DNA of 64,000 nucleotides from Flavobacteriales bacterium (GTDB lineage Bacteria > Bacteroidota > Bacteroidia > Flavobacteriales > Schleiferiaceae). The stretch lies in assembly GCA_017795025.1 (NCBI GenBank), contig CP051243.1:2566897-2630896 (forward strand), written 5' to 3'. Position numbers and translations under genes: made by a program. The notes beneath the pieces were generated by a model. That model had not been told where the DNA came from. It worked only from the letters and a program-made list of their open reading frames with translations, and did no database searches. Positions 1 to 64,000 of this stretch are shown piece by piece (the first letter of the stretch is position 1; the number at the start of each line of letters is the position of its first letter).

Positions 1-27
1 GTGTTTAAGTTGCTATTACCATGGTAA

Positions 28-435
28 GAGGAACGCGGATGACTGGAAAACGCGGTTTGGAGTATCATTATCAGTTACATTTCATCTGTATTCAAAAATT
101 AAAACCCTATTGGAGGAACGCTGATGAGAAGATGAGGCGGAGGGTGTATCCTTAATAGCCGCCTTACATCCTTTGATCTGTGTTCACGTAATTAAAAACG
201 TGAAGGTGGAACGCGGGTGAGAAGATGACACGGTTGGAAAACCTTAACACATTTCGTCCTTTAATCTGTGTTCCTAAGTAATTATGTGAGGAACGCGGAT
301 GATAGGATTACGCGGGAGGTGTATCCTTAATAGTCACTTTTAATCCTTTCGTCTGTGTTGAAATAAAAACCTTAGGGGAGGACGGGATTGGTTTACTATA
401 ATAACCTCACTACATGTAATCATCTGTCTCTCCTG
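28..435. repeat. Degenerate array of imperfect palindromic repeats
   Basis: Four clear units and one decayed unit sit in the gene-free first 517 bases. Each unit opens with a variant of GAACGCGGATGA (31-42, 116-127, 209-220, 291-302) and closes with a variant of TGATCTGTGTTC (82-93, 174-185, 262-273, 349-360). The closing sequence is close to the reverse complement of the opening one, so every unit could fold into a long hairpin. Unit starts are 82-93 bp apart. Units 2 and 4 also share an inner block around GGTGTATCCTTAATAG. A fifth weak unit (about 378-432) keeps only traces. The spacing is not CRISPR-like and no ORF lies inside. The motif resembles GCGGATGA-type intergenic palindromes seen in other bacterial genomes, but that link is from memory. 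Confidence 0.75.
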
Positions 436-493
436 ACTAAGATGGGCTTGGAAGCGACACGAATAGGAACGGACTTCTAATTCGCATTATCCC

Positions 494-501
494 TACTTTT
501 G
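494..501 (+). promoter_or_regulatory. Possible -7 promoter box for the sulfotransferase cluster
   Basis: TACTTTTG matches the Bacteroidota -7 consensus TAnnTTTG and lies 16 bases before the ATG at 518. No good -33 TTTG sits 19-21 bases upstream, so this is a half-supported promoter. Confidence 0.35.
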
Positions 502-517
502 CCAAATATTCTAAACA

Positions 518-1804
518 ATGGAAAAGTTTCTTCTGCGTCTATCCATAATCGTACTTGTGCTTTTTAGTCTCTCCGTGTTTGGTTGGCTCGTTAAGCATCA
601 CAGCCAAGGAGATCCTGTTTTAGGCGAGAAAATTGGTAAAGGTCTAATCTCTTATGTAAGCTTCCTCGATCTTTTTGAGCAGTCCGTAGAGGAAGTGCAA
701 AAGCTGCCCGAAACTTTTATTCCTACTCCAGAGGGGTTCGAGAGCCTGAATAAGCTTGAGCAAGATGTCTTAGCCTTAATCAGTTACAGCAATAAAGACA
801 AAGGTCGGAGTGTTGAAATTCGCAATTTGAAGAACGATGAAACCCTGCATCAGTGGGATATTCCTAACCCCTATCAAGCGCATGACCGTATAATGGATCC
901 GCTGCTTTTACCGGGAAAACGCCTGGTTTATTCTTATAATGGAGTTACAGGGCTCACCTGCCTTGACGCGGAAGGAAAAGAACTATGGAAGCAGGACACC
1001 ATCGCACATCATCATTCTTTAAACCTGGATAGTGCCGGCAATATTTGGGCTTGCAGCTACACTAAGGAAAATGGCGGCTTTATAATTTATAAGGGCTTTT
1101 ATGATCTTGATGGTCGCGAACTGGTTTACATCGACAATACTATCACCCAAATCGATTCGGAAACTGGCCATATTAAATTTCATAAGTCGATAACGGAGAT
1201 TTTAAAGGAGAACGAACTCGAAAACCTATTGGTAAAGTCGCCCAATATCGAAGACCCTATTCACCTAAATGATGTTCAACCCGCCCTTAAAACCACCGCC
1301 TACTACCGCGAGGGTGATGTTTTTCTGAGCTTCCGAAACACCTCGGCCATTATTCACTATCGCCCCTCTACAAATAAGGTGATCCGACTTATTGAAGGTT
1401 TATTTTATTCTCAGCACGACGTTGACTTCCTCAATGACAGCACCATTATCTTTTTCAATAATAACTCTCATACCCATTGGTCGGGTAGACCCGGAAACTG
1501 GCGTGTGGCTGATGAGCGGATTGACGCCGGTGATTTTTATTCCAATACCATGGCTTACGATTTAAAGAATGAGAAACTATTCGTTTATGAATCGGAGGCT
1601 TACAAGGCCAATGGTATCCATACCTTTACGGAAGGAATGCAAGAAGTGCTGCCCGATGGAAGCTTATGGATTGAAGAACAAAATAGCGGCAAGCTCTGGA
1701 TTTTTAAGGATGGCGAACTGCGCTACCGTAATGTATTAAAGTCGCACCACGATGGACATCATCACTTGCCAAACTGGACCCGTATTTTAACTTCGCAGCC
1801 ATGA
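518..1804 (+). CDS. Arylsulfotransferase (ASST)-like membrane-anchored protein
   Basis: The 428-aa protein starts with one hydrophobic segment (about residues 5-24) that should anchor it or act as an uncleaved signal, placing the rest outside the cytoplasm. The body looks like the beta-propeller arylsulfotransferase family (Arylsulfotran-type, PAPS-independent): it has repeated short strands, a HHSLNLDSAGNIWAC stretch near residue 163 and a His-rich C-terminal HHDGHHHLPNW like the DGHxH motif of that family. Family members transfer sulfate between phenolic compounds, but many distant homologues have no tested activity, so the reaction is inferred. The stop overlaps the start of the 49-aa gene (ATGA at 1801-1804), pointing to coupled translation with that gene and the sulfotransferase after it. 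Confidence 0.7.
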   Translation: MEKFLLRLSIIVLVLFSLSVFGWLVKHHSQGDPVLGEKIGKGLISYVSFLDLFEQSVEEVQKLPETFIPTPEGFESLNKLEQDVLALISYSNKDKGRSVEIRNLKNDETLHQWDIPNPYQAHDRIMDPLLLPGKRLVYSYNGVTGLTCLDAEGKELWKQDTIAHHHSLNLDSAGNIWACSYTKENGGFIIYKGFYDLDGRELVYIDNTITQIDSETGHIKFHKSITEILKENELENLLVKSPNIEDPIHLNDVQPALKTTAYYREGDVFLSFRNTSAIIHYRPSTNKVIRLIEGLFYSQHDVDFLNDSTIIFFNNNSHTHWSGRPGNWRVADERIDAGDFYSNTMAYDLKNEKLFVYESEAYKANGIHTFTEGMQEVLPDGSLWIEEQNSGKLWIFKDGELRYRNVLKSHHDGHHHLPNWTRILTSQP

Positions 1805-1950
1805 TTTACACCGCCTTATACATAGGCCCAGGAATGGGTACCGGAGCTTTAATCCTTGTTTTCTTAATTGGTGCCCTCGTATTATTCTCCTTGGGATACA
1901 TTGTTTACCTGCGCCTCAAAAGAATGGGGAAAAGGAAAAATAAAAAATGA
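1801..1950 (+). CDS. 49-aa single-pass membrane peptide
   Basis: This small ORF overlaps its upstream neighbour by ATGA (1801-1804) and its downstream neighbour by a second ATGA (1947-1950). That is strong evidence that it is a real gene even though it is short. The predicted peptide has a Gly-rich start (IGPGMGTGA), one hydrophobic helix (about residues 15-37) and a very basic tail (RLKRMGKRKNKK) that should face the cytoplasm. I do not recognise a family. Its position between two sulfotransfer-related membrane proteins suggests a small accessory subunit that holds or orients one of them, which is inference. Confidence 0.7.
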   Translation: MIYTALYIGPGMGTGALILVFLIGALVLFSLGYIVYLRLKRMGKRKNKK

Positions 1951-3320
1951 CCCTCGACCTTCTCGTTCTAGGAACTGCAGCATTACTAAGCTTCGGGCTT
2001 ATCCGTATTGGCAGAAGCAGCTTTTATCGGCTGGCCATAAGTAGCACTGGGGTTCTCAATGTAATGTTGGGAAACCAAGATGAAGATGAAAAAATTGAAG
2101 AGCTCCAGAACGAAACCCTAAACCTCCTTCTTCGACTTTTTACCTTTTTAGGCCTGTTACTCGCTTCGGGCTTACTTTTTGTTCTAGTTTGCCATATAGC
2201 TATTCTCAGTTTAGCTCTTCATCAGGAAGCTCTCTTTAACAACATTAGCTCTTGGCAGGGTATTATCGCACTCTCCATAGGCGCTACCCTTCCCTTTATT
2301 ATCCCCTTTAAAAAATCAAAATCGGGTTATACCGAATTGGGGATGCTTCTGCATAGAATGGTCCTTAACAACTATCATATTGGCTTGAAGCTATTTAGAC
2401 GAGAAGTAAAAAACCGACAAATACCCCTGCGTTCGGATTTTCTAATTGTTAGTGGCTTAGCCAGAGCTGGCACGACTAGCTTAATGGATCAAATTGCGCA
2501 AATTGAGGGCTTTCGCAGTTTGAACTACGCTAATATGCCCTTTCTTTTAAGTCCTAATACTTGGGCAAGGTTTCACAAACCCAAGAACGGCCAAACCAAG
2601 GAACGTAGCCATAAAGATGGCATTCAAATTGGCTTACAATCGAATGAGGCACTGGAAGAATATTTTTGGAAAGCCCTTTCGAATGACTCCTATATCGGTT
2701 CCTATTTTTTAGAGGAATACGGCCTTAAAGCCGAGGAAGCTGAAGATTATTTACGCTATCAAAGCTTAATTCGACAGTCGGAGAGTGACATTTACCTTGC
2801 TAAAAACAATAACTTTTTGCTGCGGTACGAAAGTTTAAGGCTATTGAACCCCAAGTTCAAGATGGTGATTCTCTTTCGCGAGCCCTTGCTTCATGCCGCC
2901 TCTTTATTGGAAAAACACAAGCAGTATCAAAAACTGCAAGAGGAAGACCCCTTTGTTAAAGAGTATATGGATTGGCTGGGACATCACGAATTTGGACTGG
3001 GGCAAAAACCTTTTGTCTTTGAAGAACAAGACCCTCCCGAAGGGGATAAAAACCAGCTCGATTATTGGCTAAAAATTTGGATTAATTACTACCAAAAAGC
3101 AAATAGCTTATCGGACGATAATATTCATTTTGTGGCTTATGAACGCTTCTGCGCTGATCCACTGGAAACCCTACAGAAGATTGTACGCGCTTTTGACCTA
3201 TCCGCCGAAAGGCTAAACGAAAAACCCTTTGTAAACCAAAGACCGAAGCCAGAGCGTCCTAATTTAGACAGTCTTAATAAAGCGGAGGAACTTTATCAAA
3301 AACTCTTGTTAAGAACCTAA
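1947..3320 (+). CDS. Membrane-anchored sulfotransferase
   Basis: The 457-aa protein has two or three hydrophobic segments in its first 125 residues, then a cytosolic-type sulfotransferase domain. GLARAGTTSL near residue 169 fits the 5'-phosphosulfate loop that binds PAPS, and REPLLHAAS near residue 310 fits the 3'-phosphate-binding region. A C-terminal stretch (HFVAYERFCADPLETLQKI) is typical of the P-loop sulfotransferase fold (Sulfotransfer_1/_3). The acceptor is unknown; glycans, lipids and peptides are all possible. It is translationally coupled to the 49-aa gene. Its last four bases overlap the end of the convergent KAS III-like gene. Confidence 0.75.
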   Translation: MTLDLLVLGTAALLSFGLIRIGRSSFYRLAISSTGVLNVMLGNQDEDEKIEELQNETLNLLLRLFTFLGLLLASGLLFVLVCHIAILSLALHQEALFNNISSWQGIIALSIGATLPFIIPFKKSKSGYTELGMLLHRMVLNNYHIGLKLFRREVKNRQIPLRSDFLIVSGLARAGTTSLMDQIAQIEGFRSLNYANMPFLLSPNTWARFHKPKNGQTKERSHKDGIQIGLQSNEALEEYFWKALSNDSYIGSYFLEEYGLKAEEAEDYLRYQSLIRQSESDIYLAKNNNFLLRYESLRLLNPKFKMVILFREPLLHAASLLEKHKQYQKLQEEDPFVKEYMDWLGHHEFGLGQKPFVFEEQDPPEGDKNQLDYWLKIWINYYQKANSLSDDNIHFVAYERFCADPLETLQKIVRAFDLSAERLNEKPFVNQRPKPERPNLDSLNKAEELYQKLLLRT

Positions 3321-4381
3321 ACCCGATAGGTAATCGCATTTATACTCATCCCTGCTCCAACCGAGGCCAGCAGAATTACATCTCCCTCATTTAGGTCATG
3401 CCCTTCGAGCTCCCCTTTGCGCAGCAAATCGAGTAAAGTGGGGACGGTGGCTACTGAGCTATTCCCGAGCAGATGAATACTCATAGGCATAATGCCCTCT
3501 GGTTCGGGGCTGCGATATAGCCTAAAAAAGCGCTTGATGATAGCCTCATCCATCTTTTCGTTGGCCTGATGAATTAAGACTTTCTTCACCTGGTCAATGG
3601 ATAGTCCTGAACGATCTAAGCAAAGTTTCATAGCTGCAGGGACCTTGGTTAAGGCAAATTGATAAATTTTTTGACCCTGCATTTTAATGTAACGGGTATC
3701 GTGCCCTACTTCCGGATTGTAACTTTCGTCGTAGTTTAGAAAGTAGGCCTCTTCTTCGGTAAAGGTTTGGGAAGCGGTACTTAAAATGCCTTTTTTCAAA
3801 TCCTTGTCGATGGCTTCTACTACCGCGGCACCAGCCCCATCAGAAAAGATCATCGAGTCCCGGTCGTGGGGGTCAAGCTTACGCGAAAGCGTTTCGGCTC
3901 CAATTACCAAATAATGCTTGCCTTGTCCAGCTAAGATGTAGTTATAAGCTAAAATCATGGCTTGCACCCAACCAGGACAACCATATAAAATATCGAAAGC
4001 AATACAGTTGGGGTTCTTGATTTTTAAATCATGCTTTACCCGGGTAGCCAAAGAGGGCAGGATGTCACTTTGTATCTTCCCATATGGGATATTACCAAAG
4101 TTATGGGCGACGATAATACCATCTAAGGTTTCGGGGTCAATCCCCGAGTCCTTTATTGCTTCCTGAGCGGCTATCGTGGCTAAATCCGAGGTTTGTTGAC
4201 CGGGGGTAGCATATCGTCGCTCGCGAATACCGGTAATTTCTTGGAATTTTTGGATAATCGTTTCCCCATCCTGATCAATGCGCTGTCCATCGCGCGTAAA
4301 AAACTGATTGCCTTTAAAATCATCATTGGGGACCTTAACTGTGGGGATGCAGCTGCCCGTTCCGGTAATTTCTAAATTCAT
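3317..4381 (-). CDS. Beta-ketoacyl-ACP synthase III-like enzyme
   Basis: The 354-aa protein has the full KAS III (FabH-like) catalytic triad: Cys135 in YGCPGW, His271 in IHQANEKM and Asn307 in LGNSSVATVP. It should condense an acyl-CoA or acyl-ACP primer with malonyl-ACP or another acyl chain in the cytoplasm. It is longer than typical FabH (about 320 aa) and has an insertion near residues 24-45 (FKGNQFFTRDG). It therefore probably belongs to the broader FabH-like group that serves specialised lipid or polyketide products rather than being the housekeeping FabH. It is a single gene, convergent with the sulfotransferase (4-bp overlap) and followed by cydB after 77 bp. Confidence 0.8.
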   Translation of the reverse strand: MNLEITGTGSCIPTVKVPNDDFKGNQFFTRDGQRIDQDGETIIQKFQEITGIRERRYATPGQQTSDLATIAAQEAIKDSGIDPETLDGIIVAHNFGNIPYGKIQSDILPSLATRVKHDLKIKNPNCIAFDILYGCPGWVQAMILAYNYILAGQGKHYLVIGAETLSRKLDPHDRDSMIFSDGAGAAVVEAIDKDLKKGILSTASQTFTEEEAYFLNYDESYNPEVGHDTRYIKMQGQKIYQFALTKVPAAMKLCLDRSGLSIDQVKKVLIHQANEKMDEAIIKRFFRLYRSPEPEGIMPMSIHLLGNSSVATVPTLLDLLRKGELEGHDLNEGDVILLASVGAGMSINAITYRV

Positions 4382-4458
4382 GATGTGCTTATCTATATCA
4401 AAGGAAAAAAATATCCGCTAAAAAAGGATAGCTCATGGAACTTATTCGAACAGCCTAT

Positions 4459-5505
4459 TTAATAGCTGTTCTCATCCAGTTTAACCTTGCCTCTAAAAGT
4501 GTAAAACACAAAAGCAGTATAGCCCAAGATTAGAGGTGTGCCAATAGCGGCAATTAAGAGCATAGTGCCCAATGATTTTTGAGAGGAGGCCGCATTGTAT
4601 ACATCAATATGGAAAGCGGGGTCGATGGTGGAGTACAAAAGCACCGGGTAAAGCTCAAAAGCCAGTACTCCAAGCATAAGCGCGATTCCTAAGGCGGAAG
4701 AGATAAAGGCCAGGATAAACTTCCTTCGCTTTACCCATTGTGGAATGCTTAAGATACTGAGCACGCCAAAACTTGGGAGCAGCCAGAAATAAATGGAGTT
4801 TTGTAAATCGTCGCTAAGCTTTGGATAGGTGTAAAGACCATATGCGGAGGCTAAGGTAAATGCCGAGAGGAATAGCAACACCGCCCGATTTAGCAGGATG
4901 CGGAGTTTAGCATAAAGTCGCCCTTCTGTTTTAAGCAACAGATAAATAATCCCGTGCATAACAAACAAGGCCAAAATGGTAAAGCCCATCAGAAGGGCAT
5001 AGGGGTTTAGCAATTGCAGCCAAGAACCAACTAGGTTTCCCCGTTCGTCGAGAGGTAAACCAATCATTAAGTTCCCTACCACCACTCCGAGCAATAGAGA
5101 AAGGGAGTTACTGGCAATAAAATAAGCGATGTCCCAAAAGTTCCGCCACCATTTCATTTCTTCTTTACTTCGAAACTCAATGGCAATAGCTCTAAAAATG
5201 AGTAGCACCAAAAAGAGCATGAAGGGAATGTAAAAGGCCGAAAAAAGAGAAGCGTAGGCCACAGGAAAACCCGCAAAAAGAGCTCCTCCCGCAATGACCA
5301 GCCAAACCTCATTACCGTCCCAAACAGGTCCAATAGCGTTTAAAGCAATTCGACGGCTTTGGTCCTTCTTCAAAAAGAGGTGAATACTACCGGCACCCAG
5401 GTCAAATCCGTCGAGGATGGCATATCCAGCAAAAACAGCCCCTACTATCAGGAACCACCAAGTGGGATAGTCTATGCCTAAAAAATAGGATAAGCTTGTT
5501 TCCAT
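4459..5505 (-). CDS. cydB: Cytochrome bd quinol oxidase subunit II
   Basis: The 348-aa polytopic protein has about eight or nine hydrophobic helices and the subunit II signature GPVWDGNEVWLVIAGGALF in its first loop region. With CydA it forms the inner-membrane bd oxidase that oxidises quinol and reduces oxygen to water without pumping protons, supporting growth at low oxygen. It begins one base after the cydA stop, so the two are co-transcribed. The 77 bp after it hold no room for a recognisable cydX. A hairpin with GAACAGC/GCTGTTC arms (4448-4454, 4465-4471) spans the stop codon and may help end the transcript, though it lacks a T run. Confidence 0.93.
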   Translation of the reverse strand: METSLSYFLGIDYPTWWFLIVGAVFAGYAILDGFDLGAGSIHLFLKKDQSRRIALNAIGPVWDGNEVWLVIAGGALFAGFPVAYASLFSAFYIPFMLFLVLLIFRAIAIEFRSKEEMKWWRNFWDIAYFIASNSLSLLLGVVVGNLMIGLPLDERGNLVGSWLQLLNPYALLMGFTILALFVMHGIIYLLLKTEGRLYAKLRILLNRAVLLFLSAFTLASAYGLYTYPKLSDDLQNSIYFWLLPSFGVLSILSIPQWVKRRKFILAFISSALGIALMLGVLAFELYPVLLYSTIDPAFHIDVYNAASSQKSLGTMLLIAAIGTPLILGYTAFVFYTFRGKVKLDENSY

Positions 5506-5506
5506 A

Positions 5507-6886
5507 TTAGCTCACAATTCCTTTAATACTGCGTTTAGGGGCATCCGCATAGTTCCTTGCCGCAAGGTCTTCTGGCCCGTGCTGAATCTTCTTGTTTAGC
5601 AAATAAATAAAGAGCAGAAACAGGAAGAGGTAAACTATAAAAAATAGAATCAATGAGAAAAGAACCTGTTCCGCTGTAACCGCTTCAGACAGGGCCTCAC
5701 TGGTTCGCAATAATCCATATACCACCCAGGGTTGCCTACCCATTTCGGCGGCAAACCAACCAAATTGATTCGCGATTTGAGGAAGTAAAGCCGAAAAAAC
5801 GAAGATGACCAAGAGCCACTTTTTTTCAAAGAGCCTACCTCGCCACCAAAAATAAAGGGCCATCAGGCTTAAGCCTATTAAGGTAAACCCAATGCCAACC
5901 ATAATATGGTAGAATTGAAAAATGGCATTTATCGCTGTAGGACGTTCATTCTCGGGGAAGCTATTGAGCCCCAAGATTGTGTCTCTACCTCTTTCTTTAT
6001 GCGTAAGGATGTGCAGCATGGAGGGAATCTCGACGCCAATGGTCTTTCGCTCCTCTTGATTCACCCAGCCAAAAATCATAATTCCTGCATCATCGCTGTC
6101 TTCATACTGACCCTCTAAGGCAGCCAGTTTAGCCGGTTGGTGCTTGGCCACCACATTCGCCGAGGAATGACCACTAAAAGCTTGCGCAAGAGAAAAAACA
6201 GCGGCGACCACTAATGCAATTTTAAAGGCCTTTTTACTTAATTCGAGGTGCCGCTTTTTTAATATGTAATAAGCAGAAATACTAAGGACCAAAAAAGCAC
6301 CTGCTAAAAAAGAGCCGTTCCATACATGCCATAAACGGTCTACTGAGGAAGGGTTAAAAACCATGGCCCAAAAATCCGTGATTTCGGCTCGGGCGTTGAG
6401 ACCCTCACCTACTACATGAAAGCCTGTGGGGGTTTGTTGCCAGCTATTGGCTACAACGATCCAAACGGCCGAAAACATGGAGCCAATTAAAACCATAAGG
6501 GTGGCAACAAAATGAACCCAGGGTTTTACCCGATTCCAGCCAAATAATAATAGTCCTAAAAAACCCGACTCCATCGCAAAGGCAAAGATGCCCTCTGCTG
6601 CCAAAGCGGAACCAAAAACATCGCCAACGTACCGCGAATAAACGGCCCAATTGGTTCCAAACTCAAACTCCATAACTATTCCGGTAGCTACACCGATTCC
6701 AAAGGTGAGTCCGAAAATCTTCGTGTAAAAACGGGCTAATTGCTCGTATTGGCGATTGCCGGTGCGCAAAAACAAAGCTTCGAAAATCACCATCAATAAA
6801 CCTAGGCCTATGCTAAGAGGAGGATAGATGTAATGGAAGGCAACGGTAAAGGCAAACTGAATCCGAGCGAGAATTTCTACATCCAT
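5507..6886 (-). CDS. cydA: Cytochrome bd quinol oxidase subunit I
   Basis: The 459-aa heme-bearing subunit has His18 in VAFHYIYPP as the likely heme b595 ligand. It also has the ME(F)EFGTNW segment, [14 protein letters not shown], and the GRQPWVVYG motif late in the protein. E. coli CydA is 522 aa. The shorter length here reflects a short Q-loop (about residues 230-300), the form common in Bacteroidota and Gram-positives. The ATG at 6886 starts directly in the conserved N-terminus. It is the first gene of a cydAB operon. A TATATTTG box on the minus strand (6907-6914) could be its promoter, but no matching -33 is clear. Confidence 0.95.
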
Positions 6887-7091
6887 AAAAGCGACTTAAG
6901 GCTTATCAAATATATTACAGGGACCCCGTCGTTGGAGCTTTAATCCTTATTTTTAAGATACTGTTTTACTATCACAGCCAAGTTTGTATCGATATCTGAA
7001 TGAGGCATTTGCTTTTTGGAAAATATAGGTTTGCTAAGCTTCGTTTCTAAACAAATCACCAAATTAGCATTGGCGTAATTAAAAGCTCCCT

Positions 7092-8087
7092 ATGAAAACT
7101 TCCCTGCTAAAACCACTCCTTTTACTTTTGGCTTTAAGTCTTTTCTCGGCCTGTTCGGATGATGATGATTCGGATACTGATCCCAATCCCGCAGCTACCG
7201 ATCTCACCGGAAAATTAAATGCCGACAGTCGCTTTTCACTATTTGTGGATGCCTTAAAAAGAACGGGCTTAGACGCTAGTCTCGACGCTGGTACCTATAC
7301 GGTTTTTGCGCCTACAGATGCTGCATTTAATGCTTGGATTTCGGATATGGGCTATACCGATTTGGACGCCCTTGAAATGGGCATGGGTTCGGAAGCCCTC
7401 CAGCGCGTGGTAGCCTATCACATTATTAAGGGCCGCTACCTATCTACCAGCCTACAAAGTGGCTATTCTAAAAGCTTAGGCATAAATAACGCAAAAGACA
7501 CCCTCCGTTTTTATCTGGAGGCTGGAGCCCAAATCAAGTTGAACGATCAGGCAACAGTGGAAGATCCAAACTTGGTGGCGAGCAATGGCGTGATTCACGC
7601 GCTTAACGGTGTTAATATGCCCCTTTCGGTATATGGCTTACTGGCGGTGAATCCCAGCTACAGTAGCTTAGAAGCGGCTATTGGACTCGCTGATGGAAAC
7701 CTCAACACCGTATTGGCTGATCCTAGTTTAAGCATCACTTTATTTGCCCCCAATAATACCGCTTTCGATAGCCTGGTTGCGCAAACCCCAAATGTGAACA
7801 TCCTGTTTGAACTGGTTGCTGATATGGGAACTGATGAGCTAGCTACGCTGATTTATTATCACGCCTCCGGACAAGTTTTAATGCGCTCCGAACTGCAAAC
7901 GGGATCCTTAAATACTTTGGCCGATAATGGCAGCGGAGGGAAATTAAGCGTCTTTATCAATATTGGTAGCTCCATCCGAATCATAGACAATAGCTCCACC
8001 ACCGAAGACGCGGTCCTTACAAGCGCCGATATCGTTGGAACCAACGGGGTGCTGCACCTAATTGATGGGGTACTATTGTTCCAATAA
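7092..8087 (+). CDS. FAS1 (fasciclin) domain lipoprotein, first of tandem pair
   Basis: The 331-aa protein has an SPII signal peptide with lipobox LFSAC (Cys at about residue 21) followed by an Asp-rich linker. Two FAS1 domains follow (about 37-175 and 185-330). Each has the YTVFAPTDAAF / ITLFAPNNTAF H1 motif and a late box (SNGVIHALNGV; TNGVLHLIDGVL). FAS1 domains mediate adhesion or ligand binding. The protein should be displayed on the outer membrane. The next gene is a close paralogue in the same domain order, so the pair arose by tandem duplication. The start is the ATG right before KTSLLKPLLLL. Confidence 0.85.
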   Translation: MKTSLLKPLLLLLALSLFSACSDDDDSDTDPNPAATDLTGKLNADSRFSLFVDALKRTGLDASLDAGTYTVFAPTDAAFNAWISDMGYTDLDALEMGMGSEALQRVVAYHIIKGRYLSTSLQSGYSKSLGINNAKDTLRFYLEAGAQIKLNDQATVEDPNLVASNGVIHALNGVNMPLSVYGLLAVNPSYSSLEAAIGLADGNLNTVLADPSLSITLFAPNNTAFDSLVAQTPNVNILFELVADMGTDELATLIYYHASGQVLMRSELQTGSLNTLADNGSGGKLSVFINIGSSIRIIDNSSTTEDAVLTSADIVGTNGVLHLIDGVLLFQ

Positions 8088-8110
8088 TTGGATTAGACCC
8101 AACCTTTTCT

Positions 8111-8144
8111 TTTGTTTAACGTTTTGGTTAATAAGTTAAACAAA
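8111..8144. promoter_or_regulatory. Inverted repeat between the two FAS1 genes
   Basis: A perfect 10-bp inverted repeat, TTTGTTTAAC (8111-8120) and GTTAAACAAA (8135-8144), has a 14-base loop and ends 12 bases before the second FAS1 start. There is no T run after it. It could be an attenuator, an RNA processing hairpin or an operator. Confidence 0.45.
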
Positions 8145-8156
8145 AAGAAGAACACT

Positions 8157-9170
8157 ATGAATTTCTTATTTCGTAAAGCGGCTCTACTTATGATGGGTGC
8201 CGCACTTGTATTGTCAAGCTGTTCAGAGGACGATGACCAAACCACTAACCCTACGGAACCCGGCCCTCAGAGTTTAACTGCTACTCTTTCTGCCGATGCT
8301 CGTTTTAGTGTTTTAGTCGACGCCCTGCAACGTACCGGCTTAGACGCTAACCTAGATGCAGGTGGCAGCTACACGGTTTTCGCACCAACCGACGCCGCTT
8401 TTACCGATGCTTTAAATGCATTGGGCTATGCCGATCTAGATGCATTAGAAGCTGGATTAACCACTGCTGGATTACGAAATGTGCTCCTGTACCATGTGCT
8501 TGGCGCAGAAGTGCGTGCGGCTGATGTAAGCACGGGCTATGTGAGCTCGGCGGCTACTAATGAGGATGGTGACGCCTTGAGCTTCTATATTGAAGCTGGC
8601 GCTGAGGTACTCTTAAATGGCGGGGCTACCGTTCGTGAAACAGATATTGAAGCGAGCAATGGAGTAGCACATGTTATTGATGCCGTTATTTTACCCTTGA
8701 GCATGTATGAGCTTTTGAGCTTGAACGACAACTACAGTAGCTTAGACGCTGCTTTGCAGGCCGCAGACGGAGATTTGGACGCCACCCTTTCTGGGGCTGG
8801 AGCCTTTACCTTGTTTGCACCCGATAATGCGGCTTTCCAAGCGGTAATTGACGCTACTCCAGGAGTGTCCAATTTAACCGATTTGGTAAATGCTTTAGGT
8901 ACCGATGGATTGGCCAATGTTCTCCTTTACCATGTAACATCAGGAATTATCTTGTCTGAAGATTTACCAAACTTAAGTTCGAATACCGTAACCACCTTGG
9001 CCTCTGATGGCATGGGCGGTAACTTTACCTTCGACTTGGATCTTGGTGCCAATGAAACGCTCATTATTGATAATAATAGCGATACCGATGATGCCGTGAT
9101 TGTAGCTACTGATGTTGTAGGCACCAACGGAGCTATCCACTTTATTAACGCTGTAATCTTGCCTGAGTAA
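8157..9170 (+). CDS. FAS1 (fasciclin) domain lipoprotein, second of tandem pair
   Basis: The 337-aa protein has a lipoprotein signal (MNFLFRKAALLMMGAALVLSSC) and two FAS1 domains with boxes YTVFAPTDAAF and FTLFAPDNAAF. I place the start at the ATG at 8157 because it gives a clean signal peptide; an upstream start at 8112 would begin inside the inverted repeat. It is strongly similar to the upstream FAS1 protein across both domains, including matching segments such as RTGLDA.LDAG and DNYSSLDAAL. Proposed role: surface-exposed adhesion or matrix protein. A strong terminator follows at 9195-9230. Confidence 0.85.
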   Translation: MNFLFRKAALLMMGAALVLSSCSEDDDQTTNPTEPGPQSLTATLSADARFSVLVDALQRTGLDANLDAGGSYTVFAPTDAAFTDALNALGYADLDALEAGLTTAGLRNVLLYHVLGAEVRAADVSTGYVSSAATNEDGDALSFYIEAGAEVLLNGGATVRETDIEASNGVAHVIDAVILPLSMYELLSLNDNYSSLDAALQAADGDLDATLSGAGAFTLFAPDNAAFQAVIDATPGVSNLTDLVNALGTDGLANVLLYHVTSGIILSEDLPNLSSNTVTTLASDGMGGNFTFDLDLGANETLIIDNNSDTDDAVIVATDVVGTNGAIHFINAVILPE

Positions 9171-9194
9171 TCACCATTTGCAGCCTACTAATTA

Positions 9195-9230
9195 ACCCGT
9201 GACAGGCTTAAGCTTGTTGCGGGTTTTTTT
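9195..9230 (+). terminator. Intrinsic terminator after the FAS1 pair
   Basis: ACCCGTGACAGGC (9195-9207) pairs with GCTTGTTGCGGGT (9212-9224) with only G-T wobbles, has a TTAA loop, and is followed by a run of seven T. It ends the plus-strand FAS1 transcript and touches the end of the opposing cyclase gene. Confidence 0.9.
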
Positions 9231-11400
9231 ATTTCACAAAGTAATTGGTGATGCTATCCCAGTTTTCAGAAGCGGTATCCTGAGTTTGGGCATCCAATAA
9301 TTCTTTTAAGCGTAATAAGCTGGGCTCATCACCCTGTTTTAGCAATAATTCTTGGACCATAACTCTCGCTTCCTTAAAAACTCCCTTTTGATATTTTTCG
9401 AGCAGACTTTCATAGGCATCACGAAACTGAAGAACATCGGGGCTTACTTGACTTTTTAAGCCCAAAGGCTCGTATAAATTCACGGCCTCGCTCTTTCCTT
9501 TCACGCGCACACAATCCACTTTTCGCCATTCAACGCGATCTCCCGCTAGTTGTCGACACTTTTGGGAAACCAGTAAACGGGTTCCATAAAACTTGTTCAA
9601 GCCTTCTATCCTACTGGCTAAATTTTCGGTATCCCCAATGGCGGTGTAGCTCAATCGAGATTTAGACCCTACATTCCCAACCATCAGCATGCCGCTCGCC
9701 AAACCAAAGCGGGTTTTCAGTTCGGGTTTGCCCGCTCTTTTATAGGCCAAGTTGAGCTCTTCGAGCGCTTTTTCGCAGGCCAATATCGCTACCACCGCTT
9801 TTTCGGCGTGGGATTCTAGAGGAGTAGGAGCGCCCCAATAAGCTTCTACCCCATCGCCAAGAAGTTGATTTACCTCTCCGCCATGGAAGCGAATGGTCTC
9901 TAAAAGAATCTCGAAATAATCAGAAAGTAAGGCGGTAACCTCATCGGGCCGTCTGCCTTCTGAGATGCTCGTAAAACCTTCGATATCAGTAAATAAAACT
10001 GTAATCTCCTGCATCTTCCCTCCCACCTTAGCCACTTCCTTTCGGCGGATAAGCTCTTTTACGATGTCCATCGGTAAGTATCGCACAAAAGAATTTAAAG
10101 CCGTACGCGCACGTTCCTGTTGCGTTTGCAAATCCCGTAGCTCCTTAATTCTACTGGGTAGTTCGGTCTCCTTATCTAATTGCAAGCGCTGAATTTTGCG
10201 AGATGAGACCACTAAAGCTTCTAGGGGTTTAGCAAATCGCAAGGCCACAAATCTTGCTAGGAGAACAGCACTAAGAAGGGCTAAGAATGCCACAAATCCT
10301 ATTTGTCGCATTTCTTCGGCAAAACCTTCAATAAAATCGGATTGGGGGGCTATAGTTCCTAAAAAGAAATCATTACGACCCACCTGTATGGGTTTAAAGC
10401 TACCGAGCCAATTCTCCCCTTCGTAGTGGAAGCTAAATTTTTCTGGTTCGTCAACTTGGCTTGCAAAAACCTGAACGGCTGTATCAAGCGCCGCAAGACC
10501 AGACAAGCCTGCAAGCGGTAATTCGGGGGCGGCATCCGGGTTGAGGCTATTAGGGTCTGCTGCCAGTAATGCTTTGCGAATCGCTTCTATATCCAATTCT
10601 GCTGCACCCGAGGGCAAGGCCACTACTCGCTTGGGTTCTTTATTACTGATTAAGAAAGCCTTGCCATTAGCACTAAAATCGGCCTGCATTGTAAGGTAGC
10701 ATAAGTCCAATAAGAGTAAATCAAAACCTAAAACCAAAGTGTCTTCTCCACTTGTAAAGCTGCGCACTGCTGTAATGCCTGGGTCTCGAGTAACAAAAAA
10801 TATCCCCGGCTCTGTCCATGCTACTGCATTACCCACGCTCCGAATGGCCTCTTGATAGTAGGTCCTTTCTAAGGTATTGTATTCTAAGTCTACATAACGC
10901 TCTTGTAAAAACCCTTCAATACTATCCCATCTGCGGATGCGTGCTTTACCCCTAATCTTAGGGTCAACCCAGCGGGAAAGCCATTTTCTGGGACTTTTGG
11001 GGTCTTGTAAAAAAAGTAACTCTCTTCCTTTGGTATCGGCCACCATGATGGAAGACACTCTTGGGCTGCGATTGATTAAGGGAATTAATAAATCGCCTAA
11101 AGCATGGTCGTCTTCCGTATTAAGCTCTGCAGTTTGAATCCAATCTTGCACAATTAGCATGGTTTGCTCCAATTGCAAGAAGTAGTCTTTAACCTTCACC
11201 TCCATGGCTAAGGCCGCCTCATTAATCACTTCCTCGGCTAATTTTTCGGAAGCTTTGAGGGCACGGAAATAAGACGCTCCGATGGACAATCCGGCAATAA
11301 GTAAAACCAAAAAAGTGAGGGTAAGAGTTAAGCTTCCTCGTATACTGTATGTTTTTCCTTTTGCCACATCTAAATATAATGCAAAAAGAAACCCGGGCAC
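9229..11400 (-). CDS. Membrane sensor with class III adenylate/guanylate cyclase domain
   Basis: The protein has an N-terminal membrane helix (about 25-45), an extracytoplasmic sensory region (about 50-360, dCache/CHASE-like in layout), a second helix (about 363-388), a linker, and a C-terminal class III cyclase domain (about 465-650). Metal-binding Asp residues are visible in LFTDIEGFT (about 475) and LGDGVEAYWG (about 515). Transition-state Asn and Arg are kept in GDTENLASRI (about 590). The position that is Lys in typical adenylyl cyclases (before LLGDG) is Gln, with a Thr partner in SYTAIG, so ATP versus GTP use is uncertain. The start is also uncertain: the longest frame begins with GTG at 11400, inside a hairpin, and another GTG is at 11367. 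Confidence 0.85.
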   Translation of the reverse strand: MPGFLFALYLDVAKGKTYSIRGSLTLTLTFLVLLIAGLSIGASYFRALKASEKLAEEVINEAALAMEVKVKDYFLQLEQTMLIVQDWIQTAELNTEDDHALGDLLIPLINRSPRVSSIMVADTKGRELLFLQDPKSPRKWLSRWVDPKIRGKARIRRWDSIEGFLQERYVDLEYNTLERTYYQEAIRSVGNAVAWTEPGIFFVTRDPGITAVRSFTSGEDTLVLGFDLLLLDLCYLTMQADFSANGKAFLISNKEPKRVVALPSGAAELDIEAIRKALLAADPNSLNPDAAPELPLAGLSGLAALDTAVQVFASQVDEPEKFSFHYEGENWLGSFKPIQVGRNDFFLGTIAPQSDFIEGFAEEMRQIGFVAFLALLSAVLLARFVALRFAKPLEALVVSSRKIQRLQLDKETELPSRIKELRDLQTQQERARTALNSFVRYLPMDIVKELIRRKEVAKVGGKMQEITVLFTDIEGFTSISEGRRPDEVTALLSDYFEILLETIRFHGGEVNQLLGDGVEAYWGAPTPLESHAEKAVVAILACEKALEELNLAYKRAGKPELKTRFGLASGMLMVGNVGSKSRLSYTAIGDTENLASRIEGLNKFYGTRLLVSQKCRQLAGDRVEWRKVDCVRVKGKSEAVNLYEPLGLKSQVSPDVLQFRDAYESLLEKYQKGVFKEARVMVQELLLKQGDEPSLLRLKELLDAQTQDTASENWDSITNYFVK

Positions 11401-11422
11401 TATACACTGTATAACACCCGGG
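11392..11422. promoter_or_regulatory. Symmetric hairpin between prolyl oligopeptidase and cyclase genes
   Basis: CCCGGG (11392-11397) and TATAC (11401-11405) are mirrored by GTATA (11409-11413) and CCCGGG (11417-11422), with a 3-base loop and a symmetric 3-base internal loop. It lies in the 48-bp gap after the oligopeptidase stop and overlaps the furthest possible cyclase start. It may be a terminator, attenuator or operator. Confidence 0.5.
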
Positions 11423-11448
11423 GCATTTATTATTGATAGGATTGCTGC

Positions 11449-13632
11449 TTATTGCGCTCCTTCACTTGCATATGGATTAGGTAGGCTGGTATACCCCATA
11501 TTGTATAAGGTAAAGGCCCACTTATCTACTTGCTCCTGAATAATCTTATCGGTGGGTTTTCCCGCGCCATGTCCGGCATTGGTTTCGATGCGAATTAACA
11601 TTGGGTTAGATCCACTGTACTTCGCCTGTAACTCGGCCGCAAACTTAAAGCTGTGGGCAGGTACCACACGGTCATCATGATCACCGGTAGTTACCATAGT
11701 AGCTGGATATTCTACTCCTTCCTTAACATTATGTAATGGGGAATATCCTAGTAAATACTCAAACATCTCTTTGCTGTCATCTGCCGTTCCGTAGTCGGTA
11801 TGCCATCCCGCCCCAGCGGTAAACTGATGATAGCGTAGCATATCCAATACCCCTACTGCCGGCAAGGCCACGGCCATTAAATCAGGACGCTGCGTCATTG
11901 TAGCACCAACCAACAAACCGCCGTTAGAACCTCCGTGAATGGCGAGCTTTTTGGAACTGGTGTAGCCTTCAGAAATTAAATACTCTCCGGCCGCAATGAA
12001 ATCATCAAATACATTTTGCTTATTCATAAGAGTTCCTGCCTGATGCCATTCTTCACCATATTCGCCACCACCACGTAAGTTGGCCACGGCGTAAACACCA
12101 CCTTGCTGTAACCAAATAATGTTACTGGTGCTGAAATAAGGGGTTAAACTAATATTAAAACCGCCATAGCCATAAAGCATGGTGGGGTTCGTACCGTCCA
12201 ATTCAATACCCTTTTTATAGGTGATGATCATTGGTACTTTGGTACCATCTTTAGAGGTGTAAAATACTTGCTTCGACTCATACAGCTCGGGGTCAAAGTC
12301 GACTGCCGATTTGCGGTAAAGCTCAGAATTACCTGATTCGATATCGTATTTAAAAGTAGTGCCCGGATAAACGTAAGAGGTAAAGCTGTAGTAAAGCTCC
12401 GTATCATCCCACTTTCCACCAAAGCCTCCAACCGAACCAGGTCCGGGAAGTTCAATTTCACGTTCCATTTCACCATCTACCGAGTATTGGTAAACCTTGT
12501 GAATGGCGTCAATCATATAAGTGGCAAAGAACTTTCCACCTGCCGTACCAATGGTTAAAACATTTTCTGTTTCGGGTATTACATCCACCCAGTTCTGGGG
12601 CTCCATCATTCCGAACCTCACCTTAACAACTCTTCCGTTAGGTGCATCTAAATTGGTTTTGATGTATACTTGATCTCCTTCAGTATGAATCACACTTTGA
12701 TCGCTTTCAAAACCAGTAACTATTGAAACTATTGGTTGATTAGGGGTATTGAGCTTCTGCATATAAAGCTCATTACCGGTAGTAGACTCGGCGGCCGAAA
12801 TCACTAAATAGTTTTGATCTTCGGTTACATATCCACCAATATAGCGTCTCTTCATTCTTTCTCCACCAAATACTAATTGATCTTCGGACTGAGCTGTTCC
12901 TAATCGGTGGAAATAGAGCTTATGCATGTCGGTCATGGCGGTAAGCTGACTGCCTTCCTCTGGTTTGTCGTAAGAGCTGTAATAGAATCCTTCATTACCG
13001 CGCCAGCTAAGGCCAGAGAACTTCACATCTACAAGAGTGTCGCCAATTTGCTCTTTGGTAACAGCATCAATAACAATCACCTTACGCCAGTCGGAACCGC
13101 CTTCCGAAATTTGATAGGCACAAAGGCTGCCGTCTTTAGTAAAGCTCATGCCTCCTAAAGATGTACTGCCATCCTTAGCAAAATTATTAGGGTCAAGAAA
13201 AACCTCAGCATCTTCCATACTGCCACCCTCGGTTTTGAAGCGATAAACCACGGATTGGTTTTGCAGGCCATTATTCTTAGAGAAGTAGGTGTAATCCCCC
13301 CGTTCTGAAGGTGCTCCAACCCGTTCGTAATTCCAGAGCTCGGTTAATTTCTCTTTGAGCTCATCGCGGTAGGGTATAGTTTCCAAATACCCGAAGCTCA
13401 CCTTATTTTGCGCTTCAACCCAGGCTTCTGTTTCGGCGGCTCGGTCGTCTTCGAGCCAGCGATAGGGATCGGCCACTTCGGTTCCAAAGTAATTGTCAAC
13501 GGTAGAATCTTTGCGTGTTTCGGGATAGTCGAAAGCAAATGACTTTGTTTCTTCTGTTTCCATTTTCTGTTCGTTACAGGACAAAAGCATGCTTATTGCT
13601 GCCAGTCCAGTAATCATTGGTCCTTTTTTCAT
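11449..13632 (-). CDS. Prolyl oligopeptidase family S9A peptidase, lipoprotein
   Basis: The 727-aa enzyme has a seven-bladed propeller N-terminal half and an alpha/beta-hydrolase C-terminal half. The catalytic Ser lies in [11 protein letters not shown] (about 567), Asp in [10 protein letters not shown] (about 654) and His in NAGHGAGKP (about 688), in the order and spacing of family S9A. It cleaves after proline in short peptides. I start it at the ATG at 13632 because this gives a lipoprotein signal ([19 protein letters not shown]); an in-frame upstream start at 13674 would add a hydrophilic tail ahead of the signal. It probably sits in the periplasm or on the outer membrane and feeds on exogenous peptides. 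Confidence 0.92.
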
Positions 13633-13748
13633 GTTAAAATGATTTAATGAGGGGTGGGTTGAATCGGCCTGCACAAATATAAAGGAAGAAAGGGATAAGC
13701 CATTGATTTAGTTTGCTTCAAGTAGATGCTAATTGTAAGTCTATAGAA

Positions 13749-13784
13749 TAAAAAAACCCCGCCACTCTGTTAGGAGTGACGGGG
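13749..13784 (-). terminator. Intrinsic terminator of the giant T9SS gene
   Basis: On the minus strand, CCCCGTCACTC pairs with GAGTGGCGGGG (one G-T wobble) around a 6-base loop, followed by seven T (A run at 13750-13756). It begins 28 bases after the stop codon of the giant gene. Confidence 0.9.
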
Positions 13785-13811
13785 TAATAATTAAGTATTA
13801 AGGACTTAAGC

Positions 13812-16800
13812 TTATTGCTTCATGATGCGTTTCACATCTAAGCCCTTGCTTGAGTTCACTTTAACGGTGTAGATACCGGCGGCGTATTCGGAGATATCCA
13901 AACGGATCTCCTCACCTTCGGCGTATTCTTCAGAAATCATCAATTGACCATTTCCGGCAAATACTTCCACTTTGATGTTACCGCGTACATTTTCGTCATC
14001 AATCTTAATCAGACCCGTAGTTGGGTTTGGATAAATATTGATGAAGCCTGTACTCAACTCTCGAACGCTTACATCGCAATCGTCCACATATAGGGTAACG
14101 GTGATAGAGTCATCACCACAAGCAGACATCACCTTATACTGGAAGTTATAGCTGCTCATATTAGCTACTGCTGTAGCGTCGAACATATTTCCACTTAAGG
14201 CTCCGGTTCCACTTAGGTCGGTCCACATACCTCCTGCCGTTGCAGATGCATCTAAGAAGGTGTTTAGGTCTACCATAGACTCATCGTCACATACAGTGTC
14301 GCTTACAGCTACACCCGCAGATACTGGATCGTCCACTGTTACAGTAATGGTCGTTGTATCGGCCGGACAAGCAACTCCTGAAAGGATATACTGCATACGG
14401 TAAGTACCAGCAGTAGCATTATTGCTATTGAATACACCGGTATTGGTATTTAAGGCTCCAGAACCATCAACATCTACCCATGAACCACCAAAGGCAGTAC
14501 CGGTAAGAAGGTTACGAAGGATCTTAATTCCACTACCCGCACAGTAAGCTGCGCTAGTGTCAACACCTCCAAATGGAGCTGCTTCAATTTCAATATATAC
14601 TTCTGCGGTATCACCGGCACAACCGTTAACACCTGGAACAATGTAACTGAAGTGGTAAATGTTACCCGCAGTTAGCATGGTCGCATCAAGGATACTATCG
14701 GTGTTTGCACCTGTAGCGTCATTGTCTACCCAAGTACCACCATTATCATGAACGCCTAAGAAGGCAGCCATATTAGCAGCATTATCGGAAGAACATACTA
14801 GGCTGGTATCCGAGATACCCGCGTTGGCGCCAGGAACTACCGCGAAGGCTTGTGCTGGTGAGCCAATACAAGCTTTGCTTACAGTAATATCAAAGGTGTA
14901 GTAAATACGAACTTGAGAGGCGAAGTTGGTTGAGTCGATACTCATTAAACCTGCTAAGTCGTAAGGATACTGAGCTCCTCCCGTGGCACGGAACAAGGCT
15001 CCGGCTCCTGAAAGGAAGTCAACATTCATAAAGTACACCCCGGGGGTAACAACCATATTTACTGGAACTCGCATATCGGCAGTAATACTGGCTGGAGTAC
15101 TGAAGGTATCTCCTCGCTGAAGCACATTCGTGATGCTAGCATCCCAAAGTTGTGCAAAGGCTATTACATCACCTTGGTGACGTACGGTCATACTATCAAT
15201 ATGGATCGTATCATGAACAGTAATATACTGACCATTAGAGAAGTTACCGAAGCCAGCCGTAGCAATATTAGTCATCGGACCAACATGTAAAGCAGGGCTT
15301 GTGGTTACATACTCAGCAACGTCGAAGGCAGTAGTGAAGGAAACGGAGTCGGTGTTATAGGTATCACCAGTCTCGCGCACAATACCGTTCACAATCCAAG
15401 CCATATCATTGCTAGTGCTTGAAGTTGCCATCAAGGTAGTTGGACCACCATCACAATCGGTAGTGTCGTTAGTCGTGCTGCTTGGTACGCTGCTAATGGA
15501 ACAAGAACCAATGGTACAAACCGTGATTGGTCCTACCCAGTTGGTAGCGGAAGAACAGCTGTCCATTACATAGAAGTCGTAGCAAGTAGAAGTCGCTAAA
15601 CCTGTTACCGTAAATCCACCTGGGGTAGCTGATACATTGGTACCGCTTCCTAGCATAAAGCCTGGGGCTCCATACTGAATGGTAGAAGAAACGATATTGG
15701 TGTCGCTATTCCAGCTTAAGCTTACACTGCTGCTTGTAGCATTAGTAGCCATAAAGTTAGACGCATCCACACAAGGAGGTGTTTCACGAATCATGATATC
15801 GTCAAGAGCCGCATCACCATCGAAGCTCGCACCACGCACGCTTAAGAAACGTAGTTGAAGTGCAGTATCGGTTGTGTAGGCAGCAAGGTTCACACGGGCT
15901 TCTAGCCAGGCGTCGCCATTGCTGGTTTGCTGTTGACCAACGATATTATTCAAGCTCACCCATGTCATGGTGCTGCGATCATAAGCTTGGAAGTCCAAGT
16001 TTACAATGTCTGCACCATACATGTGGTAGTAATAAACAATCTCAGGATTGCTTAGAGAAGTCATATCAAACTCAGCAGTCCATAAGAAGGCACTATCACC
16101 AGCAGCGGCTGGAGAAGATGCTTCCACATACATATACCAACCGGTTCCGGTAGTATTATCACCAGCAGGACCGGTGTTTGTAGAGGAAGTAGGACCACTA
16201 TTTGGACGCCAGGTATAAGCGCTACCGGTAGCGGTTTCACTGTAACATGGTGGAATTACACCATTGTCAAAGTCTTCCATATAAGGGAAGCTGCTAATTG
16301 GCGCACAAAGTGTAGCAAAGGTGGTACATGCCGCCATACTGGTATCTCCTAAAGAAGTACAGATGTCGTACACACAAGCTTCGTACAAGGTACCAGGCAT
16401 TAAACCACTTAGGGTAGTTGCACTAGTTGCTGGGTTTACAACAGTTCCGGTACCGGGAGTAAATCCAACAGGACCGTACTCAATCCAGCTAGAACTTGCG
16501 TTGGTTCCAGACACCCAAGAGATATCCGCACTGGTAGCGGTAACGTTCATCGCCATTACACTATCTGGCATGCTACATACAACAGCAGCATCAGTAATTG
16601 ATAAGCTATCTACTACGTTAGCACGACCCCAGTTGTTAATACCCTCAATCGCAATTTGGTAAGTGCTACTTGGGTTAGGTAAGCTCATGGTTGCAAGCGT
16701 CCATGCGGACTTATTCGTGTTGTCACCGAATAAGAAGGTCCAAGGATCAGAAGCAGAAGCACGGTAATAAACATTGGTAATGTTTTGGTCACCGAACCAG

Positions 16801-19800
16801 TCTTCTTGAGCATACCAGAAGCTTAGTTGTGGAGACAACAAGCTGGTTAAATCAAGTACTGGAGATACTAAACGAGTAGTGTCGGCCGCACCTGAAGGTC
16901 CTTGTGAAACATACACAGCGTTGTTGTTACCAGCATAAGCGGTAGTAATAGCACCACCACTAGACCCTGTTCCGATGGTCCATGCTAAAGAGGTATCAGA
17001 TACCGCTTCATTGGTCCAACAGGCAATACTTGGAGAGTTTATTTCAAAGCTCTCGAAGAAAGGAGCAGGATATGTAATACAGCTAGAACAGTTACTGGTA
17101 AAGCTGAACAAGGTGTCTCCTGTTCCAACAGAGCTGCTCGCTACGTGTACACCAGCGGTATCACCGTTAGGCTGGATAGCAATTACGCCAATCTCCGATG
17201 GCCAACCACCTGCTGGATCAAGGGTAACTACAATCGGTTGATTATCACAAATGGAAACTAAGTTGCCAAGAGAAGAGTTACCAGCGGTAAAGCTGCCACC
17301 TAAGCTGGCTACTTGAACACCATTTTGGTAAATCTTAATCTCACCACCGTTCCATCCATCACCGAAGGTGTCGAATAAGTCGAAGGTATAGTTACACTGA
17401 TCAGCTAAAGGACATGCCGCTGTAGTGAAGCTTCCAGGACCGGCAGTGGTTGCTACGCCATTGGCGCCACAGCTATCGGTTACATAGAAGTCGTATGCGG
17501 TAAGAGCGGTTAAACCAGTAATGGTTAGGGTATCATTGGTAGAGTTGACCATGGTTCCCGTTCCTGGAGTAAATCCAGCAGGACCATATTCTACATCCCA
17601 GCTCGTACCCTGACCAGCGGTCCAAGTTACGGTAGCACTGGTATTTCCGGCAGAAATTAAGCTCAAGTTAGATGATGGGAAACACTGAGGCGCCTCTACA
17701 ATAGAGAAGTCATCAATGGCCATATCACTGTAGAAGCTGCTTCCAGCCACACCTTCAAATAAGATGCGGTAGTTACCCGCAGGTAATCCTGTTAATAGGA
17801 TGGTTTTCTCTAACCAAGCATCGGCACCTGAGAGTTGCTGCTGACCAACAATACTATCTAAAGCTGTACGAACACCACTAGCATCTTCCGCCCAAATGCG
17901 CAAGTTACCCATGGTTTGACCGTACATATGATAGTAGAAGCTCAACATTGGAGAAGTCATTCCGCTCCAATCAAATACTGGCGAGTACAATACATTGGTA
18001 TCACCTAAACCTGATGGAGAAGAAGTCTCTAGGTACATATAAGTACCGGCTGAAGTGCCTAAGGTATTATCGGCATTCGGTCCGGTAGAACCAGATGAAG
18101 TACCACCCGCATCAGAATACCATGCTGGATTAGAACCTACGTTGGTCGTCCAACAGTTTTCGTAAGACGCTAAGTTTCCAAAGCTAATTCCTTCGAAGCC
18201 ATTGCTATAAGGAGCTGTTAAAACTGGAGCACAAGCGGTGTTGAAGTTATAAGGTCCAGACTGTAAGGATACATCGCCGGCTCCGCAGCTATCAGCAACA
18301 TAGAAGTCGTAGCTGGTAGCGGCCATTAACCCAGATAGGCTAACGGTATCATTGCTTGCAATCATAGTAGAACCCGTTCCTGGGGTAAATCCGGCAGGGC
18401 CGTATTCTACAATCCAGTTGCTTGCGCCTCCGGTAGTCCAGAAAATATCAGCAGAAGACGCGGTGATATTGGTAGCACCTAAGTTAGAAGGCGTAAAGCA
18501 CGATGGGGCTTCGTAGATACGAATATCATCTAAGCCATTATCACCATAGAAGTCAAGGCTATTACCACCAGACTCGGCACGGAAACGAAGCTTTAATAAG
18601 CCACCGCCGTAAGTAATGCCAGCAGGAATAGTATCCTCAATTTTTTGCCAGCCATTGGTTGCAAAATCAAGCGTATCGGCTGTTTGCCAGCTCATACCAT
18701 CCCAGTATTCAATAATAGTGATGTTCACTGGAGAGTATCCTGATCCACACATAGCGTAATAGAATTCAATGTATGGGGTGGTTAAACCAGAAACATCAAT
18801 TACTGGCATTTCTAGGCTAACACTATCATCCGATCCAGATTGATCCATCCAAGCATAGTTTCCGCCGTTTCCAGTGTTATCTGGAATAGCTGCGCAGTTT
18901 ACACTGTTGATACTAGTGCTGAACAACCAGGGTCCACCAAGACCGGCAGACTGAGACCAACAAGTTGGAGTGCTGGTGCCATCGAAGCTCTCGTAGAATG
19001 GAGCAATTAGAGCCGGACAAGCGCTACAATCGGTATTGAACATTACTAAGGTGTCGCCCTGGCCCAAGCCTGTAGTGGCGTTATGAATTCCTTGTACAGC
19101 CCCTAATGGGTTGCTTAGGTTGAACTCCATTTCTTGTGACCAAGAAGCCAAAGTGCTCAAGGTAACATAGGTTGGTAGTCCATCACAAAGGTCGAGGGTA
19201 ATACCGGTTAGAGAGTCACCTCCGTTTACAGAGCTCGTAAAGTTGGCACCATAAGTACCTACAGGTACACCTGCTTGCCAAACGGTAATCTCATTACCGT
19301 TCCAACCGTCACCATAGGTATCGTAAAGATCTAAGGTGTAAGTACACTTGGCGCTCGCCAAACAAGTTTCGGTGTAGAAAGTAAATGGACCGGTGAAGGT
19401 TGAAACATCACCAACCGCACAGCTATCCGCAACGTAGAAGTCATAAGCCGTAGCAGCAGTAAGTCCGCTAATAGTTACGGTATCATTGGTCGCAATCATG
19501 GTAGAGCCGGTTCCTTGAGTGAAACCTACAGGACCATATTCTACAATCCAGTTGCTAGCATTTCCTGGTGTCCAGTAAACATCAGCAGAAGTAGTGGTTG
19601 CCGAAGCAAGTCCTAATGCTGATGGAGGGAAACAAGTAGGTGCTTGAGTTACACTAAAGTCATCAATCGCCATATCACTATAGAAGGAAGAACCTGCTTC
19701 ACCTACAATTTGGAAGCGGTAAACACTTCCGGTCAGGCCGCTGGCTACGATAGACTTCAGGGCCCAAGGATCGCTATTGCTAAACTGCTGCTCTCCAATT

Positions 19801-22706
19801 ACACTGTCAAGTAGCGTTCTAGAACCAGACAGGTCCTCGGCATATACATAAATATTACCCATAGTTTGACCGTACATGTGATACCAGAAATCAACCTGTG
19901 GTACAGTTAAACTGGAAATATCGATGTATGGAGAATAAAGTACGTTGGTATCTCCTAATCCTGAGGGAGAAGAAGTTTCCAAATACATATATATACCCGT
20001 GGAGGTTCCTGAGGTATGGTCTACTGACGGACCGGTAGAACTAGAGCTGGTTCCAGCAACATCAGAATACCAAGCGGGATTGCTTGATACCATCGTGCTC
20101 CAGCAGTTTTCGTAATCGGCAATATTACCTAAGGAAATATTCTCGAAGTCGGTGCTATAAGGAGCCATATAGGTAGCACAAGCGGTGCGGAAGGCTCCTG
20201 GGCCAGACTGACTTGCGGTTCCGTTAGCACCACAATCAATAGTTACATAGAACTCATAATCTGTAGCCGCCATTAAACCAGTGATAACCACGAAGGTATC
20301 TGGATGCGCGGTAATTAAAGTACCCATACCTGGGGTAAACCCTGCGGCACCATATTCGATGGTGTAGGTATTACCAGTACCGTTAGGATCAGCCCAAGCT
20401 ACGCGAGCGCTGTCCGCATAAGTAGCGATGTCGGTAAAGCTTAAAGCCGGTAAACAAGAGGCTGGAGTATACTCATCCGCACCGATATCTGGAGTGGTGG
20501 CATCACGCATATCTCCGTCGATATCCATAGTTACCGCGGCAATTGGTGTGGCAGCGCCATTTAATAAACCACCGGCAACGTGAAGGTCGCTCGCTGGATT
20601 TACAAAAATGGGGTCACCAGCTACTGAGCTCGCGTTGTTACCAGCACGAGCGGTTTGCCAAGCAGTTAAATCTGCCTGAGCACCTGCATCATAAGCTAGG
20701 TTAGAACCGCTAACTGTGTAATAAGCATTGTTATCCACAGTAATAACTCCCGAAGTAGTTCCAGCAGAAGTAGTGTTATCTGAGAAATAAACGGCGTAAG
20801 CCGACTCCGAATAGAAGACATTGTTTTTAATGTCGAGGTTATAGAAGTCGTTAAAGTAAGCACCGTAAGCAGAGGTTGAACTTGAACCGCTAACTACACA
20901 AGAGTTGTAATAGATATTGGCGTCCTCTATATCGTCACAATACAAGGCTTCATCGTTAGCCGAGACAATCATGTTGTTTGTGATGTTGGATGTTCCGGGA
21001 GGAGTTCCATCAAAGTTTCCATCAGAGATGTAAATACCCCAGTCTGGACCTTGAATATTGTTGTTATTGATTTCGAAACCAATAACATCATAAATAGCCA
21101 CTCCATAACCAAAGCTGTAAGCCATACCTGAAGCGGTATTACCATTAAAGGTGGTCATGTAGGTATTATCGCTCATGAAATAGCGATAATAGTTGCCTTC
21201 AAATACGTTGTTACTAACTACAATGTTGGAGTCTGTAAAAGTGCTTGTTGTAGGATCATCAGATTCAAAATGCACACCGAACGTTCCATTAATGAACGCA
21301 CTGTTCGTAATGGTAATGTTATCACCCGCTTCTGTTTCTACATACTGACTAGTAGCCGACCCAGAAGAACCCAAACAAGTAATTTCAGAGGTTGATGTTG
21401 TAGCGGGCATTTCGATACGACAACCATCAAGATTAAAGTAATCATTGTCGTTGGTCATACGAATACCCCAAGAATCAGTGGTACCACTGTGGGTAATAGT
21501 TAAACCTTTAAAGGTTACATAATCCGCTCCATCCATAAGGATAACCGCACGCTGATTGTTAGCGGCAGTATTGTAAGCCAAGCTAGTGGTGGCCGAATCA
21601 CCACCATCAAATAAAATGGTGTTGGTAGCGCTAGTACCCATAATCGCTGGCAAGTAAACCGTATCGGTGTAAGAACCTGCTGCAACGTTAAAGGTTACCG
21701 CTCCAGAAACGCCTAAGCTTACCAAGTCTGCCGCCGCGGCAGAGAAGCTCGCATAATTGCGGCTACCTGACCCAGCTGGATCGATGGTATAAACGCCCGA
21801 CATTGCGGTGTTTAAGGTTCCGAAAACAACATCATCAATATAATAGGCTTTAGCACCCGCGGTATTCCCATCTGTTCCGAAGTTGGGGAACAAGGAAATT
21901 TTATCGTAGGTATTCGCCGTGTTTAAGGCTGCCGTTCCAGAAGCTTCATTATTAAAGTCGAAGGTTAAAACCTCCCAGGCACCAGCCATAGAAGTGGTGT
22001 CCTCGGTTTCAACCGAGATGGCAGCATTTGAGGCATCCTCTACTTTTAAACGAACGGGCACGTTGGCATCAGGAGACCAGAAACGAACCTGCATAATATT
22101 CGCTCCTCCAGAAGTAAACGGAAGGGCGGAAGTATTAGTAAGTAAGGTCGTTCCCGCCCAAGTTTGCGTACCTAAGCCTTTATCTTGCTTAAGAACAGTA
22201 TTACCTGGATCTGTAGGATCTGGCTTGATGCTATCTATAATACCACCAAAGCTAATTGGGGCATAAGAAATAGTAGCGTCGTCCCAGTCTAAAGGTAGGC
22301 TCGGGGGTGTAGTAACTACTCCAGTACATGCACCGCAAGACTCGTAGCAGTTTACGGGAAGGGTAACATTACTGGTGATAACCAAAAATCGGTTCGTAAA
22401 ACCGAAGCTGGTCTTGGTACAGCTTGTACCGGCCGTGAGGTTTTCTTGTCCCGCCCAGTTATCGAGGGTATACTTAAACTCGATAGAATCGTTGGTAAGG
22501 GGTAGAGAAACCTCCCAAACCCCATCACTGTTGGGGTCTGACATTGCATTAGCATTACCACTCCAGCCATTAAAATCGCCGCTTACGTAAACAGTGGTGA
22601 ACGACCCAGCATAGTCATTCATGTCCACCTGAAACGTAACCGTGTTTTGGGCCGTCATTACGGTGCTAAATGCAACTAATAAAACTAGTTGTATAAAATT
22701 TTTCAT
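13812..22706 (-). CDS. Giant modular T9SS-secreted surface protein
   Basis: The 2964-aa protein has a signal peptide (residues 1-19). Domains in approximate order: CBM48/AMPK-type beta-sandwich (20-130); a carbohydrate-binding-like jelly roll (145-300); right-handed beta-helix (305-745); six fibronectin III domains (near 752, 1022, 1402, 1675, 2045 and 2312) alternating with five MAM-like jelly rolls (near 845, 1229, 1489, 1875 and 2135). Two copies of a domain with a YGDGWNG motif lie near 1107 and 1763. An Ig-like region (2400-2610), three 90-residue repeats with a G.W.D pattern (2615-2875) and a type A T9SS sorting domain (2877-2964: YPNPTTG, then AAGIYTVKV) complete it. It should be exported through T9SS and attached or released. 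It is probably an adhesin or glycan-binding protein; no catalytic motif is evident. Confidence 0.9.
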   Translation of the reverse strand: MKNFIQLVLLVAFSTVMTAQNTVTFQVDMNDYAGSFTTVYVSGDFNGWSGNANAMSDPNSDGVWEVSLPLTNDSIEFKYTLDNWAGQENLTAGTSCTKTSFGFTNRFLVITSNVTLPVNCYESCGACTGVVTTPPSLPLDWDDATISYAPISFGGIIDSIKPDPTDPGNTVLKQDKGLGTQTWAGTTLLTNTSALPFTSGGANIMQVRFWSPDANVPVRLKVEDASNAAISVETEDTTSMAGAWEVLTFDFNNEASGTAALNTANTYDKISLFPNFGTDGNTAGAKAYYIDDVVFGTLNTAMSGVYTIDPAGSGSRNYASFSAAAADLVSLGVSGAVTFNVAAGSYTDTVYLPAIMGTSATNTILFDGGDSATTSLAYNTAANNQRAVILMDGADYVTFKGLTITHSGTTDSWGIRMTNDNDYFNLDGCRIEMPATTSTSEITCLGSSGSATSQYVETEAGDNITITNSAFINGTFGVHFESDDPTTSTFTDSNIVVSNNVFEGNYYRYFMSDNTYMTTFNGNTASGMAYSFGYGVAIYDVIGFEINNNNIQGPDWGIYISDGNFDGTPPGTSNITNNMIVSANDEALYCDDIEDANIYYNSCVVSGSSSTSAYGAYFNDFYNLDIKNNVFYSESAYAVYFSDNTTSAGTTSGVITVDNNAYYTVSGSNLAYDAGAQADLTAWQTARAGNNASSVAGDPIFVNPASDLHVAGGLLNGAATPIAAVTMDIDGDMRDATTPDIGADEYTPASCLPALSFTDIATYADSARVAWADPNGTGNTYTIEYGAAGFTPGMGTLITAHPDTFVVITGLMAATDYEFYVTIDCGANGTASQSGPGAFRTACATYMAPYSTDFENISLGNIADYENCWSTMVSSNPAWYSDVAGTSSSSTGPSVDHTSGTSTGIYMYLETSSPSGLGDTNVLYSPYIDISSLTVPQVDFWYHMYGQTMGNIYVYAEDLSGSRTLLDSVIGEQQFSNSDPWALKSIVASGLTGSVYRFQIVGEAGSSFYSDMAIDDFSVTQAPTCFPPSALGLASATTTSADVYWTPGNASNWIVEYGPVGFTQGTGSTMIATNDTVTISGLTAATAYDFYVADSCAVGDVSTFTGPFTFYTETCLASAKCTYTLDLYDTYGDGWNGNEITVWQAGVPVGTYGANFTSSVNGGDSLTGITLDLCDGLPTYVTLSTLASWSQEMEFNLSNPLGAVQGIHNATTGLGQGDTLVMFNTDCSACPALIAPFYESFDGTSTPTCWSQSAGLGGPWLFSTSINSVNCAAIPDNTGNGGNYAWMDQSGSDDSVSLEMPVIDVSGLTTPYIEFYYAMCGSGYSPVNITIIEYWDGMSWQTADTLDFATNGWQKIEDTIPAGITYGGGLLKLRFRAESGGNSLDFYGDNGLDDIRIYEAPSCFTPSNLGATNITASSADIFWTTGGASNWIVEYGPAGFTPGTGSTMIASNDTVSLSGLMAATSYDFYVADSCGAGDVSLQSGPYNFNTACAPVLTAPYSNGFEGISFGNLASYENCWTTNVGSNPAWYSDAGGTSSGSTGPNADNTLGTSAGTYMYLETSSPSGLGDTNVLYSPVFDWSGMTSPMLSFYYHMYGQTMGNLRIWAEDASGVRTALDSIVGQQQLSGADAWLEKTILLTGLPAGNYRILFEGVAGSSFYSDMAIDDFSIVEAPQCFPSSNLSLISAGNTSATVTWTAGQGTSWDVEYGPAGFTPGTGTMVNSTNDTLTITGLTALTAYDFYVTDSCGANGVATTAGPGSFTTAACPLADQCNYTFDLFDTFGDGWNGGEIKIYQNGVQVASLGGSFTAGNSSLGNLVSICDNQPIVVTLDPAGGWPSEIGVIAIQPNGDTAGVHVASSSVGTGDTLFSFTSNCSSCITYPAPFFESFEINSPSIACWTNEAVSDTSLAWTIGTGSSGGAITTAYAGNNNAVYVSQGPSGAADTTRLVSPVLDLTSLLSPQLSFWYAQEDWFGDQNITNVYYRASASDPWTFLFGDNTNKSAWTLATMSLPNPSSTYQIAIEGINNWGRANVVDSLSITDAAVVCSMPDSVMAMNVTATSADISWVSGTNASSSWIEYGPVGFTPGTGTVVNPATSATTLSGLMPGTLYEACVYDICTSLGDTSMAACTTFATLCAPISSFPYMEDFDNGVIPPCYSETATGSAYTWRPNSGPTSSTNTGPAGDNTTGTGWYMYVEASSPAAAGDSAFLWTAEFDMTSLSNPEIVYYYHMYGADIVNLDFQAYDRSTMTWVSLNNIVGQQQTSNGDAWLEARVNLAAYTTDTALQLRFLSVRGASFDGDAALDDIMIRETPPCVDASNFMATNATSSSVSLSWNSDTNIVSSTIQYGAPGFMLGSGTNVSATPGGFTVTGLATSTCYDFYVMDSCSSATNWVGPITVCTIGSCSISSVPSSTTNDTTDCDGGPTTLMATSSTSNDMAWIVNGIVRETGDTYNTDSVSFTTAFDVAEYVTTSPALHVGPMTNIATAGFGNFSNGQYITVHDTIHIDSMTVRHQGDVIAFAQLWDASITNVLQRGDTFSTPASITADMRVPVNMVVTPGVYFMNVDFLSGAGALFRATGGAQYPYDLAGLMSIDSTNFASQVRIYYTFDITVSKACIGSPAQAFAVVPGANAGISDTSLVCSSDNAANMAAFLGVHDNGGTWVDNDATGANTDSILDATMLTAGNIYHFSYIVPGVNGCAGDTAEVYIEIEAAPFGGVDTSAAYCAGSGIKILRNLLTGTAFGGSWVDVDGSGALNTNTGVFNSNNATAGTYRMQYILSGVACPADTTTITVTVDDPVSAGVAVSDTVCDDESMVDLNTFLDASATAGGMWTDLSGTGALSGNMFDATAVANMSSYNFQYKVMSACGDDSITVTLYVDDCDVSVRELSTGFINIYPNPTTGLIKIDDENVRGNIKVEVFAGNGQLMISEEYAEGEEIRLDISEYAAGIYTVKVNSSKGLDVKRIMKQ

Positions 22707-22774
22707 AAAAAGATTTAGTTACTGATTGAAATGCAAAGATTTTGATCTTCATTTTTCCAAAAAAATTTCGGGGG

Positions 22775-22830
22775 AGTCGATGCGACTAGGGCCCAGAACG
22801 GGACCCTACCGAGGCAAAGCTCGGGGGTAG
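22775..22830. promoter_or_regulatory. Three consecutive hairpins upstream of the giant gene
   Basis: AGTCG-ATG-CGACT (22775-22787), AGGGCCC/GGGACCCT (22788-22807, one bulge) and CTACCGAG/CTCGG..GGTAG (22806-22830) are packed side by side. On the minus strand they are followed by a run of seven T (22760-22766), so they could end the paaY transcript or form a leader of the giant gene. The rest of the 288-bp gap shows no ORF. Confidence 0.5.
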
Positions 22831-22994
22831 TAATTTCCTCATAGTTGATTTTAGTTAGTACCTATTAAACTTAAAGTATTGAGTACCAAAAGCATACGAA
22901 CGTCCCTGTAATTCGTGTAATGCTAATGTTAAACTTATCCCAATTTCTCGTTTCCGAATGTACTAAAATGAATGATAACCTGTTAGCGACAAGC

Positions 22995-23594
22995 TTACTT
23001 TTTAGCTTGTTGCTCGTTCCAAGTTTCGAATAATTTTTCTTGCTGCGGACGATTTTCCTCTACTTCTCGAAGGGGTTCGCAGGCTTTTAAACTGGCATAA
23101 AGTTCTCCAGGAAGTTCTTGATAAAGCGCGGTACCTTTTGTTTTCCACTCCAACATGGTGTCGCTCACTTCCTTAATAACTTTAGCGGGGTTGCCAACAA
23201 CCAAGCTTCGCTCCGGAATAGTGGTATCCGCCTTAATGAAACTTAAAGCACCAACTATAGATCCCGCACCAATGGAGCTGCGGTCCATAACAACGGCATT
23301 CATTCCGATAAGCACGTTTCGTCCTAAGTTGGCCCCGTGGATTATAGCGCCATGACCTACATGAGCCCCTTCCTCTAAGCGAATACTAACCCCCGGAAAC
23401 ATATGTACCACACAGTTTTCCTGAATGTTGCAGCCGTCTTCTATGATAATTTGCCCCCAGTCACCGCGCACCACTGCCCCTGGACCGATATAAACCTTTT
23501 CACCAATAAGAACATTGCCAATTATTACCGCGGAATCGTGGACGTAAGCTGATTCTTTAATTACGGGCTTAAAACCTTGGAACTCATAAATCAT
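22995..23594 (-). CDS. paaY: PaaY-type hexapeptide-repeat thioesterase / gamma-carbonic anhydrase-like protein
   Basis: The 199-aa protein is a left-handed beta-helix with many hexapeptide repeats (IGNVLIGEKVYIGPGAVVRGDWG, written in parts) and the three metal-ligand His of gamma-carbonic anhydrases (one in VVHMFPG, two in HVGHGAIIHG). PaaY proteins in phenylacetate operons hydrolyse dead-end oxepin-type CoA thioesters. The location directly after paaJ supports paaY over a plain carbonic anhydrase. The ATG at 23594 is preferred to the TTG two codons upstream. It is the last gene of the minus-strand paa cluster. Confidence 0.85.
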   Translation of the reverse strand: MIYEFQGFKPVIKESAYVHDSAVIIGNVLIGEKVYIGPGAVVRGDWGQIIIEDGCNIQENCVVHMFPGVSIRLEEGAHVGHGAIIHGANLGRNVLIGMNAVVMDRSSIGAGSIVGALSFIKADTTIPERSLVVGNPAKVIKEVSDTMLEWKTKGTALYQELPGELYASLKACEPLREVEENRPQQEKLFETWNEQQAKK

Positions 23595-23667
23595 ACACAA
23601 AGAGGCTTGGGCCTCGAAAATACGCGCTTTCTTTTAAACCTGCGCTAGCTGTGTCCTACGGATGTTT

Positions 23668-24957
23668 TTAAGATTGTAACTTCAGGAAGTTGTACTCGTC
23701 GATATAGTAAACGCGACCTTGCCAAACCTTCGTTTCTTTTGCAAATAAGGACACCTTGCTTCCGGGGAGAATTTGTCGGCCCGCAAAGGGATGCAGGTAA
23801 ATCATCCCCCGCTTTTCTTTAAGTGCATACAGTTTTCCGGTACGGTAATCTTGTATTATTAGGGGGCTGTGAAAGTCTTCATCAATATTAAAGGGAAAAC
23901 GATCCTTTTCATGACCTTGGGCGTCAAATACTACAATGACATCCGTAAAGCGATCAAAAAGCCAGTATTCCGGACCTTGTTGAAATATTGGCACCGGCAG
24001 TGGCTTGGCATAATACATTCGGTAAATCTTTTGCGCCTGGTCCATGTCAAACAGCTTCTCGTGCTGCCAAACCCCATACTGGTCATAGAATCGCTCCATG
24101 CTTGCCGCGATATTAAAGGCGTCCATAAAAGCATCGTGCGCTAAAAGTAATGATGCCGTATCCACACTAAAATAGAAGGGCTTTGGCTCCTCGCCCTGAC
24201 GGTAAATGTAAAGTTCGACTCCTTGATTGTGATAGGGTGGGAAACTCATGCTCTTGCCTTGATTACCCGGACGCATGGGGCTTATTGGCAGCGGCATTTG
24301 CTCAGGCCGGTTATTTCGCAAAACCAGAGCGGTGCCCATTTCGGCGGCCAATGGCTCAATATACGTTTGATACTGGTCGATACTTACCGCGGGGTAGAAG
24401 TAGATATAGTTACTGCGGAGTAATACCTGATTGGCACTATCTTCTGAAAGTAGGAAGAGGTTGCCGCGAACATCGCGTTCCAGTCGTTCAAATTCTTGAA
24501 GGTTTTCTAAGGTCCAATAAGCCTTGAGATCGGGTCCCGAGACCACGAGGTAATCATAACCTAATACTAAAAGCATCGTATCCTGAAAGTCAAAATCGAG
24601 GACCCTCAAAGTATCGGTAAAGGGAATCCTTTTGGCGCTTACCGTGATTTCCTCAAGGCTGATATCGTTTGGCTGTAAACGTAGGATGATATCTTCGGAA
24701 GGAGGCGTTTGCCAATCCAGCTCTAAGACCTTAATATAATAGCCCTCTTTAAAAACCTGGACCATTGAACCCACTTCAGGCGCTAAGTTTCGGATGTATC
24801 CGGAAGCATCACTAGGACCGTACTCTTTGCCGAGGTAGCTTATGATTACCACTCCCTCAATAGGATTATTTTGAGGGTCGACAAACTGAACGTTTTGCTG
24901 GGCCTGAAGCTGTTGACTAAGACCGAGAAAAAAAAGTAAAACTAAAAATCGCGACAT
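23668..24957 (-). CDS. Secreted protein with carboxypeptidase-regulatory-like domain
   Basis: The 429-aa protein has a signal peptide (MSRFLVLLFFLGLSQQLQA) and a CarboxypepD_reg-like beta-sandwich at about 22-100 (PIEGVVIISYLGKEYG ... GSMVQVFKEGYY). This is followed by EITVSAKRIPF, as seen after such domains in TonB-dependent receptors, but there is no plug or barrel. Residues 110-429 form a beta-rich region of unknown fold, possibly a propeller (repeats such as DYLVVSGPDLKAYWTL and VFDAQGHEKDRFPF). The start at the ATG at 24957 gives the signal peptide. It lies between paaJ and paaY, so it is probably co-transcribed, yet no paa function is known for such a protein. Confidence 0.65.
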   Translation of the reverse strand: MSRFLVLLFFLGLSQQLQAQQNVQFVDPQNNPIEGVVIISYLGKEYGPSDASGYIRNLAPEVGSMVQVFKEGYYIKVLELDWQTPPSEDIILRLQPNDISLEEITVSAKRIPFTDTLRVLDFDFQDTMLLVLGYDYLVVSGPDLKAYWTLENLQEFERLERDVRGNLFLLSEDSANQVLLRSNYIYFYPAVSIDQYQTYIEPLAAEMGTALVLRNNRPEQMPLPISPMRPGNQGKSMSFPPYHNQGVELYIYRQGEEPKPFYFSVDTASLLLAHDAFMDAFNIAASMERFYDQYGVWQHEKLFDMDQAQKIYRMYYAKPLPVPIFQQGPEYWLFDRFTDVIVVFDAQGHEKDRFPFNIDEDFHSPLIIQDYRTGKLYALKEKRGMIYLHPFAGRQILPGSKVSLFAKETKVWQGRVYYIDEYNFLKLQS

Positions 24958-24990
24958 GTCCTTCAGACGCAAACTCCGAAAGGAGGTTGC

Positions 24991-26199
24991 TTAAGCCCGC
25001 TCTAGCACTACAGCATAACCTTGACCAACACCAATGCACATGGTACACAAAGCATAGCGACCCCCCGTTTTTTGCAATTGGATAGCGGCCGTTTGCAAGA
25101 GTCGGGCACCACTCATTCCCAAGGGGTGTCCTAAGGCGATTGCTCCGCCATTGGGATTTATGCGAGGGTCATTATCCTCTAATCCCATTTTGCGGGTTAC
25201 CGCTAAAGACTGCGCGGCAAAGGCTTCATTAAGCTCAATAATGTCCATGTCTTTTAAGCTAAGACCGGCCTTTTTAAGGGCTATTTCGGAGGCATATACC
25301 GGTCCGATTCCCATAATCCTAGGCTCCACTCCGGCTACCCCCATCGAAACCATACGGGCCAAGGGTTTAAGGTTTTGATTTTTAATCCCTTGCTCCGATG
25401 CAATGAGCAATGCCGCTGCTCCATCATTTAGGCCAGAGGCATTTCCTGCCGTTACGGTCCCTCCTTCTTTACGAAATGCTGGGCGCAGTTTTCCTAAAAT
25501 CTCTAAGCTCGATTTAGGCTTGATGAATTCATCTTGATCAAAAACTAAATCTTCCTGCTTACGACGCGGAATACTTACCGCTATGATTTCTTCTGCGAGG
25601 CGTCCGCTCTCCCTGGCAGCGGTTGCTTTTTCCTGTGACCAAAGGGCAAATTTATCTTGATCCTCGCGGCTAATGCTGTATTGATCAACCAGGTTTTCGG
25701 CGGTTTCCCCCATGGCATCTGTGCCGTAGAGCTTAAACATCTGAGGGTTTACAAATCGCCAACCAAAGGAGCTATCGTACATCTTTGAATCAGTACCATA
25801 GGCCTTGCTGGGCTTGCTCATTACATATGGCGCACGGGTCATGTGTTCTAAACCGCCGGCAATAAAAACATCCCCGTCTCCATTGCGAACCGCGCGCATC
25901 GCTTGTGCTCCGGCACTCATGCCACTGGCGCAAAGTCGATTTACGGTTTCCCCGGGAACCGAAAAAGGAAGTCCGGCAAGAAGAAGCGACATACGAGCTA
26001 CATTCCGATTATCTTCTCCAGCTTGATTGGCACAGCCCAGGATAACATCTGCAACAGCAGCGGGATCTAAGCTTTGGTTTCGTTCCACCAAGGTTTTTAT
26101 CACTAAAGCCCCCATATCGTCGGCACGGAGTCCTGATAGACTGCCGCCAAAGCTTCCAATAGGGGTACGAATTCCGTCAACAATAAAGGCTTCTTTCAT
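24991..26199 (-). CDS. paaJ: 3-oxoadipyl-CoA thiolase
   Basis: The 402-aa enzyme is a type II thiolase with catalytic Cys90 (NRLCASGMSA), His358 (AIALGHPLGMSG) and Cys388 (CTMCIGVGQG). In phenylacetate breakdown it cleaves 3-oxoadipyl-CoA to succinyl-CoA and acetyl-CoA (and the C8 analogue upstream in the pathway). The paa context and the GCANQAGEDNRNVARM segment favour PaaJ/PcaF over acetoacetyl-CoA thiolase. It is separated from the NrtR-like gene by 66 bp that contain a hairpin. Confidence 0.88.
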   Translation of the reverse strand: MKEAFIVDGIRTPIGSFGGSLSGLRADDMGALVIKTLVERNQSLDPAAVADVILGCANQAGEDNRNVARMSLLLAGLPFSVPGETVNRLCASGMSAGAQAMRAVRNGDGDVFIAGGLEHMTRAPYVMSKPSKAYGTDSKMYDSSFGWRFVNPQMFKLYGTDAMGETAENLVDQYSISREDQDKFALWSQEKATAARESGRLAEEIIAVSIPRRKQEDLVFDQDEFIKPKSSLEILGKLRPAFRKEGGTVTAGNASGLNDGAAALLIASEQGIKNQNLKPLARMVSMGVAGVEPRIMGIGPVYASEIALKKAGLSLKDMDIIELNEAFAAQSLAVTRKMGLEDNDPRINPNGGAIALGHPLGMSGARLLQTAAIQLQKTGGRYALCTMCIGVGQGYAVVLERA

Positions 26200-26230
26200 G
26201 AGAGGTGTTTTTAATCAGTAGGAACTGAAA

Positions 26231-26256
26231 GGAGCTGCGAATATCGCAATTGCTCC
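26231..26256. promoter_or_regulatory. Hairpin upstream of paaJ
   Basis: GGAGC-TGCGA (26231-26240) pairs with TCGCA-(ATT)-GCTCC (26244-26256) around a 3-base loop with one 3-base bulge. It lies in the gap between the NrtR-like gene and paaJ, with no T run adjacent. It could be a processing site or an operator for the neighbouring regulator. Confidence 0.4.
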
Positions 26257-26265
26257 GCAACTCAC

Positions 26266-26967
26266 CTATTGATAAACGAAATCGTAACCTTCGAGTGATA
26301 AGGTTCGATATTTCTTTTCATCGAAGCGGAATAAACCGGAAGGACGTTTAGCCCGAGGGGAACTGCGAACGGTTTTTCCGGTTTCAATAAGTAATTCGGA
26401 TTTGAGAAGCTTCCTGCGGAAATTTCGTTTGTCGAGTGTTTTACCCAAAGCACATTCATACAAACGTTGAATTTGATTTAGGGTGAACTCTCTGGGCAAC
26501 AAACTAAACCCAATCGGACGGCGCTTTACTCGACGTTTCAAGCGTTCCTTCGAATAATCAACAATATCGTTATGATCAAAGGCTAAAGGTGGAATTTGAT
26601 CGGCTTTAACCCAGCGATATTCAGATCGTTTTAAGTTCTTCTCGAGGTCCTCGTTTAATCGAAGCGTGCCATAATAGGCGATGTTCACCACCCGGCCAAC
26701 GGGATTGCGGTAAGGATCGGCAAAAACATTAAGACGCTCAATGGGCCAATCATCAAAACCGGTGATGCTGCGCATGAGCTCTCGAGCAACCTGCATGGGA
26801 TCCTCCTTGGGCTTTACAACTTTAGATGGAACAATGTCTGCACCTTTATATGGGTCATTAGTTTTTGTGCCAATTAAAAGCTTAAGGTCTTCACCATCAA
26901 AACCATATAACACTACGGAAGTGGTAAGAGCAACTTGGAAATCTTCAGGCGCAAATTCTACGTTCAT
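26266..26967 (-). CDS. NrtR-type Nudix transcriptional regulator
   Basis: The 233-aa protein has an N-terminal Nudix-fold domain (about 10-145) and a C-terminal winged-helix domain (about 150-230; REFTLNQIQRLYECALG then KRNFRRKLLKS), the layout of NrtR/AraR-type regulators. The Nudix box is degenerate: around KPKEDPMQVARELMRSITG the RE pair remains but the catalytic EE pair is replaced by RS. It should therefore sense a nucleotide-like ligand rather than hydrolyse it. It sits inside the paa cluster and no TetR-type PaaR gene is in the window, making it a candidate local regulator. In other Bacteroidota members of this family control sugar or NAD genes. Confidence 0.8.
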   Translation of the reverse strand: MNVEFAPEDFQVALTTSVVLYGFDGEDLKLLIGTKTNDPYKGADIVPSKVVKPKEDPMQVARELMRSITGFDDWPIERLNVFADPYRNPVGRVVNIAYYGTLRLNEDLEKNLKRSEYRWVKADQIPPLAFDHNDIVDYSKERLKRRVKRRPIGFSLLPREFTLNQIQRLYECALGKTLDKRNFRRKLLKSELLIETGKTVRSSPRAKRPSGLFRFDEKKYRTLSLEGYDFVYQ

Positions 26968-27013
26968 GACCAGGACGTCTAAGTGTCAAAGATACACGTT
27001 CTTTTGGTGCTTT

Positions 27014-27421
27014 CTACCATTTGTCTTCTTTGCGGAAGACGGTACCTTTAAAATGAGCAACAAGCTCATCATTCTGATTGCGAACCTGAACCTCATAAAT
27101 TCCGATACTCCGGCTTTTACGAATCTCTGTAGCCACCGCGGTAATTCGATCACCCAGTCGAATGGGTTTAGTGTGTGAAATCGAAGTTTCAATTGATAAT
27201 GCATGGCTTCCGTGTCCATTACTGGCAAAGGCCAGGGCGCTATCCGCTAAAGAGTAGCTTATACCCCCGTGGGCAATTTTGAAGCCGTTGGTCATTTCTT
27301 CGCGAACTTCCATACTCAGCTTACAAGCACCCGCTTCGGTATGTTCCACCTTAATGCCTAACCACTGACTAAAAGCATCGCCAGTATACATGATGTCTAC
27401 AACCTCTGCTGCACTTTTCAT
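27014..27421 (-). CDS. paaI: Hydroxyphenylacetyl-CoA thioesterase
   Basis: The 135-aa hotdog-fold thioesterase has the PaaI active-site segment NGFKIAHGGISYSLADSALA with His51 and Asp60. It frees CoA from ring-hydroxylated phenylacetyl-CoA and related dead-end thioesters, protecting the CoA pool during phenylacetate use. Its ATG overlaps the stop of the upstream hypothetical gene (ATGA at 27418-27421), so the two are translationally coupled. The length is normal for the family. Confidence 0.9.
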   Translation of the reverse strand: MKSAAEVVDIMYTGDAFSQWLGIKVEHTEAGACKLSMEVREEMTNGFKIAHGGISYSLADSALAFASNGHGSHALSIETSISHTKPIRLGDRITAVATEIRKSRSIGIYEVQVRNQNDELVAHFKGTVFRKEDKW

Positions 27422-27900
27422 TCCTTGGTTTTTTTCTGTTGCTGGTCGTAATCTGCCATGCGCTCAATTGCGGTAATTAAGATATCCAATACCACATTAT
27501 AGTTTGAAAGCGCCAAGGGGTCGTCCACATTAAGGTCGGCCTTAACGATGGCTAGGTTTCGAAGGTCCTGAAATACCTTTGGGTTGTCAGAGGCCTCTGG
27601 CAAGAGGGGGTCGGCGTTTTGGTAGGCTTCGGTACGCTCTTCGATTACCTCATGAAGTGCTGGACCAGGAACCGAACTTACAGGCATCCCTGCAGACACA
27701 AAGGCATTTAGTAGAATCATAACTGAGTCAACCAAGATTTCGTGTTGGTCATCACTAAACTCATCGGCAATGTCGGTAAGGAAGCCCATCAAGTAGGGCT
27801 GGTCTTCCATTACACGAGCTACCAAGGCTCCTTGTTCGGTGGGCTCCATCGCCATATACTCAGATATGGATTCGGCTACGTAATCATGATTTTTTCGCAT
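27418..27900 (-). CDS. Conserved-looking hypothetical protein coupled to paaI
   Basis: The 160-aa acidic soluble protein has no signal peptide and appears mostly helical (EILVDSVMILLNAFVSAG; NYNVVLDILITAIERMADYDQQ). I do not recognise a family. It overlaps paaI by four bases, so the two should be made in fixed ratio. Its lack of Cys or clear catalytic motif argues against an enzyme; an adaptor or regulatory role is possible but unsupported. A 133-bp gap without features separates it from the ferredoxin gene upstream. Confidence 0.7.
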   Translation of the reverse strand: MRKNHDYVAESISEYMAMEPTEQGALVARVMEDQPYLMGFLTDIADEFSDDQHEILVDSVMILLNAFVSAGMPVSSVPGPALHEVIEERTEAYQNADPLLPEASDNPKVFQDLRNLAIVKADLNVDDPLALSNYNVVLDILITAIERMADYDQQQKKTKE

Positions 27901-28033
27901 GCTGCAAAGGTAGGGAGGCTAAAAATTATGGCCCCGCCTTTTGCGTATTAGAAAAAGATTTGGCTTCAATTTTAAACGGAAGGCCCAAGAATCACTTCTT
28001 TTATTCGAGGCATAATCCGCGAAACCCTTCCCT

Positions 28034-28354
28034 TTAGGATTTCTTCTCTCCCCAAAAGCCGGGGTGTTTCTTCAACTTTAAGGAAGTCTCTACTTTTATT
28101 TGGCAGGCCAAACGCAAGGCTTGATCCGCTTTATGCGGGGGAAAGTTTAAGCGCCACTTTTCCACGCCTTTAGGGGGTGGCGCCTCGCCAGATAAGAGCT
28201 CTAGCGCACAGGTGCCACAAGTTCCCATTCCCTGGCAGTTTAACCATTTCGCCTGGCCCTTATACGGGCTTAGGCCTTTATCCATTAACGCCTTGCGCAA
28301 ATTAACTCCTGACGGAACTGCCCATTTTTCCCCCTCATATTCAATCTCCGGCAT
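28034..28354 (-). CDS. Plant-type 2Fe-2S ferredoxin
   Basis: The 106-aa protein has the C-x5-C-x2-C-x(34)-C pattern of plant-type [2Fe-2S] ferredoxins: Cys40, Cys46, Cys49 (NCQGMGTCGTC) and Cys84 (LACQIKV). It is a small soluble electron carrier. It lies 10 bp after the ABC ATPase within the paa cluster. The paa epoxidase normally takes electrons from PaaE, which has its own 2Fe-2S domain, so this ferredoxin may serve another redox step or act as an alternative donor. Confidence 0.85.
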   Translation of the reverse strand: MPEIEYEGEKWAVPSGVNLRKALMDKGLSPYKGQAKWLNCQGMGTCGTCALELLSGEAPPPKGVEKWRLNFPPHKADQALRLACQIKVETSLKLKKHPGFWGEKKS

Positions 28355-28364
28355 ACTCCCTTTA

Positions 28365-29117
28365 TTAATCGGAGACCTCCTCTGTTGCCGTATCGGCAGG
28401 CGAGCCTCCTCGAATCTTTTGAATAAAGAACTCTTCCAGTTCCTTTAAGGTTTGTTCGTTGGTGTGGATATCCTTTACAATTTGCCCGTGATCCAAAATC
28501 ACAATTCGCTCACAAAACTCTGCCACATGGGCTAAGTCGTGACTTGAAATAAGCAGGGTCATGTCGGTCTCTTTGTTCAGTTTATCCAGTTCATCGCGCA
28601 ATCGAAACTGGGTCGAAGGGTCCAAATTAGCGAAAGGTTCATCTAAAATTAAGATATCTGGCTTGCCCAATAATGCGCCAACAACCCCTACCTTTTTTTG
28701 GTTTCCTTTTGATAAATCGCGGATATACTTCTTTTTACCGCGAATTTCCCCCGCGAAGAAATCTTCATACTTGCTAAGGACTTTATCTAAATCACCAGCC
28801 GTTAAGCCATGTAAGGAGGCAATAAACTGAAAGTACTCATCGGGTGTGAGGTAGTCGATTAGAAAGCCCTCATCAATAAAACTACCGGTATAATGCTTCC
28901 AGGCTTCGCTCTTAGCCACATCCTCTCCCTTGCTGAGTACACTTCCGCTGTCTGCCTGAATTAAATCTAAAATGAGTCGGAATAAAGTGGTTTTACCAGC
29001 ACCGTTATTCCCAACCAGACCCAAAGATTGTCCTGCCTTAAACTCCAAATTGGGAATATCCAATACCGTTACTCCGCTGTACGACTTCTTCAGGTTTTTA
29101 ATATCTATAATTTCCAT
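28365..29117 (-). CDS. ABC transporter ATP-binding protein
   Basis: The 250-aa ATPase has Walker A GLVGNNGAGKTTLF, signature LSKGNQKKVG and Walker B DILILDEPFANLD, followed by an H-loop (SSHDLAHV). The ATG at 29117 is preferred over an upstream TTG. It pairs with the DUF5687 permease ending 11 bp upstream, as in many Bacteroidota genomes, and should power an export function of unknown substrate. The two genes sit between paaH and the ferredoxin gene. Confidence 0.9.
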   Translation of the reverse strand: MEIIDIKNLKKSYSGVTVLDIPNLEFKAGQSLGLVGNNGAGKTTLFRLILDLIQADSGSVLSKGEDVAKSEAWKHYTGSFIDEGFLIDYLTPDEYFQFIASLHGLTAGDLDKVLSKYEDFFAGEIRGKKKYIRDLSKGNQKKVGVVGALLGKPDILILDEPFANLDPSTQFRLRDELDKLNKETDMTLLISSHDLAHVAEFCERIVILDHGQIVKDIHTNEQTLKELEEFFIQKIRGGSPADTATEEVSD

Positions 29118-29128
29118 TTTCAATGTTT

Positions 29129-30607
29129 TTAGTCTCGCTCGCGGTATCCCGCAGCATTAATGTATTTTTTCTCTTTAAAATTCTTGATGGTTTCCCTAAT
29201 GAATATCTTATGGGTGGCCAGGCCCACTACTCCAAGTAGAGCTAAAAATGCCAAGCCATAATATTCAAGGTCAAATATTTTAAAGCCCTGAAAGGCCAGT
29301 AGAGGCACCACCATTAGCGGGATAACAATTACAAATTGAGCCGCACCTGTTCCTTGATAGTTAAAGGCCGAGCCTTTACTGAGGTCCACTGGTTTCTTAT
29401 TATAGGTGCTGGCAAATAATAATACGGCAGTATTAATCCCTATGTTATACAAAAAGGTTGCTGTATTAATATAAAAGGCATGCACCCCAAAATAGATATA
29501 AGGTAGGGTAAGTAGGTACATAACCACACAGGAAAGAATCATGAGGTAATACTTGGCCCGGTAAAATTCTTCCATCGAATAAGCGCGGGTTAAAATTCCA
29601 TCGAAGTAGGCGCTCTCCCAGCTTACCAAGAACTGACCATAATTAATCATGAAAATACCGGTCATGAAAATACCGACAAACATTAACCAGGTGTAATTAT
29701 CGGCATAGGTTTCATTCCCGTAAAAAATAAGTCCATAAAGGGCGAAAAAGCCGCTCATATACAATGCGGTTTTCGTCCTGCGATTTCGGGTAATGAGCTT
29801 TAGTTCGTTAGCCATCATCAAGCCCAAGGGGCCTCGCTCCTCTAGGAAACTGAAGCGGAAGGCGCTGGCTTCCTTAGCTTTAGTTGACCAGCGATCAAGG
29901 TGTGTCATTTCCAATAAAAAGCGGTAATTCACTAAGTAAACCAAGATCATCAGGCCAATAGGCCAAAGGCCTAAAATGTGGTTCTGCGCGAGGGGCAAAT
30001 AAACGGCTTTAGAAAGGGCGGTTAAATCGATTAGCTCAAAGTAGTGAGCGGCATATAAAGCCCCTAAGAGCGCGGTGATGGCCCAAAATATTTTGGCTTT
30101 AATGGCTAATACTCGTTTAAGGTAAATGGCTAAATAATGGTTTATAAAAACCACTGCCAACATACTAATCGGCCAAACTATTTGATGGGTTAAGCCATAC
30201 TCCTCAGGAATAACCCTAATCGCCCAAGGCACGATAAAGAGGAGCGGTAAAAGGTTAAAAAAGTTGAAGACCGAGCTTTGCAGTAAAAAGTGCACGACTT
30301 TTTTCTTGCTGATGGGCTGCGTAAGGTAGTGCTGTACGGTAATGACATTCAAATCTTGAAGAAAGAACCGCATAACTAGGTCGGCCAAGAGATAAAACAA
30401 AAGCCCAGAGCTAAAAATCGGAGTAAGCTTTTCGGCATCTTTAAATGCATCCTGAAGTATTTCCTTCATGAAATACCCTAAAAAGCCAAAAGAGGCCAGG
30501 AAATAGACAGCCACTAAAAACAGTAAAATCTTTACGCCCCAACCCTGTCTAAAAAAGGTGCTTCGTAAAGTTTTCTGCCAGCGGTGCCGGAATAAAGTGA
30601 GGTACAT
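29129..30607 (-). CDS. ABC transporter permease, DUF5687 family
   Basis: The 492-aa protein has about eleven or twelve hydrophobic helices and begins MYLTLFRHRWQKTLRSTFF, characteristic of the DUF5687 permeases of Bacteroidota. The partner ATPase lies immediately downstream. No substrate is known for the family. It is the first non-paa gene after paaH, 85 bp beyond it, and is probably in the same transcript. Confidence 0.8.
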   Translation of the reverse strand: MYLTLFRHRWQKTLRSTFFRQGWGVKILLFLVAVYFLASFGFLGYFMKEILQDAFKDAEKLTPIFSSGLLFYLLADLVMRFFLQDLNVITVQHYLTQPISKKKVVHFLLQSSVFNFFNLLPLLFIVPWAIRVIPEEYGLTHQIVWPISMLAVVFINHYLAIYLKRVLAIKAKIFWAITALLGALYAAHYFELIDLTALSKAVYLPLAQNHILGLWPIGLMILVYLVNYRFLLEMTHLDRWSTKAKEASAFRFSFLEERGPLGLMMANELKLITRNRRTKTALYMSGFFALYGLIFYGNETYADNYTWLMFVGIFMTGIFMINYGQFLVSWESAYFDGILTRAYSMEEFYRAKYYLMILSCVVMYLLTLPYIYFGVHAFYINTATFLYNIGINTAVLLFASTYNKKPVDLSKGSAFNYQGTGAAQFVIVIPLMVVPLLAFQGFKIFDLEYYGLAFLALLGVVGLATHKIFIRETIKNFKEKKYINAAGYRERD

Positions 30608-30692
30608 TGGCGTTGATTTGTTGAGTTAGTACTGCTCGGTTCCTCTAAATTACAGCAATCCCAACAAATTTTCGCAAGTCCTTGATATTGTG

Positions 30693-31847
30693 TTAGAAAA
30701 ACTTCTTGTTTGCGGCCACCATTCGGCGTAAAAGCACAGAGGCGCGATAGCGGTCTTCGCGATAATCGTTGTATAAGGCATCAAGCCTATTGAGCACAAA
30801 GTCCAATCCTAATTCATCGGCCCAAGCCAAAAGACCTTTGGGGTAGTTCACACCTTTGGTCATAGCCAAATCAATATCCTTGGCCGAAGCGATTCCTAAG
30901 TGAAGCGCATCTGCCGCTTCATTGATAAGCATAACTAGTATGCGTTCTAAAATAGCTTGTCCAAGCGCCTCGTCTTTATGGGGCTGCGGTTTACTGGCGC
31001 CTTCACGGTAATCGTAAAAACCTCTACCCGTTTTACGTCCTAGCAAACCGGCTTCAACCAATCGCTTCTGACTAAAATTGGGTTTATAGCGCGGATCGTA
31101 GAAAAATGCGGTAAATACACTTTCCGTTACCGCATAATTAACATCGTGACCAATAAAATCCATCAAAGTAAAAGGGCCCATCCTAAACCCGCCTAGCTCG
31201 GTTAAAGCCCAGTCAATGGTGGCTATATCGGCCATTCCCTCTTCGTAAATTCTCACTGCCTCTCCATAAAAGGGACGAGCCACACGATTTACAATAAAGC
31301 CCGGGGTGTCTTTAGCGAGAACCGTTACTTTTCCCCAGGCATCGATTAAGGCCTTGGCCTGATTCACGATTTCTGAATCGCTCGTAATGGCCGGAATGAT
31401 TTCCACCAAAGGCATTAGGGGCGCTGGGTTGAAAAAATGGATCCCTAGCACACGTTCGGGCTTTTGACATGCTGAGGCAATGGAAGCAATGGAAAGGGAA
31501 CTGGTGTTGGAAGCTAAAATGGCATCATCACCACAAAGGTCTTCTAACTGCTTAAATAGCGTTTGCTTTGTATCAAGGCGCTCCACAATGGCCTCTATAA
31601 CCATGCCGCAGCCTTGTAAATTCCCCATCTCGGTTTCGTACTTCAACCTTTGTAAAATGGTTTGATCTTCCCCTTCGGTGAGCTTTCCTTTTTCCACTAA
31701 ACGCGCTAAAATCTTCTGGTGACCTGCTTTCGATTTTTCAAGGGCAGCCCGATGGTTATCAACGATTACAACCTGATGTCCGTTTTGGGCGGCAACTTGC
31801 GCAATCCCTGAGCCCATGGCTCCGGCGCCAACTATTCCAATTTTCAT
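30693..31847 (-). CDS. paaH: 3-hydroxyadipyl-CoA dehydrogenase
   Basis: The 384-aa enzyme has an N-terminal Rossmann motif GIVGAGAMGSGIAQ, a catalytic-region HFFNPAPLMPLVEI and a duplicated C-terminal 3HCDH domain. It oxidises 3-hydroxyadipyl-CoA to 3-oxoadipyl-CoA using NAD, the step before PaaJ. It is shorter than E. coli PaaH (475 aa). It lies between paaG and the ABC genes on the same strand. The name PaaC is used for the same enzyme in older nomenclature. Confidence 0.88.
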   Translation of the reverse strand: MKIGIVGAGAMGSGIAQVAAQNGHQVVIVDNHRAALEKSKAGHQKILARLVEKGKLTEGEDQTILQRLKYETEMGNLQGCGMVIEAIVERLDTKQTLFKQLEDLCGDDAILASNTSSLSIASIASACQKPERVLGIHFFNPAPLMPLVEIIPAITSDSEIVNQAKALIDAWGKVTVLAKDTPGFIVNRVARPFYGEAVRIYEEGMADIATIDWALTELGGFRMGPFTLMDFIGHDVNYAVTESVFTAFFYDPRYKPNFSQKRLVEAGLLGRKTGRGFYDYREGASKPQPHKDEALGQAILERILVMLINEAADALHLGIASAKDIDLAMTKGVNYPKGLLAWADELGLDFVLNRLDALYNDYREDRYRASVLLRRMVAANKKFF

Positions 31848-31886
31848 GCTTTTGTTTTTATGCTTTCGCTAGATGCGAGTTTAACA

Positions 31887-32666
31887 TTACTCTCCTTTAA
31901 ACTCCGGCTTGCGTTTTTCTAAAAATGCTGCGGTCCCTTCGCGGTAATCGTAGCTTTGTCCACATTCGGTTTGGTACTTGTCCTCTAAGGCCAATTGATC
32001 CTCTAAGGTATTTTGATAGGTAGCGTTTAGAAGCGCTTTTGTCCGCGCCAAGGCCAGGGTAGGCATCGTACTCAATTGGCTAGCAATTTTCTGTGCTAGA
32101 TCGTAATATTCATCAGCGGAAGCGACTTTATAAACCATTCCCATTTCCAAAGCCTCTTGTGCGCTAAGCTTATCACCCAGCATCATTAATGCTGAAGCAC
32201 GTTGCAGGCCAACCAGCCTTGGTAGGGTGTAAGTACCTCCACTGTCTGGGATGAGACCAATCTTCGAAAAGGCCTGTATAAAAGAAGCGGCCTCGCTAGC
32301 CACTACTACATCACAAGCTAAAGCGATATTCGCTCCTGCTCCTGCCGCCACGCCATTTACCGCTGCTACAACGGGCTTTTCTAAATTTCGAACCGCTTCA
32401 ATAATGGGATTATAGTGCTCGGTAACAATCTTAGTGAGTTCTGGACCCTGGGGATCGGTTGCTTCGGCTAAATCCTGCCCCGCGCAAAATGCTTTACCAT
32501 TACCGGTGAGAACCACCGCTCGAATGCTCTTATCTACTTGTGCTTTGGCAAATTCTGCTTGAAGGGCCAAGGCCATTTCGCGCACAAAGGCATTGTATTT
32601 ATCCGGACGATTTAAGCGAAGGGTTAAAACGCCACCATCTTGTGAAGCCTGTATAAATTCGGACAT
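31887..32666 (-). CDS. paaG: 1,2-epoxyphenylacetyl-CoA isomerase
   Basis: The 259-aa crotonase-fold protein has the oxyanion-hole segments FCAGQDL and GVAAGAGANIALACD. The single catalytic Asp141 lies in LIPDSGGTYTLPR. The second acidic residue expected of hydratases is absent, as in PaaG. It opens the ring epoxide of phenylacetyl-CoA to the oxepin-CoA. The C-terminus YDYREGTAAFLEKRKPEF is typical. Context with paaABCD and paaH supports the assignment. Confidence 0.88.
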   Translation of the reverse strand: MSEFIQASQDGGVLTLRLNRPDKYNAFVREMALALQAEFAKAQVDKSIRAVVLTGNGKAFCAGQDLAEATDPQGPELTKIVTEHYNPIIEAVRNLEKPVVAAVNGVAAGAGANIALACDVVVASEAASFIQAFSKIGLIPDSGGTYTLPRLVGLQRASALMMLGDKLSAQEALEMGMVYKVASADEYYDLAQKIASQLSTMPTLALARTKALLNATYQNTLEDQLALEDKYQTECGQSYDYREGTAAFLEKRKPEFKGE

Positions 32667-32765
32667 GAGAGTTCTTTTGTCGCGAAGTTAGGGATTGAGC
32701 AGGAGTTTAAAGGCTTGGAAGCGGGTGCATTAATCAAAGTGTAGAAAGGCCCTGCCCACTAAAGG

Positions 32766-33242
32766 TCACAGGCACTTGAAATAGTCGAAGGGCTCCTTGC
32801 AGTCTTCACATTGATACAAGGCTTTGCAAGCGGTGGAGCCAAATTGAGAAATCATCTTGGTATTGCGCGACTTGCAACGGGGACACATCACCTTTTTTGC
32901 CTCGCCAAATAATACGGACTTATCGGCTGAGCTTCCCTCAGGTGGCGCAATTCCATACTCCTGAAGTTTTTGTTTTCCCTCTTCGGTCATCCAATCTGTG
33001 GTCCAAGGAGGAGAAATTAGGGTTTTAACCTCAACCTCATTATACCCTGCCTCTTCTAGGGCCCAGCGAATATTACTTTCTATTTCATTCATCGCCGGAC
33101 AGCCAGAGTAAGTGGGGGTTATGCTAACGGTTAATTTCCCATCTTGCTCTTCAACATCTCGAACCACGCCCATATCCACTACCGTTAAAACCGGGATTTC
33201 AGGATCGGAAACGTTTTTTAATATGTTCCAAACTTTATCCAA
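32766..33242 (-). CDS. paaD: Phenylacetyl-CoA epoxidase subunit PaaD
   Basis: The 158-aa protein has an N-terminal MIP18/DUF59-type domain (VSDPEIPVLTVVDMG ... YSGCPAM) and a C-terminal Cys-rich zinc-ribbon-like tail (CPRCKSRN ... CEDCKEPFDYFKCL). PaaD helps mature or assemble the epoxidase. The start appears to be TTG at 33242: the only codons between it and the in-frame upstream stop are AGC, AAG, AGA and ATT. It lies 105 bp downstream of paaC and 99 bp upstream of paaG. Confidence 0.9.
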   Translation of the reverse strand: MDKVWNILKNVSDPEIPVLTVVDMGVVRDVEEQDGKLTVSITPTYSGCPAMNEIESNIRWALEEAGYNEVEVKTLISPPWTTDWMTEEGKQKLQEYGIAPPEGSSADKSVLFGEAKKVMCPRCKSRNTKMISQFGSTACKALYQCEDCKEPFDYFKCL

Positions 33243-33347
33243 AATTCTCTTGCTTTAAGGCTAAGGATTTGATCAGGGTAAGGTCCTCAAGTTTGCTTTT
33301 TAAACTAGGGCTTTGCTGTGTTCCATCAGAACTGATTGCGCTTAGCG

Positions 33348-34100
33348 CTACCACTCGGCCTCGGGGTGCATGCGTGGAAGGTGCTGCATCTCAGCTAAAA
33401 CATAGCCCAAATATTCGGAGTGTTCTCCTTGTTTACCTCCGCTTTGCATCCAACCGTCTTCGGGCTTTGTAAGGGTTGCCATCTCTATAATCTGACTCAC
33501 CTTTTGGTCCCATTGCTCTTTGATGCGGTTTAAATCAACGCCAATGCCGGCTTCCAACATGGCCTTATCTACCTCATCCATCATGAACATTTCGCCAGTC
33601 CATTCCCAAAGGTCGTTTAAGGACTCTTGCACGCGGCGATGACTTTCCTCCGTGCCATCCCCTAAACGGATTAGCCACTCGGCGCTCCACTGAGCGTGGT
33701 AAGTGATTTCCTTAATTGCTTTTTGGGCAATATCCTTTAAACGCTCGTCGGCAGATGAAAGTAAAGCGGTATAAAAGAAATAATTGTAGGTGTCGAATAG
33801 AAACTGACGGGCAATTGTTCTGCCCCAGTCACCGTTCTTTAGCTCTACCATCAAGCAGTTGTGATACTCGGTTACATCGCGGAAAAAAGCCATCTTATCC
33901 TCCGTGTAACCTTCTCCTTTTTGCTCGGCAGCGTATTGCATCAATAAACGGGCCTGTCCTAGTTGGTCGAGAGCGATATTGGTGAGCGCAATATCCTGCT
34001 CTAAAATGGGGCCGTGTCCGCACCATTCACCAAGTCTTTGTCCAAGGATTAAGGCATTATCGCCAAGCCTTAAGGTATATTGTAATAATTGATCTTTCAA
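33348..34100 (-). CDS. paaC: Phenylacetyl-CoA epoxidase structural subunit PaaC
   Basis: The 250-aa ferritin-like protein is a paralogue of PaaA without the full diiron site. It forms the stable PaaAC core of the epoxidase. Recognisable segments are IALDQLGQARLLMQYA and KEITYHAQWSAEWLIRLGDGTEES. The start is TTG at 34100 (LKDQLLQYTLRLGDNAL read with Met); no ATG is available in frame nearby. It follows paaB by 26 bp. Confidence 0.93.
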   Translation of the reverse strand: MKDQLLQYTLRLGDNALILGQRLGEWCGHGPILEQDIALTNIALDQLGQARLLMQYAAEQKGEGYTEDKMAFFRDVTEYHNCLMVELKNGDWGRTIARQFLFDTYNYFFYTALLSSADERLKDIAQKAIKEITYHAQWSAEWLIRLGDGTEESHRRVQESLNDLWEWTGEMFMMDEVDKAMLEAGIGVDLNRIKEQWDQKVSQIIEMATLTKPEDGWMQSGGKQGEHSEYLGYVLAEMQHLPRMHPEAEW

Positions 34101-34126
34101 GAGGATGATTTTTAAGGAGAGGTGCC

Positions 34127-34417
34127 CTACATGTGGCCTACCTCATCCGGAATTTCATAAAAGGTAGGATGACGATAGACCTTATTGTCGGCCGGAGTGA
34201 ATAATGGTTCCGACTCATCAGGAGATGAGGCTGTTATCTCATCCGAAGGCACTACCCAAATGCTAATCCCTTCGCTTCGACGCGTATATACATCCCGGGC
34301 GTTTTTTATGGCCATTGCTGCATCGGGAGCGTGCAAGCTTCCCACATGTTTATGGCTTAGGCCGTTGCGGGAGCGAATAAAAATCTCCCAAATCTTCCAG
34401 TTATCTTTTGAGCTCAT
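34127..34417 (-). CDS. paaB: Phenylacetyl-CoA epoxidase subunit PaaB
   Basis: The 96-aa small subunit has the family core WEIFIRSRNGLSHKHVGSLH, AMAIKNARDVYTRR and a C-terminal YRHPTFYEIPDEV. It bridges PaaAC heterodimers in the epoxidase. The ATG at 34417 is chosen because the family begins just before the W(E/I)F motif; further upstream the frame overlaps the end of paaA. It sits 25 bp after paaA. Confidence 0.95.
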   Translation of the reverse strand: MSSKDNWKIWEIFIRSRNGLSHKHVGSLHAPDAAMAIKNARDVYTRRSEGISIWVVPSDEITASSPDESEPLFTPADNKVYRHPTFYEIPDEVGHM

Positions 34418-34442
34418 ATTTAGAGGTGGTTTGGTCTTTTCT

Positions 34443-35405
34443 TTAAGCAGCACTGCCTTCCTCAGCCTTGCGAGCGGCTTGCTTCTCAGCGTAAGCATTG
34501 GCGGCTTCTCGTACCCAGGCACCGGCATTGTGCGCATCCTGACGAGCTTTCATTCTCTGTTTATTGCATTTTCCGTTGCCGGAAATTACCTGATAAAACT
34601 CCTCCCAATCAATGGTGCCAAAATCGTAGTGGCCTCTCTCCTCGTTCCATTTTAGATTTTTATCGGGAACCGTTAGGCCCAAATACTCGGCTTGCGGAAC
34701 TGTTTTGTCGATAAACTCTTGACGCAACTCATCGTTACTCTTGCGCTTAATCTTCCATTTCATGGACTGCGCAGAGTTTGGTGAATTATCGTCGGTAGGG
34801 CCAAACATCATTAAAGAGGGCCACCACCAGCGGTTAAGTGCCTCTTGTGCCATTTTCTTTTGGGCAGGAGTTCCTTTTGCCAGCGACATTAAAATCTCAT
34901 AACCCTGACGCTGGTGAAAACTTTCTTCCTTACAAATGCGAACCATGGCTCTACTGTAGGGCCCATAGGAGGTTCTACAAAGCATCACTTGATTGGCGAT
35001 CGCCGCACCATCTACTAACCAACCAATGGCGCCAATATCGGCCCAGGTGGGAGTGGGATAATTAAAAATGCTGGAGTATTTGGCTTTTCCACTAAGGAGG
35101 TCCTCCACTAGATCCATGCGATCGGCACCAAGGGTTTCGGCGGCACTGTATAAGTATAAACCATGGCCGGCCTCATCTTGGACCTTTGCCAAAAGCGCCA
35201 CTTTTCGACGCAATGAAGGCGCTCTAGTAATCCAGTTTGCTTCTGGCAACATGCCAACAACCTCGGAGTGAGCGTGCTGTGAAATTTGACGGACTAGCGT
35301 TTTCCGGTACTTTTCCGGCATCCAGTCTTTGGGCTCGACTTTATTCTCTCCATCAACATACGCCTGAAAGCGTTCCTCTAAATTCATTTCTTTAGTCATA
35401 TTCAT
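34443..35405 (-). CDS. paaA: Phenylacetyl-CoA epoxidase catalytic subunit PaaA
   Basis: The 320-aa diiron oxygenase subunit carries two ferritin-like E-x2-H pairs, in [14 protein letters not shown] (about residue 75) and [11 protein letters not shown] (about 163), that bind the iron centre. It adds one oxygen atom across the aromatic ring of phenylacetyl-CoA. A GTG at 35423 lies inside the likely -7 promoter box (35423-35430), so I take the ATG at 35405; ATGs at 35399 and 35390 are also possible. It is the first gene of the minus-strand paa transcript. Confidence 0.95.
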
Positions 35406-35422
35406 CTTTTTTGAGAGCGTCA

Positions 35423-35430
35423 CAAAGATA
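35423..35430 (-). promoter_or_regulatory. Possible -7 box of the paaA transcript
   Basis: On the minus strand this reads TATCTTTG, an exact match to TAnnTTTG, 18 bases before the preferred paaA ATG. A -33 TTTG at the usual 19-21 spacing is not present; the nearest (35459-35462) is 28 bases away. Confidence 0.5.
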
Positions 35431-35441
35431 GTATCTATACT
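35428..35441. promoter_or_regulatory. Candidate operator 1 in the paaA/paaE spacer
   Basis: Overlapping palindromes ATAG-TAT-CTAT (35428-35438) and AGTAT-CT-ATACT (35430-35441) abut and overlap the paaA -7 box. The ATAG...CTAT arms are shared with the second candidate operator. Confidence 0.5.
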
Positions 35442-35462
35442 TAAAACTAAAGGGCTCGCAAA

Positions 35463-35493
35463 TTGTTCCTAAGCCTATTAGAATGTACTTTTG
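35463..35493 (+). promoter_or_regulatory. Promoter of paaE
   Basis: TTG (35463-35465) is followed after 20 bases by TACTTTTG (35486-35493), a good match to the Bacteroidota -33/-7 promoter (TTG, 19-21 bases, TAnnTTTG). It predicts a short leader before the ATG at 35512. Confidence 0.7.
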
Positions 35494-35498
35494 CGAAA

Positions 35499-35513
35499 AT
35501 AGATTGAATCTAT
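35499..35513. promoter_or_regulatory. Candidate operator 2 over the paaE start
   Basis: ATAGATT-G-AATCTAT is a perfect 15-bp palindrome covering the predicted transcription start and the first two bases of the paaE ATG. This is a position where a bound repressor would block transcription. It shares ATAG...CTAT arms with the palindrome near the paaA promoter. Confidence 0.6.
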
Positions 35514-36654
35514 GCTTAATTTTTTCAAAAAGGCGAAAAGCGCCTCCACCTCTCTTTTTACTGCCGAGAAGCCTAAAAGCCGCCCTAGTTTCCACAACTT
35601 GCGTGTTTTAGATATAAATCGAGAAACTGCCGACTGTGTTTCCGTTGCCTTTGATGTTCCCGAAAATCTTCAGGAAGATTATCGTTTTATTCCGGGGCAA
35701 TATTTAACCCTAGAAGCTGAAATTGATGGCGAAGCGGTTCGTCGCTCCTACTCTTTATGCTCCAGTCCTTTCGATGGGGAACTTCGTGTGGCCATTAAAG
35801 AAGTAGAGGGAGGTCGTTTTAGCAGCTGGGCAAACCAGAAATTACAGGTGGGCACCGAAATGCGGGTAATGACTCCCGACGGGAATTTTAATGCCCCCAT
35901 TAATGAAACCATCGCTCACAACTATGTGGGCTTTGCGGCTGGCTCAGGGATTACCCCGGTATACAGTATTCTGAAATCGGTACTCGAGCACGAACCCAAT
36001 AGCACCTTTACCTTATTCTATGGTAACCGCACCGCCCAGTCGGTTATCTTTAAAGAGCAAATCGAAGCCTTGAAAAACCGCTATATGAACCGATTAGAGG
36101 TTCATTATGTGCTTAGTCGCGAGGATCAAGGTAGCGACTACCTTAAAGGTCGTATCGACGAAGCAAAGTGTAAAACCTTTGCCGAGCGCTTTTTTGATGT
36201 TAATGAAATTCACGACTATTTCCTTTGCGGGCCAGAGGAAATGATTAAGAGTGTTAGTGAAAGCTTAAAGGACTTAGGCGTCGATAAAAAGAAAATTCAT
36301 TTTGAACTGTTTACCTCTCCTGCTCAAAGCATTGCCGGTAAAACAAAGGTGAGCTCCAAAGGAGAAACGCAGGTTGACGCTCAGGTAACCGTTATCCTTG
36401 ACGGAGAAGAAACTCATTTTGGCCTTAACACTAATGGCGATGCTATTCTAGATGCCGCATTAGACGCTGGCGCAGATGTGCCTTATGCTTGTAAAGGCGC
36501 AGTTTGTTGTACCTGCAGGGCCAAAGTAATTGAAGGCGAGGTAGAAATGGATATGAACTACGCTTTGGAAGACGATGAGGTTGAGGACGGTTACGTGCTT
36601 ACTTGCCAAAGTCACCCGCGCAGTGAAAATGTCGTAATAAGTTTCGACGACTAA
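35512..36654 (+). CDS. paaE: Phenylacetyl-CoA epoxidase reductase PaaE
   Basis: The 380-aa electron-transfer subunit has an FAD domain (RRSYSLCSSP), an NAD(P) domain (GFAAGSGITPVYSI ... YFLCGPEEMI) and a C-terminal plant-type 2Fe-2S domain (CKGAVCCTC near 326-334, TCQS near 366). It passes electrons from NADPH to the PaaA diiron centre. It is transcribed away from paaA from a 106-bp divergent control region, unlike the single paaABCDE run in E. coli. A weak hairpin follows it. Confidence 0.95.
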   Translation: MLNFFKKAKSASTSLFTAEKPKSRPSFHNLRVLDINRETADCVSVAFDVPENLQEDYRFIPGQYLTLEAEIDGEAVRRSYSLCSSPFDGELRVAIKEVEGGRFSSWANQKLQVGTEMRVMTPDGNFNAPINETIAHNYVGFAAGSGITPVYSILKSVLEHEPNSTFTLFYGNRTAQSVIFKEQIEALKNRYMNRLEVHYVLSREDQGSDYLKGRIDEAKCKTFAERFFDVNEIHDYFLCGPEEMIKSVSESLKDLGVDKKKIHFELFTSPAQSIAGKTKVSSKGETQVDAQVTVILDGEETHFGLNTNGDAILDAALDAGADVPYACKGAVCCTCRAKVIEGEVEMDMNYALEDDEVEDGYVLTCQSHPRSENVVISFDD

Positions 36655-36678
36655 ACTTTACAAGGCAAAATACTTCCC

Positions 36679-36704
36679 AAAGTCAGTCTATTCCGACTGG
36701 CTTT
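36679..36704. terminator. Weak hairpin between convergent paaE and elaA-like genes
   Basis: AAAGTCAGTC (36679-36688) pairs with GACTGGCTTT (36695-36704) with one wobble and a 6-base loop. It overlaps the last codons of the elaA-like gene and has no good T run on either strand, so termination is uncertain. Confidence 0.35.
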
Positions 36705-37152
36705 CTTGGTTTAAATCCAGCACCATATCCACGTGCATTACCATTACATCGGGATAAGATTTGGTAATGATTTTAAAGCCAAAGGCGGCGTAAAAAGAAG
36801 CTAAATATTCCTGCGCTTGAATCTTCACTCGACTATCAGGATAGTTCTTCTTTAGGTCCGTTAAGCAACGATTAATCAGCGCTTTTCCGAGGCCCTTATT
36901 TCGCTGCTCCTTATGGACTACAATTCGGCCTAAACTGGGCTCAGGATAAACGGTATGGGGCGGACAAATACGGGCATAGCCAGCGAGCTCTCCTTCGTCC
37001 CAAGCCATTAAGTGTCTACTTGGGGGGTCGTGCTCATCTACCTCTGGATAAGCGCAGCCTTGCTCTACAACGAAAACGTCGGTTCTTAATTTATAGATAG
37101 CGTGAAGCTCATCTACCGTAAGGTTTTGCCAATCCTTTAGTTTCCAATTCAT
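36688..37152 (-). CDS. ElaA-type GNAT acetyltransferase
   Basis: The 154-aa protein shows the ElaA pattern: LYKLRTDVFVVEQ-like opening (here AIYKLRTDVFVVEQGC), EVDEHD, then the acetyl-CoA loop RIVVHKEQRNKGLGKALI and a late YAAFGF. Members are small cytoplasmic N-acetyltransferases with poorly known acceptors. It is a single gene converging on paaE and separated from the upstream minus-strand operon by a terminator. Confidence 0.85.
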   Translation of the reverse strand: MNWKLKDWQNLTVDELHAIYKLRTDVFVVEQGCAYPEVDEHDPPSRHLMAWDEGELAGYARICPPHTVYPEPSLGRIVVHKEQRNKGLGKALINRCLTDLKKNYPDSRVKIQAQEYLASFYAAFGFKIITKSYPDVMVMHVDMVLDLNQESQSE

Positions 37153-37186
37153 GGGCTAAAAGTACAAATTGAGACAGGCTTAAAAT

Positions 37187-37217
37187 AAAAAAAGCGATCC
37201 CCTCCAAGGATCGCTTT
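37187..37217 (-). terminator. Intrinsic terminator after the sigma-factor operon
   Basis: On the minus strand a perfect 10-bp stem, AAAGCGATCC (37208-37217 complement) with GGATCGCTTT (37191-37200 complement), has a 7-base loop and runs into a stretch of T (37187-37193). It lies 45 bases after the barrel-protein stop. Confidence 0.9.
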
Positions 37218-37222
37218 CCAAT

Positions 37223-37246
37223 CTACCCAGCACACGATATGGGTAG
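37223..37246. other. Additional hairpin after the barrel-protein gene
   Basis: CTACCCA (37223-37229) and TGGGTAG (37240-37246) form a perfect 7-bp stem with a 10-base loop between the stop codon and the terminator. It may stabilise the 3' end; it has no T run on the minus strand. Confidence 0.4.
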
Positions 37247-37261
37247 AACTTTTTGGTCTAA

Positions 37262-38602
37262 TTAAAAAGTAAAGCCTAAGCTTATGTTCGCCATGTTATA
37301 GGCTGCAGGTCCTCTGTTTGCTTGGAAAAACTCATTTAAATCATAACTGGCAGTTATCTTAAAGGAGCCATATCCAACCTGAGCTAATAATCCGTAACGG
37401 AACTGATTGGTAAAGAAGTCTGCTTTTACTTCTTGGCTTACCTCATCAAAAGTTGGTGTGCTGTATTCCAACTCGCGCTCAGCCATAAGGCGAACCCCGC
37501 CATAACCACCTACTCCAATGGTCCAAGACTCATCGCGATCACCAGCATCGCTAAAGTCAAGCTGCAACATTAATGGAATATTAAAGTAAGCGATGTCGTA
37601 TTCATTCTCCTCATAGCTAGCTGAGGGACCAATGTTGTTAAAGAAAGAGCTATCGGCATCCATATCGAGAACCTCATTTCCCGTTAAGGCGAAGTTGTGC
37701 CAAGAGAAATCGATTCCATATTTTAGGTAAAGCTTGCTGTAAGGGCTGCCAATCCGAGTTTTATAACCAAATCCAATATTAAAAGAGTTGGATAACCAAA
37801 AGTCAAGTTCTCCAGGGGTGTTTTCTACAAGGAACTGACCGTCTTCTAATTGTTGATTGAAACCGTAGGCGATGTCAAAATAGTCTTCGGTTCTGCTGAT
37901 AGACCTAGATTTCTTACGCTCTCCGCGGTTGAAGAAGTCTCTGGCGTCGAATTCGATATCATCGTCTTCCTCTTCTTTTTCGATGATAATTTCCTCGTCA
38001 CCGATGATTACTCCCTCTTTGGAGATGATAATTTTCTTCTTACCGGAATCCTGAGGAGCGTCTGGCATGGGAGGCATGGGAGGCATAGGCGGCATAAGCG
38101 GTGCTTTTCCCATTCTGCTCGAATCGCCAGATTCCATTTCTTCCTCTAACTCTTCCGACCAAACTTCCATGCTTTCCTCATAGCGCTCGGCCCAGGCTTC
38201 CATACGTTCTCCATAGGCTTCGCCCCAGTTTTCCATCATTTCTTCGAAGCGCTCCATGCTCGTTTCAAAGCTTTCTTCTGCTTGGTCTAAGAGTTGATCC
38301 GCTTCTTCATCGCTTAGCTTTCCAGCTTCTCGTTGGGCTTCAATTTTTTGAACGATGCGCTGATGGTTGGCTTGTAACTTGGCCACCTGTTGGGTTGCGA
38401 AACCAATCATAGAAGCCAAGTCTTTTTGGCTCATATCCTCATCAGCGTCAAAGCTTAAGGTGTTCTCTTCAATTTGAATTTCAATTTTCTTGCGAACGGT
38501 AGTGTCCGACTGGGCCGAAAGCCCGAATCCGAAGGCCACTAAAAGGGCCATTAAAAGTGACTTTTTCATTTTCATTTTAGTTTTAAAGTGTTCTGTTTTC
38601 AT
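37262..38602 (-). CDS. Outer-membrane barrel protein with Met/Glu/Trp-rich coiled coil
   Basis: The 446-aa protein has a signal peptide (ending GFGLSAQ), then a long acidic helical region (about 75-170). There short units such as ERFEEMMENW, ERMEAWAERY and ESMEVWSEEL recur. A Pro/Met run (MPPMPPMPPMP) follows, then an Ile/Glu-rich strand segment and a C-terminal beta-barrel (about 240-446; alternating strands, final residue Phe in ISLGFTF). It should sit in the outer membrane with a periplasmic helical part. The ATG at 38602 overlaps the previous stop (ATGA), but internal ATGs at 38575 and 38569 would give a shorter signal. It is the last gene of the ECF sigma operon. Confidence 0.75.
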   Translation of the reverse strand: MKTEHFKTKMKMKKSLLMALLVAFGFGLSAQSDTTVRKKIEIQIEENTLSFDADEDMSQKDLASMIGFATQQVAKLQANHQRIVQKIEAQREAGKLSDEEADQLLDQAEESFETSMERFEEMMENWGEAYGERMEAWAERYEESMEVWSEELEEEMESGDSSRMGKAPLMPPMPPMPPMPDAPQDSGKKKIIISKEGVIIGDEEIIIEKEEEDDDIEFDARDFFNRGERKKSRSISRTEDYFDIAYGFNQQLEDGQFLVENTPGELDFWLSNSFNIGFGYKTRIGSPYSKLYLKYGIDFSWHNFALTGNEVLDMDADSSFFNNIGPSASYEENEYDIAYFNIPLMLQLDFSDAGDRDESWTIGVGGYGGVRLMAERELEYSTPTFDEVSQEVKADFFTNQFRYGLLAQVGYGSFKITASYDLNEFFQANRGPAAYNMANISLGFTF

Positions 38603-39030
38603 TTTTCGTTCTCTTTATCTGGTTTTCCTCGGTGCTCAATAATCTCGCTGATGTCGCGGGCTATCGAATTTATAGCAGAGCCAAAGCTCTTCATGCTTTC
38701 CCCAAACGAATCGGCACCTTCTCGAAGCTGTTGCTTCTGTTCTTCGGTCAGATCGTAATCCTCGCTAAGTTCTTTGCTATAGGCCTTAATTTTTGTTGCG
38801 GTTTCTTTAATGGCCTTCTTGCTCTTATCAATGCGTTTTTGCAAACTGTCTTTTTGCAGCTGAGTCTCTACTTCTGTCGCCATTAACTCTGTTAACTCTG
38901 CCACTTGCTTAGAAAGGATTTTGAGTTCCTTTTTTAACTCCTGCGAGAGTTCTTCTTGGCGTTCTTCGCTTTGGGCTTGCGCCTGAAAAGTAAAGGCTGC
39001 TATGAATAGTAAGCTTAGTAGTGTTCTCAT
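38599..39030 (-). CDS. Secreted coiled-coil protein
   Basis: The 143-aa protein has a signal peptide (MRTLLSLLFIAAFTFQAQA) and then almost entirely charged helix with heptad-like spacing (EELSQELKKELKILSKQVAEL; KRIDKSKKAIKETATKIKAY, written in parts). It has no recognised family. It lies between the anti-sigma-like gene (6-bp gap) and the barrel gene (4-bp overlap), so all are probably one operon. A periplasmic partner of the barrel protein, whose own periplasmic part is also a coiled coil, is a reasonable guess. Confidence 0.75.
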   Translation of the reverse strand: MRTLLSLLFIAAFTFQAQAQSEERQEELSQELKKELKILSKQVAELTELMATEVETQLQKDSLQKRIDKSKKAIKETATKIKAYSKELSEDYDLTEEQKQQLREGADSFGESMKSFGSAINSIARDISEIIEHRGKPDKENEK

Positions 39031-39036
39031 TTCTAA

Positions 39037-39753
39037 TTATTTATTGAATCGTCGATTAATAAAGTCGGGTAAGGGAATTTCAATCTTCGCATCGTCGGTA
39101 TTGGGGAGCTCTACTTTTTCTCCCGCCCGCACTCTTTCGTACTGGGTAGAGGCGTAGGCCCACATACGCTGACCCAAATCTGCTTTTTTGGTTTTTCGTT
39201 TACTGTAATCCCCTTTTAGTTCGGGCATTTGTAAACGAATTCTCAAAACATTACGATCTTCAACTGGCTCTCCTTCTTCTAGGGGAAGGTCGAAGCTCAC
39301 GGGCTCCAAATCATTCATGGCTAAAACTGGATCCGAAATGGTTTGTTGAAGCACCGGAATAACTCGGGCACTACGCTTCTTGGCACTTGGCTTTTCGGTT
39401 TTCTTGGGTTCCTTTTTAGGCTCACTGGGGCTTGTCGTCCCTTGGCTGGGCTCCGCCTTTGGTTCGTCGTTCTTAGTGCTTGGAGTATTATCAGGACCTG
39501 CGGCAATCGACTCCTCAATTAAAGTGGGAGTGCTCACTTGTAATTGCGAGCTATTGCGATTAAAGTAAAACAAGGAGCTTATGCCAACCAATAGGGCCAC
39601 TGATGCGGCTCTTAAAATAAAGAGTCCTTTTTTCGAAGAACCTTTGGCTTGGGTTGCGGAGGCCACCTTCTCCCAAGCGGCTGCGCTAGGTTCAATTTTG
39701 TGCTCCTTGAGCTCCTTCTCAAAGAGGGCGTCTATGGGGTGCTTGGAACTCAT
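39037..39753 (-). CDS. Anti-sigma-like single-pass membrane protein
   Basis: The 238-aa protein has a cytoplasmic N-terminus (about 1-47, with AAAWEKVASA), one membrane helix (about 49-66, ILRAASVALLVGISSLFYF) and a Lys/Pro/Ser-rich periplasmic region. The ATG at 39753 begins one base after the sigma stop. This is the usual gene order for an ECF sigma factor and its membrane anti-sigma. No zinc-binding H-x3-C-x2-C motif is visible, so it would be a zinc-free type, and the function is inferred from order and topology. Confidence 0.7.
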   Translation of the reverse strand: MSSKHPIDALFEKELKEHKIEPSAAAWEKVASATQAKGSSKKGLFILRAASVALLVGISSLFYFNRNSSQLQVSTPTLIEESIAAGPDNTPSTKNDEPKAEPSQGTTSPSEPKKEPKKTEKPSAKKRSARVIPVLQQTISDPVLAMNDLEPVSFDLPLEEGEPVEDRNVLRIRLQMPELKGDYSKRKTKKADLGQRMWAYASTQYERVRAGEKVELPNTDDAKIEIPLPDFINRRFNK

Positions 39754-39754
39754 A

Positions 39755-40318
39755 TTAATTCTTTTTAGCAATCAATTCGTATTCATTCAATTTGGCTTGC
39801 AATTGTTTGCGCGCCTTGCTGAGTTGGCTCTTGCTGGTATTCTCTGAAATCTCCAACATCTCGCCTATTTCTTTATGGTTGTAGCCTTCTATGGCAAAGA
39901 GGTTAAAAACCGTTCGGTAGCCCGTGGGTAGCTCGTTGATCATACGCATTAGATGCTCGGCATCATAGTGATCTTTTACGCTGCTATGTCCAAACTCGGC
40001 CGTTCGCTCTTCCTCAACCTCTACAAACAGGTTCTTTTGATAGCGGATGAAGTTTAATGCTTCGCGAACCATAACCCTGCGGATCCAGGCCCCTAAGGCC
40101 CCTTCGCCTCGGTATTGGTCTAAACGACTAAAAACCTTTATAAAACCATTTGAAAGAACTTCCTCAGCATCCTCTAAACTTTGGGTGTATCTTCTACAGG
40201 CGGCTAACATTTCCCCGCTGTAGCGATCGTACAATTCTCTTTGCGCCTCAGCATTCCCGCGAAGACACTGCTTCACAAGTCGCTTTTCGGTGCTTGGTAG
40301 ATTTCGTACAATACCCAT
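39755..40318 (-). CDS. ECF-type RNA polymerase sigma-70 factor
   Basis: The 187-aa protein has region 2 (LYDRYSGEMLAACRRYTQSLEDAEEVLSNGF, split here only by reading) and region 4 (LPTGYRTVFNLFAIEGYNHKEIGEMLEISENTSKSQLSKAR) as in Bacteroidota ECF factors. It should direct RNA polymerase to a small regulon, probably including its own operon. It heads a four-gene minus-strand operon with an anti-sigma-like protein, a secreted coiled-coil protein and an outer-membrane barrel protein. This suggests control of an envelope process. Confidence 0.9.
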   Translation of the reverse strand: MGIVRNLPSTEKRLVKQCLRGNAEAQRELYDRYSGEMLAACRRYTQSLEDAEEVLSNGFIKVFSRLDQYRGEGALGAWIRRVMVREALNFIRYQKNLFVEVEEERTAEFGHSSVKDHYDAEHLMRMINELPTGYRTVFNLFAIEGYNHKEIGEMLEISENTSKSQLSKARKQLQAKLNEYELIAKKN

Positions 40319-40520
40319 TTCTTTGGAGGCTTCAGTAAACTGACACTACTCGGATAGGCAAAGGTTGCCTGAACTTGAAAAAATTTCTTCAATTTAAGCT
40401 AAAACTCTGTTTAGCAATTTGTTTATCGGTCGTGAAATTCCGCCCATTGGTCGAATTTCTGCTCGGCTGGCATAGTAAAAAACTTTCCTTCGCATAACTT
40501 TATGGAATAAATCAACCGTC

Positions 40521-42479
40521 ATGCGTCAGTTTCTTGCTCTCCTCCTTCTACTTAGTCTTAGTGTTTCTTGTAAAAAAGATTCCGAAGACACTAATCAAAG
40601 CCAAGATCCAAATGTTTCTATCGAAAACCTTAGTGTGGACCCCAATTTCGACTTTAGAACGGAAACGGATGTAAACCTCACCATTAACGATGCTGATACC
40701 TACAGAGTAAAGTACACTGTATTTGCCGCTTTCGACGGACAGAAAGAAGAGAAGGTGGCCAGTTTCTTTCCTCAAGGAAATACCAGCCAGATTAAAGTGG
40801 TGCTACCCCTCTTTTGCAAAAGAATTAAAGTAGAACGTAATGCTAATGGCGCAATTAGCGTCGATTACATTTCCATTAATGGCAACTCTGCTTCCATAAG
40901 CTATAATAAGCGAAATGGTAAAGCTTTAAACTGCGCCGAAACACTTTATGCAGTAAATGGTCAAGGTGGGTTTTATACAATTGATGTTGAAAGCGGCAAT
41001 TATAACGCAACCGCACTCCCTAACCTTGTTGGAGGAGGCTCTATTGCCTGTGCCGTTGATCAAGAGAATGAAATTGTTTATTACAATACGGGCACAACCT
41101 TAAGGTATTACGACTATCAAGCCGGAACTTTTCACGTCGCCCACAATGGCAATCCTTTTGGTGGAAACTATCCTCGAATGGAGTACAACCATGTTGACAG
41201 CCTTTTATATTTAGCGAAAAACGAGGTGATGTATACCCTCGACCCCCAAACCAATCAAGTGGTTCAACAGTTTAATATCATAGGCCTGGAATCTCCTGTA
41301 GGTGGTGGTGATGTGGCTATCTCTCAGGACTCCACCATTTATATGTGCTGTTTCTCGGGTTTATACAGAATTGATATTAATGGAACCACGGCCAATGCCA
41401 CCCGGATTAGTGCCGAAAACCTTCCTTTTCAACCCACCTCCATGGCCATCGACCGTAACGATAGGTTATACCTCGCAACAAACGATGCCAATTCTCAACT
41501 AATTGAAATGGATAAGTACGACGGCGCTTGGTCGGTAGTAAACACCTATCCACATAAAATAAATGACCTCGGTTCTTATAAATGTGCCATACAAGACCTT
41601 TCCAACACAGACACCGATAATGACGGTGTTATTGATGCGCTAGATGACTTTCCAAATGACCCCAGTGCCGCAGAAGCCACTTACACCCCTTCTGATATTG
41701 GCTGGGGCTCATTAGCTTTTGAGGACTTGTGGCCCTCACAAGGAGATTACGATTTTAACGACTTGGTTGTAAATTACCGATTCACGCAAATTGCCAATGC
41801 CAACAACCAAGTGGTACGGTTAGAGGCTAAATTTCGAATTAAAGCTATTGGCGCTTCTTTTAGAAATGGACTCGGGTTTAAAATGGATATCGACCCCGCT
41901 TTAATCAGCTCTGTAACGGGAACCAATCTTACCGAGAACTACATTAACCTCGACGCCAAGGGCTTGGAAGCAGGGCATAATTCCGGAGCAACCATAATTG
42001 TTTTTGATGATGCTTACGATAACATCCCAAAGCTTGGTAATGGGCTTTACATAAACACCGAAAGGGGTCAACCAATTTCTGTTGGAAATGAAATTAACAT
42101 CGTTATTACCTTCGTGAACCCTGTAGACCCCTCCATTTTAGGTAGCGCTCCTTATAATCCATTCTTAATCATCGACGGTATTCGCGGACGAGAATTGCAT
42201 TTAGCAGACAATGCCCCTACCGATTTAATGGACCCCTCATTCTTCAATTCTATTCACGATGACAGTAACCCTGGTAGCGGCCGCTACTACCGTACCGAAA
42301 ATAGTTTGCCTTGGGGGATCAATATTATTCATGAATTCCGCTATCCTGAGGAGCAAAAGCCCATCAATACCGCTTACAATTACTTTAACTCTTGGGCACA
42401 AACTAGCGGAGCGAGCTATGCCGATTGGTACAAGGATAACTCTGGCTACCGAAACACTGGGAATATTATTCTTAATTAA
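40521..42479 (+). CDS. LruC domain lipoprotein
   Basis: The 652-aa protein has a lipoprotein signal with lipobox SVSC near residue 17. A WD/NHL-like propeller region follows (about 145-365; TLYAVNGQGGFYTIDVE, AMEYNHVDSLLYL-type blades), then a calcium-binding type 3 repeat (DTDNDGVIDALDDFPND, about 370). The C-terminal LruC domain (about 390-650) contains FEDLWPSQGDYDFNDLVVNY and WGINIIHEFRYP. LruC proteins are widespread surface proteins of Bacteroidota and Vibrio with no settled function. It is transcribed divergently from the sigma operon. Confidence 0.88.
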   Translation: MRQFLALLLLLSLSVSCKKDSEDTNQSQDPNVSIENLSVDPNFDFRTETDVNLTINDADTYRVKYTVFAAFDGQKEEKVASFFPQGNTSQIKVVLPLFCKRIKVERNANGAISVDYISINGNSASISYNKRNGKALNCAETLYAVNGQGGFYTIDVESGNYNATALPNLVGGGSIACAVDQENEIVYYNTGTTLRYYDYQAGTFHVAHNGNPFGGNYPRMEYNHVDSLLYLAKNEVMYTLDPQTNQVVQQFNIIGLESPVGGGDVAISQDSTIYMCCFSGLYRIDINGTTANATRISAENLPFQPTSMAIDRNDRLYLATNDANSQLIEMDKYDGAWSVVNTYPHKINDLGSYKCAIQDLSNTDTDNDGVIDALDDFPNDPSAAEATYTPSDIGWGSLAFEDLWPSQGDYDFNDLVVNYRFTQIANANNQVVRLEAKFRIKAIGASFRNGLGFKMDIDPALISSVTGTNLTENYINLDAKGLEAGHNSGATIIVFDDAYDNIPKLGNGLYINTERGQPISVGNEINIVITFVNPVDPSILGSAPYNPFLIIDGIRGRELHLADNAPTDLMDPSFFNSIHDDSNPGSGRYYRTENSLPWGINIIHEFRYPEEQKPINTAYNYFNSWAQTSGASYADWYKDNSGYRNTGNIILN

Positions 42480-42625
42480 CGGCTTTGTTAAAGATGAAAA
42501 CTCTTTCCTTCTTCGAAAGCAATATCTCGCCAAGAGTTGTTTGTACCGAAGTTGGTCAATAATATTTAAGGATTTCAAACTCCCTTAACTCCTAGCTTAA
42601 AACACATCTGTACCTTCGCGTTAAG

Positions 42626-44758
42626 ATGAAACCAAAAAAAGCGAATAAACGCCTGAAGCGTTTGGCCAAAATCGAAAAGGCGATTTTGGGGGTCTTAAGA
42701 GAAGACCGATTAAAACAACTGAATTACAAACAACTATCTGCCAAACTTGGCATCAACGATCATAACGAGCGCGATATGGTGCTCCAGGCCTTGGCCTCTT
42801 TGCGTAAGCAAGATTTAATCGAAGAGCCGGCACGCGGAAAATACCGCTACAAGCACAGCGACCATTACATTACGGGTAAAGTAGACCTAACCAGTAAAGG
42901 TTCTGCCTATGTGATTAGCGAAGAACTGGATCAAGATGTATACATCACTCCGAGAGCGACCGGAAATGCCCTGCAGGGCGACATCGTTAAGGTATTGATG
43001 TATGCCCAGCGCAAAAACAAAAAGCCAGAAGGGGAAATTGTAGAAATCCTCGAACGCGCGCGTACCGAGTTTGTTGGAACGATAGAACTTTCTAAAGAAT
43101 ACGGCTTCTTAGTTCCAGATAGCCGAAAAATGTTAGTGGATATTTACATCCCCAAGGAAAAGCTAAACGGCGCCAAACACGGTCAAAAAGCGGTAGCAAA
43201 AATTACCGACTGGCCGCCCAAAGCCTCTTCCCCTTTTGGAGAAATTACCGAAGTTTTGGGTAACCCAGGGGACCACGAAGTAGAAATACATTCCATTTTG
43301 GCAGAGTTTGGTTTACCGCGAGTATTTCCGAAAGAAATCGAATTGGAAGCCGAAACCATTCCTGAGAAAATTAGTGAGGCGGAAATCGCTAAGCGTCGGG
43401 ATTTTAGGGACATCCTAACTTTTACGATTGATCCCGCCGATGCAAAGGACTTTGATGATGCCCTTTCTTTCCGAAAGCTCGAAAACGGGAATTATGAAAT
43501 TGGAGTCCATATTGCCGATGTGAGTCATTACATTCCCGAAAACTCGGCCCTGGATAAGGAAGCAGTAGAACGTGCCACTTCGGTTTACTTGGTCGACCGA
43601 GTAGTACCCATGTTGCCCGAGAAGCTTTCGAATGGGGTTTGCTCCCTGCGACCACGAGAGGAAAAACTTTGTTTCTCGGCGGTTTTTGAAATGGACCATC
43701 AGGCCAGAGTCCTTAATAAATGGTTTGGACGTACCGTAATCTTTAGCGATCATCGTTTTGCTTATGAAGATGCGCAAGCGCTTATCGAATCCAAAGAGGG
43801 GCCTATTGCCGAAGAGGTAAATATCTTGAACGACCTCGCGCTAAAAATGCGGGCCGACCGTATGCAAAGTGGTGCTTTAGCTTTTGATCGAGCAGAGGTT
43901 AAGTTTCATTTAGATGAAAACAATCAACCCACGGGCGTATATTTTAAAGAGTCAAAGGAAGCAAACCACTTGATTGAGGAGTTTATGCTTTTAGCCAACC
44001 GCTCGGTGGCGGAGTTTATCGGCAAAAAAGGCGATAAGCCCAGTGGTAACACCTTTGTGTATCGAATTCACGACGATCCCGATCCGGATAAATTGCGAGA
44101 CCTAGGCACCTTTGTGAAACAATTTGGCTACGAGGTTTCCTACACCAATTCACGAGCCATCAGCAAAAGCTTAAACCGAATGCTAAGTCAGGTTAAGGGT
44201 AAGCCGGAAGACAATATGATTTCCAAACTGGCGATCCGCTCCATGGCCAAAGCTATTTACAGCACCGACAATATCGGCCACTATGGATTGAGCTTTGAGT
44301 ATTACACCCATTTCACCTCACCCATTCGTCGCTACCCCGATGTGATGGTACACCGATTATTGCAACATTATTTAGAAGGGGGTAAATCGCCCGGAAAAGA
44401 TCACTACGAAATGCTTTGTGAGCATAGTTCGGACCGTGAACGCGTGGCCACCGAAGCAGAACGAGAGTCTATAAAATACATGCAGGTGAAGTTTATGGAA
44501 GACAAAGTTGGGGAAACCTTTATGGGGACCATTAGCGGTGTTACCGAATGGGGTGTATTTGTGGAGCTTCGCGATAATCATTGCGAAGGGATGATTCGCA
44601 TTCGCGATTTTAAGGACGATTACTACAGTTTTGATGAAGCCAATTTTTGCATCGTTGGCGATCGATATGGTAAGGTTTTCCAGCTGGGAGATGATATTGC
44701 AATCCAAGTGAAAAACGCCGATTTAGAGAAGAAACAATTAGACTTTGTTCCCGTATAA
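42626..44758 (+). CDS. rnr: Ribonuclease R
   Basis: The 710-aa enzyme has an N-terminal helix-turn-helix (about 10-75), cold-shock domains (about 80-235), the RNB catalytic domain (about 255-585; DPADAKDFDDALS with the metal-binding Asp cluster near 268) and a C-terminal S1 domain (about 625-705; FMGTISGVTEWGVFV). It degrades structured RNA 3' to 5' and takes part in RNA quality control. The basic start MKPKKANKRLKR is normal. It is probably a short operon with the two genes after it. Confidence 0.95.
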   Translation: MKPKKANKRLKRLAKIEKAILGVLREDRLKQLNYKQLSAKLGINDHNERDMVLQALASLRKQDLIEEPARGKYRYKHSDHYITGKVDLTSKGSAYVISEELDQDVYITPRATGNALQGDIVKVLMYAQRKNKKPEGEIVEILERARTEFVGTIELSKEYGFLVPDSRKMLVDIYIPKEKLNGAKHGQKAVAKITDWPPKASSPFGEITEVLGNPGDHEVEIHSILAEFGLPRVFPKEIELEAETIPEKISEAEIAKRRDFRDILTFTIDPADAKDFDDALSFRKLENGNYEIGVHIADVSHYIPENSALDKEAVERATSVYLVDRVVPMLPEKLSNGVCSLRPREEKLCFSAVFEMDHQARVLNKWFGRTVIFSDHRFAYEDAQALIESKEGPIAEEVNILNDLALKMRADRMQSGALAFDRAEVKFHLDENNQPTGVYFKESKEANHLIEEFMLLANRSVAEFIGKKGDKPSGNTFVYRIHDDPDPDKLRDLGTFVKQFGYEVSYTNSRAISKSLNRMLSQVKGKPEDNMISKLAIRSMAKAIYSTDNIGHYGLSFEYYTHFTSPIRRYPDVMVHRLLQHYLEGGKSPGKDHYEMLCEHSSDRERVATEAERESIKYMQVKFMEDKVGETFMGTISGVTEWGVFVELRDNHCEGMIRIRDFKDDYYSFDEANFCIVGDRYGKVFQLGDDIAIQVKNADLEKKQLDFVPV

Positions 44759-44800
44759 AAATCTTTACTTTTAAGCACGCAACCGGACAAACCATCGGGT

Positions 44801-45199
44801 ATGAATAGAAAAAAAATGGAAACCTTGGTTCTAGTAGTTGGAACCTTGGTTGTAGCGGCCGCACTGGTCATGTATTTTGTGTTTGGAGATAAGCCACAAC
44901 GCGCCGTTTACTCCAATATCATCTTTGCCTTGGGCTTTTTATTTTATATCGCCTACAATACCATCACTACTTCAGGACTGCAAAAGGAAATTAAAGAGCT
45001 CAAAGGACAAGTAGATACCTTAAAAATAGAGCTTGATAAAAAACGTAAGGAGTTGGCCGACTTGCAAAAATCTTATCAAGACAGTCAAGATCAATTAATG
45101 GCCAAAACCCAGGAAGCAGAAAAGTTGGAGGCCGATTTACGAGCCCTCCAAAAAGAGTACGATGAACTAAAAGCCGCCCAAGAAACGGAGGAGGAATAA
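44801..45199 (+). CDS. Membrane protein with C-terminal coiled coil
   Basis: The 132-aa protein has two hydrophobic helices (about 8-28 and 38-56) and a highly charged coiled coil (about 60-130) that should be cytoplasmic. I do not recognise a family. It lies 42 bp after rnr and 15 bp before the LysE gene, so it may be in the same transcript. A scaffold role is possible, but nothing in the sequence fixes it. Confidence 0.7.
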   Translation: MNRKKMETLVLVVGTLVVAAALVMYFVFGDKPQRAVYSNIIFALGFLFYIAYNTITTSGLQKEIKELKGQVDTLKIELDKKRKELADLQKSYQDSQDQLMAKTQEAEKLEADLRALQKEYDELKAAQETEEE

Positions 45200-45214
45200 A
45201 GCTATCTCGATCTT

Positions 45215-45832
45215 TTGGAGCTTCTCTATGCCTTACCCTTGGGTCTGAGTTTAAGTTTCGCTGCCGGACCTATCTTTTTCGTGATTATTGAGACGAGCAT
45301 TTCCAAGGGAAAGGTATCGGCTTTGATACTTGACCTTGGCGCCGTAGTCGCAGACATCCTTTTTATTCTACTCGCCTATTTTGGCAGTAGACCCTTATTG
45401 GAAAACCTCAAGTCCAATTTATGGATTGGCATTTTTTCGGGCTTAGCGGTGATGTTTTTTGGTGGTTACTACCTGCATAAGTCGAAAAAGCCTAACCAAC
45501 TAAGAACGGGTCCAAGCTTAAACCGTCGCGGCCTACTCTTCGTTAAAGGGTTTCTCCTAAACTTCCTCAATATTGGCGTGCTCCTCTTTTGGTTAGCGAC
45601 AACCATAAGCATTGGAAATCTACTTCATAATGAACCCCAACGAATGCTAGTATTTTATACCGCAACCATTGGGGTTTATTTAGGATTTGATTTTTTAAAA
45701 ATCTACTTCGCCAACCGCTTTAAAAAGAAGCTGGCGGGTAGAGGAATGCAAATCATGGAAAAGATTATTGCCCTCATCCTCATTGGCTTTGGGCTCTTCA
45801 TCAGTCTCCGTGCACTCCACGAGAACATTTAA
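45215..45832 (+). CDS. LysE family transporter with TTG start
   Basis: The 205-aa protein has about six hydrophobic helices and a LysE/RhtB-type opening (PLGLSLSFAAGPIFFVIIETSI). Family members export amino acids or related metabolites. The start must be TTG at 45215: the only in-frame codons after the preceding TAA are AGC, TAT, CTC, GAT and CTT. Its stop abuts the stop of the convergent M1 peptidase gene with no gap. Confidence 0.8.
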   Translation: MELLYALPLGLSLSFAAGPIFFVIIETSISKGKVSALILDLGAVVADILFILLAYFGSRPLLENLKSNLWIGIFSGLAVMFFGGYYLHKSKKPNQLRTGPSLNRRGLLFVKGFLLNFLNIGVLLFWLATTISIGNLLHNEPQRMLVFYTATIGVYLGFDFLKIYFANRFKKKLAGRGMQIMEKIIALILIGFGLFISLRALHENI

Positions 45833-47674
45833 CTACTGCCCTTCTTCACTAGGGTAACTATTATTGCTACGATTTACATCGGCCATAAAGCCTTCCTCAT
45901 CAATTACTATCGATTCGATCTGATCCAGCTCAAATGGTAGATTAATTTCATGTTCGGGATGGGTCCAAGGCCAAGGCTCGAGGTTTGCCAATCCTTCTTG
46001 CGGACAAGGACCGTACTGCATTTGGGTGGGTATATAATAATTAAACTCTACTCCATCGCGCAGGTAAACCCTGATTCGGAGAGGCATCGACATCGTTCCC
46101 AAACGCTCCAAAGTAATGCGGGTGTTGCCCTTGCCACCGTCAACCTCCGCAATGCCATAGTCAATAAGCTTAGTGGTTTCTACCCACTGGTGGTAATACC
46201 AATCTAGCTGCAAACCACTTTCCCGCTCCATAATTCGCACTAAGTCCCAAGGTTCGGGATGCTTAAATTTCCAGGTTTCGAAAAAGCGCAGCATCGCACG
46301 ATTAAAGGCGTCTTCACCTACGATATATCGCATTTGAGCTAGGAAAATCTCGCCGCGGGAATAGGCATTTATCCCATAACTACGGTTGCGCTCATAACGA
46401 TCGGCCATCGTGCTCATCGGTTCATTTTGCTCCGGCTTGGAGGCTAAAAAGGCATGGGCCGCAAATGAGCTTGCATGTGGGTTTACCTTAGGTTTTGGGG
46501 TGATGGCATTTAAAACCTCACTTTCGGCAAAGGAGGTAAAGCCTTCGTCCATCCATGGAAAACGGGTTTCATTGCTTCCCAAAATGCCGTAAAACCAGTT
46601 GTGCGCCCCTTCATGTACGGTTACCCCTACCAAACCACTAATTTTTCCGGTGCCCTTAAGCATAGTGCACATGGGGTATTCCATTCCACCATCACCTCCT
46701 TGTATTACCGAAAACTGTGGATAAGGATAGCGACCAAAGCGGGTATTCATCTCTCTAAAAAACTGAGCGGTATATTTTGGAAGGCGCTCCCAGGTGTCGT
46801 CGTACTTTTTTAAATAAAAGAAATGCAGGTTTAAGGCCGAGTCTAAAGGCATCATGGTATGCTCATAATCTGGATCGGCCCCCCAGGCAAAATCGTGCAC
46901 ATCTTGGGCGGTAAAAGTCCAAGTGCGACGGTCGGCGTCAACTTCTTTTAACTGCATAAACTGCAGTCCGTCAACTTCTCGTTCTTCTTGCCAGTAGTCC
47001 GAAAAATTCTTTAAGCTTCCGGTAGCGGCCACCTTATAATCACTTGGCAAGTCGATGTTAACTTCAAACTTTCCAAAGGGAGCATAAAACTCTCGGGCCA
47101 CATAAGGGTAAGCGTGCCAGCCCATATTATCATAAGCAGCAATTTTCGGATACCATTGGGTCATAGTATAGTCGATTCCTTCTTCATTATCGCGGCCACT
47201 ACGACGAATTTGTTCAGGCACTTGGCCTTTAAATACCATTTGAATTTGGGCCGTGTCTCCCGGTAAAATCGGTGATTGTAAACTCACCTTTAAAACCGTC
47301 TCTCGCATTTCGAGGAAGGCAGACTCCCCATTAACCCTCATGCTCTGCACTTCCTGAATACCAATTTCATCCTTCTTCAATTTTGAAATTCGGTCTTCCA
47401 CGCGCTTATCGGGGTCCGGTAAATTTCGAGAGCGAACGTCCATCATACTATTTGGCTGGAAGGCATTAAAGTAGAGATGGAAGAATAGCTCATTTAGGGT
47501 ATCGGGAGAGTGATTGATGTAGCTCAAGTCCTCACTTCCTTTAAAGCTGTGATCTTCGGGGTAAAGTGAAATATTAATCTTGTAATCTACTTCTTGCTGC
47601 CAGTAACCAGGAGGAACTTGGGCCACTAAGCTAAAGGGCAGCAAAAAAAGTGCAGACTTAAATATAGACTTCAT
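45833..47674 (-). CDS. M1 family metallopeptidase
   Basis: The 613-aa secreted enzyme has a signal peptide (ending SLVAQ), an N-terminal beta domain, and the gluzincin zinc site HEGAHNW (about residue 353) followed by the third ligand Glu in WMDEGFTSFAE. The exopeptidase motif GxMEN is replaced by GGDGGMEYP, as in many Bacteroidota members. It should release N-terminal residues from peptides outside the inner membrane. It is a single gene convergent with lysE. Confidence 0.9.
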   Translation of the reverse strand: MKSIFKSALFLLPFSLVAQVPPGYWQQEVDYKINISLYPEDHSFKGSEDLSYINHSPDTLNELFFHLYFNAFQPNSMMDVRSRNLPDPDKRVEDRISKLKKDEIGIQEVQSMRVNGESAFLEMRETVLKVSLQSPILPGDTAQIQMVFKGQVPEQIRRSGRDNEEGIDYTMTQWYPKIAAYDNMGWHAYPYVAREFYAPFGKFEVNIDLPSDYKVAATGSLKNFSDYWQEEREVDGLQFMQLKEVDADRRTWTFTAQDVHDFAWGADPDYEHTMMPLDSALNLHFFYLKKYDDTWERLPKYTAQFFREMNTRFGRYPYPQFSVIQGGDGGMEYPMCTMLKGTGKISGLVGVTVHEGAHNWFYGILGSNETRFPWMDEGFTSFAESEVLNAITPKPKVNPHASSFAAHAFLASKPEQNEPMSTMADRYERNRSYGINAYSRGEIFLAQMRYIVGEDAFNRAMLRFFETWKFKHPEPWDLVRIMERESGLQLDWYYHQWVETTKLIDYGIAEVDGGKGNTRITLERLGTMSMPLRIRVYLRDGVEFNYYIPTQMQYGPCPQEGLANLEPWPWTHPEHEINLPFELDQIESIVIDEEGFMADVNRSNNSYPSEEGQ

Positions 47675-47717
47675 TTAATCGGGTGTTATTGGAATTGAAA
47701 TGTCTCTTAAAAAATGC

Positions 47718-48572
47718 TTATAAGTTAAAATCCTCTAAGCGGAAGGTTTGTTCTAAACGAGGGCCTTTTTCGGTCATTTTTAAGCTCGCCATTTGATTCG
47801 CCGCGTCGTGTTCAAAAAACATTTTCATACCCTCATCGGTGATTTTTTGCAAGACCGGAGCCTTTTCGGCCATTGTTTGCAGGGGCCGCACATCGTAGCC
47901 CATTACATAGGGTAAAGGAATATGTCCAACGCTTGGTAAAAGGTCGGCCATATAAAGTACCTTGTGTCCATTAACCTCAAGGTAAGGAAGCATTTGCGCT
48001 TCGGTGTGACCGTTTACGACCAGGACCTTAAAAGGGAGCTCGGTATCGTACCAACCGGTTTCGGAGGGTAGGTCAAGGAAGTTCATTTGGCCATTGGCCA
48101 TTAAAGGCTCAAAGTTTTCTTTTAAGAAGGAGGCCTTTTCTCTCGGGTTGGGGTTTACTGCCCAGTCCCAATGATGTTTATTGCTCCAATATTTGGCATT
48201 CTTAAAAGTGGGGACAAGTTTATCGCCCTCCATACTCACGGCACCACCCACGTGATCAAAGTGCATATGCGTTAAAAAAACATCGGTTATATCATCGCGG
48301 TGAAAGCCATGCTCTGCTAGTCCTTTATCCAAATCATGATCGCCTCCACGGAAATAATAACCAAAGAATTTTTCGCTTTGCTTATGCCCCATGCCGGTAT
48401 CAACTAAAATTAAGCGATCACCATCTTCAATCAAGAGCAATCGCAGGGCCCAATTACAAAGGTTGTTCTCATCGGCGGGGTTGGTGCGCTGCCAAATAGA
48501 TTTGGGCACTACGCCAAACATCGCTCCGCCGTCTAACTTAAAAGTTCCAAGATTTACCGAATATAATTTCAT
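47718..48572 (-). CDS. MBL-fold metallo-hydrolase
   Basis: The 284-aa protein carries the metallo-beta-lactamase fold motif HMHFDHVGGA (about residue 105), then VNGHTEAQ and MADLLPS (third and fourth metal-ligand regions) and a C-terminal FEHDAA. No signal peptide is present. It is near the AHL-lactonase-like group in layout (MKLYSVNLGTFKLDGGAMFG opening), but the substrate cannot be told from sequence. It is upstream of the M1 gene on the same strand with a 43-bp gap. Confidence 0.88.
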   Translation of the reverse strand: MKLYSVNLGTFKLDGGAMFGVVPKSIWQRTNPADENNLCNWALRLLLIEDGDRLILVDTGMGHKQSEKFFGYYFRGGDHDLDKGLAEHGFHRDDITDVFLTHMHFDHVGGAVSMEGDKLVPTFKNAKYWSNKHHWDWAVNPNPREKASFLKENFEPLMANGQMNFLDLPSETGWYDTELPFKVLVVNGHTEAQMLPYLEVNGHKVLYMADLLPSVGHIPLPYVMGYDVRPLQTMAEKAPVLQKITDEGMKMFFEHDAANQMASLKMTEKGPRLEQTFRLEDFNL

Positions 48573-48631
48573 AGCTTAGTTTGCGGTTTCGGCCAAAAAT
48601 AAGTTTTAAATACGGGCTCTTAAATTTTAGC

Positions 48632-49441
48632 ATGCGATACCTCTCTGCGATTCTACTTGTTGGTCTCCTCTACTCCTGCGATTCTCCGCCAAAAGAAAAG
48701 TTAAGACCCCAAAGCATATCCTATGAGTTGGATACCTTAAGTAGGGTGTATCCCGAAGATAGTTCCTTCCATTGGCTCGAAATGAACATCGTAGATTTAA
48801 AGCTAATTTCGAATGGCGACAGCCTGATTGAAAACATTGCCGATACTATTCATCAGCAGCTTATTCTTAATAACCTTAATTCGGACCTAAACCCAAATTC
48901 TTACGACGGCCTGTTTAAGGGTCTTTCGACTGAAATTAATCAGCTAATTGCTGAAGGGACAAGCTTTCTTGTTCCATGGCGCTTAGAGCAAAGCGTTCAT
49001 GTTGACCTCAACCAAAACGGTTTATTTGGCTACCATAGTTTTCATGGCAGTTTTACGGGCGGCGCTCACGGTAATACCTTTAGCGATGCGGGACTCTACC
49101 GCTTAAGGGATGGCGCTCGGCTCAGCATCGACAGTCTGTTAAGCCCAGGTAGTAAAGCCGAGCTACTCCTAATTGCGGAGGGCGCTTTTAGACAAAATTA
49201 TGGCCTTGGCGAAACCGCTAGCTTCGAAGAGCAGGGCTTTTGGTTTGAAGATGATGTATTTCGTTTGGCAGAGACTTTTACCTACGATACCACTGGACTG
49301 CATTTTCACTACAATACTTACGAAATAGCCCCTTATGCTAAAGGAAGCTTTTATATTGACCTTCCTTACGATTATATTTTACCACTCCTTAAACCCGAAT
49401 ATCATTTAGAACGAGCCTCAAGCTCCGAAATCGAATCTTAA
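48632..49441 (+). CDS. DUF3298-type lipoprotein
   Basis: The 269-aa lipoprotein (lipobox LLYSC near residue 16) has a DUF4163-like N-terminal half and a DUF3298-like C-terminal half with the segment GSFTGGAHGNTF and a late YEIAPYAKGSF. The ATG at 48632 is chosen because it opens a standard SPII signal; an upstream TTG at 48581 would add residues before the signal. RsiV-type anti-sigma proteins share this fold, but no sigma factor is adjacent. It is divergent from the MBL gene. Confidence 0.8.
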   Translation: MRYLSAILLVGLLYSCDSPPKEKLRPQSISYELDTLSRVYPEDSSFHWLEMNIVDLKLISNGDSLIENIADTIHQQLILNNLNSDLNPNSYDGLFKGLSTEINQLIAEGTSFLVPWRLEQSVHVDLNQNGLFGYHSFHGSFTGGAHGNTFSDAGLYRLRDGARLSIDSLLSPGSKAELLLIAEGAFRQNYGLGETASFEEQGFWFEDDVFRLAETFTYDTTGLHFHYNTYEIAPYAKGSFYIDLPYDYILPLLKPEYHLERASSSEIES

Positions 49442-49452
49442 ATCTTCAAAAT

Positions 49453-50622
49453 ATGCGATATCTAATCCTAGCCCTATGTCTAAGCCTTGGCTTGCAAGCC
49501 GAAAAAATTGAATTCCGAGACCTTTCTTTTAAAGAAGGTTTAGCCGCTGCCGCCGCAGAGGGGAAGCCTGTGTTTATCGATTGCTATACCACCTGGTGTG
49601 GGCCCTGTAAATGGATGACCGCAAATATTTTTACCGAAGCCAGTGTGGCCAAGTACTACAACGAAAATTACGTTTGTTTAAAGATTGACATGGAGAAAGG
49701 GGAAGGTGTAGATATTGCTAAAAAGTATGGCATCCGGGCCTATCCCACCCTGCTTTACCTCGATGATAAAGGCGAGCGTCTTTTAGTGTCGGTTGGTGCT
49801 AATCGCGATCCTCAAAGCTATATCGACAATGGTGAGCAAGCCAAAGACCCCAAACGAAACCTTCCTTATTTAGCCGAAAATGTAGAGGAGCAGTTTGGTA
49901 ATGAGGAGTTCATGCACGACTACTTTAAAACCATGAGCGCGGCCAATATGCTGCCCGCCGGGAAGGTAGACCGCTACTTCGAGCAGTTTGCTCCCGATGA
50001 GTGGTTTAAGGATATCAATTGGGAAATCCTTCAGGGAAGTGTAGACGATATAAATAGTGAGACCTACCGTGCTGTGTTGGCCCATGCTGATCAATTAATT
50101 GAAGCCCAAGGGGAACAAGGAGCCAGTTTTATTGAGCGTACTACCTTTTACGGATTGGCGAACATGCTTTATCGCGCTCGCAGCGAGGAAGCTAAAGCCA
50201 AATACCAAGAGAGTAAAAACGCCATTTTCGCCCTCGACTTTCCGGGTGCGGAAAAGGTGCGCTTCCAGCTCGATTTGCTGGGTTTTCAAATGGAAGAGAA
50301 CTTTGAGGAGTATGCAGCCTTAGCCCGCGAAAATGTACAGAAGTATTATTGGGATAATGCGGATGAGCTTAACAACATCTCTTGGACTTTCTATGAAAAG
50401 GTAAAAGACCCCGAGGCCTTACGGGACGCCCTATACTGGGCCGAGCGGGCTGTGGAGCTCAATGAAGCCCACCATATTTTAGATACTTATGCCCACCTTC
50501 TAAAAGTGAATAATCAGCCCGAAAAAGCCTTGGAAATGGAGCTTAAGGCTTTGGAAATTGCTCAGGGTGAAGGTGCCAATACTAAGGCTTATCAAGAGTT
50601 TATTGAGGAGTTGAAAGGTTAA
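49453..50622 (+). CDS. Thioredoxin-fold protein with C-terminal helical repeats
   Basis: The 389-aa protein has a short signal peptide (MRYLILALCLSLGLQA), a thioredoxin-like domain with WCGPC (Cys49/Cys52) in CYTTWCGPCKWM, and a C-terminal TPR-like helical region (about 200-389). It should act in the periplasm on disulfides or as a redox chaperone. The gene begins 12 bp after the DUF3298 lipoprotein, so the two may be co-expressed. Confidence 0.85.
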   Translation: MRYLILALCLSLGLQAEKIEFRDLSFKEGLAAAAAEGKPVFIDCYTTWCGPCKWMTANIFTEASVAKYYNENYVCLKIDMEKGEGVDIAKKYGIRAYPTLLYLDDKGERLLVSVGANRDPQSYIDNGEQAKDPKRNLPYLAENVEEQFGNEEFMHDYFKTMSAANMLPAGKVDRYFEQFAPDEWFKDINWEILQGSVDDINSETYRAVLAHADQLIEAQGEQGASFIERTTFYGLANMLYRARSEEAKAKYQESKNAIFALDFPGAEKVRFQLDLLGFQMEENFEEYAALARENVQKYYWDNADELNNISWTFYEKVKDPEALRDALYWAERAVELNEAHHILDTYAHLLKVNNQPEKALEMELKALEIAQGEGANTKAYQEFIEELKG

Positions 50623-50650
50623 AACCAAGCTTTAACCTGCTGCTTCATTT

Positions 50651-52027
50651 ATGCCTTATCATCAACCGGAGAAAATCGGGATACCGCCAATTCGCTTTTA
50701 TGGAGGCCTCTTCCTTGGTTTAGCCTTCGGCCTGGTTTTCTACCAATTTGGTATTCTCCTGGCCGAGCTACTCCGCTTTATGGCCATGGACCATTATTTT
50801 CAGTTTTGGCCATTGACCTCCGAAGAGCGGCTTTATTTTAAACTGTTCTTTGCGGCCTTGGGCTTCATTGGTGGGTTAGGAGTCATTTTTGACCTCTGGT
50901 TTTATCGCGCTCGGACTTATGGCTCGAAAGTGCCAAGTTTCCGTAGTAGGGTATACAATGATCACACTGTTTTACAATGGAGCTTTCTACATTGGTTTAT
51001 TAAGCTGGGCTTCCTTTATATCACTTTTTTAGGTTGGACCTTTTTCTCCCCAAAAGACAGCCTTAACTTTTATGAAAATTATTTTTGGTTATTTCCCGGT
51101 ATTCTGTTGGCGCTCTTCCTTAATATGTGGAAAAGCCTACTGCTTAAATACCGTGGCACCGCCTTTCGTTATATGGGCTTAAGTGCCCTTCTTATTGCGG
51201 CATTAAGCGGTTTGGCTAGTCAATGGGACTGGGTAAATGCTGAGGCCATTGAAGCCGAAATAGCAAAGAACAACCCCTACAAGCGATTCGATGTACAAAT
51301 TCCTATTACAAGCTATGGGGAGAGAGACAGCAGCTTTCGGGTCTTTTATCAAGAGTACTTTTTAGTCCCTTCCGACAGTTCAAGTTTTGAAATTTATAAG
51401 AGCTTAAATAAATGTGTGGTTTCCCAAGCTGAGTTTTTAATAGGGCTGCATGATGCCTATTTTTATAGAGCTCATTTTATTCCTCCTTATCGTCGCTTGC
51501 GTTGGGTAATTGATAAAGACCTCATCATGGAATCGGTTATAAAGGCCCACTTTTTACTACCCGATTATATATATGCGCGTGGCATTAATTATGCCGTTCA
51601 GCCTAAAGCAAATACTAGGGCCTTGGACTATTTCAATTTCCAGGTATACTATTATGGTAGTGGTCTTGATGCTGAACTCAATATACCCCTTCCTCCACCA
51701 TCTCCGTTTGTAGCTAAATTATATGAGTATGAACTTAGGCTTGAACCCGGAGTAAAAAACCGAATAATTGTTGATGGTCGTGAAATCGGTATAAAAGAAT
51801 TAGAAGCGCTCATCCTGCAGCGTCTAAAAAACAAAGAGCCGCTCGGTTTTCATTTTTCGGGCTGGCAGCAAAAAAGATTTGGCAATTATTTTAAGGTGCT
51901 CGAGACCATTCGAAGGGTTTTAGATAATTCTTCCCAGCTGGGACTCAGAAAAGAGAACACAAGCATAAATATTCGTTTCGACGATCAGGTTACCAAGTCA
52001 ATGAGTTTTAAACCGATTAACCGTTAA
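50651..52027 (+). CDS. Unrecognised five-helix membrane protein
   Basis: The 458-aa protein has about five membrane helices in its first 190 residues (near 17-42, 62-85, 115-131, 145-160, 173-190) and a soluble C-terminal half. Its end (RIIVDGREIGIKELEAL ... LETIRRVLDNSSQLGL) vaguely recalls ExbD-type domains, but the topology is different and I do not assign it. It starts 29 bp after the thioredoxin-fold gene. Its stop codon lies inside the first nested palindrome. Confidence 0.7.
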   Translation: MPYHQPEKIGIPPIRFYGGLFLGLAFGLVFYQFGILLAELLRFMAMDHYFQFWPLTSEERLYFKLFFAALGFIGGLGVIFDLWFYRARTYGSKVPSFRSRVYNDHTVLQWSFLHWFIKLGFLYITFLGWTFFSPKDSLNFYENYFWLFPGILLALFLNMWKSLLLKYRGTAFRYMGLSALLIAALSGLASQWDWVNAEAIEAEIAKNNPYKRFDVQIPITSYGERDSSFRVFYQEYFLVPSDSSSFEIYKSLNKCVVSQAEFLIGLHDAYFYRAHFIPPYRRLRWVIDKDLIMESVIKAHFLLPDYIYARGINYAVQPKANTRALDYFNFQVYYYGSGLDAELNIPLPPPSPFVAKLYEYELRLEPGVKNRIIVDGREIGIKELEALILQRLKNKEPLGFHFSGWQQKRFGNYFKVLETIRRVLDNSSQLGLRKENTSINIRFDDQVTKSMSFKPINR

Positions 52028-52065
52028 TCTTTTCGATAAACGGTCGTTTATCTTCGATTAATGGT
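52020..52065. repeat. Nested palindrome copy 1
   Basis: Outer arms ACCGTTAATC (52020-52029) and GATTAATGGT (52056-52065) and inner arms GATAAAC (52035-52041) and GTTTATC (52046-52052) enclose a GGTC loop; internal loops are TTTTC and TTC. The layout is identical to the copy at 52791-52836. It overlaps the stop codon of the preceding gene. Confidence 0.8.
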
Positions 52066-52078
52066 AGACCCGCCAGTT

Positions 52079-52088
52079 ATAGCGCTAT
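52079..52088. repeat. Short perfect palindrome
   Basis: ATAGCGCTAT is a 10-bp perfect palindrome between nested copies 1 and 3. Confidence 0.35.
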
Positions 52089-52110
52089 TTATCAGTGTGT
52101 TATGTTTTTC

Positions 52111-52128
52111 GGTAAACGGTCGTTTATC
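52111..52128. repeat. Nested palindrome copy 3 (inner hairpin only)
   Basis: GGTAAAC-GGTC-GTTTATC repeats the inner hairpin and GGTC loop of the full copies, preceded by TTTTTC like their internal loop. It lacks outer arms and lies 37 bases before the start of the 203-aa gene. Confidence 0.65.
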
Positions 52129-52164
52129 GGTAAAGAGCCATTACCTTGCTTTAAAATAGGATCT

Positions 52165-52776
52165 ATGAAATTGCTTTTCTCTTTTTTAAGCCTCTCCCTC
52201 CTTTTTCTTCTTAGCACCACACCTCAGGAAAACCCCTTAATTGAAAAAGACTTTAGTGAGGCGCTGATGCCCCAATGGGAGTTTTTAGGTTTTATTGGAG
52301 AGGAAAAGCAACGCATCTACATCCAGTTTACCGATCTAAAACAAGACCCCAGCCTTCCATCACTTTATCATTTGAGCGGCTTTACCACGGTAAAAGGCAA
52401 TCGCTGTGACTTTAAAGGGAGCCTTATTCTTGAGTCCATTGAACGGCAATCCCTCGGGGGTGATTCCCTCCAAGGTGTGCTCCGTGGGACTTATCGCCTA
52501 GCCGAGGATCCTCGTCAACAGCATGTAGGTGTTTTCCAAGGCCGATTTTGGGCCCATTGGCTTTCGCCTGATGGCATCCAAATAGAATACTTCCAGCCTC
52601 GTCGCTATACAGATGAGTATAAAAATAACCAGTACCAAGGAAGCTGGACTGCTTATGGGGACTCTATTCCTAAAGTCTGTAATTGGGGGGAGCACCGCAT
52701 TCCTCAAAGTGAAGACTTGGATATTGGTGCTGCCGAATTTAGCGCCAACCCGAAATACCGAAACCGAGGTTGGTGA
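52165..52776 (+). CDS. Secreted orphan protein flanked by nested palindromes
   Basis: The 203-aa protein has a signal peptide (MKLLFSFLSLSLLFLLSTT) and a beta-rich body (QRIYIQFTDLKQ; YHLSGFTTVKGNRCDFKGSL; FQGRFWAHWLSPDG) of no family I recognise. The start at the ATG at 52165 gives a standard signal. Copies of the same nested palindrome lie on both sides (52020-52128 before it, 52791-52836 after it), which could mark a mobile or duplicated cassette, though no transposase is present. Confidence 0.65.
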   Translation: MKLLFSFLSLSLLFLLSTTPQENPLIEKDFSEALMPQWEFLGFIGEEKQRIYIQFTDLKQDPSLPSLYHLSGFTTVKGNRCDFKGSLILESIERQSLGGDSLQGVLRGTYRLAEDPRQQHVGVFQGRFWAHWLSPDGIQIEYFQPRRYTDEYKNNQYQGSWTAYGDSIPKVCNWGEHRIPQSEDLDIGAAEFSANPKYRNRGW

Positions 52777-52790
52777 TGTGTTTTCCGTTT

Positions 52791-52836
52791 ACCGATAATC
52801 TTTTCGATAAACGGTCGATTATCTTCGATAAGCGGT
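52791..52836. repeat. Nested palindrome copy 2
   Basis: Outer arms ACCGATAATC (52791-52800) and GATAAGCGGT (52827-52836) and inner arms GATAAAC (52806-52812) and GATTATC (52817-52823) enclose the loop GGTC; internal loops are TTTTC and TTC. The spacing is the same as copy 1 base for base. It follows the 203-aa gene by 14 bp. Confidence 0.8.
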
Positions 52837-52921
52837 AAATAGGTTATTTAACGACGTGATAAAGTCTTGCCTATGCGCTGCGATTTTTGTAATTTATAGT
52901 CGCAAACCAAACCTTTAAAAA

Positions 52922-53206
52922 ATGAAGCCTTCTTATTGGGCACTTGGGCTGTGTGTGGGGCTGGCACTGCTTTTAGGCGGGTGCGCCCCTAGTGCCTACA
53001 CCGAGCAGCCTGCGGGTTTTTTTAGTGGACTATGGCATGGTTTCATCATTCTTTTTTCAGCTTTCGGTAAGCTGTTTAGTTTCGATGTGGGTATTCATGC
53101 CTCCCATAATACCGGTTGGCCCTATTGGTTAGGCTTTATTCTAGGCTTAAGCATGTCTATAGGTGTTGGCGGAAAGGCTGGTCAAAAAGCGCGTCGAAGT
53201 AAGTAG
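52922..53206 (+). CDS. Small lipoprotein with hydrophobic segments
   Basis: The 94-aa protein has a lipobox LLGGC (Cys21) and two further hydrophobic stretches (about 32-50 and 67-85, the latter Gly-rich: WLGFILGLSMSIGVGG), then a basic tail. It matches a pattern I have seen in small Bacteroidota membrane proteins but cannot name. It precedes the M23 peptidase gene by 30 bp. Confidence 0.65.
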   Translation: MKPSYWALGLCVGLALLLGGCAPSAYTEQPAGFFSGLWHGFIILFSAFGKLFSFDVGIHASHNTGWPYWLGFILGLSMSIGVGGKAGQKARRSK

Positions 53207-53236
53207 CAATTGTTTGAGCCCCCTAAATTTGAGGCC

Positions 53237-53884
53237 ATGAAAATAAACGTTCAACATCCCCTTTTTAAACTGGTTCTCAACCCTAAAACCTGTCATCAGC
53301 TTAACTTGTCGGCAGACAATCCAGACCTTAAGTACATCGACAGTCAGGATAAACTGGGAAAATATATCCTGCAGCGTATTCGCCAGGAACACGCCTTATA
53401 TGCCATCGGTGGTTATGCCGAAAATCGCAAAATATACAGTCAGTTCGAGCACTTTGACAGCGAAGGAGGCAAACGCAATATTCACTTGGGGGTTGATTTT
53501 TGGGCTCCGGCCGGAACGCCCATTTTTTGCCCTATCGATGCGAGGGTCCATTCCTTCCAGTATAATGATAATCCCGGCGATTATGGAGCGACCCTAATCT
53601 TAGAGCATCAGCATAAAGGGAAAGCTTTTTACACCTTATACGGTCATATTTCTTTAGCGGACCTTGAGGGCCTCGAAAAGGGAAAAGAATTTAAAGCCGG
53701 TGATCGCATTGCTCACCTAGGAAAAGAGAACGAAAATGGAGGCTGGCCTCCTCATCTTCACTTTCAGGTAATCAAAAACCTGGAAGGAAACTCGGGGGAT
53801 TATCCCGGAGTAGTGGCTAGCCATCAGGCGAAAGCCTACCTAAGCAACTGCCCAAATCCGGAGCCTTTCTTTACCGGAGCCTAG
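53237..53884 (+). CDS. M23 family metallopeptidase
   Basis: The 215-aa protein has the LytM zinc site: HLGVDFWAP (about 81) and HLHFQV (about 173), with LYGHISL between them. M23 enzymes cut peptidoglycan cross-links. There is no signal peptide, so export is unclear. The ATG at 53237 is preferred to a TTG at 53210, which would add nine residues of no clear role. Confidence 0.85.
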   Translation: MKINVQHPLFKLVLNPKTCHQLNLSADNPDLKYIDSQDKLGKYILQRIRQEHALYAIGGYAENRKIYSQFEHFDSEGGKRNIHLGVDFWAPAGTPIFCPIDARVHSFQYNDNPGDYGATLILEHQHKGKAFYTLYGHISLADLEGLEKGKEFKAGDRIAHLGKENENGGWPPHLHFQVIKNLEGNSGDYPGVVASHQAKAYLSNCPNPEPFFTGA

Positions 53885-53919
53885 TTGTATATTGCGTCAT
53901 CCAGAACCAAACATCAAGA

Positions 53920-54879
53920 ATGGAAATTAGTATTGGGATAGATATTGGCGGAACAAATAGTCCTTTTGGGATTGTGAACTCCGAAGGGGAAGTTTTGGCA
54001 AATGGCTCGGTTAAAACCCGAGATTTTAATCATCCAGAAGACTTTGCCGCCGCGATAAGTCTCTTAATTAAAGACAATTTAAAATCCTTAGGCTCCGATC
54101 TTAAGCTCTTGGGAATCGGTATTGGCGCACCTAATGGGAATCACTTTCAGGGTACCATAGAGTTTGCCCCTAACCTTCCCTGGAACGGCGTTATCAACTT
54201 AGTCGTACTCTTTCAACAACACTTTGAGGCACCCATCTTTGTAACCAATGACGCCAACGCCGCGACCATCGGGGAGTTCGTTTTTGGTAAAGCCAAGGGT
54301 TTAAAGGACTTTATGGTGGTTACCCTTGGAACCGGAGTAGGAAGTGGCTTTGTTAGCAATGGTGAGCTCATTTACGGTCACGATAGTTTCGCAGGGGAAC
54401 TTGGGCACACCATCATCGTGCATGATGGCAGAGATTGCGCGTGTGGACGTAGGGGTTGTTTAGAAACCTATGCTTCGGTTACCGGATTAATGCGTACTAC
54501 CCAGATTATGCTGGCCAAATCCTCCCAAGACTCCATGCTTCGCGAAGTTTCTTCGGATGAGCTTAGTGGTAAGCACGTTAGTGATGCAGCGGCCAAAGGA
54601 GACGCCTTGGCTGTTAGTATCCTCGATTATACCGCCAAGAGGCTGGCCTTTAGTTTGGCTAATGCCGTGGCCATTACGAGTCCCGAGGCGATCTTCTTAT
54701 TTGGAGGAATGGCCCGAGCTGGAGACCTGCTTTTAGGACCCACTAAAAAATACTTCGAAGAGTATTTACTCTACCTCTATAAAGATAAAGTGCGCATCGA
54801 AATTTCGGCACTAACCGAACAAAATGCTGCGGTCCTTGGTGCAGCAGCCCTTGTTTGGAAAGAGTTCCAAGCTAAATGA
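53920..54879 (+). CDS. ROK family sugar kinase
   Basis: The 319-aa protein has the ROK ATP-binding start IGIDIGGTNSPFG, a catalytic region (FVTNDANAATIGEFVFG) and the ROK zinc motif CACGRRGCLE (about 172-180). It phosphorylates a hexose such as glucose, N-acetylglucosamine or mannose. It is directly coupled to the GH92 gene (ATGA overlap at 54876-54879), so it probably acts on a sugar freed by the glycan module. Confidence 0.88.
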   Translation: MEISIGIDIGGTNSPFGIVNSEGEVLANGSVKTRDFNHPEDFAAAISLLIKDNLKSLGSDLKLLGIGIGAPNGNHFQGTIEFAPNLPWNGVINLVVLFQQHFEAPIFVTNDANAATIGEFVFGKAKGLKDFMVVTLGTGVGSGFVSNGELIYGHDSFAGELGHTIIVHDGRDCACGRRGCLETYASVTGLMRTTQIMLAKSSQDSMLREVSSDELSGKHVSDAAAKGDALAVSILDYTAKRLAFSLANAVAITSPEAIFLFGGMARAGDLLLGPTKKYFEEYLLYLYKDKVRIEISALTEQNAAVLGAAALVWKEFQAK

Positions 54880-57779
54880 GAAAAACAATCCTATACCTCG
54901 CCGTCCTTAACCTTTTGCTTTCTTGCCACTCGGAGGAAACGGCCAGCCCTAAAAACCTAGCCTACCTCGTAAATCCCTTTATCGGTACCGGTGGTCATGG
55001 TCATACCTATCCTGGTGCGGCAAGCCCTTTTGGTTTTATGCAATTAAGCCCAGATACCCGACTTACGGGTTGGGACGGCTGCGGAGCTTACCATTATACC
55101 GACTCTATTCTTTACGGTTTTTCACATACCCACCTTAGTGGTACCGGGATTTCCGACTATGGTGATCTGCTACTCATGCCTTACACCGGGAAAGGGCATT
55201 TCGATAATGGCTCTATCAAAGGCGTAGATCAAGGATACGCCTCCCGCTTTTCGCATCAGTCGGAACAGGCCCATGCTGGTTATTACCAAGTAAGCCTACG
55301 GGATTATAATATTAAAGCCGAGCTCACCGCGGCTCCGCGCTCGGGTATGCACCATTACCTTTTTCCTAATGGGGAAAAGCCGGGTTTAATGATTGACCTT
55401 GAACATCGAGATCAGCTATCGAGCTTTTCCTTGGAAATAATCGACAATCAGACCTTACGGGGTCACCGTGTTTCGAGCGCTTGGGCAAGGGAGCAGCATT
55501 TTTATTTTTACCTCGAGCTCTCTGAGGCCTTTACCGAAAGTTCCTATAACCAGGATAGTACCAAGCTGATGCTAAGCTTTGGAGACATCGAGGAGCTTTT
55601 TATTAAGGTGGGCATTTCTGCGGTTTCTACAGAGGGGGCGCAAAAAAACCTGGCCGCCGAAATTCCGCATTGGGATTTTGAACAGCTGCGAAAAGAAACA
55701 GAAGCCGCCTGGAATAAGGAGCTCTCCAAAATTGAAGTGGAGATGGCCCGAGCAGAAGATGACACTATTTTTTACACGGCGCTTTACCATAGCTTTTTAA
55801 ACCCCAATATCTTTTACGATGTTGACGGCCATTATCGGGGAACCGACCTTAAAGTGCATCAGAGTGATTCGGTAAAACAGTATACGCTGTTTTCGCTTTG
55901 GGACACTTACCGTGCCAGTCACCCCCTATACACCATTACCCAAGTTGAAAAAACCAATCACTTCATCAATAGCTTTTTAAACCACTATCGCGATGGCGGG
56001 AAGTTACCGATGTGGGAGCTGGCCGGCAATTACACCGGTTGCATGATTGGTTATCACAGCGTTCCCGTGATTGTTGACGCTTATGTGAAGGGCATTCGTG
56101 ATTTTGACGCCGAGCTTGCTTTGGAAGCCATGCTTGCCACGGCCAATAGCGATGACCTAGGAAAGGCCTATTACCGCACTTTTGGCTACATCGCTTCCGA
56201 TGAAGAGCATGAGTCGGTATCAAAAAACCTGGAATACGCCTATAATGATTGGTGTATCGCTCAATACGCTAAGCTGCTGGGAAAAGACAGTATTTATGAG
56301 GTGTTTATGGAGCGGGCTCAGTTTTATCAAAACCTCTTTGATCCTCAAACGGGTTTTATGCGGGCTAAACGCAAGCAAATGTTTTTAGCGCCTTTTGATC
56401 CTTCTGAGGTTAACTTCAACTTTACTGAAGCCAATTCCTGGCAGTATAGCTTTTATGCCCCACAAGATGTAAGCGGGCTGATGCGTTTGCACGGCGGTCC
56501 TGCGAACTTCGAGGCTAAGCTCGATGCGCTTTTCTCTGCTTCAGAGGCTACCTCAGGTCGCAAGCAAGCGGATATAACCGGTCTTATTGGTCAATATGCG
56601 CATGGCAATGAGCCGAGTCACCACATGGCCTATCTTTATAATTACAGCGGTGCGTCGGCTAAAACTCAGGCCATGGTACGCCGTATTTTAAAGGAGATGT
56701 ATCGCAATGCTCCGGATGGCTTAAGTGGCAATGAAGACTGTGGTCAGATGTCCTCCTGGTACGTCCTTTCCGCCTTAGGTTTTTATCCGGTAAATCCCGG
56801 AAGCCCCATTTACACTATCGGTTCTCCCCTTCTTCGGGAAGGTCGAATTAAGCTTGAAAACGGCAACACCTTTGAAATCAAAGTGGCAAATCAAGGGCCC
56901 GAAAACCCTTATATCCAATCCATGAGTTTAAATGGGACACCTTACAAAAATGGCTGGATAGATCATGAAACAATTATGGCCGGCGGCGAATGGAAGCTTA
57001 CCATGGGGCCTAAACCCGGGCCTTCCCTAGTCGCGCCTGTATCGGAAATTAAGGAACACCTCATCACCCCTGTTCCTTACATTAAAAATGAAAGCGGCGC
57101 TTTCCGCGATAGTTTGGTGCTCAGTCTCCACTGTGCCGATCCAGAAGCCACCATCTATTATACCCTAAACAGTGGAAACCCCGATACCACAAGTATGGTG
57201 TATGACAAGCCCATTGTGATTAAAAACAATCGTGTTATTAGTGCCATCGCTTATCGTCCGGGTAAAAAAATGAGCAAAAAGGCGGCAACGGTATTCGTTA
57301 AACTAAAAACGAACCGGAAGATGAGCTACTCTCAGGCCCCGGACCCCCAATACACTGGAGGCGGTGAGGCTGGGCTCTTAGATGGTATTGACGGAGGCGA
57401 AGACTTTCGAACCGGAGCTTGGCAAGGCTGGCAAGGTGAGGATCTAGAACTCATTATTGAGCTCGGGGAAGAAGGTGAAAATATTGGAGAAATCTCCACC
57501 TCGCATATGCAAGACCTAAAGTCGTGGATCCTTATGCCCAAAGAGGTACGCTTTTACGCTTCGCGCGATGGAGAGAATTACGAATTTTTAGGAAGTGCCC
57601 AAAGCGAGACCGCCGATACCGCCTTTGGCTTTATAGAAGATAAATACCGCGTGCATTTTTCCCGAAGACGCGCCTATTTCATCAAAATCGAAATTGATCA
57701 TTACGGCCCTTTACCCCCGGGACATATCAGTGCCGGAGAGCCAAGCTGGTTGTTTATGGATGAGGTTTTTATTCGTTAG
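54876..57779 (+). CDS. GH92 alpha-mannosidase lipoprotein
   Basis: The 967-aa enzyme has a lipobox (LLLSC, Cys near 17) and the GH92 signatures VNPFIGTGGHGHTYPGAASP, GNEPSHHMAYLYN and GNEDCGQMSSWYVLSALGF. GH92 enzymes remove alpha-mannose from N-glycans. C-terminal additions are a chitobiase-type CHB_HEX segment (ADPEATIYYTLN... about 750-810) and a F5/8-type jelly roll (about 830-967). The same last domain occurs on the GH20 protein of this locus. It should be tethered at the outer membrane. It overlaps the end of the GH2 gene by 11 bp. Confidence 0.93.
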   Translation: MRKTILYLAVLNLLLSCHSEETASPKNLAYLVNPFIGTGGHGHTYPGAASPFGFMQLSPDTRLTGWDGCGAYHYTDSILYGFSHTHLSGTGISDYGDLLLMPYTGKGHFDNGSIKGVDQGYASRFSHQSEQAHAGYYQVSLRDYNIKAELTAAPRSGMHHYLFPNGEKPGLMIDLEHRDQLSSFSLEIIDNQTLRGHRVSSAWAREQHFYFYLELSEAFTESSYNQDSTKLMLSFGDIEELFIKVGISAVSTEGAQKNLAAEIPHWDFEQLRKETEAAWNKELSKIEVEMARAEDDTIFYTALYHSFLNPNIFYDVDGHYRGTDLKVHQSDSVKQYTLFSLWDTYRASHPLYTITQVEKTNHFINSFLNHYRDGGKLPMWELAGNYTGCMIGYHSVPVIVDAYVKGIRDFDAELALEAMLATANSDDLGKAYYRTFGYIASDEEHESVSKNLEYAYNDWCIAQYAKLLGKDSIYEVFMERAQFYQNLFDPQTGFMRAKRKQMFLAPFDPSEVNFNFTEANSWQYSFYAPQDVSGLMRLHGGPANFEAKLDALFSASEATSGRKQADITGLIGQYAHGNEPSHHMAYLYNYSGASAKTQAMVRRILKEMYRNAPDGLSGNEDCGQMSSWYVLSALGFYPVNPGSPIYTIGSPLLREGRIKLENGNTFEIKVANQGPENPYIQSMSLNGTPYKNGWIDHETIMAGGEWKLTMGPKPGPSLVAPVSEIKEHLITPVPYIKNESGAFRDSLVLSLHCADPEATIYYTLNSGNPDTTSMVYDKPIVIKNNRVISAIAYRPGKKMSKKAATVFVKLKTNRKMSYSQAPDPQYTGGGEAGLLDGIDGGEDFRTGAWQGWQGEDLELIIELGEEGENIGEISTSHMQDLKSWILMPKEVRFYASRDGENYEFLGSAQSETADTAFGFIEDKYRVHFSRRRAYFIKIEIDHYGPLPPGHISAGEPSWLFMDEVFIR

Positions 57780-59967
57780 AAAATAAGGCCTCGATATACC
57801 GTAGTTCTAAATCCCGCTGAGCCTGCTTAGTGGCCGGCTCCTCCTCCAAGTTTATCCGATAAACCCCAGGGGCAGTAAAGGCTTTGCTGATACTAATCGA
57901 TTCCGTAGTTTTTTCGGGCCTGCGGTAACGTAAGGTGAGGTTTAATTCCAGAGCCTCTTCTACCACAAAGGTTAAAACCGGGCCATCGACCCGCCAATAG
58001 TTTTTCCCAAAACCCTGACGCACTGTTTGATAGGCGGCTTTCTCTTGACCGTAATAATCGATTATACTCCAAGAAGGGCCTGGCCAGCAATCGTTTAATT
58101 GCCAAATTAAAGAGCCCATGCAATACCCTTGTTGGGTGCGATGTGCGGCTATGGCTTTCTTTAAGGCCTTTTGCTGCACCTTTTGACTGAGCACAATAAA
58201 CTGTTCAAAGTCCTCAGGTTCCGAATAGTACCTTTTTACCTGTCGTAAAATTTCTTGGTTACCCACATAGCTCTTCTGTCGGTTCTGCATCACTTCCGAA
58301 TCGAGGTGCATATTTTCGAGGGATATCACCCTTCGGAGGTTACGGTAATCGGGGAAGGATTGGAAACCATATTCCACCATAAATCGCCCCACATTATCTG
58401 CAAAGGCTTCGAAGTTGTCCCCCCCGTGCCAAACGCCCCAATAGTGCATACTGCTATGCTTAAAGTTTTCTGCGTGCCCCCAATTACTTAGGGGGCTGGT
58501 ATGAACATACGGTCGCGGGTTCGAATCGAAGGCTTTTAATTTTTTGGGAATTAAAGAGTCGAAAAGAGATTGATAAGCACGCCATAAAATGGTGGAGTCG
58601 GCCTTCGAATAGCCATATTGCTTTTGCCAGCCCCAGTTCTTCCAGGCCACCTCAATTTCGTTGTTTCCACACCATAAAACTATACAGGGATGCTTGCTTA
58701 GCCTTTGAATATTATCTTCTAATTCCGCTGAAACATTCGTTAAAAAGCTCTGCTCATTTGCAGGGTACATAGTGCCGGCGAACATAAAGTCCTGCCAAAC
58801 CATAATCCCCAAGCTATCGCATAATCGGTAAAAAATTTCCTTTTCATAAACCCCTCCGCCCCAAACGCGCAACATATTCATATTTGCCGCTTTCGCCTGA
58901 AGCAATAACCGTCGGTACTGCTGGTCCTTTACCCGAGGCAGGAGCATATCCTGGGGTATGTAGTTTGCCCCTCGAGCAAAAATGGCTTTACCGTTAATTT
59001 TAAAGTAAAATGGCGTTCCTAAGCTATCTGCCTCCTGAACCAATTCTACCGTGCGCAAAGCGTATTTAAATGGATGTGTATCTATTAAAGAGTCGCCTTT
59101 GTACAACCGAAGCGTATCGTGGTAGAGGTAAGGCTCTCCATGGGTGTGGGGCCACCATAAGCGTGCTTTACGAATCGCTTTGCGAAGAGGCGCAAATTGG
59201 CTCCCGTCCGAGGTTTTGCGCTCCAAATCAAATCGTTGGGATTGAAGTTCAATTTGATATCCCTCTTGGGCTCCTTCGATATCATAATCCCACTGCACAA
59301 ATACCGTAGAATCACGAATAGCTAAAACCGAGGTGGTAATCCCCTTTATATAGGGCCCTTGAGAACGCAAGTACACTTTACGATAAACGCCGGCGGTAAC
59401 TACTCGTGGTGCCCAGTCCCAACCAAAATGGTAGGCGGCCTTGCGGCAGAAGGGACTCACTTTAAGCGCCCCCTTTTCGGAGCCGGCCGGTAATTGATAC
59501 GGGTATTCTTGCACCTTTTTACGAAGGTGCTTGTAGGGCGAAATGAACTCTATGCGTAGGCAATGCTTCCCTGCCGGTAAACCCTTTAGGTCGAACTCCC
59601 ATTGCCTAAACATATTGCTGGCAAAGCCCAGTAAAGAGTCGTTCAGGAAAATTCGCGCATAGGTATCCAGACCTTCAAACACTAGGGTTTGCGGTCCGGC
59701 CCCTGCTGGAATGGTGAATTCGGTGCGATAAAGCCAGTTCTTGGTTTCAATCCATTGGTAGCGCAGCTCATTATTCTCATAGTAGATATCCTCTATCTGC
59801 CCCTGCTTTATTAAATCTTGATGCACAGTTCCCGGTACTTCGGCCGGCCGCCAAACTTGATCAGCGGAGTCCATTTTAAACTCCCACCCCGCATGAAGCA
59901 TTTGAATAGTTTGGGCCTGACTTAAAAGGCTAAGTATTAGGGATGCTATGCTTAAACGCCCTTTCAT
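57769..59967 (-). CDS. GH2 beta-mannosidase
   Basis: The 732-aa secreted protein (signal peptide ending SLLSQA) has a GH2 sugar-binding N-terminal domain, an Ig-like domain and the TIM barrel. The acid/base Glu lies in VLWCGNNEIEVAW and the nucleophile Glu in FMVEYGFQSFP; WGGGVYE is also typical. It should split Man-beta-1,4-GlcNAc, the core link of N-glycans, after GH92 removes alpha-mannose. It is somewhat shorter than typical family members. It overlaps cutC by 4 bp. Confidence 0.9.
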   Translation of the reverse strand: MKGRLSIASLILSLLSQAQTIQMLHAGWEFKMDSADQVWRPAEVPGTVHQDLIKQGQIEDIYYENNELRYQWIETKNWLYRTEFTIPAGAGPQTLVFEGLDTYARIFLNDSLLGFASNMFRQWEFDLKGLPAGKHCLRIEFISPYKHLRKKVQEYPYQLPAGSEKGALKVSPFCRKAAYHFGWDWAPRVVTAGVYRKVYLRSQGPYIKGITTSVLAIRDSTVFVQWDYDIEGAQEGYQIELQSQRFDLERKTSDGSQFAPLRKAIRKARLWWPHTHGEPYLYHDTLRLYKGDSLIDTHPFKYALRTVELVQEADSLGTPFYFKINGKAIFARGANYIPQDMLLPRVKDQQYRRLLLQAKAANMNMLRVWGGGVYEKEIFYRLCDSLGIMVWQDFMFAGTMYPANEQSFLTNVSAELEDNIQRLSKHPCIVLWCGNNEIEVAWKNWGWQKQYGYSKADSTILWRAYQSLFDSLIPKKLKAFDSNPRPYVHTSPLSNWGHAENFKHSSMHYWGVWHGGDNFEAFADNVGRFMVEYGFQSFPDYRNLRRVISLENMHLDSEVMQNRQKSYVGNQEILRQVKRYYSEPEDFEQFIVLSQKVQQKALKKAIAAHRTQQGYCMGSLIWQLNDCWPGPSWSIIDYYGQEKAAYQTVRQGFGKNYWRVDGPVLTFVVEEALELNLTLRYRRPEKTTESISISKAFTAPGVYRINLEEEPATKQAQRDLELRYIEALFSNE

Positions 59968-60659
59968 TTTTTAAAACTCAGGATGGCCTTTACCTTCTCT
60001 TGATCGGATAGTAAACGTGCCCCCATGCCCAGTGGAAGACCCTCCTCAAAAGTGCCAACGGTAAAGTGCACAGCATCAATTTTACTTTCCATAAAGTGAA
60101 CGATGTTTTCGGGCATTACTCCAGAGCCCGCCATAAGCTCAATCCTTCCTTGGGCCTGAAGATGTAGTTCCTTAATCAAGGATAATCCGGAAATCGCTTT
60201 TGGCTCCAGCCCAGAAGTAAGTAATCGCTTAAAACCCAAAGCAATAATTTCTTCTAAAGCCTCCTGGGGTTTGGGGTTAAAGTCAAAAGCCCGATGGCAA
60301 ACAGGAATAAGCTTATGCTCTTTCGCCTTGGCAATCAAGCGGGCGTTAGCCTCTATATCAAAGCTGGCATCTGAATTTAAAAGACCGAAAACCACTCCTT
60401 TGGCTCCGCCCTTTGCCATTTCCTCAATTTCCATCAGCATTAGCTGTATTTCCATTTCAGAATATTGAAAACCGCCAGCCACCGGGCGAATCATAGCGAA
60501 AATATCTAGAGAGCAATTGGCCTTCACTTGTTTTAATAAGGCCGAGCTCGGGCTCAAGCCTCCTTCATTTAATGCAGAACACAACTCTATTCGGTGAGCC
60601 CCATACTTTTGGGCCAAGAGGGCTCCCTCCAAGGATTCTACGCAAGCTTCAAATTCCAT
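59964..60659 (-). CDS. cutC: CutC family TIM-barrel protein in glycan operon
   Basis: The 231-aa protein begins MEFEACVESLEGALLAQKYGA and has LCSALNEGGLSPS, MIRPVAGGF, GFKRLLTSG and ELMAGSGVM, all typical of CutC. Classical work called it a copper homeostasis protein, but the biochemical role is not settled. Here it is squeezed between GH20 (0 bp) and GH2 (4-bp overlap), so a role in processing a sugar released by these enzymes is more likely. That is inference from context. Confidence 0.88.
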   Translation of the reverse strand: MEFEACVESLEGALLAQKYGAHRIELCSALNEGGLSPSSALLKQVKANCSLDIFAMIRPVAGGFQYSEMEIQLMLMEIEEMAKGGAKGVVFGLLNSDASFDIEANARLIAKAKEHKLIPVCHRAFDFNPKPQEALEEIIALGFKRLLTSGLEPKAISGLSLIKELHLQAQGRIELMAGSGVMPENIVHFMESKIDAVHFTVGTFEEGLPLGMGARLLSDQEKVKAILSFKK

Positions 60660-62921
60660 TTAATACACTTCTATTTCGTCTACAAAAACCCAAGCCGAAG
60701 AACCCGCTGCCTCGTGCCAGTCGGGTACCACCTTTAGGGAGCTAATTTCTATTCTTAAATAGGCCGCCCTCACCTGCTTGCTGATAGTAAACCGTTCTAT
60801 ATGCTGGCCTCTTTCTTCGGGTGCCAAATGCGGTTTTACTTTACCCAACCTCTTCCAGTTATTGCCATCTTCCGAGTAGTATACCTTGAGCTTTTGGGGT
60901 AAGAAGATCCAAGCATTATTGTACTGATAGAAATTCATGGCCAGGCTATCTATTACCTGCAAACTATCTAAGTTAAGCTGAAGGTCCACATCTTTACCGG
61001 CAAAACCTTGCCACTGTCCGTCTCTAAAATTAAGACTCCCTAAACGGCCATTTACCAAAGCTAAAGACCCACCCGCCGGATAATAAGTCGAAAACTGTTC
61101 TTGGTAGTTCACCTCTGCCGCCAAGGCTTTGTGAAAAGCAAAAGCCTGACTGATGGATTGTCCATAGGGGCGCCCGGCCTTAGTAGCCTGTACCTTTAAA
61201 ACACCGCTTTCTTTAAGGTCGAAGCCCCAGGGGCCGCTAGTGTCGTTCCAGCTTACGGAGAGGTTTAGGTCTGCTAAGTTTCGTTTGGCGCCAATAAAGA
61301 CCTTGTTGCTATCCGGATATACATCGGCGTAAATAGTGGCTGGAACCGTTTCTGGACCATAGTTCACCGAAAGTCGGTCTAGCAGTGGATAATGATTTTG
61401 CAAGCGCTGGTAAAAATCAGCAAAGTCCCTCTTTTCGGGGTAGGTCCACAGTACTTCCGCCAGGGCCTGCATGCGGGGGTGAATTTTTTGATCGAGGGTA
61501 TTTTCATCTGGCACGTACTCGGTCCACATATTGCATTCCCCACCTAAAATAAGCGCAGCTTTAACAGGGGAAACCCCCGTAGGAATTGGATCAAAGGAAT
61601 ACACTTTTTCCACATCGATACGGTCTAGGCCATAATCGAGGTAACAATGACTGGTGGGCGACATTATTGCTCGGTTCCCTGCTTCTAAAGCCTTTAGCCC
61701 TCCTTCCATACCGCGCCAGCTTTGAACCGTAGCGGTAGGGCTTAAGCCTCCTTCTAAAATTTCGTCCCAGCCAATCAGCTCCCGACCGTTTTTATTTAGG
61801 TAGGCTTCAATGCGACGGATAAAGTAGGATTGCAGTTCATGTTCGTCTAAAAGCCCTTCCTCAACTATACGCGCCTGACATTTAGCGCAATGTTCCCAAC
61901 GATATTTGGGTGCCTCGTCGCCTCCGATATGGATAAATCGAGACGGAAAAATCTCCATTACCTCATCGAGGATGGTTTCCAAAAACAAAAAGGTGGAGTC
62001 GTTGCCCGCGCAATAAATTTCTTTAAAAACACCCCAATCGTTGGCGACCGAAATAGCAGCATCTGCTCCCAAGCACGAAAACTGCGGATACGCCGCTAGA
62101 GCTGCCTGTGCGTGCCCCGGCAGTTCAATTTCCGGAATCACCTTTATGTGTCGATCTTCTGCGTAAGCCACAATTTCGCGAAGCTCCTTTTTGCTGTAAT
62201 ATCCGCCGTAGCGACTGCCGTCCTTTTCTATTCGCCAAGAACCTATTTCATTAAGTTTTGGGAAAGCCTCACTTTCCAGTCGCCAGGCCTGATCTTCGGT
62301 AAGGTGTAAATGCAAAACATTCATCCGATAAAGCGCCAGAAGATCAATCTGCTTTTTTACCGCTTCCACACTGAAAAAGTGGCGACATACGTCCAACAAT
62401 AAACCGCGATGTTCAAATCGTGGGGCATCAACTATTTCAAACGGTGGAAGGGACCAATGCTGGGTCTTGGATTCTTCAAAAGCGGGCGCTAAAATTTGGC
62501 GAAGGCTCTGAATGGCCCGCATTAAGCCCTCTCCGGTAGAAGCCGATAAGCTAAGCTGATGTTCGTTAGACCGAATAGTATAGCCTTCCTTAGCCTCGAT
62601 TTGGGAATTATGCCTCAAGTATATTCCGCGCAATGGCCTTTCGGCTGAGGATAAAACTAACTTTGGTTCTTGGTCAATACCCGAGGCCAATAAACATTTT
62701 AAATAAACGGCCTCACTACTAAAGCCTTCATCGTAAAAAATGGGTAAGCGCTGTTCCCAGTGGAAGTCTTTGCCTTTTAGGTAGTTAAGAGACTGAACCT
62801 GAGGAATGAGCTTAAAGGAAATGTTTTCGCTTTCAGCCGGGTCCTTTAAGAGCGCGGTCTCACTGGCATTATCTGCCGCACTATAAAGGCTTATCGCTAA
62901 GAGTAAAAGGTATTTTTTCAT
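60660..62921 (-). CDS. GH20 beta-N-acetylhexosaminidase
   Basis: The 753-aa protein has a signal peptide, a GH20b domain (about 90-155), and the catalytic barrel with the Asp-Glu pair in FIHIGGDEAPKYRWEHC (about 332). A C-terminal CHB_HEX-type segment and a jelly-roll domain (about 640-753) follow. It removes terminal GlcNAc or GalNAc from glycans. It is the first gene of a GH20-cutC-GH2 operon. The 121 bp upstream hold no ORF. Confidence 0.92.
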   Translation of the reverse strand: MKKYLLLLAISLYSAADNASETALLKDPAESENISFKLIPQVQSLNYLKGKDFHWEQRLPIFYDEGFSSEAVYLKCLLASGIDQEPKLVLSSAERPLRGIYLRHNSQIEAKEGYTIRSNEHQLSLSASTGEGLMRAIQSLRQILAPAFEESKTQHWSLPPFEIVDAPRFEHRGLLLDVCRHFFSVEAVKKQIDLLALYRMNVLHLHLTEDQAWRLESEAFPKLNEIGSWRIEKDGSRYGGYYSKKELREIVAYAEDRHIKVIPEIELPGHAQAALAAYPQFSCLGADAAISVANDWGVFKEIYCAGNDSTFLFLETILDEVMEIFPSRFIHIGGDEAPKYRWEHCAKCQARIVEEGLLDEHELQSYFIRRIEAYLNKNGRELIGWDEILEGGLSPTATVQSWRGMEGGLKALEAGNRAIMSPTSHCYLDYGLDRIDVEKVYSFDPIPTGVSPVKAALILGGECNMWTEYVPDENTLDQKIHPRMQALAEVLWTYPEKRDFADFYQRLQNHYPLLDRLSVNYGPETVPATIYADVYPDSNKVFIGAKRNLADLNLSVSWNDTSGPWGFDLKESGVLKVQATKAGRPYGQSISQAFAFHKALAAEVNYQEQFSTYYPAGGSLALVNGRLGSLNFRDGQWQGFAGKDVDLQLNLDSLQVIDSLAMNFYQYNNAWIFLPQKLKVYYSEDGNNWKRLGKVKPHLAPEERGQHIERFTISKQVRAAYLRIEISSLKVVPDWHEAAGSSAWVFVDEIEVY

Positions 62922-63042
62922 CTACCGAGCTTATGCCCAAAGTTGATGATACTTTTTTAATCATTTAATGCCCCCGGCCTCTTTTCTAGCTTTAGCTAAG
63001 GTACAAGCAAGGAGGGTAAAAGGCGGCTCGGATAGCTTTGGG

Positions 63043-64000
63043 CTAATCGATTACCCGCTTCTCGATATAATCAGAATTAAAGAGCGTTAAGGCCCCCATA
63101 TACTTAAGATGGAAGGGAATAAAGTCGCCCACCTTGTAGCCTCTTTCGTTATCGTGAATGTCGATTACTAACATATCGCTACTGGCGCCCACAAACTCAA
63201 TCGCTTGATCCTTAAAGGGAATTAGGTAGTCACTGGAGATGTCGAGACTGCCTAAGTCGAGGATAGCCCGGTGGGTTGTTTTTCCATATAAGCTCTCGTC
63301 GATCTCAAAAGTTTCCCCTTGGGGGTTCGCTTCCAGCTCTCCAATGGGCAACATTGGTTTTTCGTTAATCTCAATTATCTGTGCGTAGAGGGTAATTACA
63401 TCTTGCTCCATGCCCTCCATCGGTCCATGGTGTACGATATCCGTTCCAAAGTAGAGGGTTTCCCCTACTCTAAAATGATTAATCCCCATGGGCAATTGAT
63501 GGGTTTGCAAAAGGGGAATAACCACCGAGGTTCCGCCCGTTACCCAGGGAATTTTTCGTCCAAACTTGGCTTCCACCAGCTGTTTGTATAACGATAACTG
63601 AATCAGCTTATCGGTACTTGGCATAACGCCGTGCAGGCAATTAAGGTTAGCGCCGATTCCGGTAACGGTGATATTGGGAAGTTTAAATACGGAGCCATAA
63701 AAATCAATGAGCTCCTCCCCCATAATTCCTTCCCGCAAATCCCCCAATTCAATCATGATTATGATTTTATGGACTTTGCCTTGTTTACCAGCTTCTTCAC
63801 TAATCGCTTGAATGGTGTCGAACTCAGAGTTAAAGCTAGCGTCGGCATATTTCACTAAGTCTGGAATGCTTTCGCCCGCCGGGGGTTTAATGTAAACGGT
63901 TTGTACATCTTCGGGAGCGTTTTCCTTAACCACTTTTAGGTTGCTAATCCGCGCATCACATATTTCTTTAATGCCCAGATCAATAACCTCTTGTACCAGA
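63043..64000 (-). CDS. Alanine/ornithine racemase-type PLP enzyme, 5' end outside window
   Basis: The frame stays open to the right edge, so the gene is cut by the window; 318 residues are visible. The upstream codons continue into EVIDLGIKEICDARISNL, fitting the N-terminal TIM barrel of this family, so an internal GTG at 63933 is not the start. Visible motifs are IMIELGDLREGIM (substrate region), LNCLHGVMPS and GGTSVVIPLL, then a C-terminal beta domain. Such enzymes racemise small amino acids or ornithine. The PLP-binding Lys would be in the missing part. Confidence 0.8.
   Translation of the reverse strand, partial: LVQEVIDLGIKEICDARISNLKVVKENAPEDVQTVYIKPPAGESIPDLVKYADASFNSEFDTIQAISEEAGKQGKVHKIIIMIELGDLREGIMGEELIDFYGSVFKLPNITVTGIGANLNCLHGVMPSTDKLIQLSLYKQLVEAKFGRKIPWVTGGTSVVIPLLQTHQLPMGINHFRVGETLYFGTDIVHHGPMEGMEQDVITLYAQIIEINEKPMLPIGELEANPQGETFEIDESLYGKTTHRAILDLGSLDISSDYLIPFKDQAIEFVGASSDMLVIDIHDNERGYKVGDFIPFHLKYMGALTLFNSDYIEKRVID

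Follow-up and report, generated by a model that had tools for sequence, protein, structure and literature searches.

Arrays of direct half-sites around an orphan gene of a Flavobacteriales genome are candidate operators of a conserved LytTR response regulator

The stretch of DNA analysed here (the window, 64 kb) belongs to a Flavobacteriales genome of 3.44 Mb on a single contig (G000), which forms a genus set of seven genomes (G000-G006) together with its relatives. Three adjacent genes of the window, one at 50651-52027 and the genes B and C listed in Table 1, had no Pfam match and are accompanied by the sites described below in part of the genus. The start of gene B was picked by eye within the open reading frame 52102-52776, and the gene lies 3' of one repeat copy (copy 1, 52020-52065) and 5' of another (copy 2, 52791-52836). 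The original prediction described these copies as nested palindromes flanking an orphan gene; this arrangement was confirmed, the copies being 88% identical over 50 nt, and an inner-only third copy at 52111-52128 proved equally real (87% identity in register). When up to three mismatches were allowed, the inner 18-mer was found at three places in the window, giving six matches over both strands (shuffle mean 0.04). The claim of a shared two-stem architecture held for copy 1 (inner stem 7/7, outer stem 9/10 strict pairs plus one G-T), which folds into both described stems (DNA fold z -2.45), but not fully for copy 2 (6/7 and 8/10), whose best single-strand fold differs from the two-stem form. 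The dominant repeat in the window copies, missed in the first inspection, is a direct one, TTCGATAAACGGT ... TTCGATWANYGGT, with a pitch of 21 bp; on the other strand it reads as a 9-12-9 bp arrangement with ACCGTTTAT. Further half-sites were present 3' of copy 1 at 52111-52131, and copy 2 is without this downstream part (CAG box and further half-sites).

Table 1. Genes and sequence elements at the locus (window coordinates)
Feature	Position	Strand	Remarks
Copy 1, left half-site, inverted (ACCGTTAATC)	52020-52029	-	outer arm of the original prediction; varies among sites
Copy 1, middle half-site TTCGATAAACGGT (ACCGTTTATCGAA on the - strand)	52032-52044	+	hardly varies across the 20 aligned sites
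Copy 1, right half-site TTCGATTAATGGT	52053-52065	+	direct repeat of the middle half-site, pitch 21 bp
ATCAG box	52091-52095	+	+56 from copy 1 middle half-site
Half-site GGTAAACGGT	52111-52120	+	offset +76; part of the inner-only third copy
Half-site GTTTATCGGT	52122-52131	+	offset +87
Gene B, orphan, 203 aa	52165-52776	+	no Pfam match
Copy 2, left inverted half-sites TCCGTTTACC and ACCGATAATC	52784-52800	-	overlapping each other
Copy 2, middle half-site TTCGATAAACGGT	52803-52815	+	
Copy 2, right half-site TTCGATAAGCGGT	52824-52836	+	pitch 21 bp
Gene C, 94 aa, lipoprotein-like (by eye)	52922-53206	+	3' of copy 2; no Pfam match

Across G000 the inner 18-mer occurred at six exact places and, with one mismatch, at a seventh; all seven are on the + strand, four of them at 2,380,562-2,399,748 and three in the window. 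A covariance model added two weaker places, 557501 (-) and 1252771 (+), the latter (L058:4972-5031) lying between convergent genes and having the terminator-like form of a hairpin with a T run. Since copies exist elsewhere in G000, the alternative of a local duplication only, raised with the original prediction, fails. Under strict filters, this covariance model with the inner stem (R1) gave matches at E <= 0.001 in six of the seven genus genomes and in none of the other 81 of the 88 family genomes searched. A sequence-only model of 20 sites (R2) matched in all seven genus genomes (best match in G003, 2.1e-6); 33 of the 86 matches listed had E < 0.001, and the 53 with E of 0.001 or more were left uncounted. 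Among 31 family genomes outside the genus R2 revealed no strong site, matches at E <= 0.1 being present in 16 of them (best 1.7e-4). An exact pattern scan with one genome per species, a set that may omit records of or near the window's genome, matched in two contigs, both of genus members (G004 and G005). The word CCGATAAACGG was found at six places in G000, three of them within known sites, and a scan judged by eye revealed no core at the other three loci.

Twenty of the 33 R2 hits, from six genus genomes, make up a gap-free alignment, from which the inner-only copy, the terminator-like match L058 and the weak sites L038 and L041 were left out. The pattern used to find the sites included TTCGAT, the spacer and the greater part of the middle half-site, which by itself accounts for some of the conservation in these columns; it played no role in selecting columns 58-64 or the row of the site upstream of the HAD hydrolase gene in G001. 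A direct repeat of at least 9/13 was obtained in all 20 aligned sites, with a mean direct identity of 10.6/13 at pitch 21 as compared to 1.25-4.55 at pitches 15-20 and 22-24. The inner stem was 7/7 in five of the 20 sites and the outer stem at least 9/10 in one. In the two-stem structure 65.3% of the cells were paired (65.9% in shuffles), four pairs were changed on both sides (4.8 in shuffles) and the covariation score was 0.098 (0.099 in shuffles), while RNAalifold retained four pairs, none of them compensated. By pair counts and RNAalifold over the 20 sites the two-stem structure was rejected for the site family, and the palindrome reading of the original prediction had to be given up, as pairing was no better than in shuffles while the direct repeat was kept in every site. 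The structure did outscore slid versions of itself, which paired 23-43% of the cells with covariation scores of 0.018-0.066; this is expected, because it had been drawn from one member. Nested palindromes appear because half-sites in opposite orientation are complementary. Mixed-orientation half-sites can thereby mimic nested hairpins, which is a trap for palindrome surveys.

The stems formed by copy 1 would also suit a structured RNA or a terminator-like mRNA hairpin, as would single-member folds with z below -3 at four of the 20 sites (two in G000, one each in G004 and G006) and the resemblance of the weak G000 match at ~1252771 to an intrinsic terminator between convergent genes. However, the members differ in the shape of their folds, pairing is not above that of shuffles, the four pairs left by RNAalifold are uncompensated, the orientation relative to the gene varies among targets, and Rfam at gathering scores matched nothing in the 64-kb window, making an RNA element most improbable. 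Readings as attC or dif sites were set aside by eye.

A resemblance to REP sequences had been pointed out in the original prediction. REP sequences have a conserved hairpin stem, and none was found over the 20 aligned sites. PF01797, the family under which RAYT presumably falls, gave no match at E <= 0.001 in G000, so the proposed search for a RAYT or IS200-like transposase came out negative in the window's own genome; in the genus set PF01797 matched in two of the seven genomes (G002 and G003). According to the available part of the literature, REP sequences are abundant, as a rule with more than 100 copies in a genome (PMC2817692), and have a GTAG or CGTC tag at one end (PMC3733652). The copy number in G000 is far from this, with the six exact places, the one with a mismatch and the two weaker hits. 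GTAG was found in 4/20 sites and CGTC in 1/20, and therefore neither is a feature of the family. In the window, GTAG lies at 52063-52066, right after the right arm of copy 1.

The sites might also represent a REP-like or MITE-like mobile palindrome family that spread through the genome and was partly domesticated. This is very unlikely, even though two cores in G000 (L017:4539-4594 and L017:14526-14581) share 55/56 bp with no BLAST match between their 600-bp flanks, TTTACCGATAAACGG stands on one side of the G000 HAD site and an exact inverted copy of it on the other, and GTAG follows the right arm in the four sites mentioned, window copy 1 included. The exact copies are only six, a Y1 transposase match was not obtained in G000, pairing does not exceed that of shuffles, and species with HAD proteins 59-70% identical to that of G000 carry the sites at the same positions. 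For the copy number, the transposase and the missing covarying stem the REP resemblance was abandoned. From the phrase "mobile or regulatory palindromes" in the original prediction the regulatory part was retained, as sites lie at the same places across species, and the mobile palindrome was not, given the few copies and the lack of a covarying stem.

The two nearly identical cores are about 10 kb apart (about 2380538 and 2390525 in G000), and their flanks have no detectable similarity. Judged from these sequences, the 55/56-bp cores between dissimilar flanks suggest copying of the unit. It is conceivable, although rather unlikely, that the core represents a short operator cassette copied as a unit among unrelated intergenic regions, in which case the regulon would have grown by operator copying and not by point mutation; if unit-copying of one core is true, it would be an example of regulon growth by operator duplication. 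Another site, at 2388121, lies within a decayed duplicate of the tRNA-Met-to-HAD region (155/211, 73%). The decayed tRNA-Met copy with its site (L017:11966-12174, ~2387965) is ~11.6 kb away from the intact tRNA-Met/HAD region (L018:5554-5756, ~2399554), and between the tRNA-Met copies genes resembling a type I restriction-modification set and a gene for a KAP-like P-loop ATPase were recognized by eye, as if an island had been inserted there.

The positions of the sites were compared across the genus. None of the 33 hits (E < 0.001) is contained in an open reading frame of at least 85 aa, shorter frames being ignored, and four reach 4-22 bases into the 3' end of a gene. At most 350 bp separate 29 of the 33 from the 5' end of a gene, which is modest support only, because a gap between genes usually has a 5' end on at least one side. 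All seven genomes have the HAD hydrolase gene (59-70% identical to the G000 protein), and a site precedes it in five of them (G000, G002, G004, G006 and, in a weaker form, G001); in the upstream regions of G003 and G005 no site was seen by eye. Alignment of the five HAD upstream regions revealed the islands TTTCGATAAACGGTC..TAATCTTCGATTA, then CAG, then TTATCGGT, between unconserved flanks, and such islands in five species look like footprint-type conservation. Gene B is present in five of the seven genomes, each with sites before or behind it. The interval from the thioredoxin to the M23 peptidase gene, to which the window sites belong, contained sites in 6/7 genomes, the six in which it was inspected (all but G003); in G005, without a match to gene B, relatives of the thioredoxin (57% identical) and the M23 peptidase (59%) enclose two sites. 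Further recurring places are a methyltransferase gene (G000, G004 and G006; 55-63% identical), a CNRDV lipoprotein gene (G002, G004 and G006; 81-88%), the 3' side of a LruC-like gene (G000, G004 and G006; 76-81%) and a lipoprotein pair of one family in G000, G001 and G006, whose members are 23-33% identical and perhaps not orthologous.

The geometry of these sites is regular. Relative to the middle half-site the right half-site lies at +21, and in 10/13 sites at HAD and in the B/C/M23 interval a further direct half-site follows at +74 to +76 or at +86 to +87. A CAG-like box ([AT][AT]CA[GA]) at +55/+56 was present in 11 of these 13 sites as compared to one of 16 other sites examined. The two classes of downstream half-sites are one helical turn apart, which fits proteins bound on one face of the DNA. 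Half-site orientation is away from the gene at HAD, B and C but along it at the lipoprotein pair.

A genome-wide scan revealed two sites upstream of one LytTR response regulator gene, in G004 and G006 (E = 2e-5 each). In G000 this gene, one of 12 LytTR matches, lies at C1:2686523-2687197, ~56 kb beyond the window. Its product has a receiver and a LytTR domain, matches to solved structures covered the receiver part only, and no kinase gene was found beside it among the open reading frames listed in G000. The orthologue is present in all seven genus genomes, the other six being 84-94% identical to the G006 query, with the match in G003 ending near a contig end. A half-site pair was detected upstream of the gene in each of the seven; six scored above all 960 background windows, which were taken from G000 DNA only, while the G000 pair is degenerate and was equalled by 14/960, and a harsher score cut-off misses the pairs of G000, G004 and G006. 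Among pitches of 12-33 the best was 20 or 21 in each of seven regions (G000 and G002-G007; G001 and G002 are near-identical upstream of the gene and were treated as one lineage), with smaller secondary values at 25 and 28. The best of nine other G000 LytTR loci, two of them identical in sequence, was equalled by 105/960 windows, two of the 11 other loci being left out for too little upstream DNA or for want of an open reading frame in the table. The regulator also occurs in nine genomes of four other genera, among which an upstream pair was found only in G007 (2/960) and weakly in G022 (26/960), and no strong site was detected elsewhere in these nine genomes. Just 5' of the half-site pair a second conserved stretch, TTATTAACAGSTGTT-like, was observed (L133, L135, L136 and L137); it recalls the CAG box seen at the target sites and perhaps marks a second factor. 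Two of the LytTR matches in G000 (C1:51813-52079 and 3435396-3435662) have identical scores and are ~55 kb apart if the contig is circular, possibly a duplication.

Taken together, the copies are probably operators of this conserved, autoregulated LytTR response regulator, controlling a genus-specific regulon; binding, the identity of the binder and autoregulation are all read from DNA sequence. Each core would consist of two direct, ACCGTTTAT-like half-sites (9-12-9 bp) whose pitch of 21 bp corresponds to two helical turns, often with a third, inverted half-site at the left. Before gene B and HAD, extra half-sites at about +75 or +86 and the CAG box at +55/+56 would extend the array upstream of the gene start, and one regulator would dock at such arrays before genes, its own gene included. 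Activation is our guess for the sign of regulation. The spacing of LytTR operators was found in all 20 aligned sites (a direct repeat of pitch 21 equals 9-12-9), although the search pattern covered part of both half-sites, and the genus genomes encode the regulator with sites upstream of its gene, the pair being degenerate in G000. Several observations argue against the operators: G000's own degenerate pair (14/960), the secondary pitch values of 25 and 28, the regulator in four other genera without strong sites, the different half-site orientation at HAD, B and C and at the lipoprotein pair, the four of 33 sites that precede no gene within 350 bp, and the advantage of the two-stem structure over its slid versions (65% vs 23-43% of cells paired). 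Moreover, a core copied between unrelated flanks was not predicted.

The DNA evidence as a whole suits any regulator that binds direct repeats two helical turns apart, for example one of the AraC type. The pair upstream of the LytTR gene fits a target as well as autoregulation, and the gene is present in genera without strong sites, so a different binder, with the LytTR gene merely one of its targets, is a possibility we regard as doubtful yet worth keeping in mind. Against it speak the 9-12-9 geometry and the ACCGTTTAT half-site, both of which match published LytTR sites, as well as the finding that, among the 33 hits, no regulator gene other than the LytTR gene directly follows a site (judged by eye, with neighbours partly annotated). 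The HAD site of G004 has an HTH-like gene as a neighbour, but this gene ends 23 bp ahead of it, which places the site at the gene's 3' end. The LytTR operators proposed here would provide a testable regulon and a likely regulator in a little-studied Flavobacteriales genus. Among the titles listed in the open literature, none dealt with LytTR operators of Flavobacteriales, and a literature search with the half-site letters returned unrelated titles only.

Compared with known systems, the sites have in common with REP/BIME elements and their RAYT that they are intergenic, partly palindromic and dispersed, with GTAG after the arm in 4/20 sites. They differ from them in having six exact copies instead of more than 100, no Y1 match in G000, no covarying stem and positions that are conserved between species. 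LytTR sites are described, in the part of the source at hand, as repeats of 9-11 nt that are 11-13 nt apart and have no common consensus (PMC4847170), and for the latter reason sequence resemblance is weak evidence for this family. Examples in the portions available are the repeat ACCACTTAT-12-ACCGCTTAT and the AlgR boxes CCGTTCGTC and CCGTTCATC (PMC4847170, PMC4064291, PMC6193735). With the operators of AgrA, YpdB and HdrR/BrsR (9 bp-12 bp-9 bp) the sites share two ACCGTTTAT-like direct half-sites 12 bp apart in intergenic DNA and a pair upstream of a LytTR gene; in contrast to these operators they include additional half-sites facing either way and, at some of the sites, a CAG box whose offset is constant, and their half-site orientation changes from one target gene to another.

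The half-site CCGTTTATC is shared with the AlgR boxes of Pseudomonas algD, algC and rhlI (CCGTTCGTC), and in G004 and G006 the copies preceding the regulator gene equal the AlgR box CCGTTCGTC on the other strand. As far as the consulted excerpts describe them, AlgR boxes likewise occur several per promoter and in both orientations, but need no tight pitch such as the 21 bp found here. Within the same phylum, the LRS-like operons of Bacteroides combine LytTR regulators with direct repeats, reported in the accessible part of PMC6193735 as 11-bp repeats 11 bp apart. Their regulators are, by the same partial account, membrane proteins encoded in the operons, whereas the candidate regulator described here is a receiver-LytTR protein with sites at many unlinked genes.
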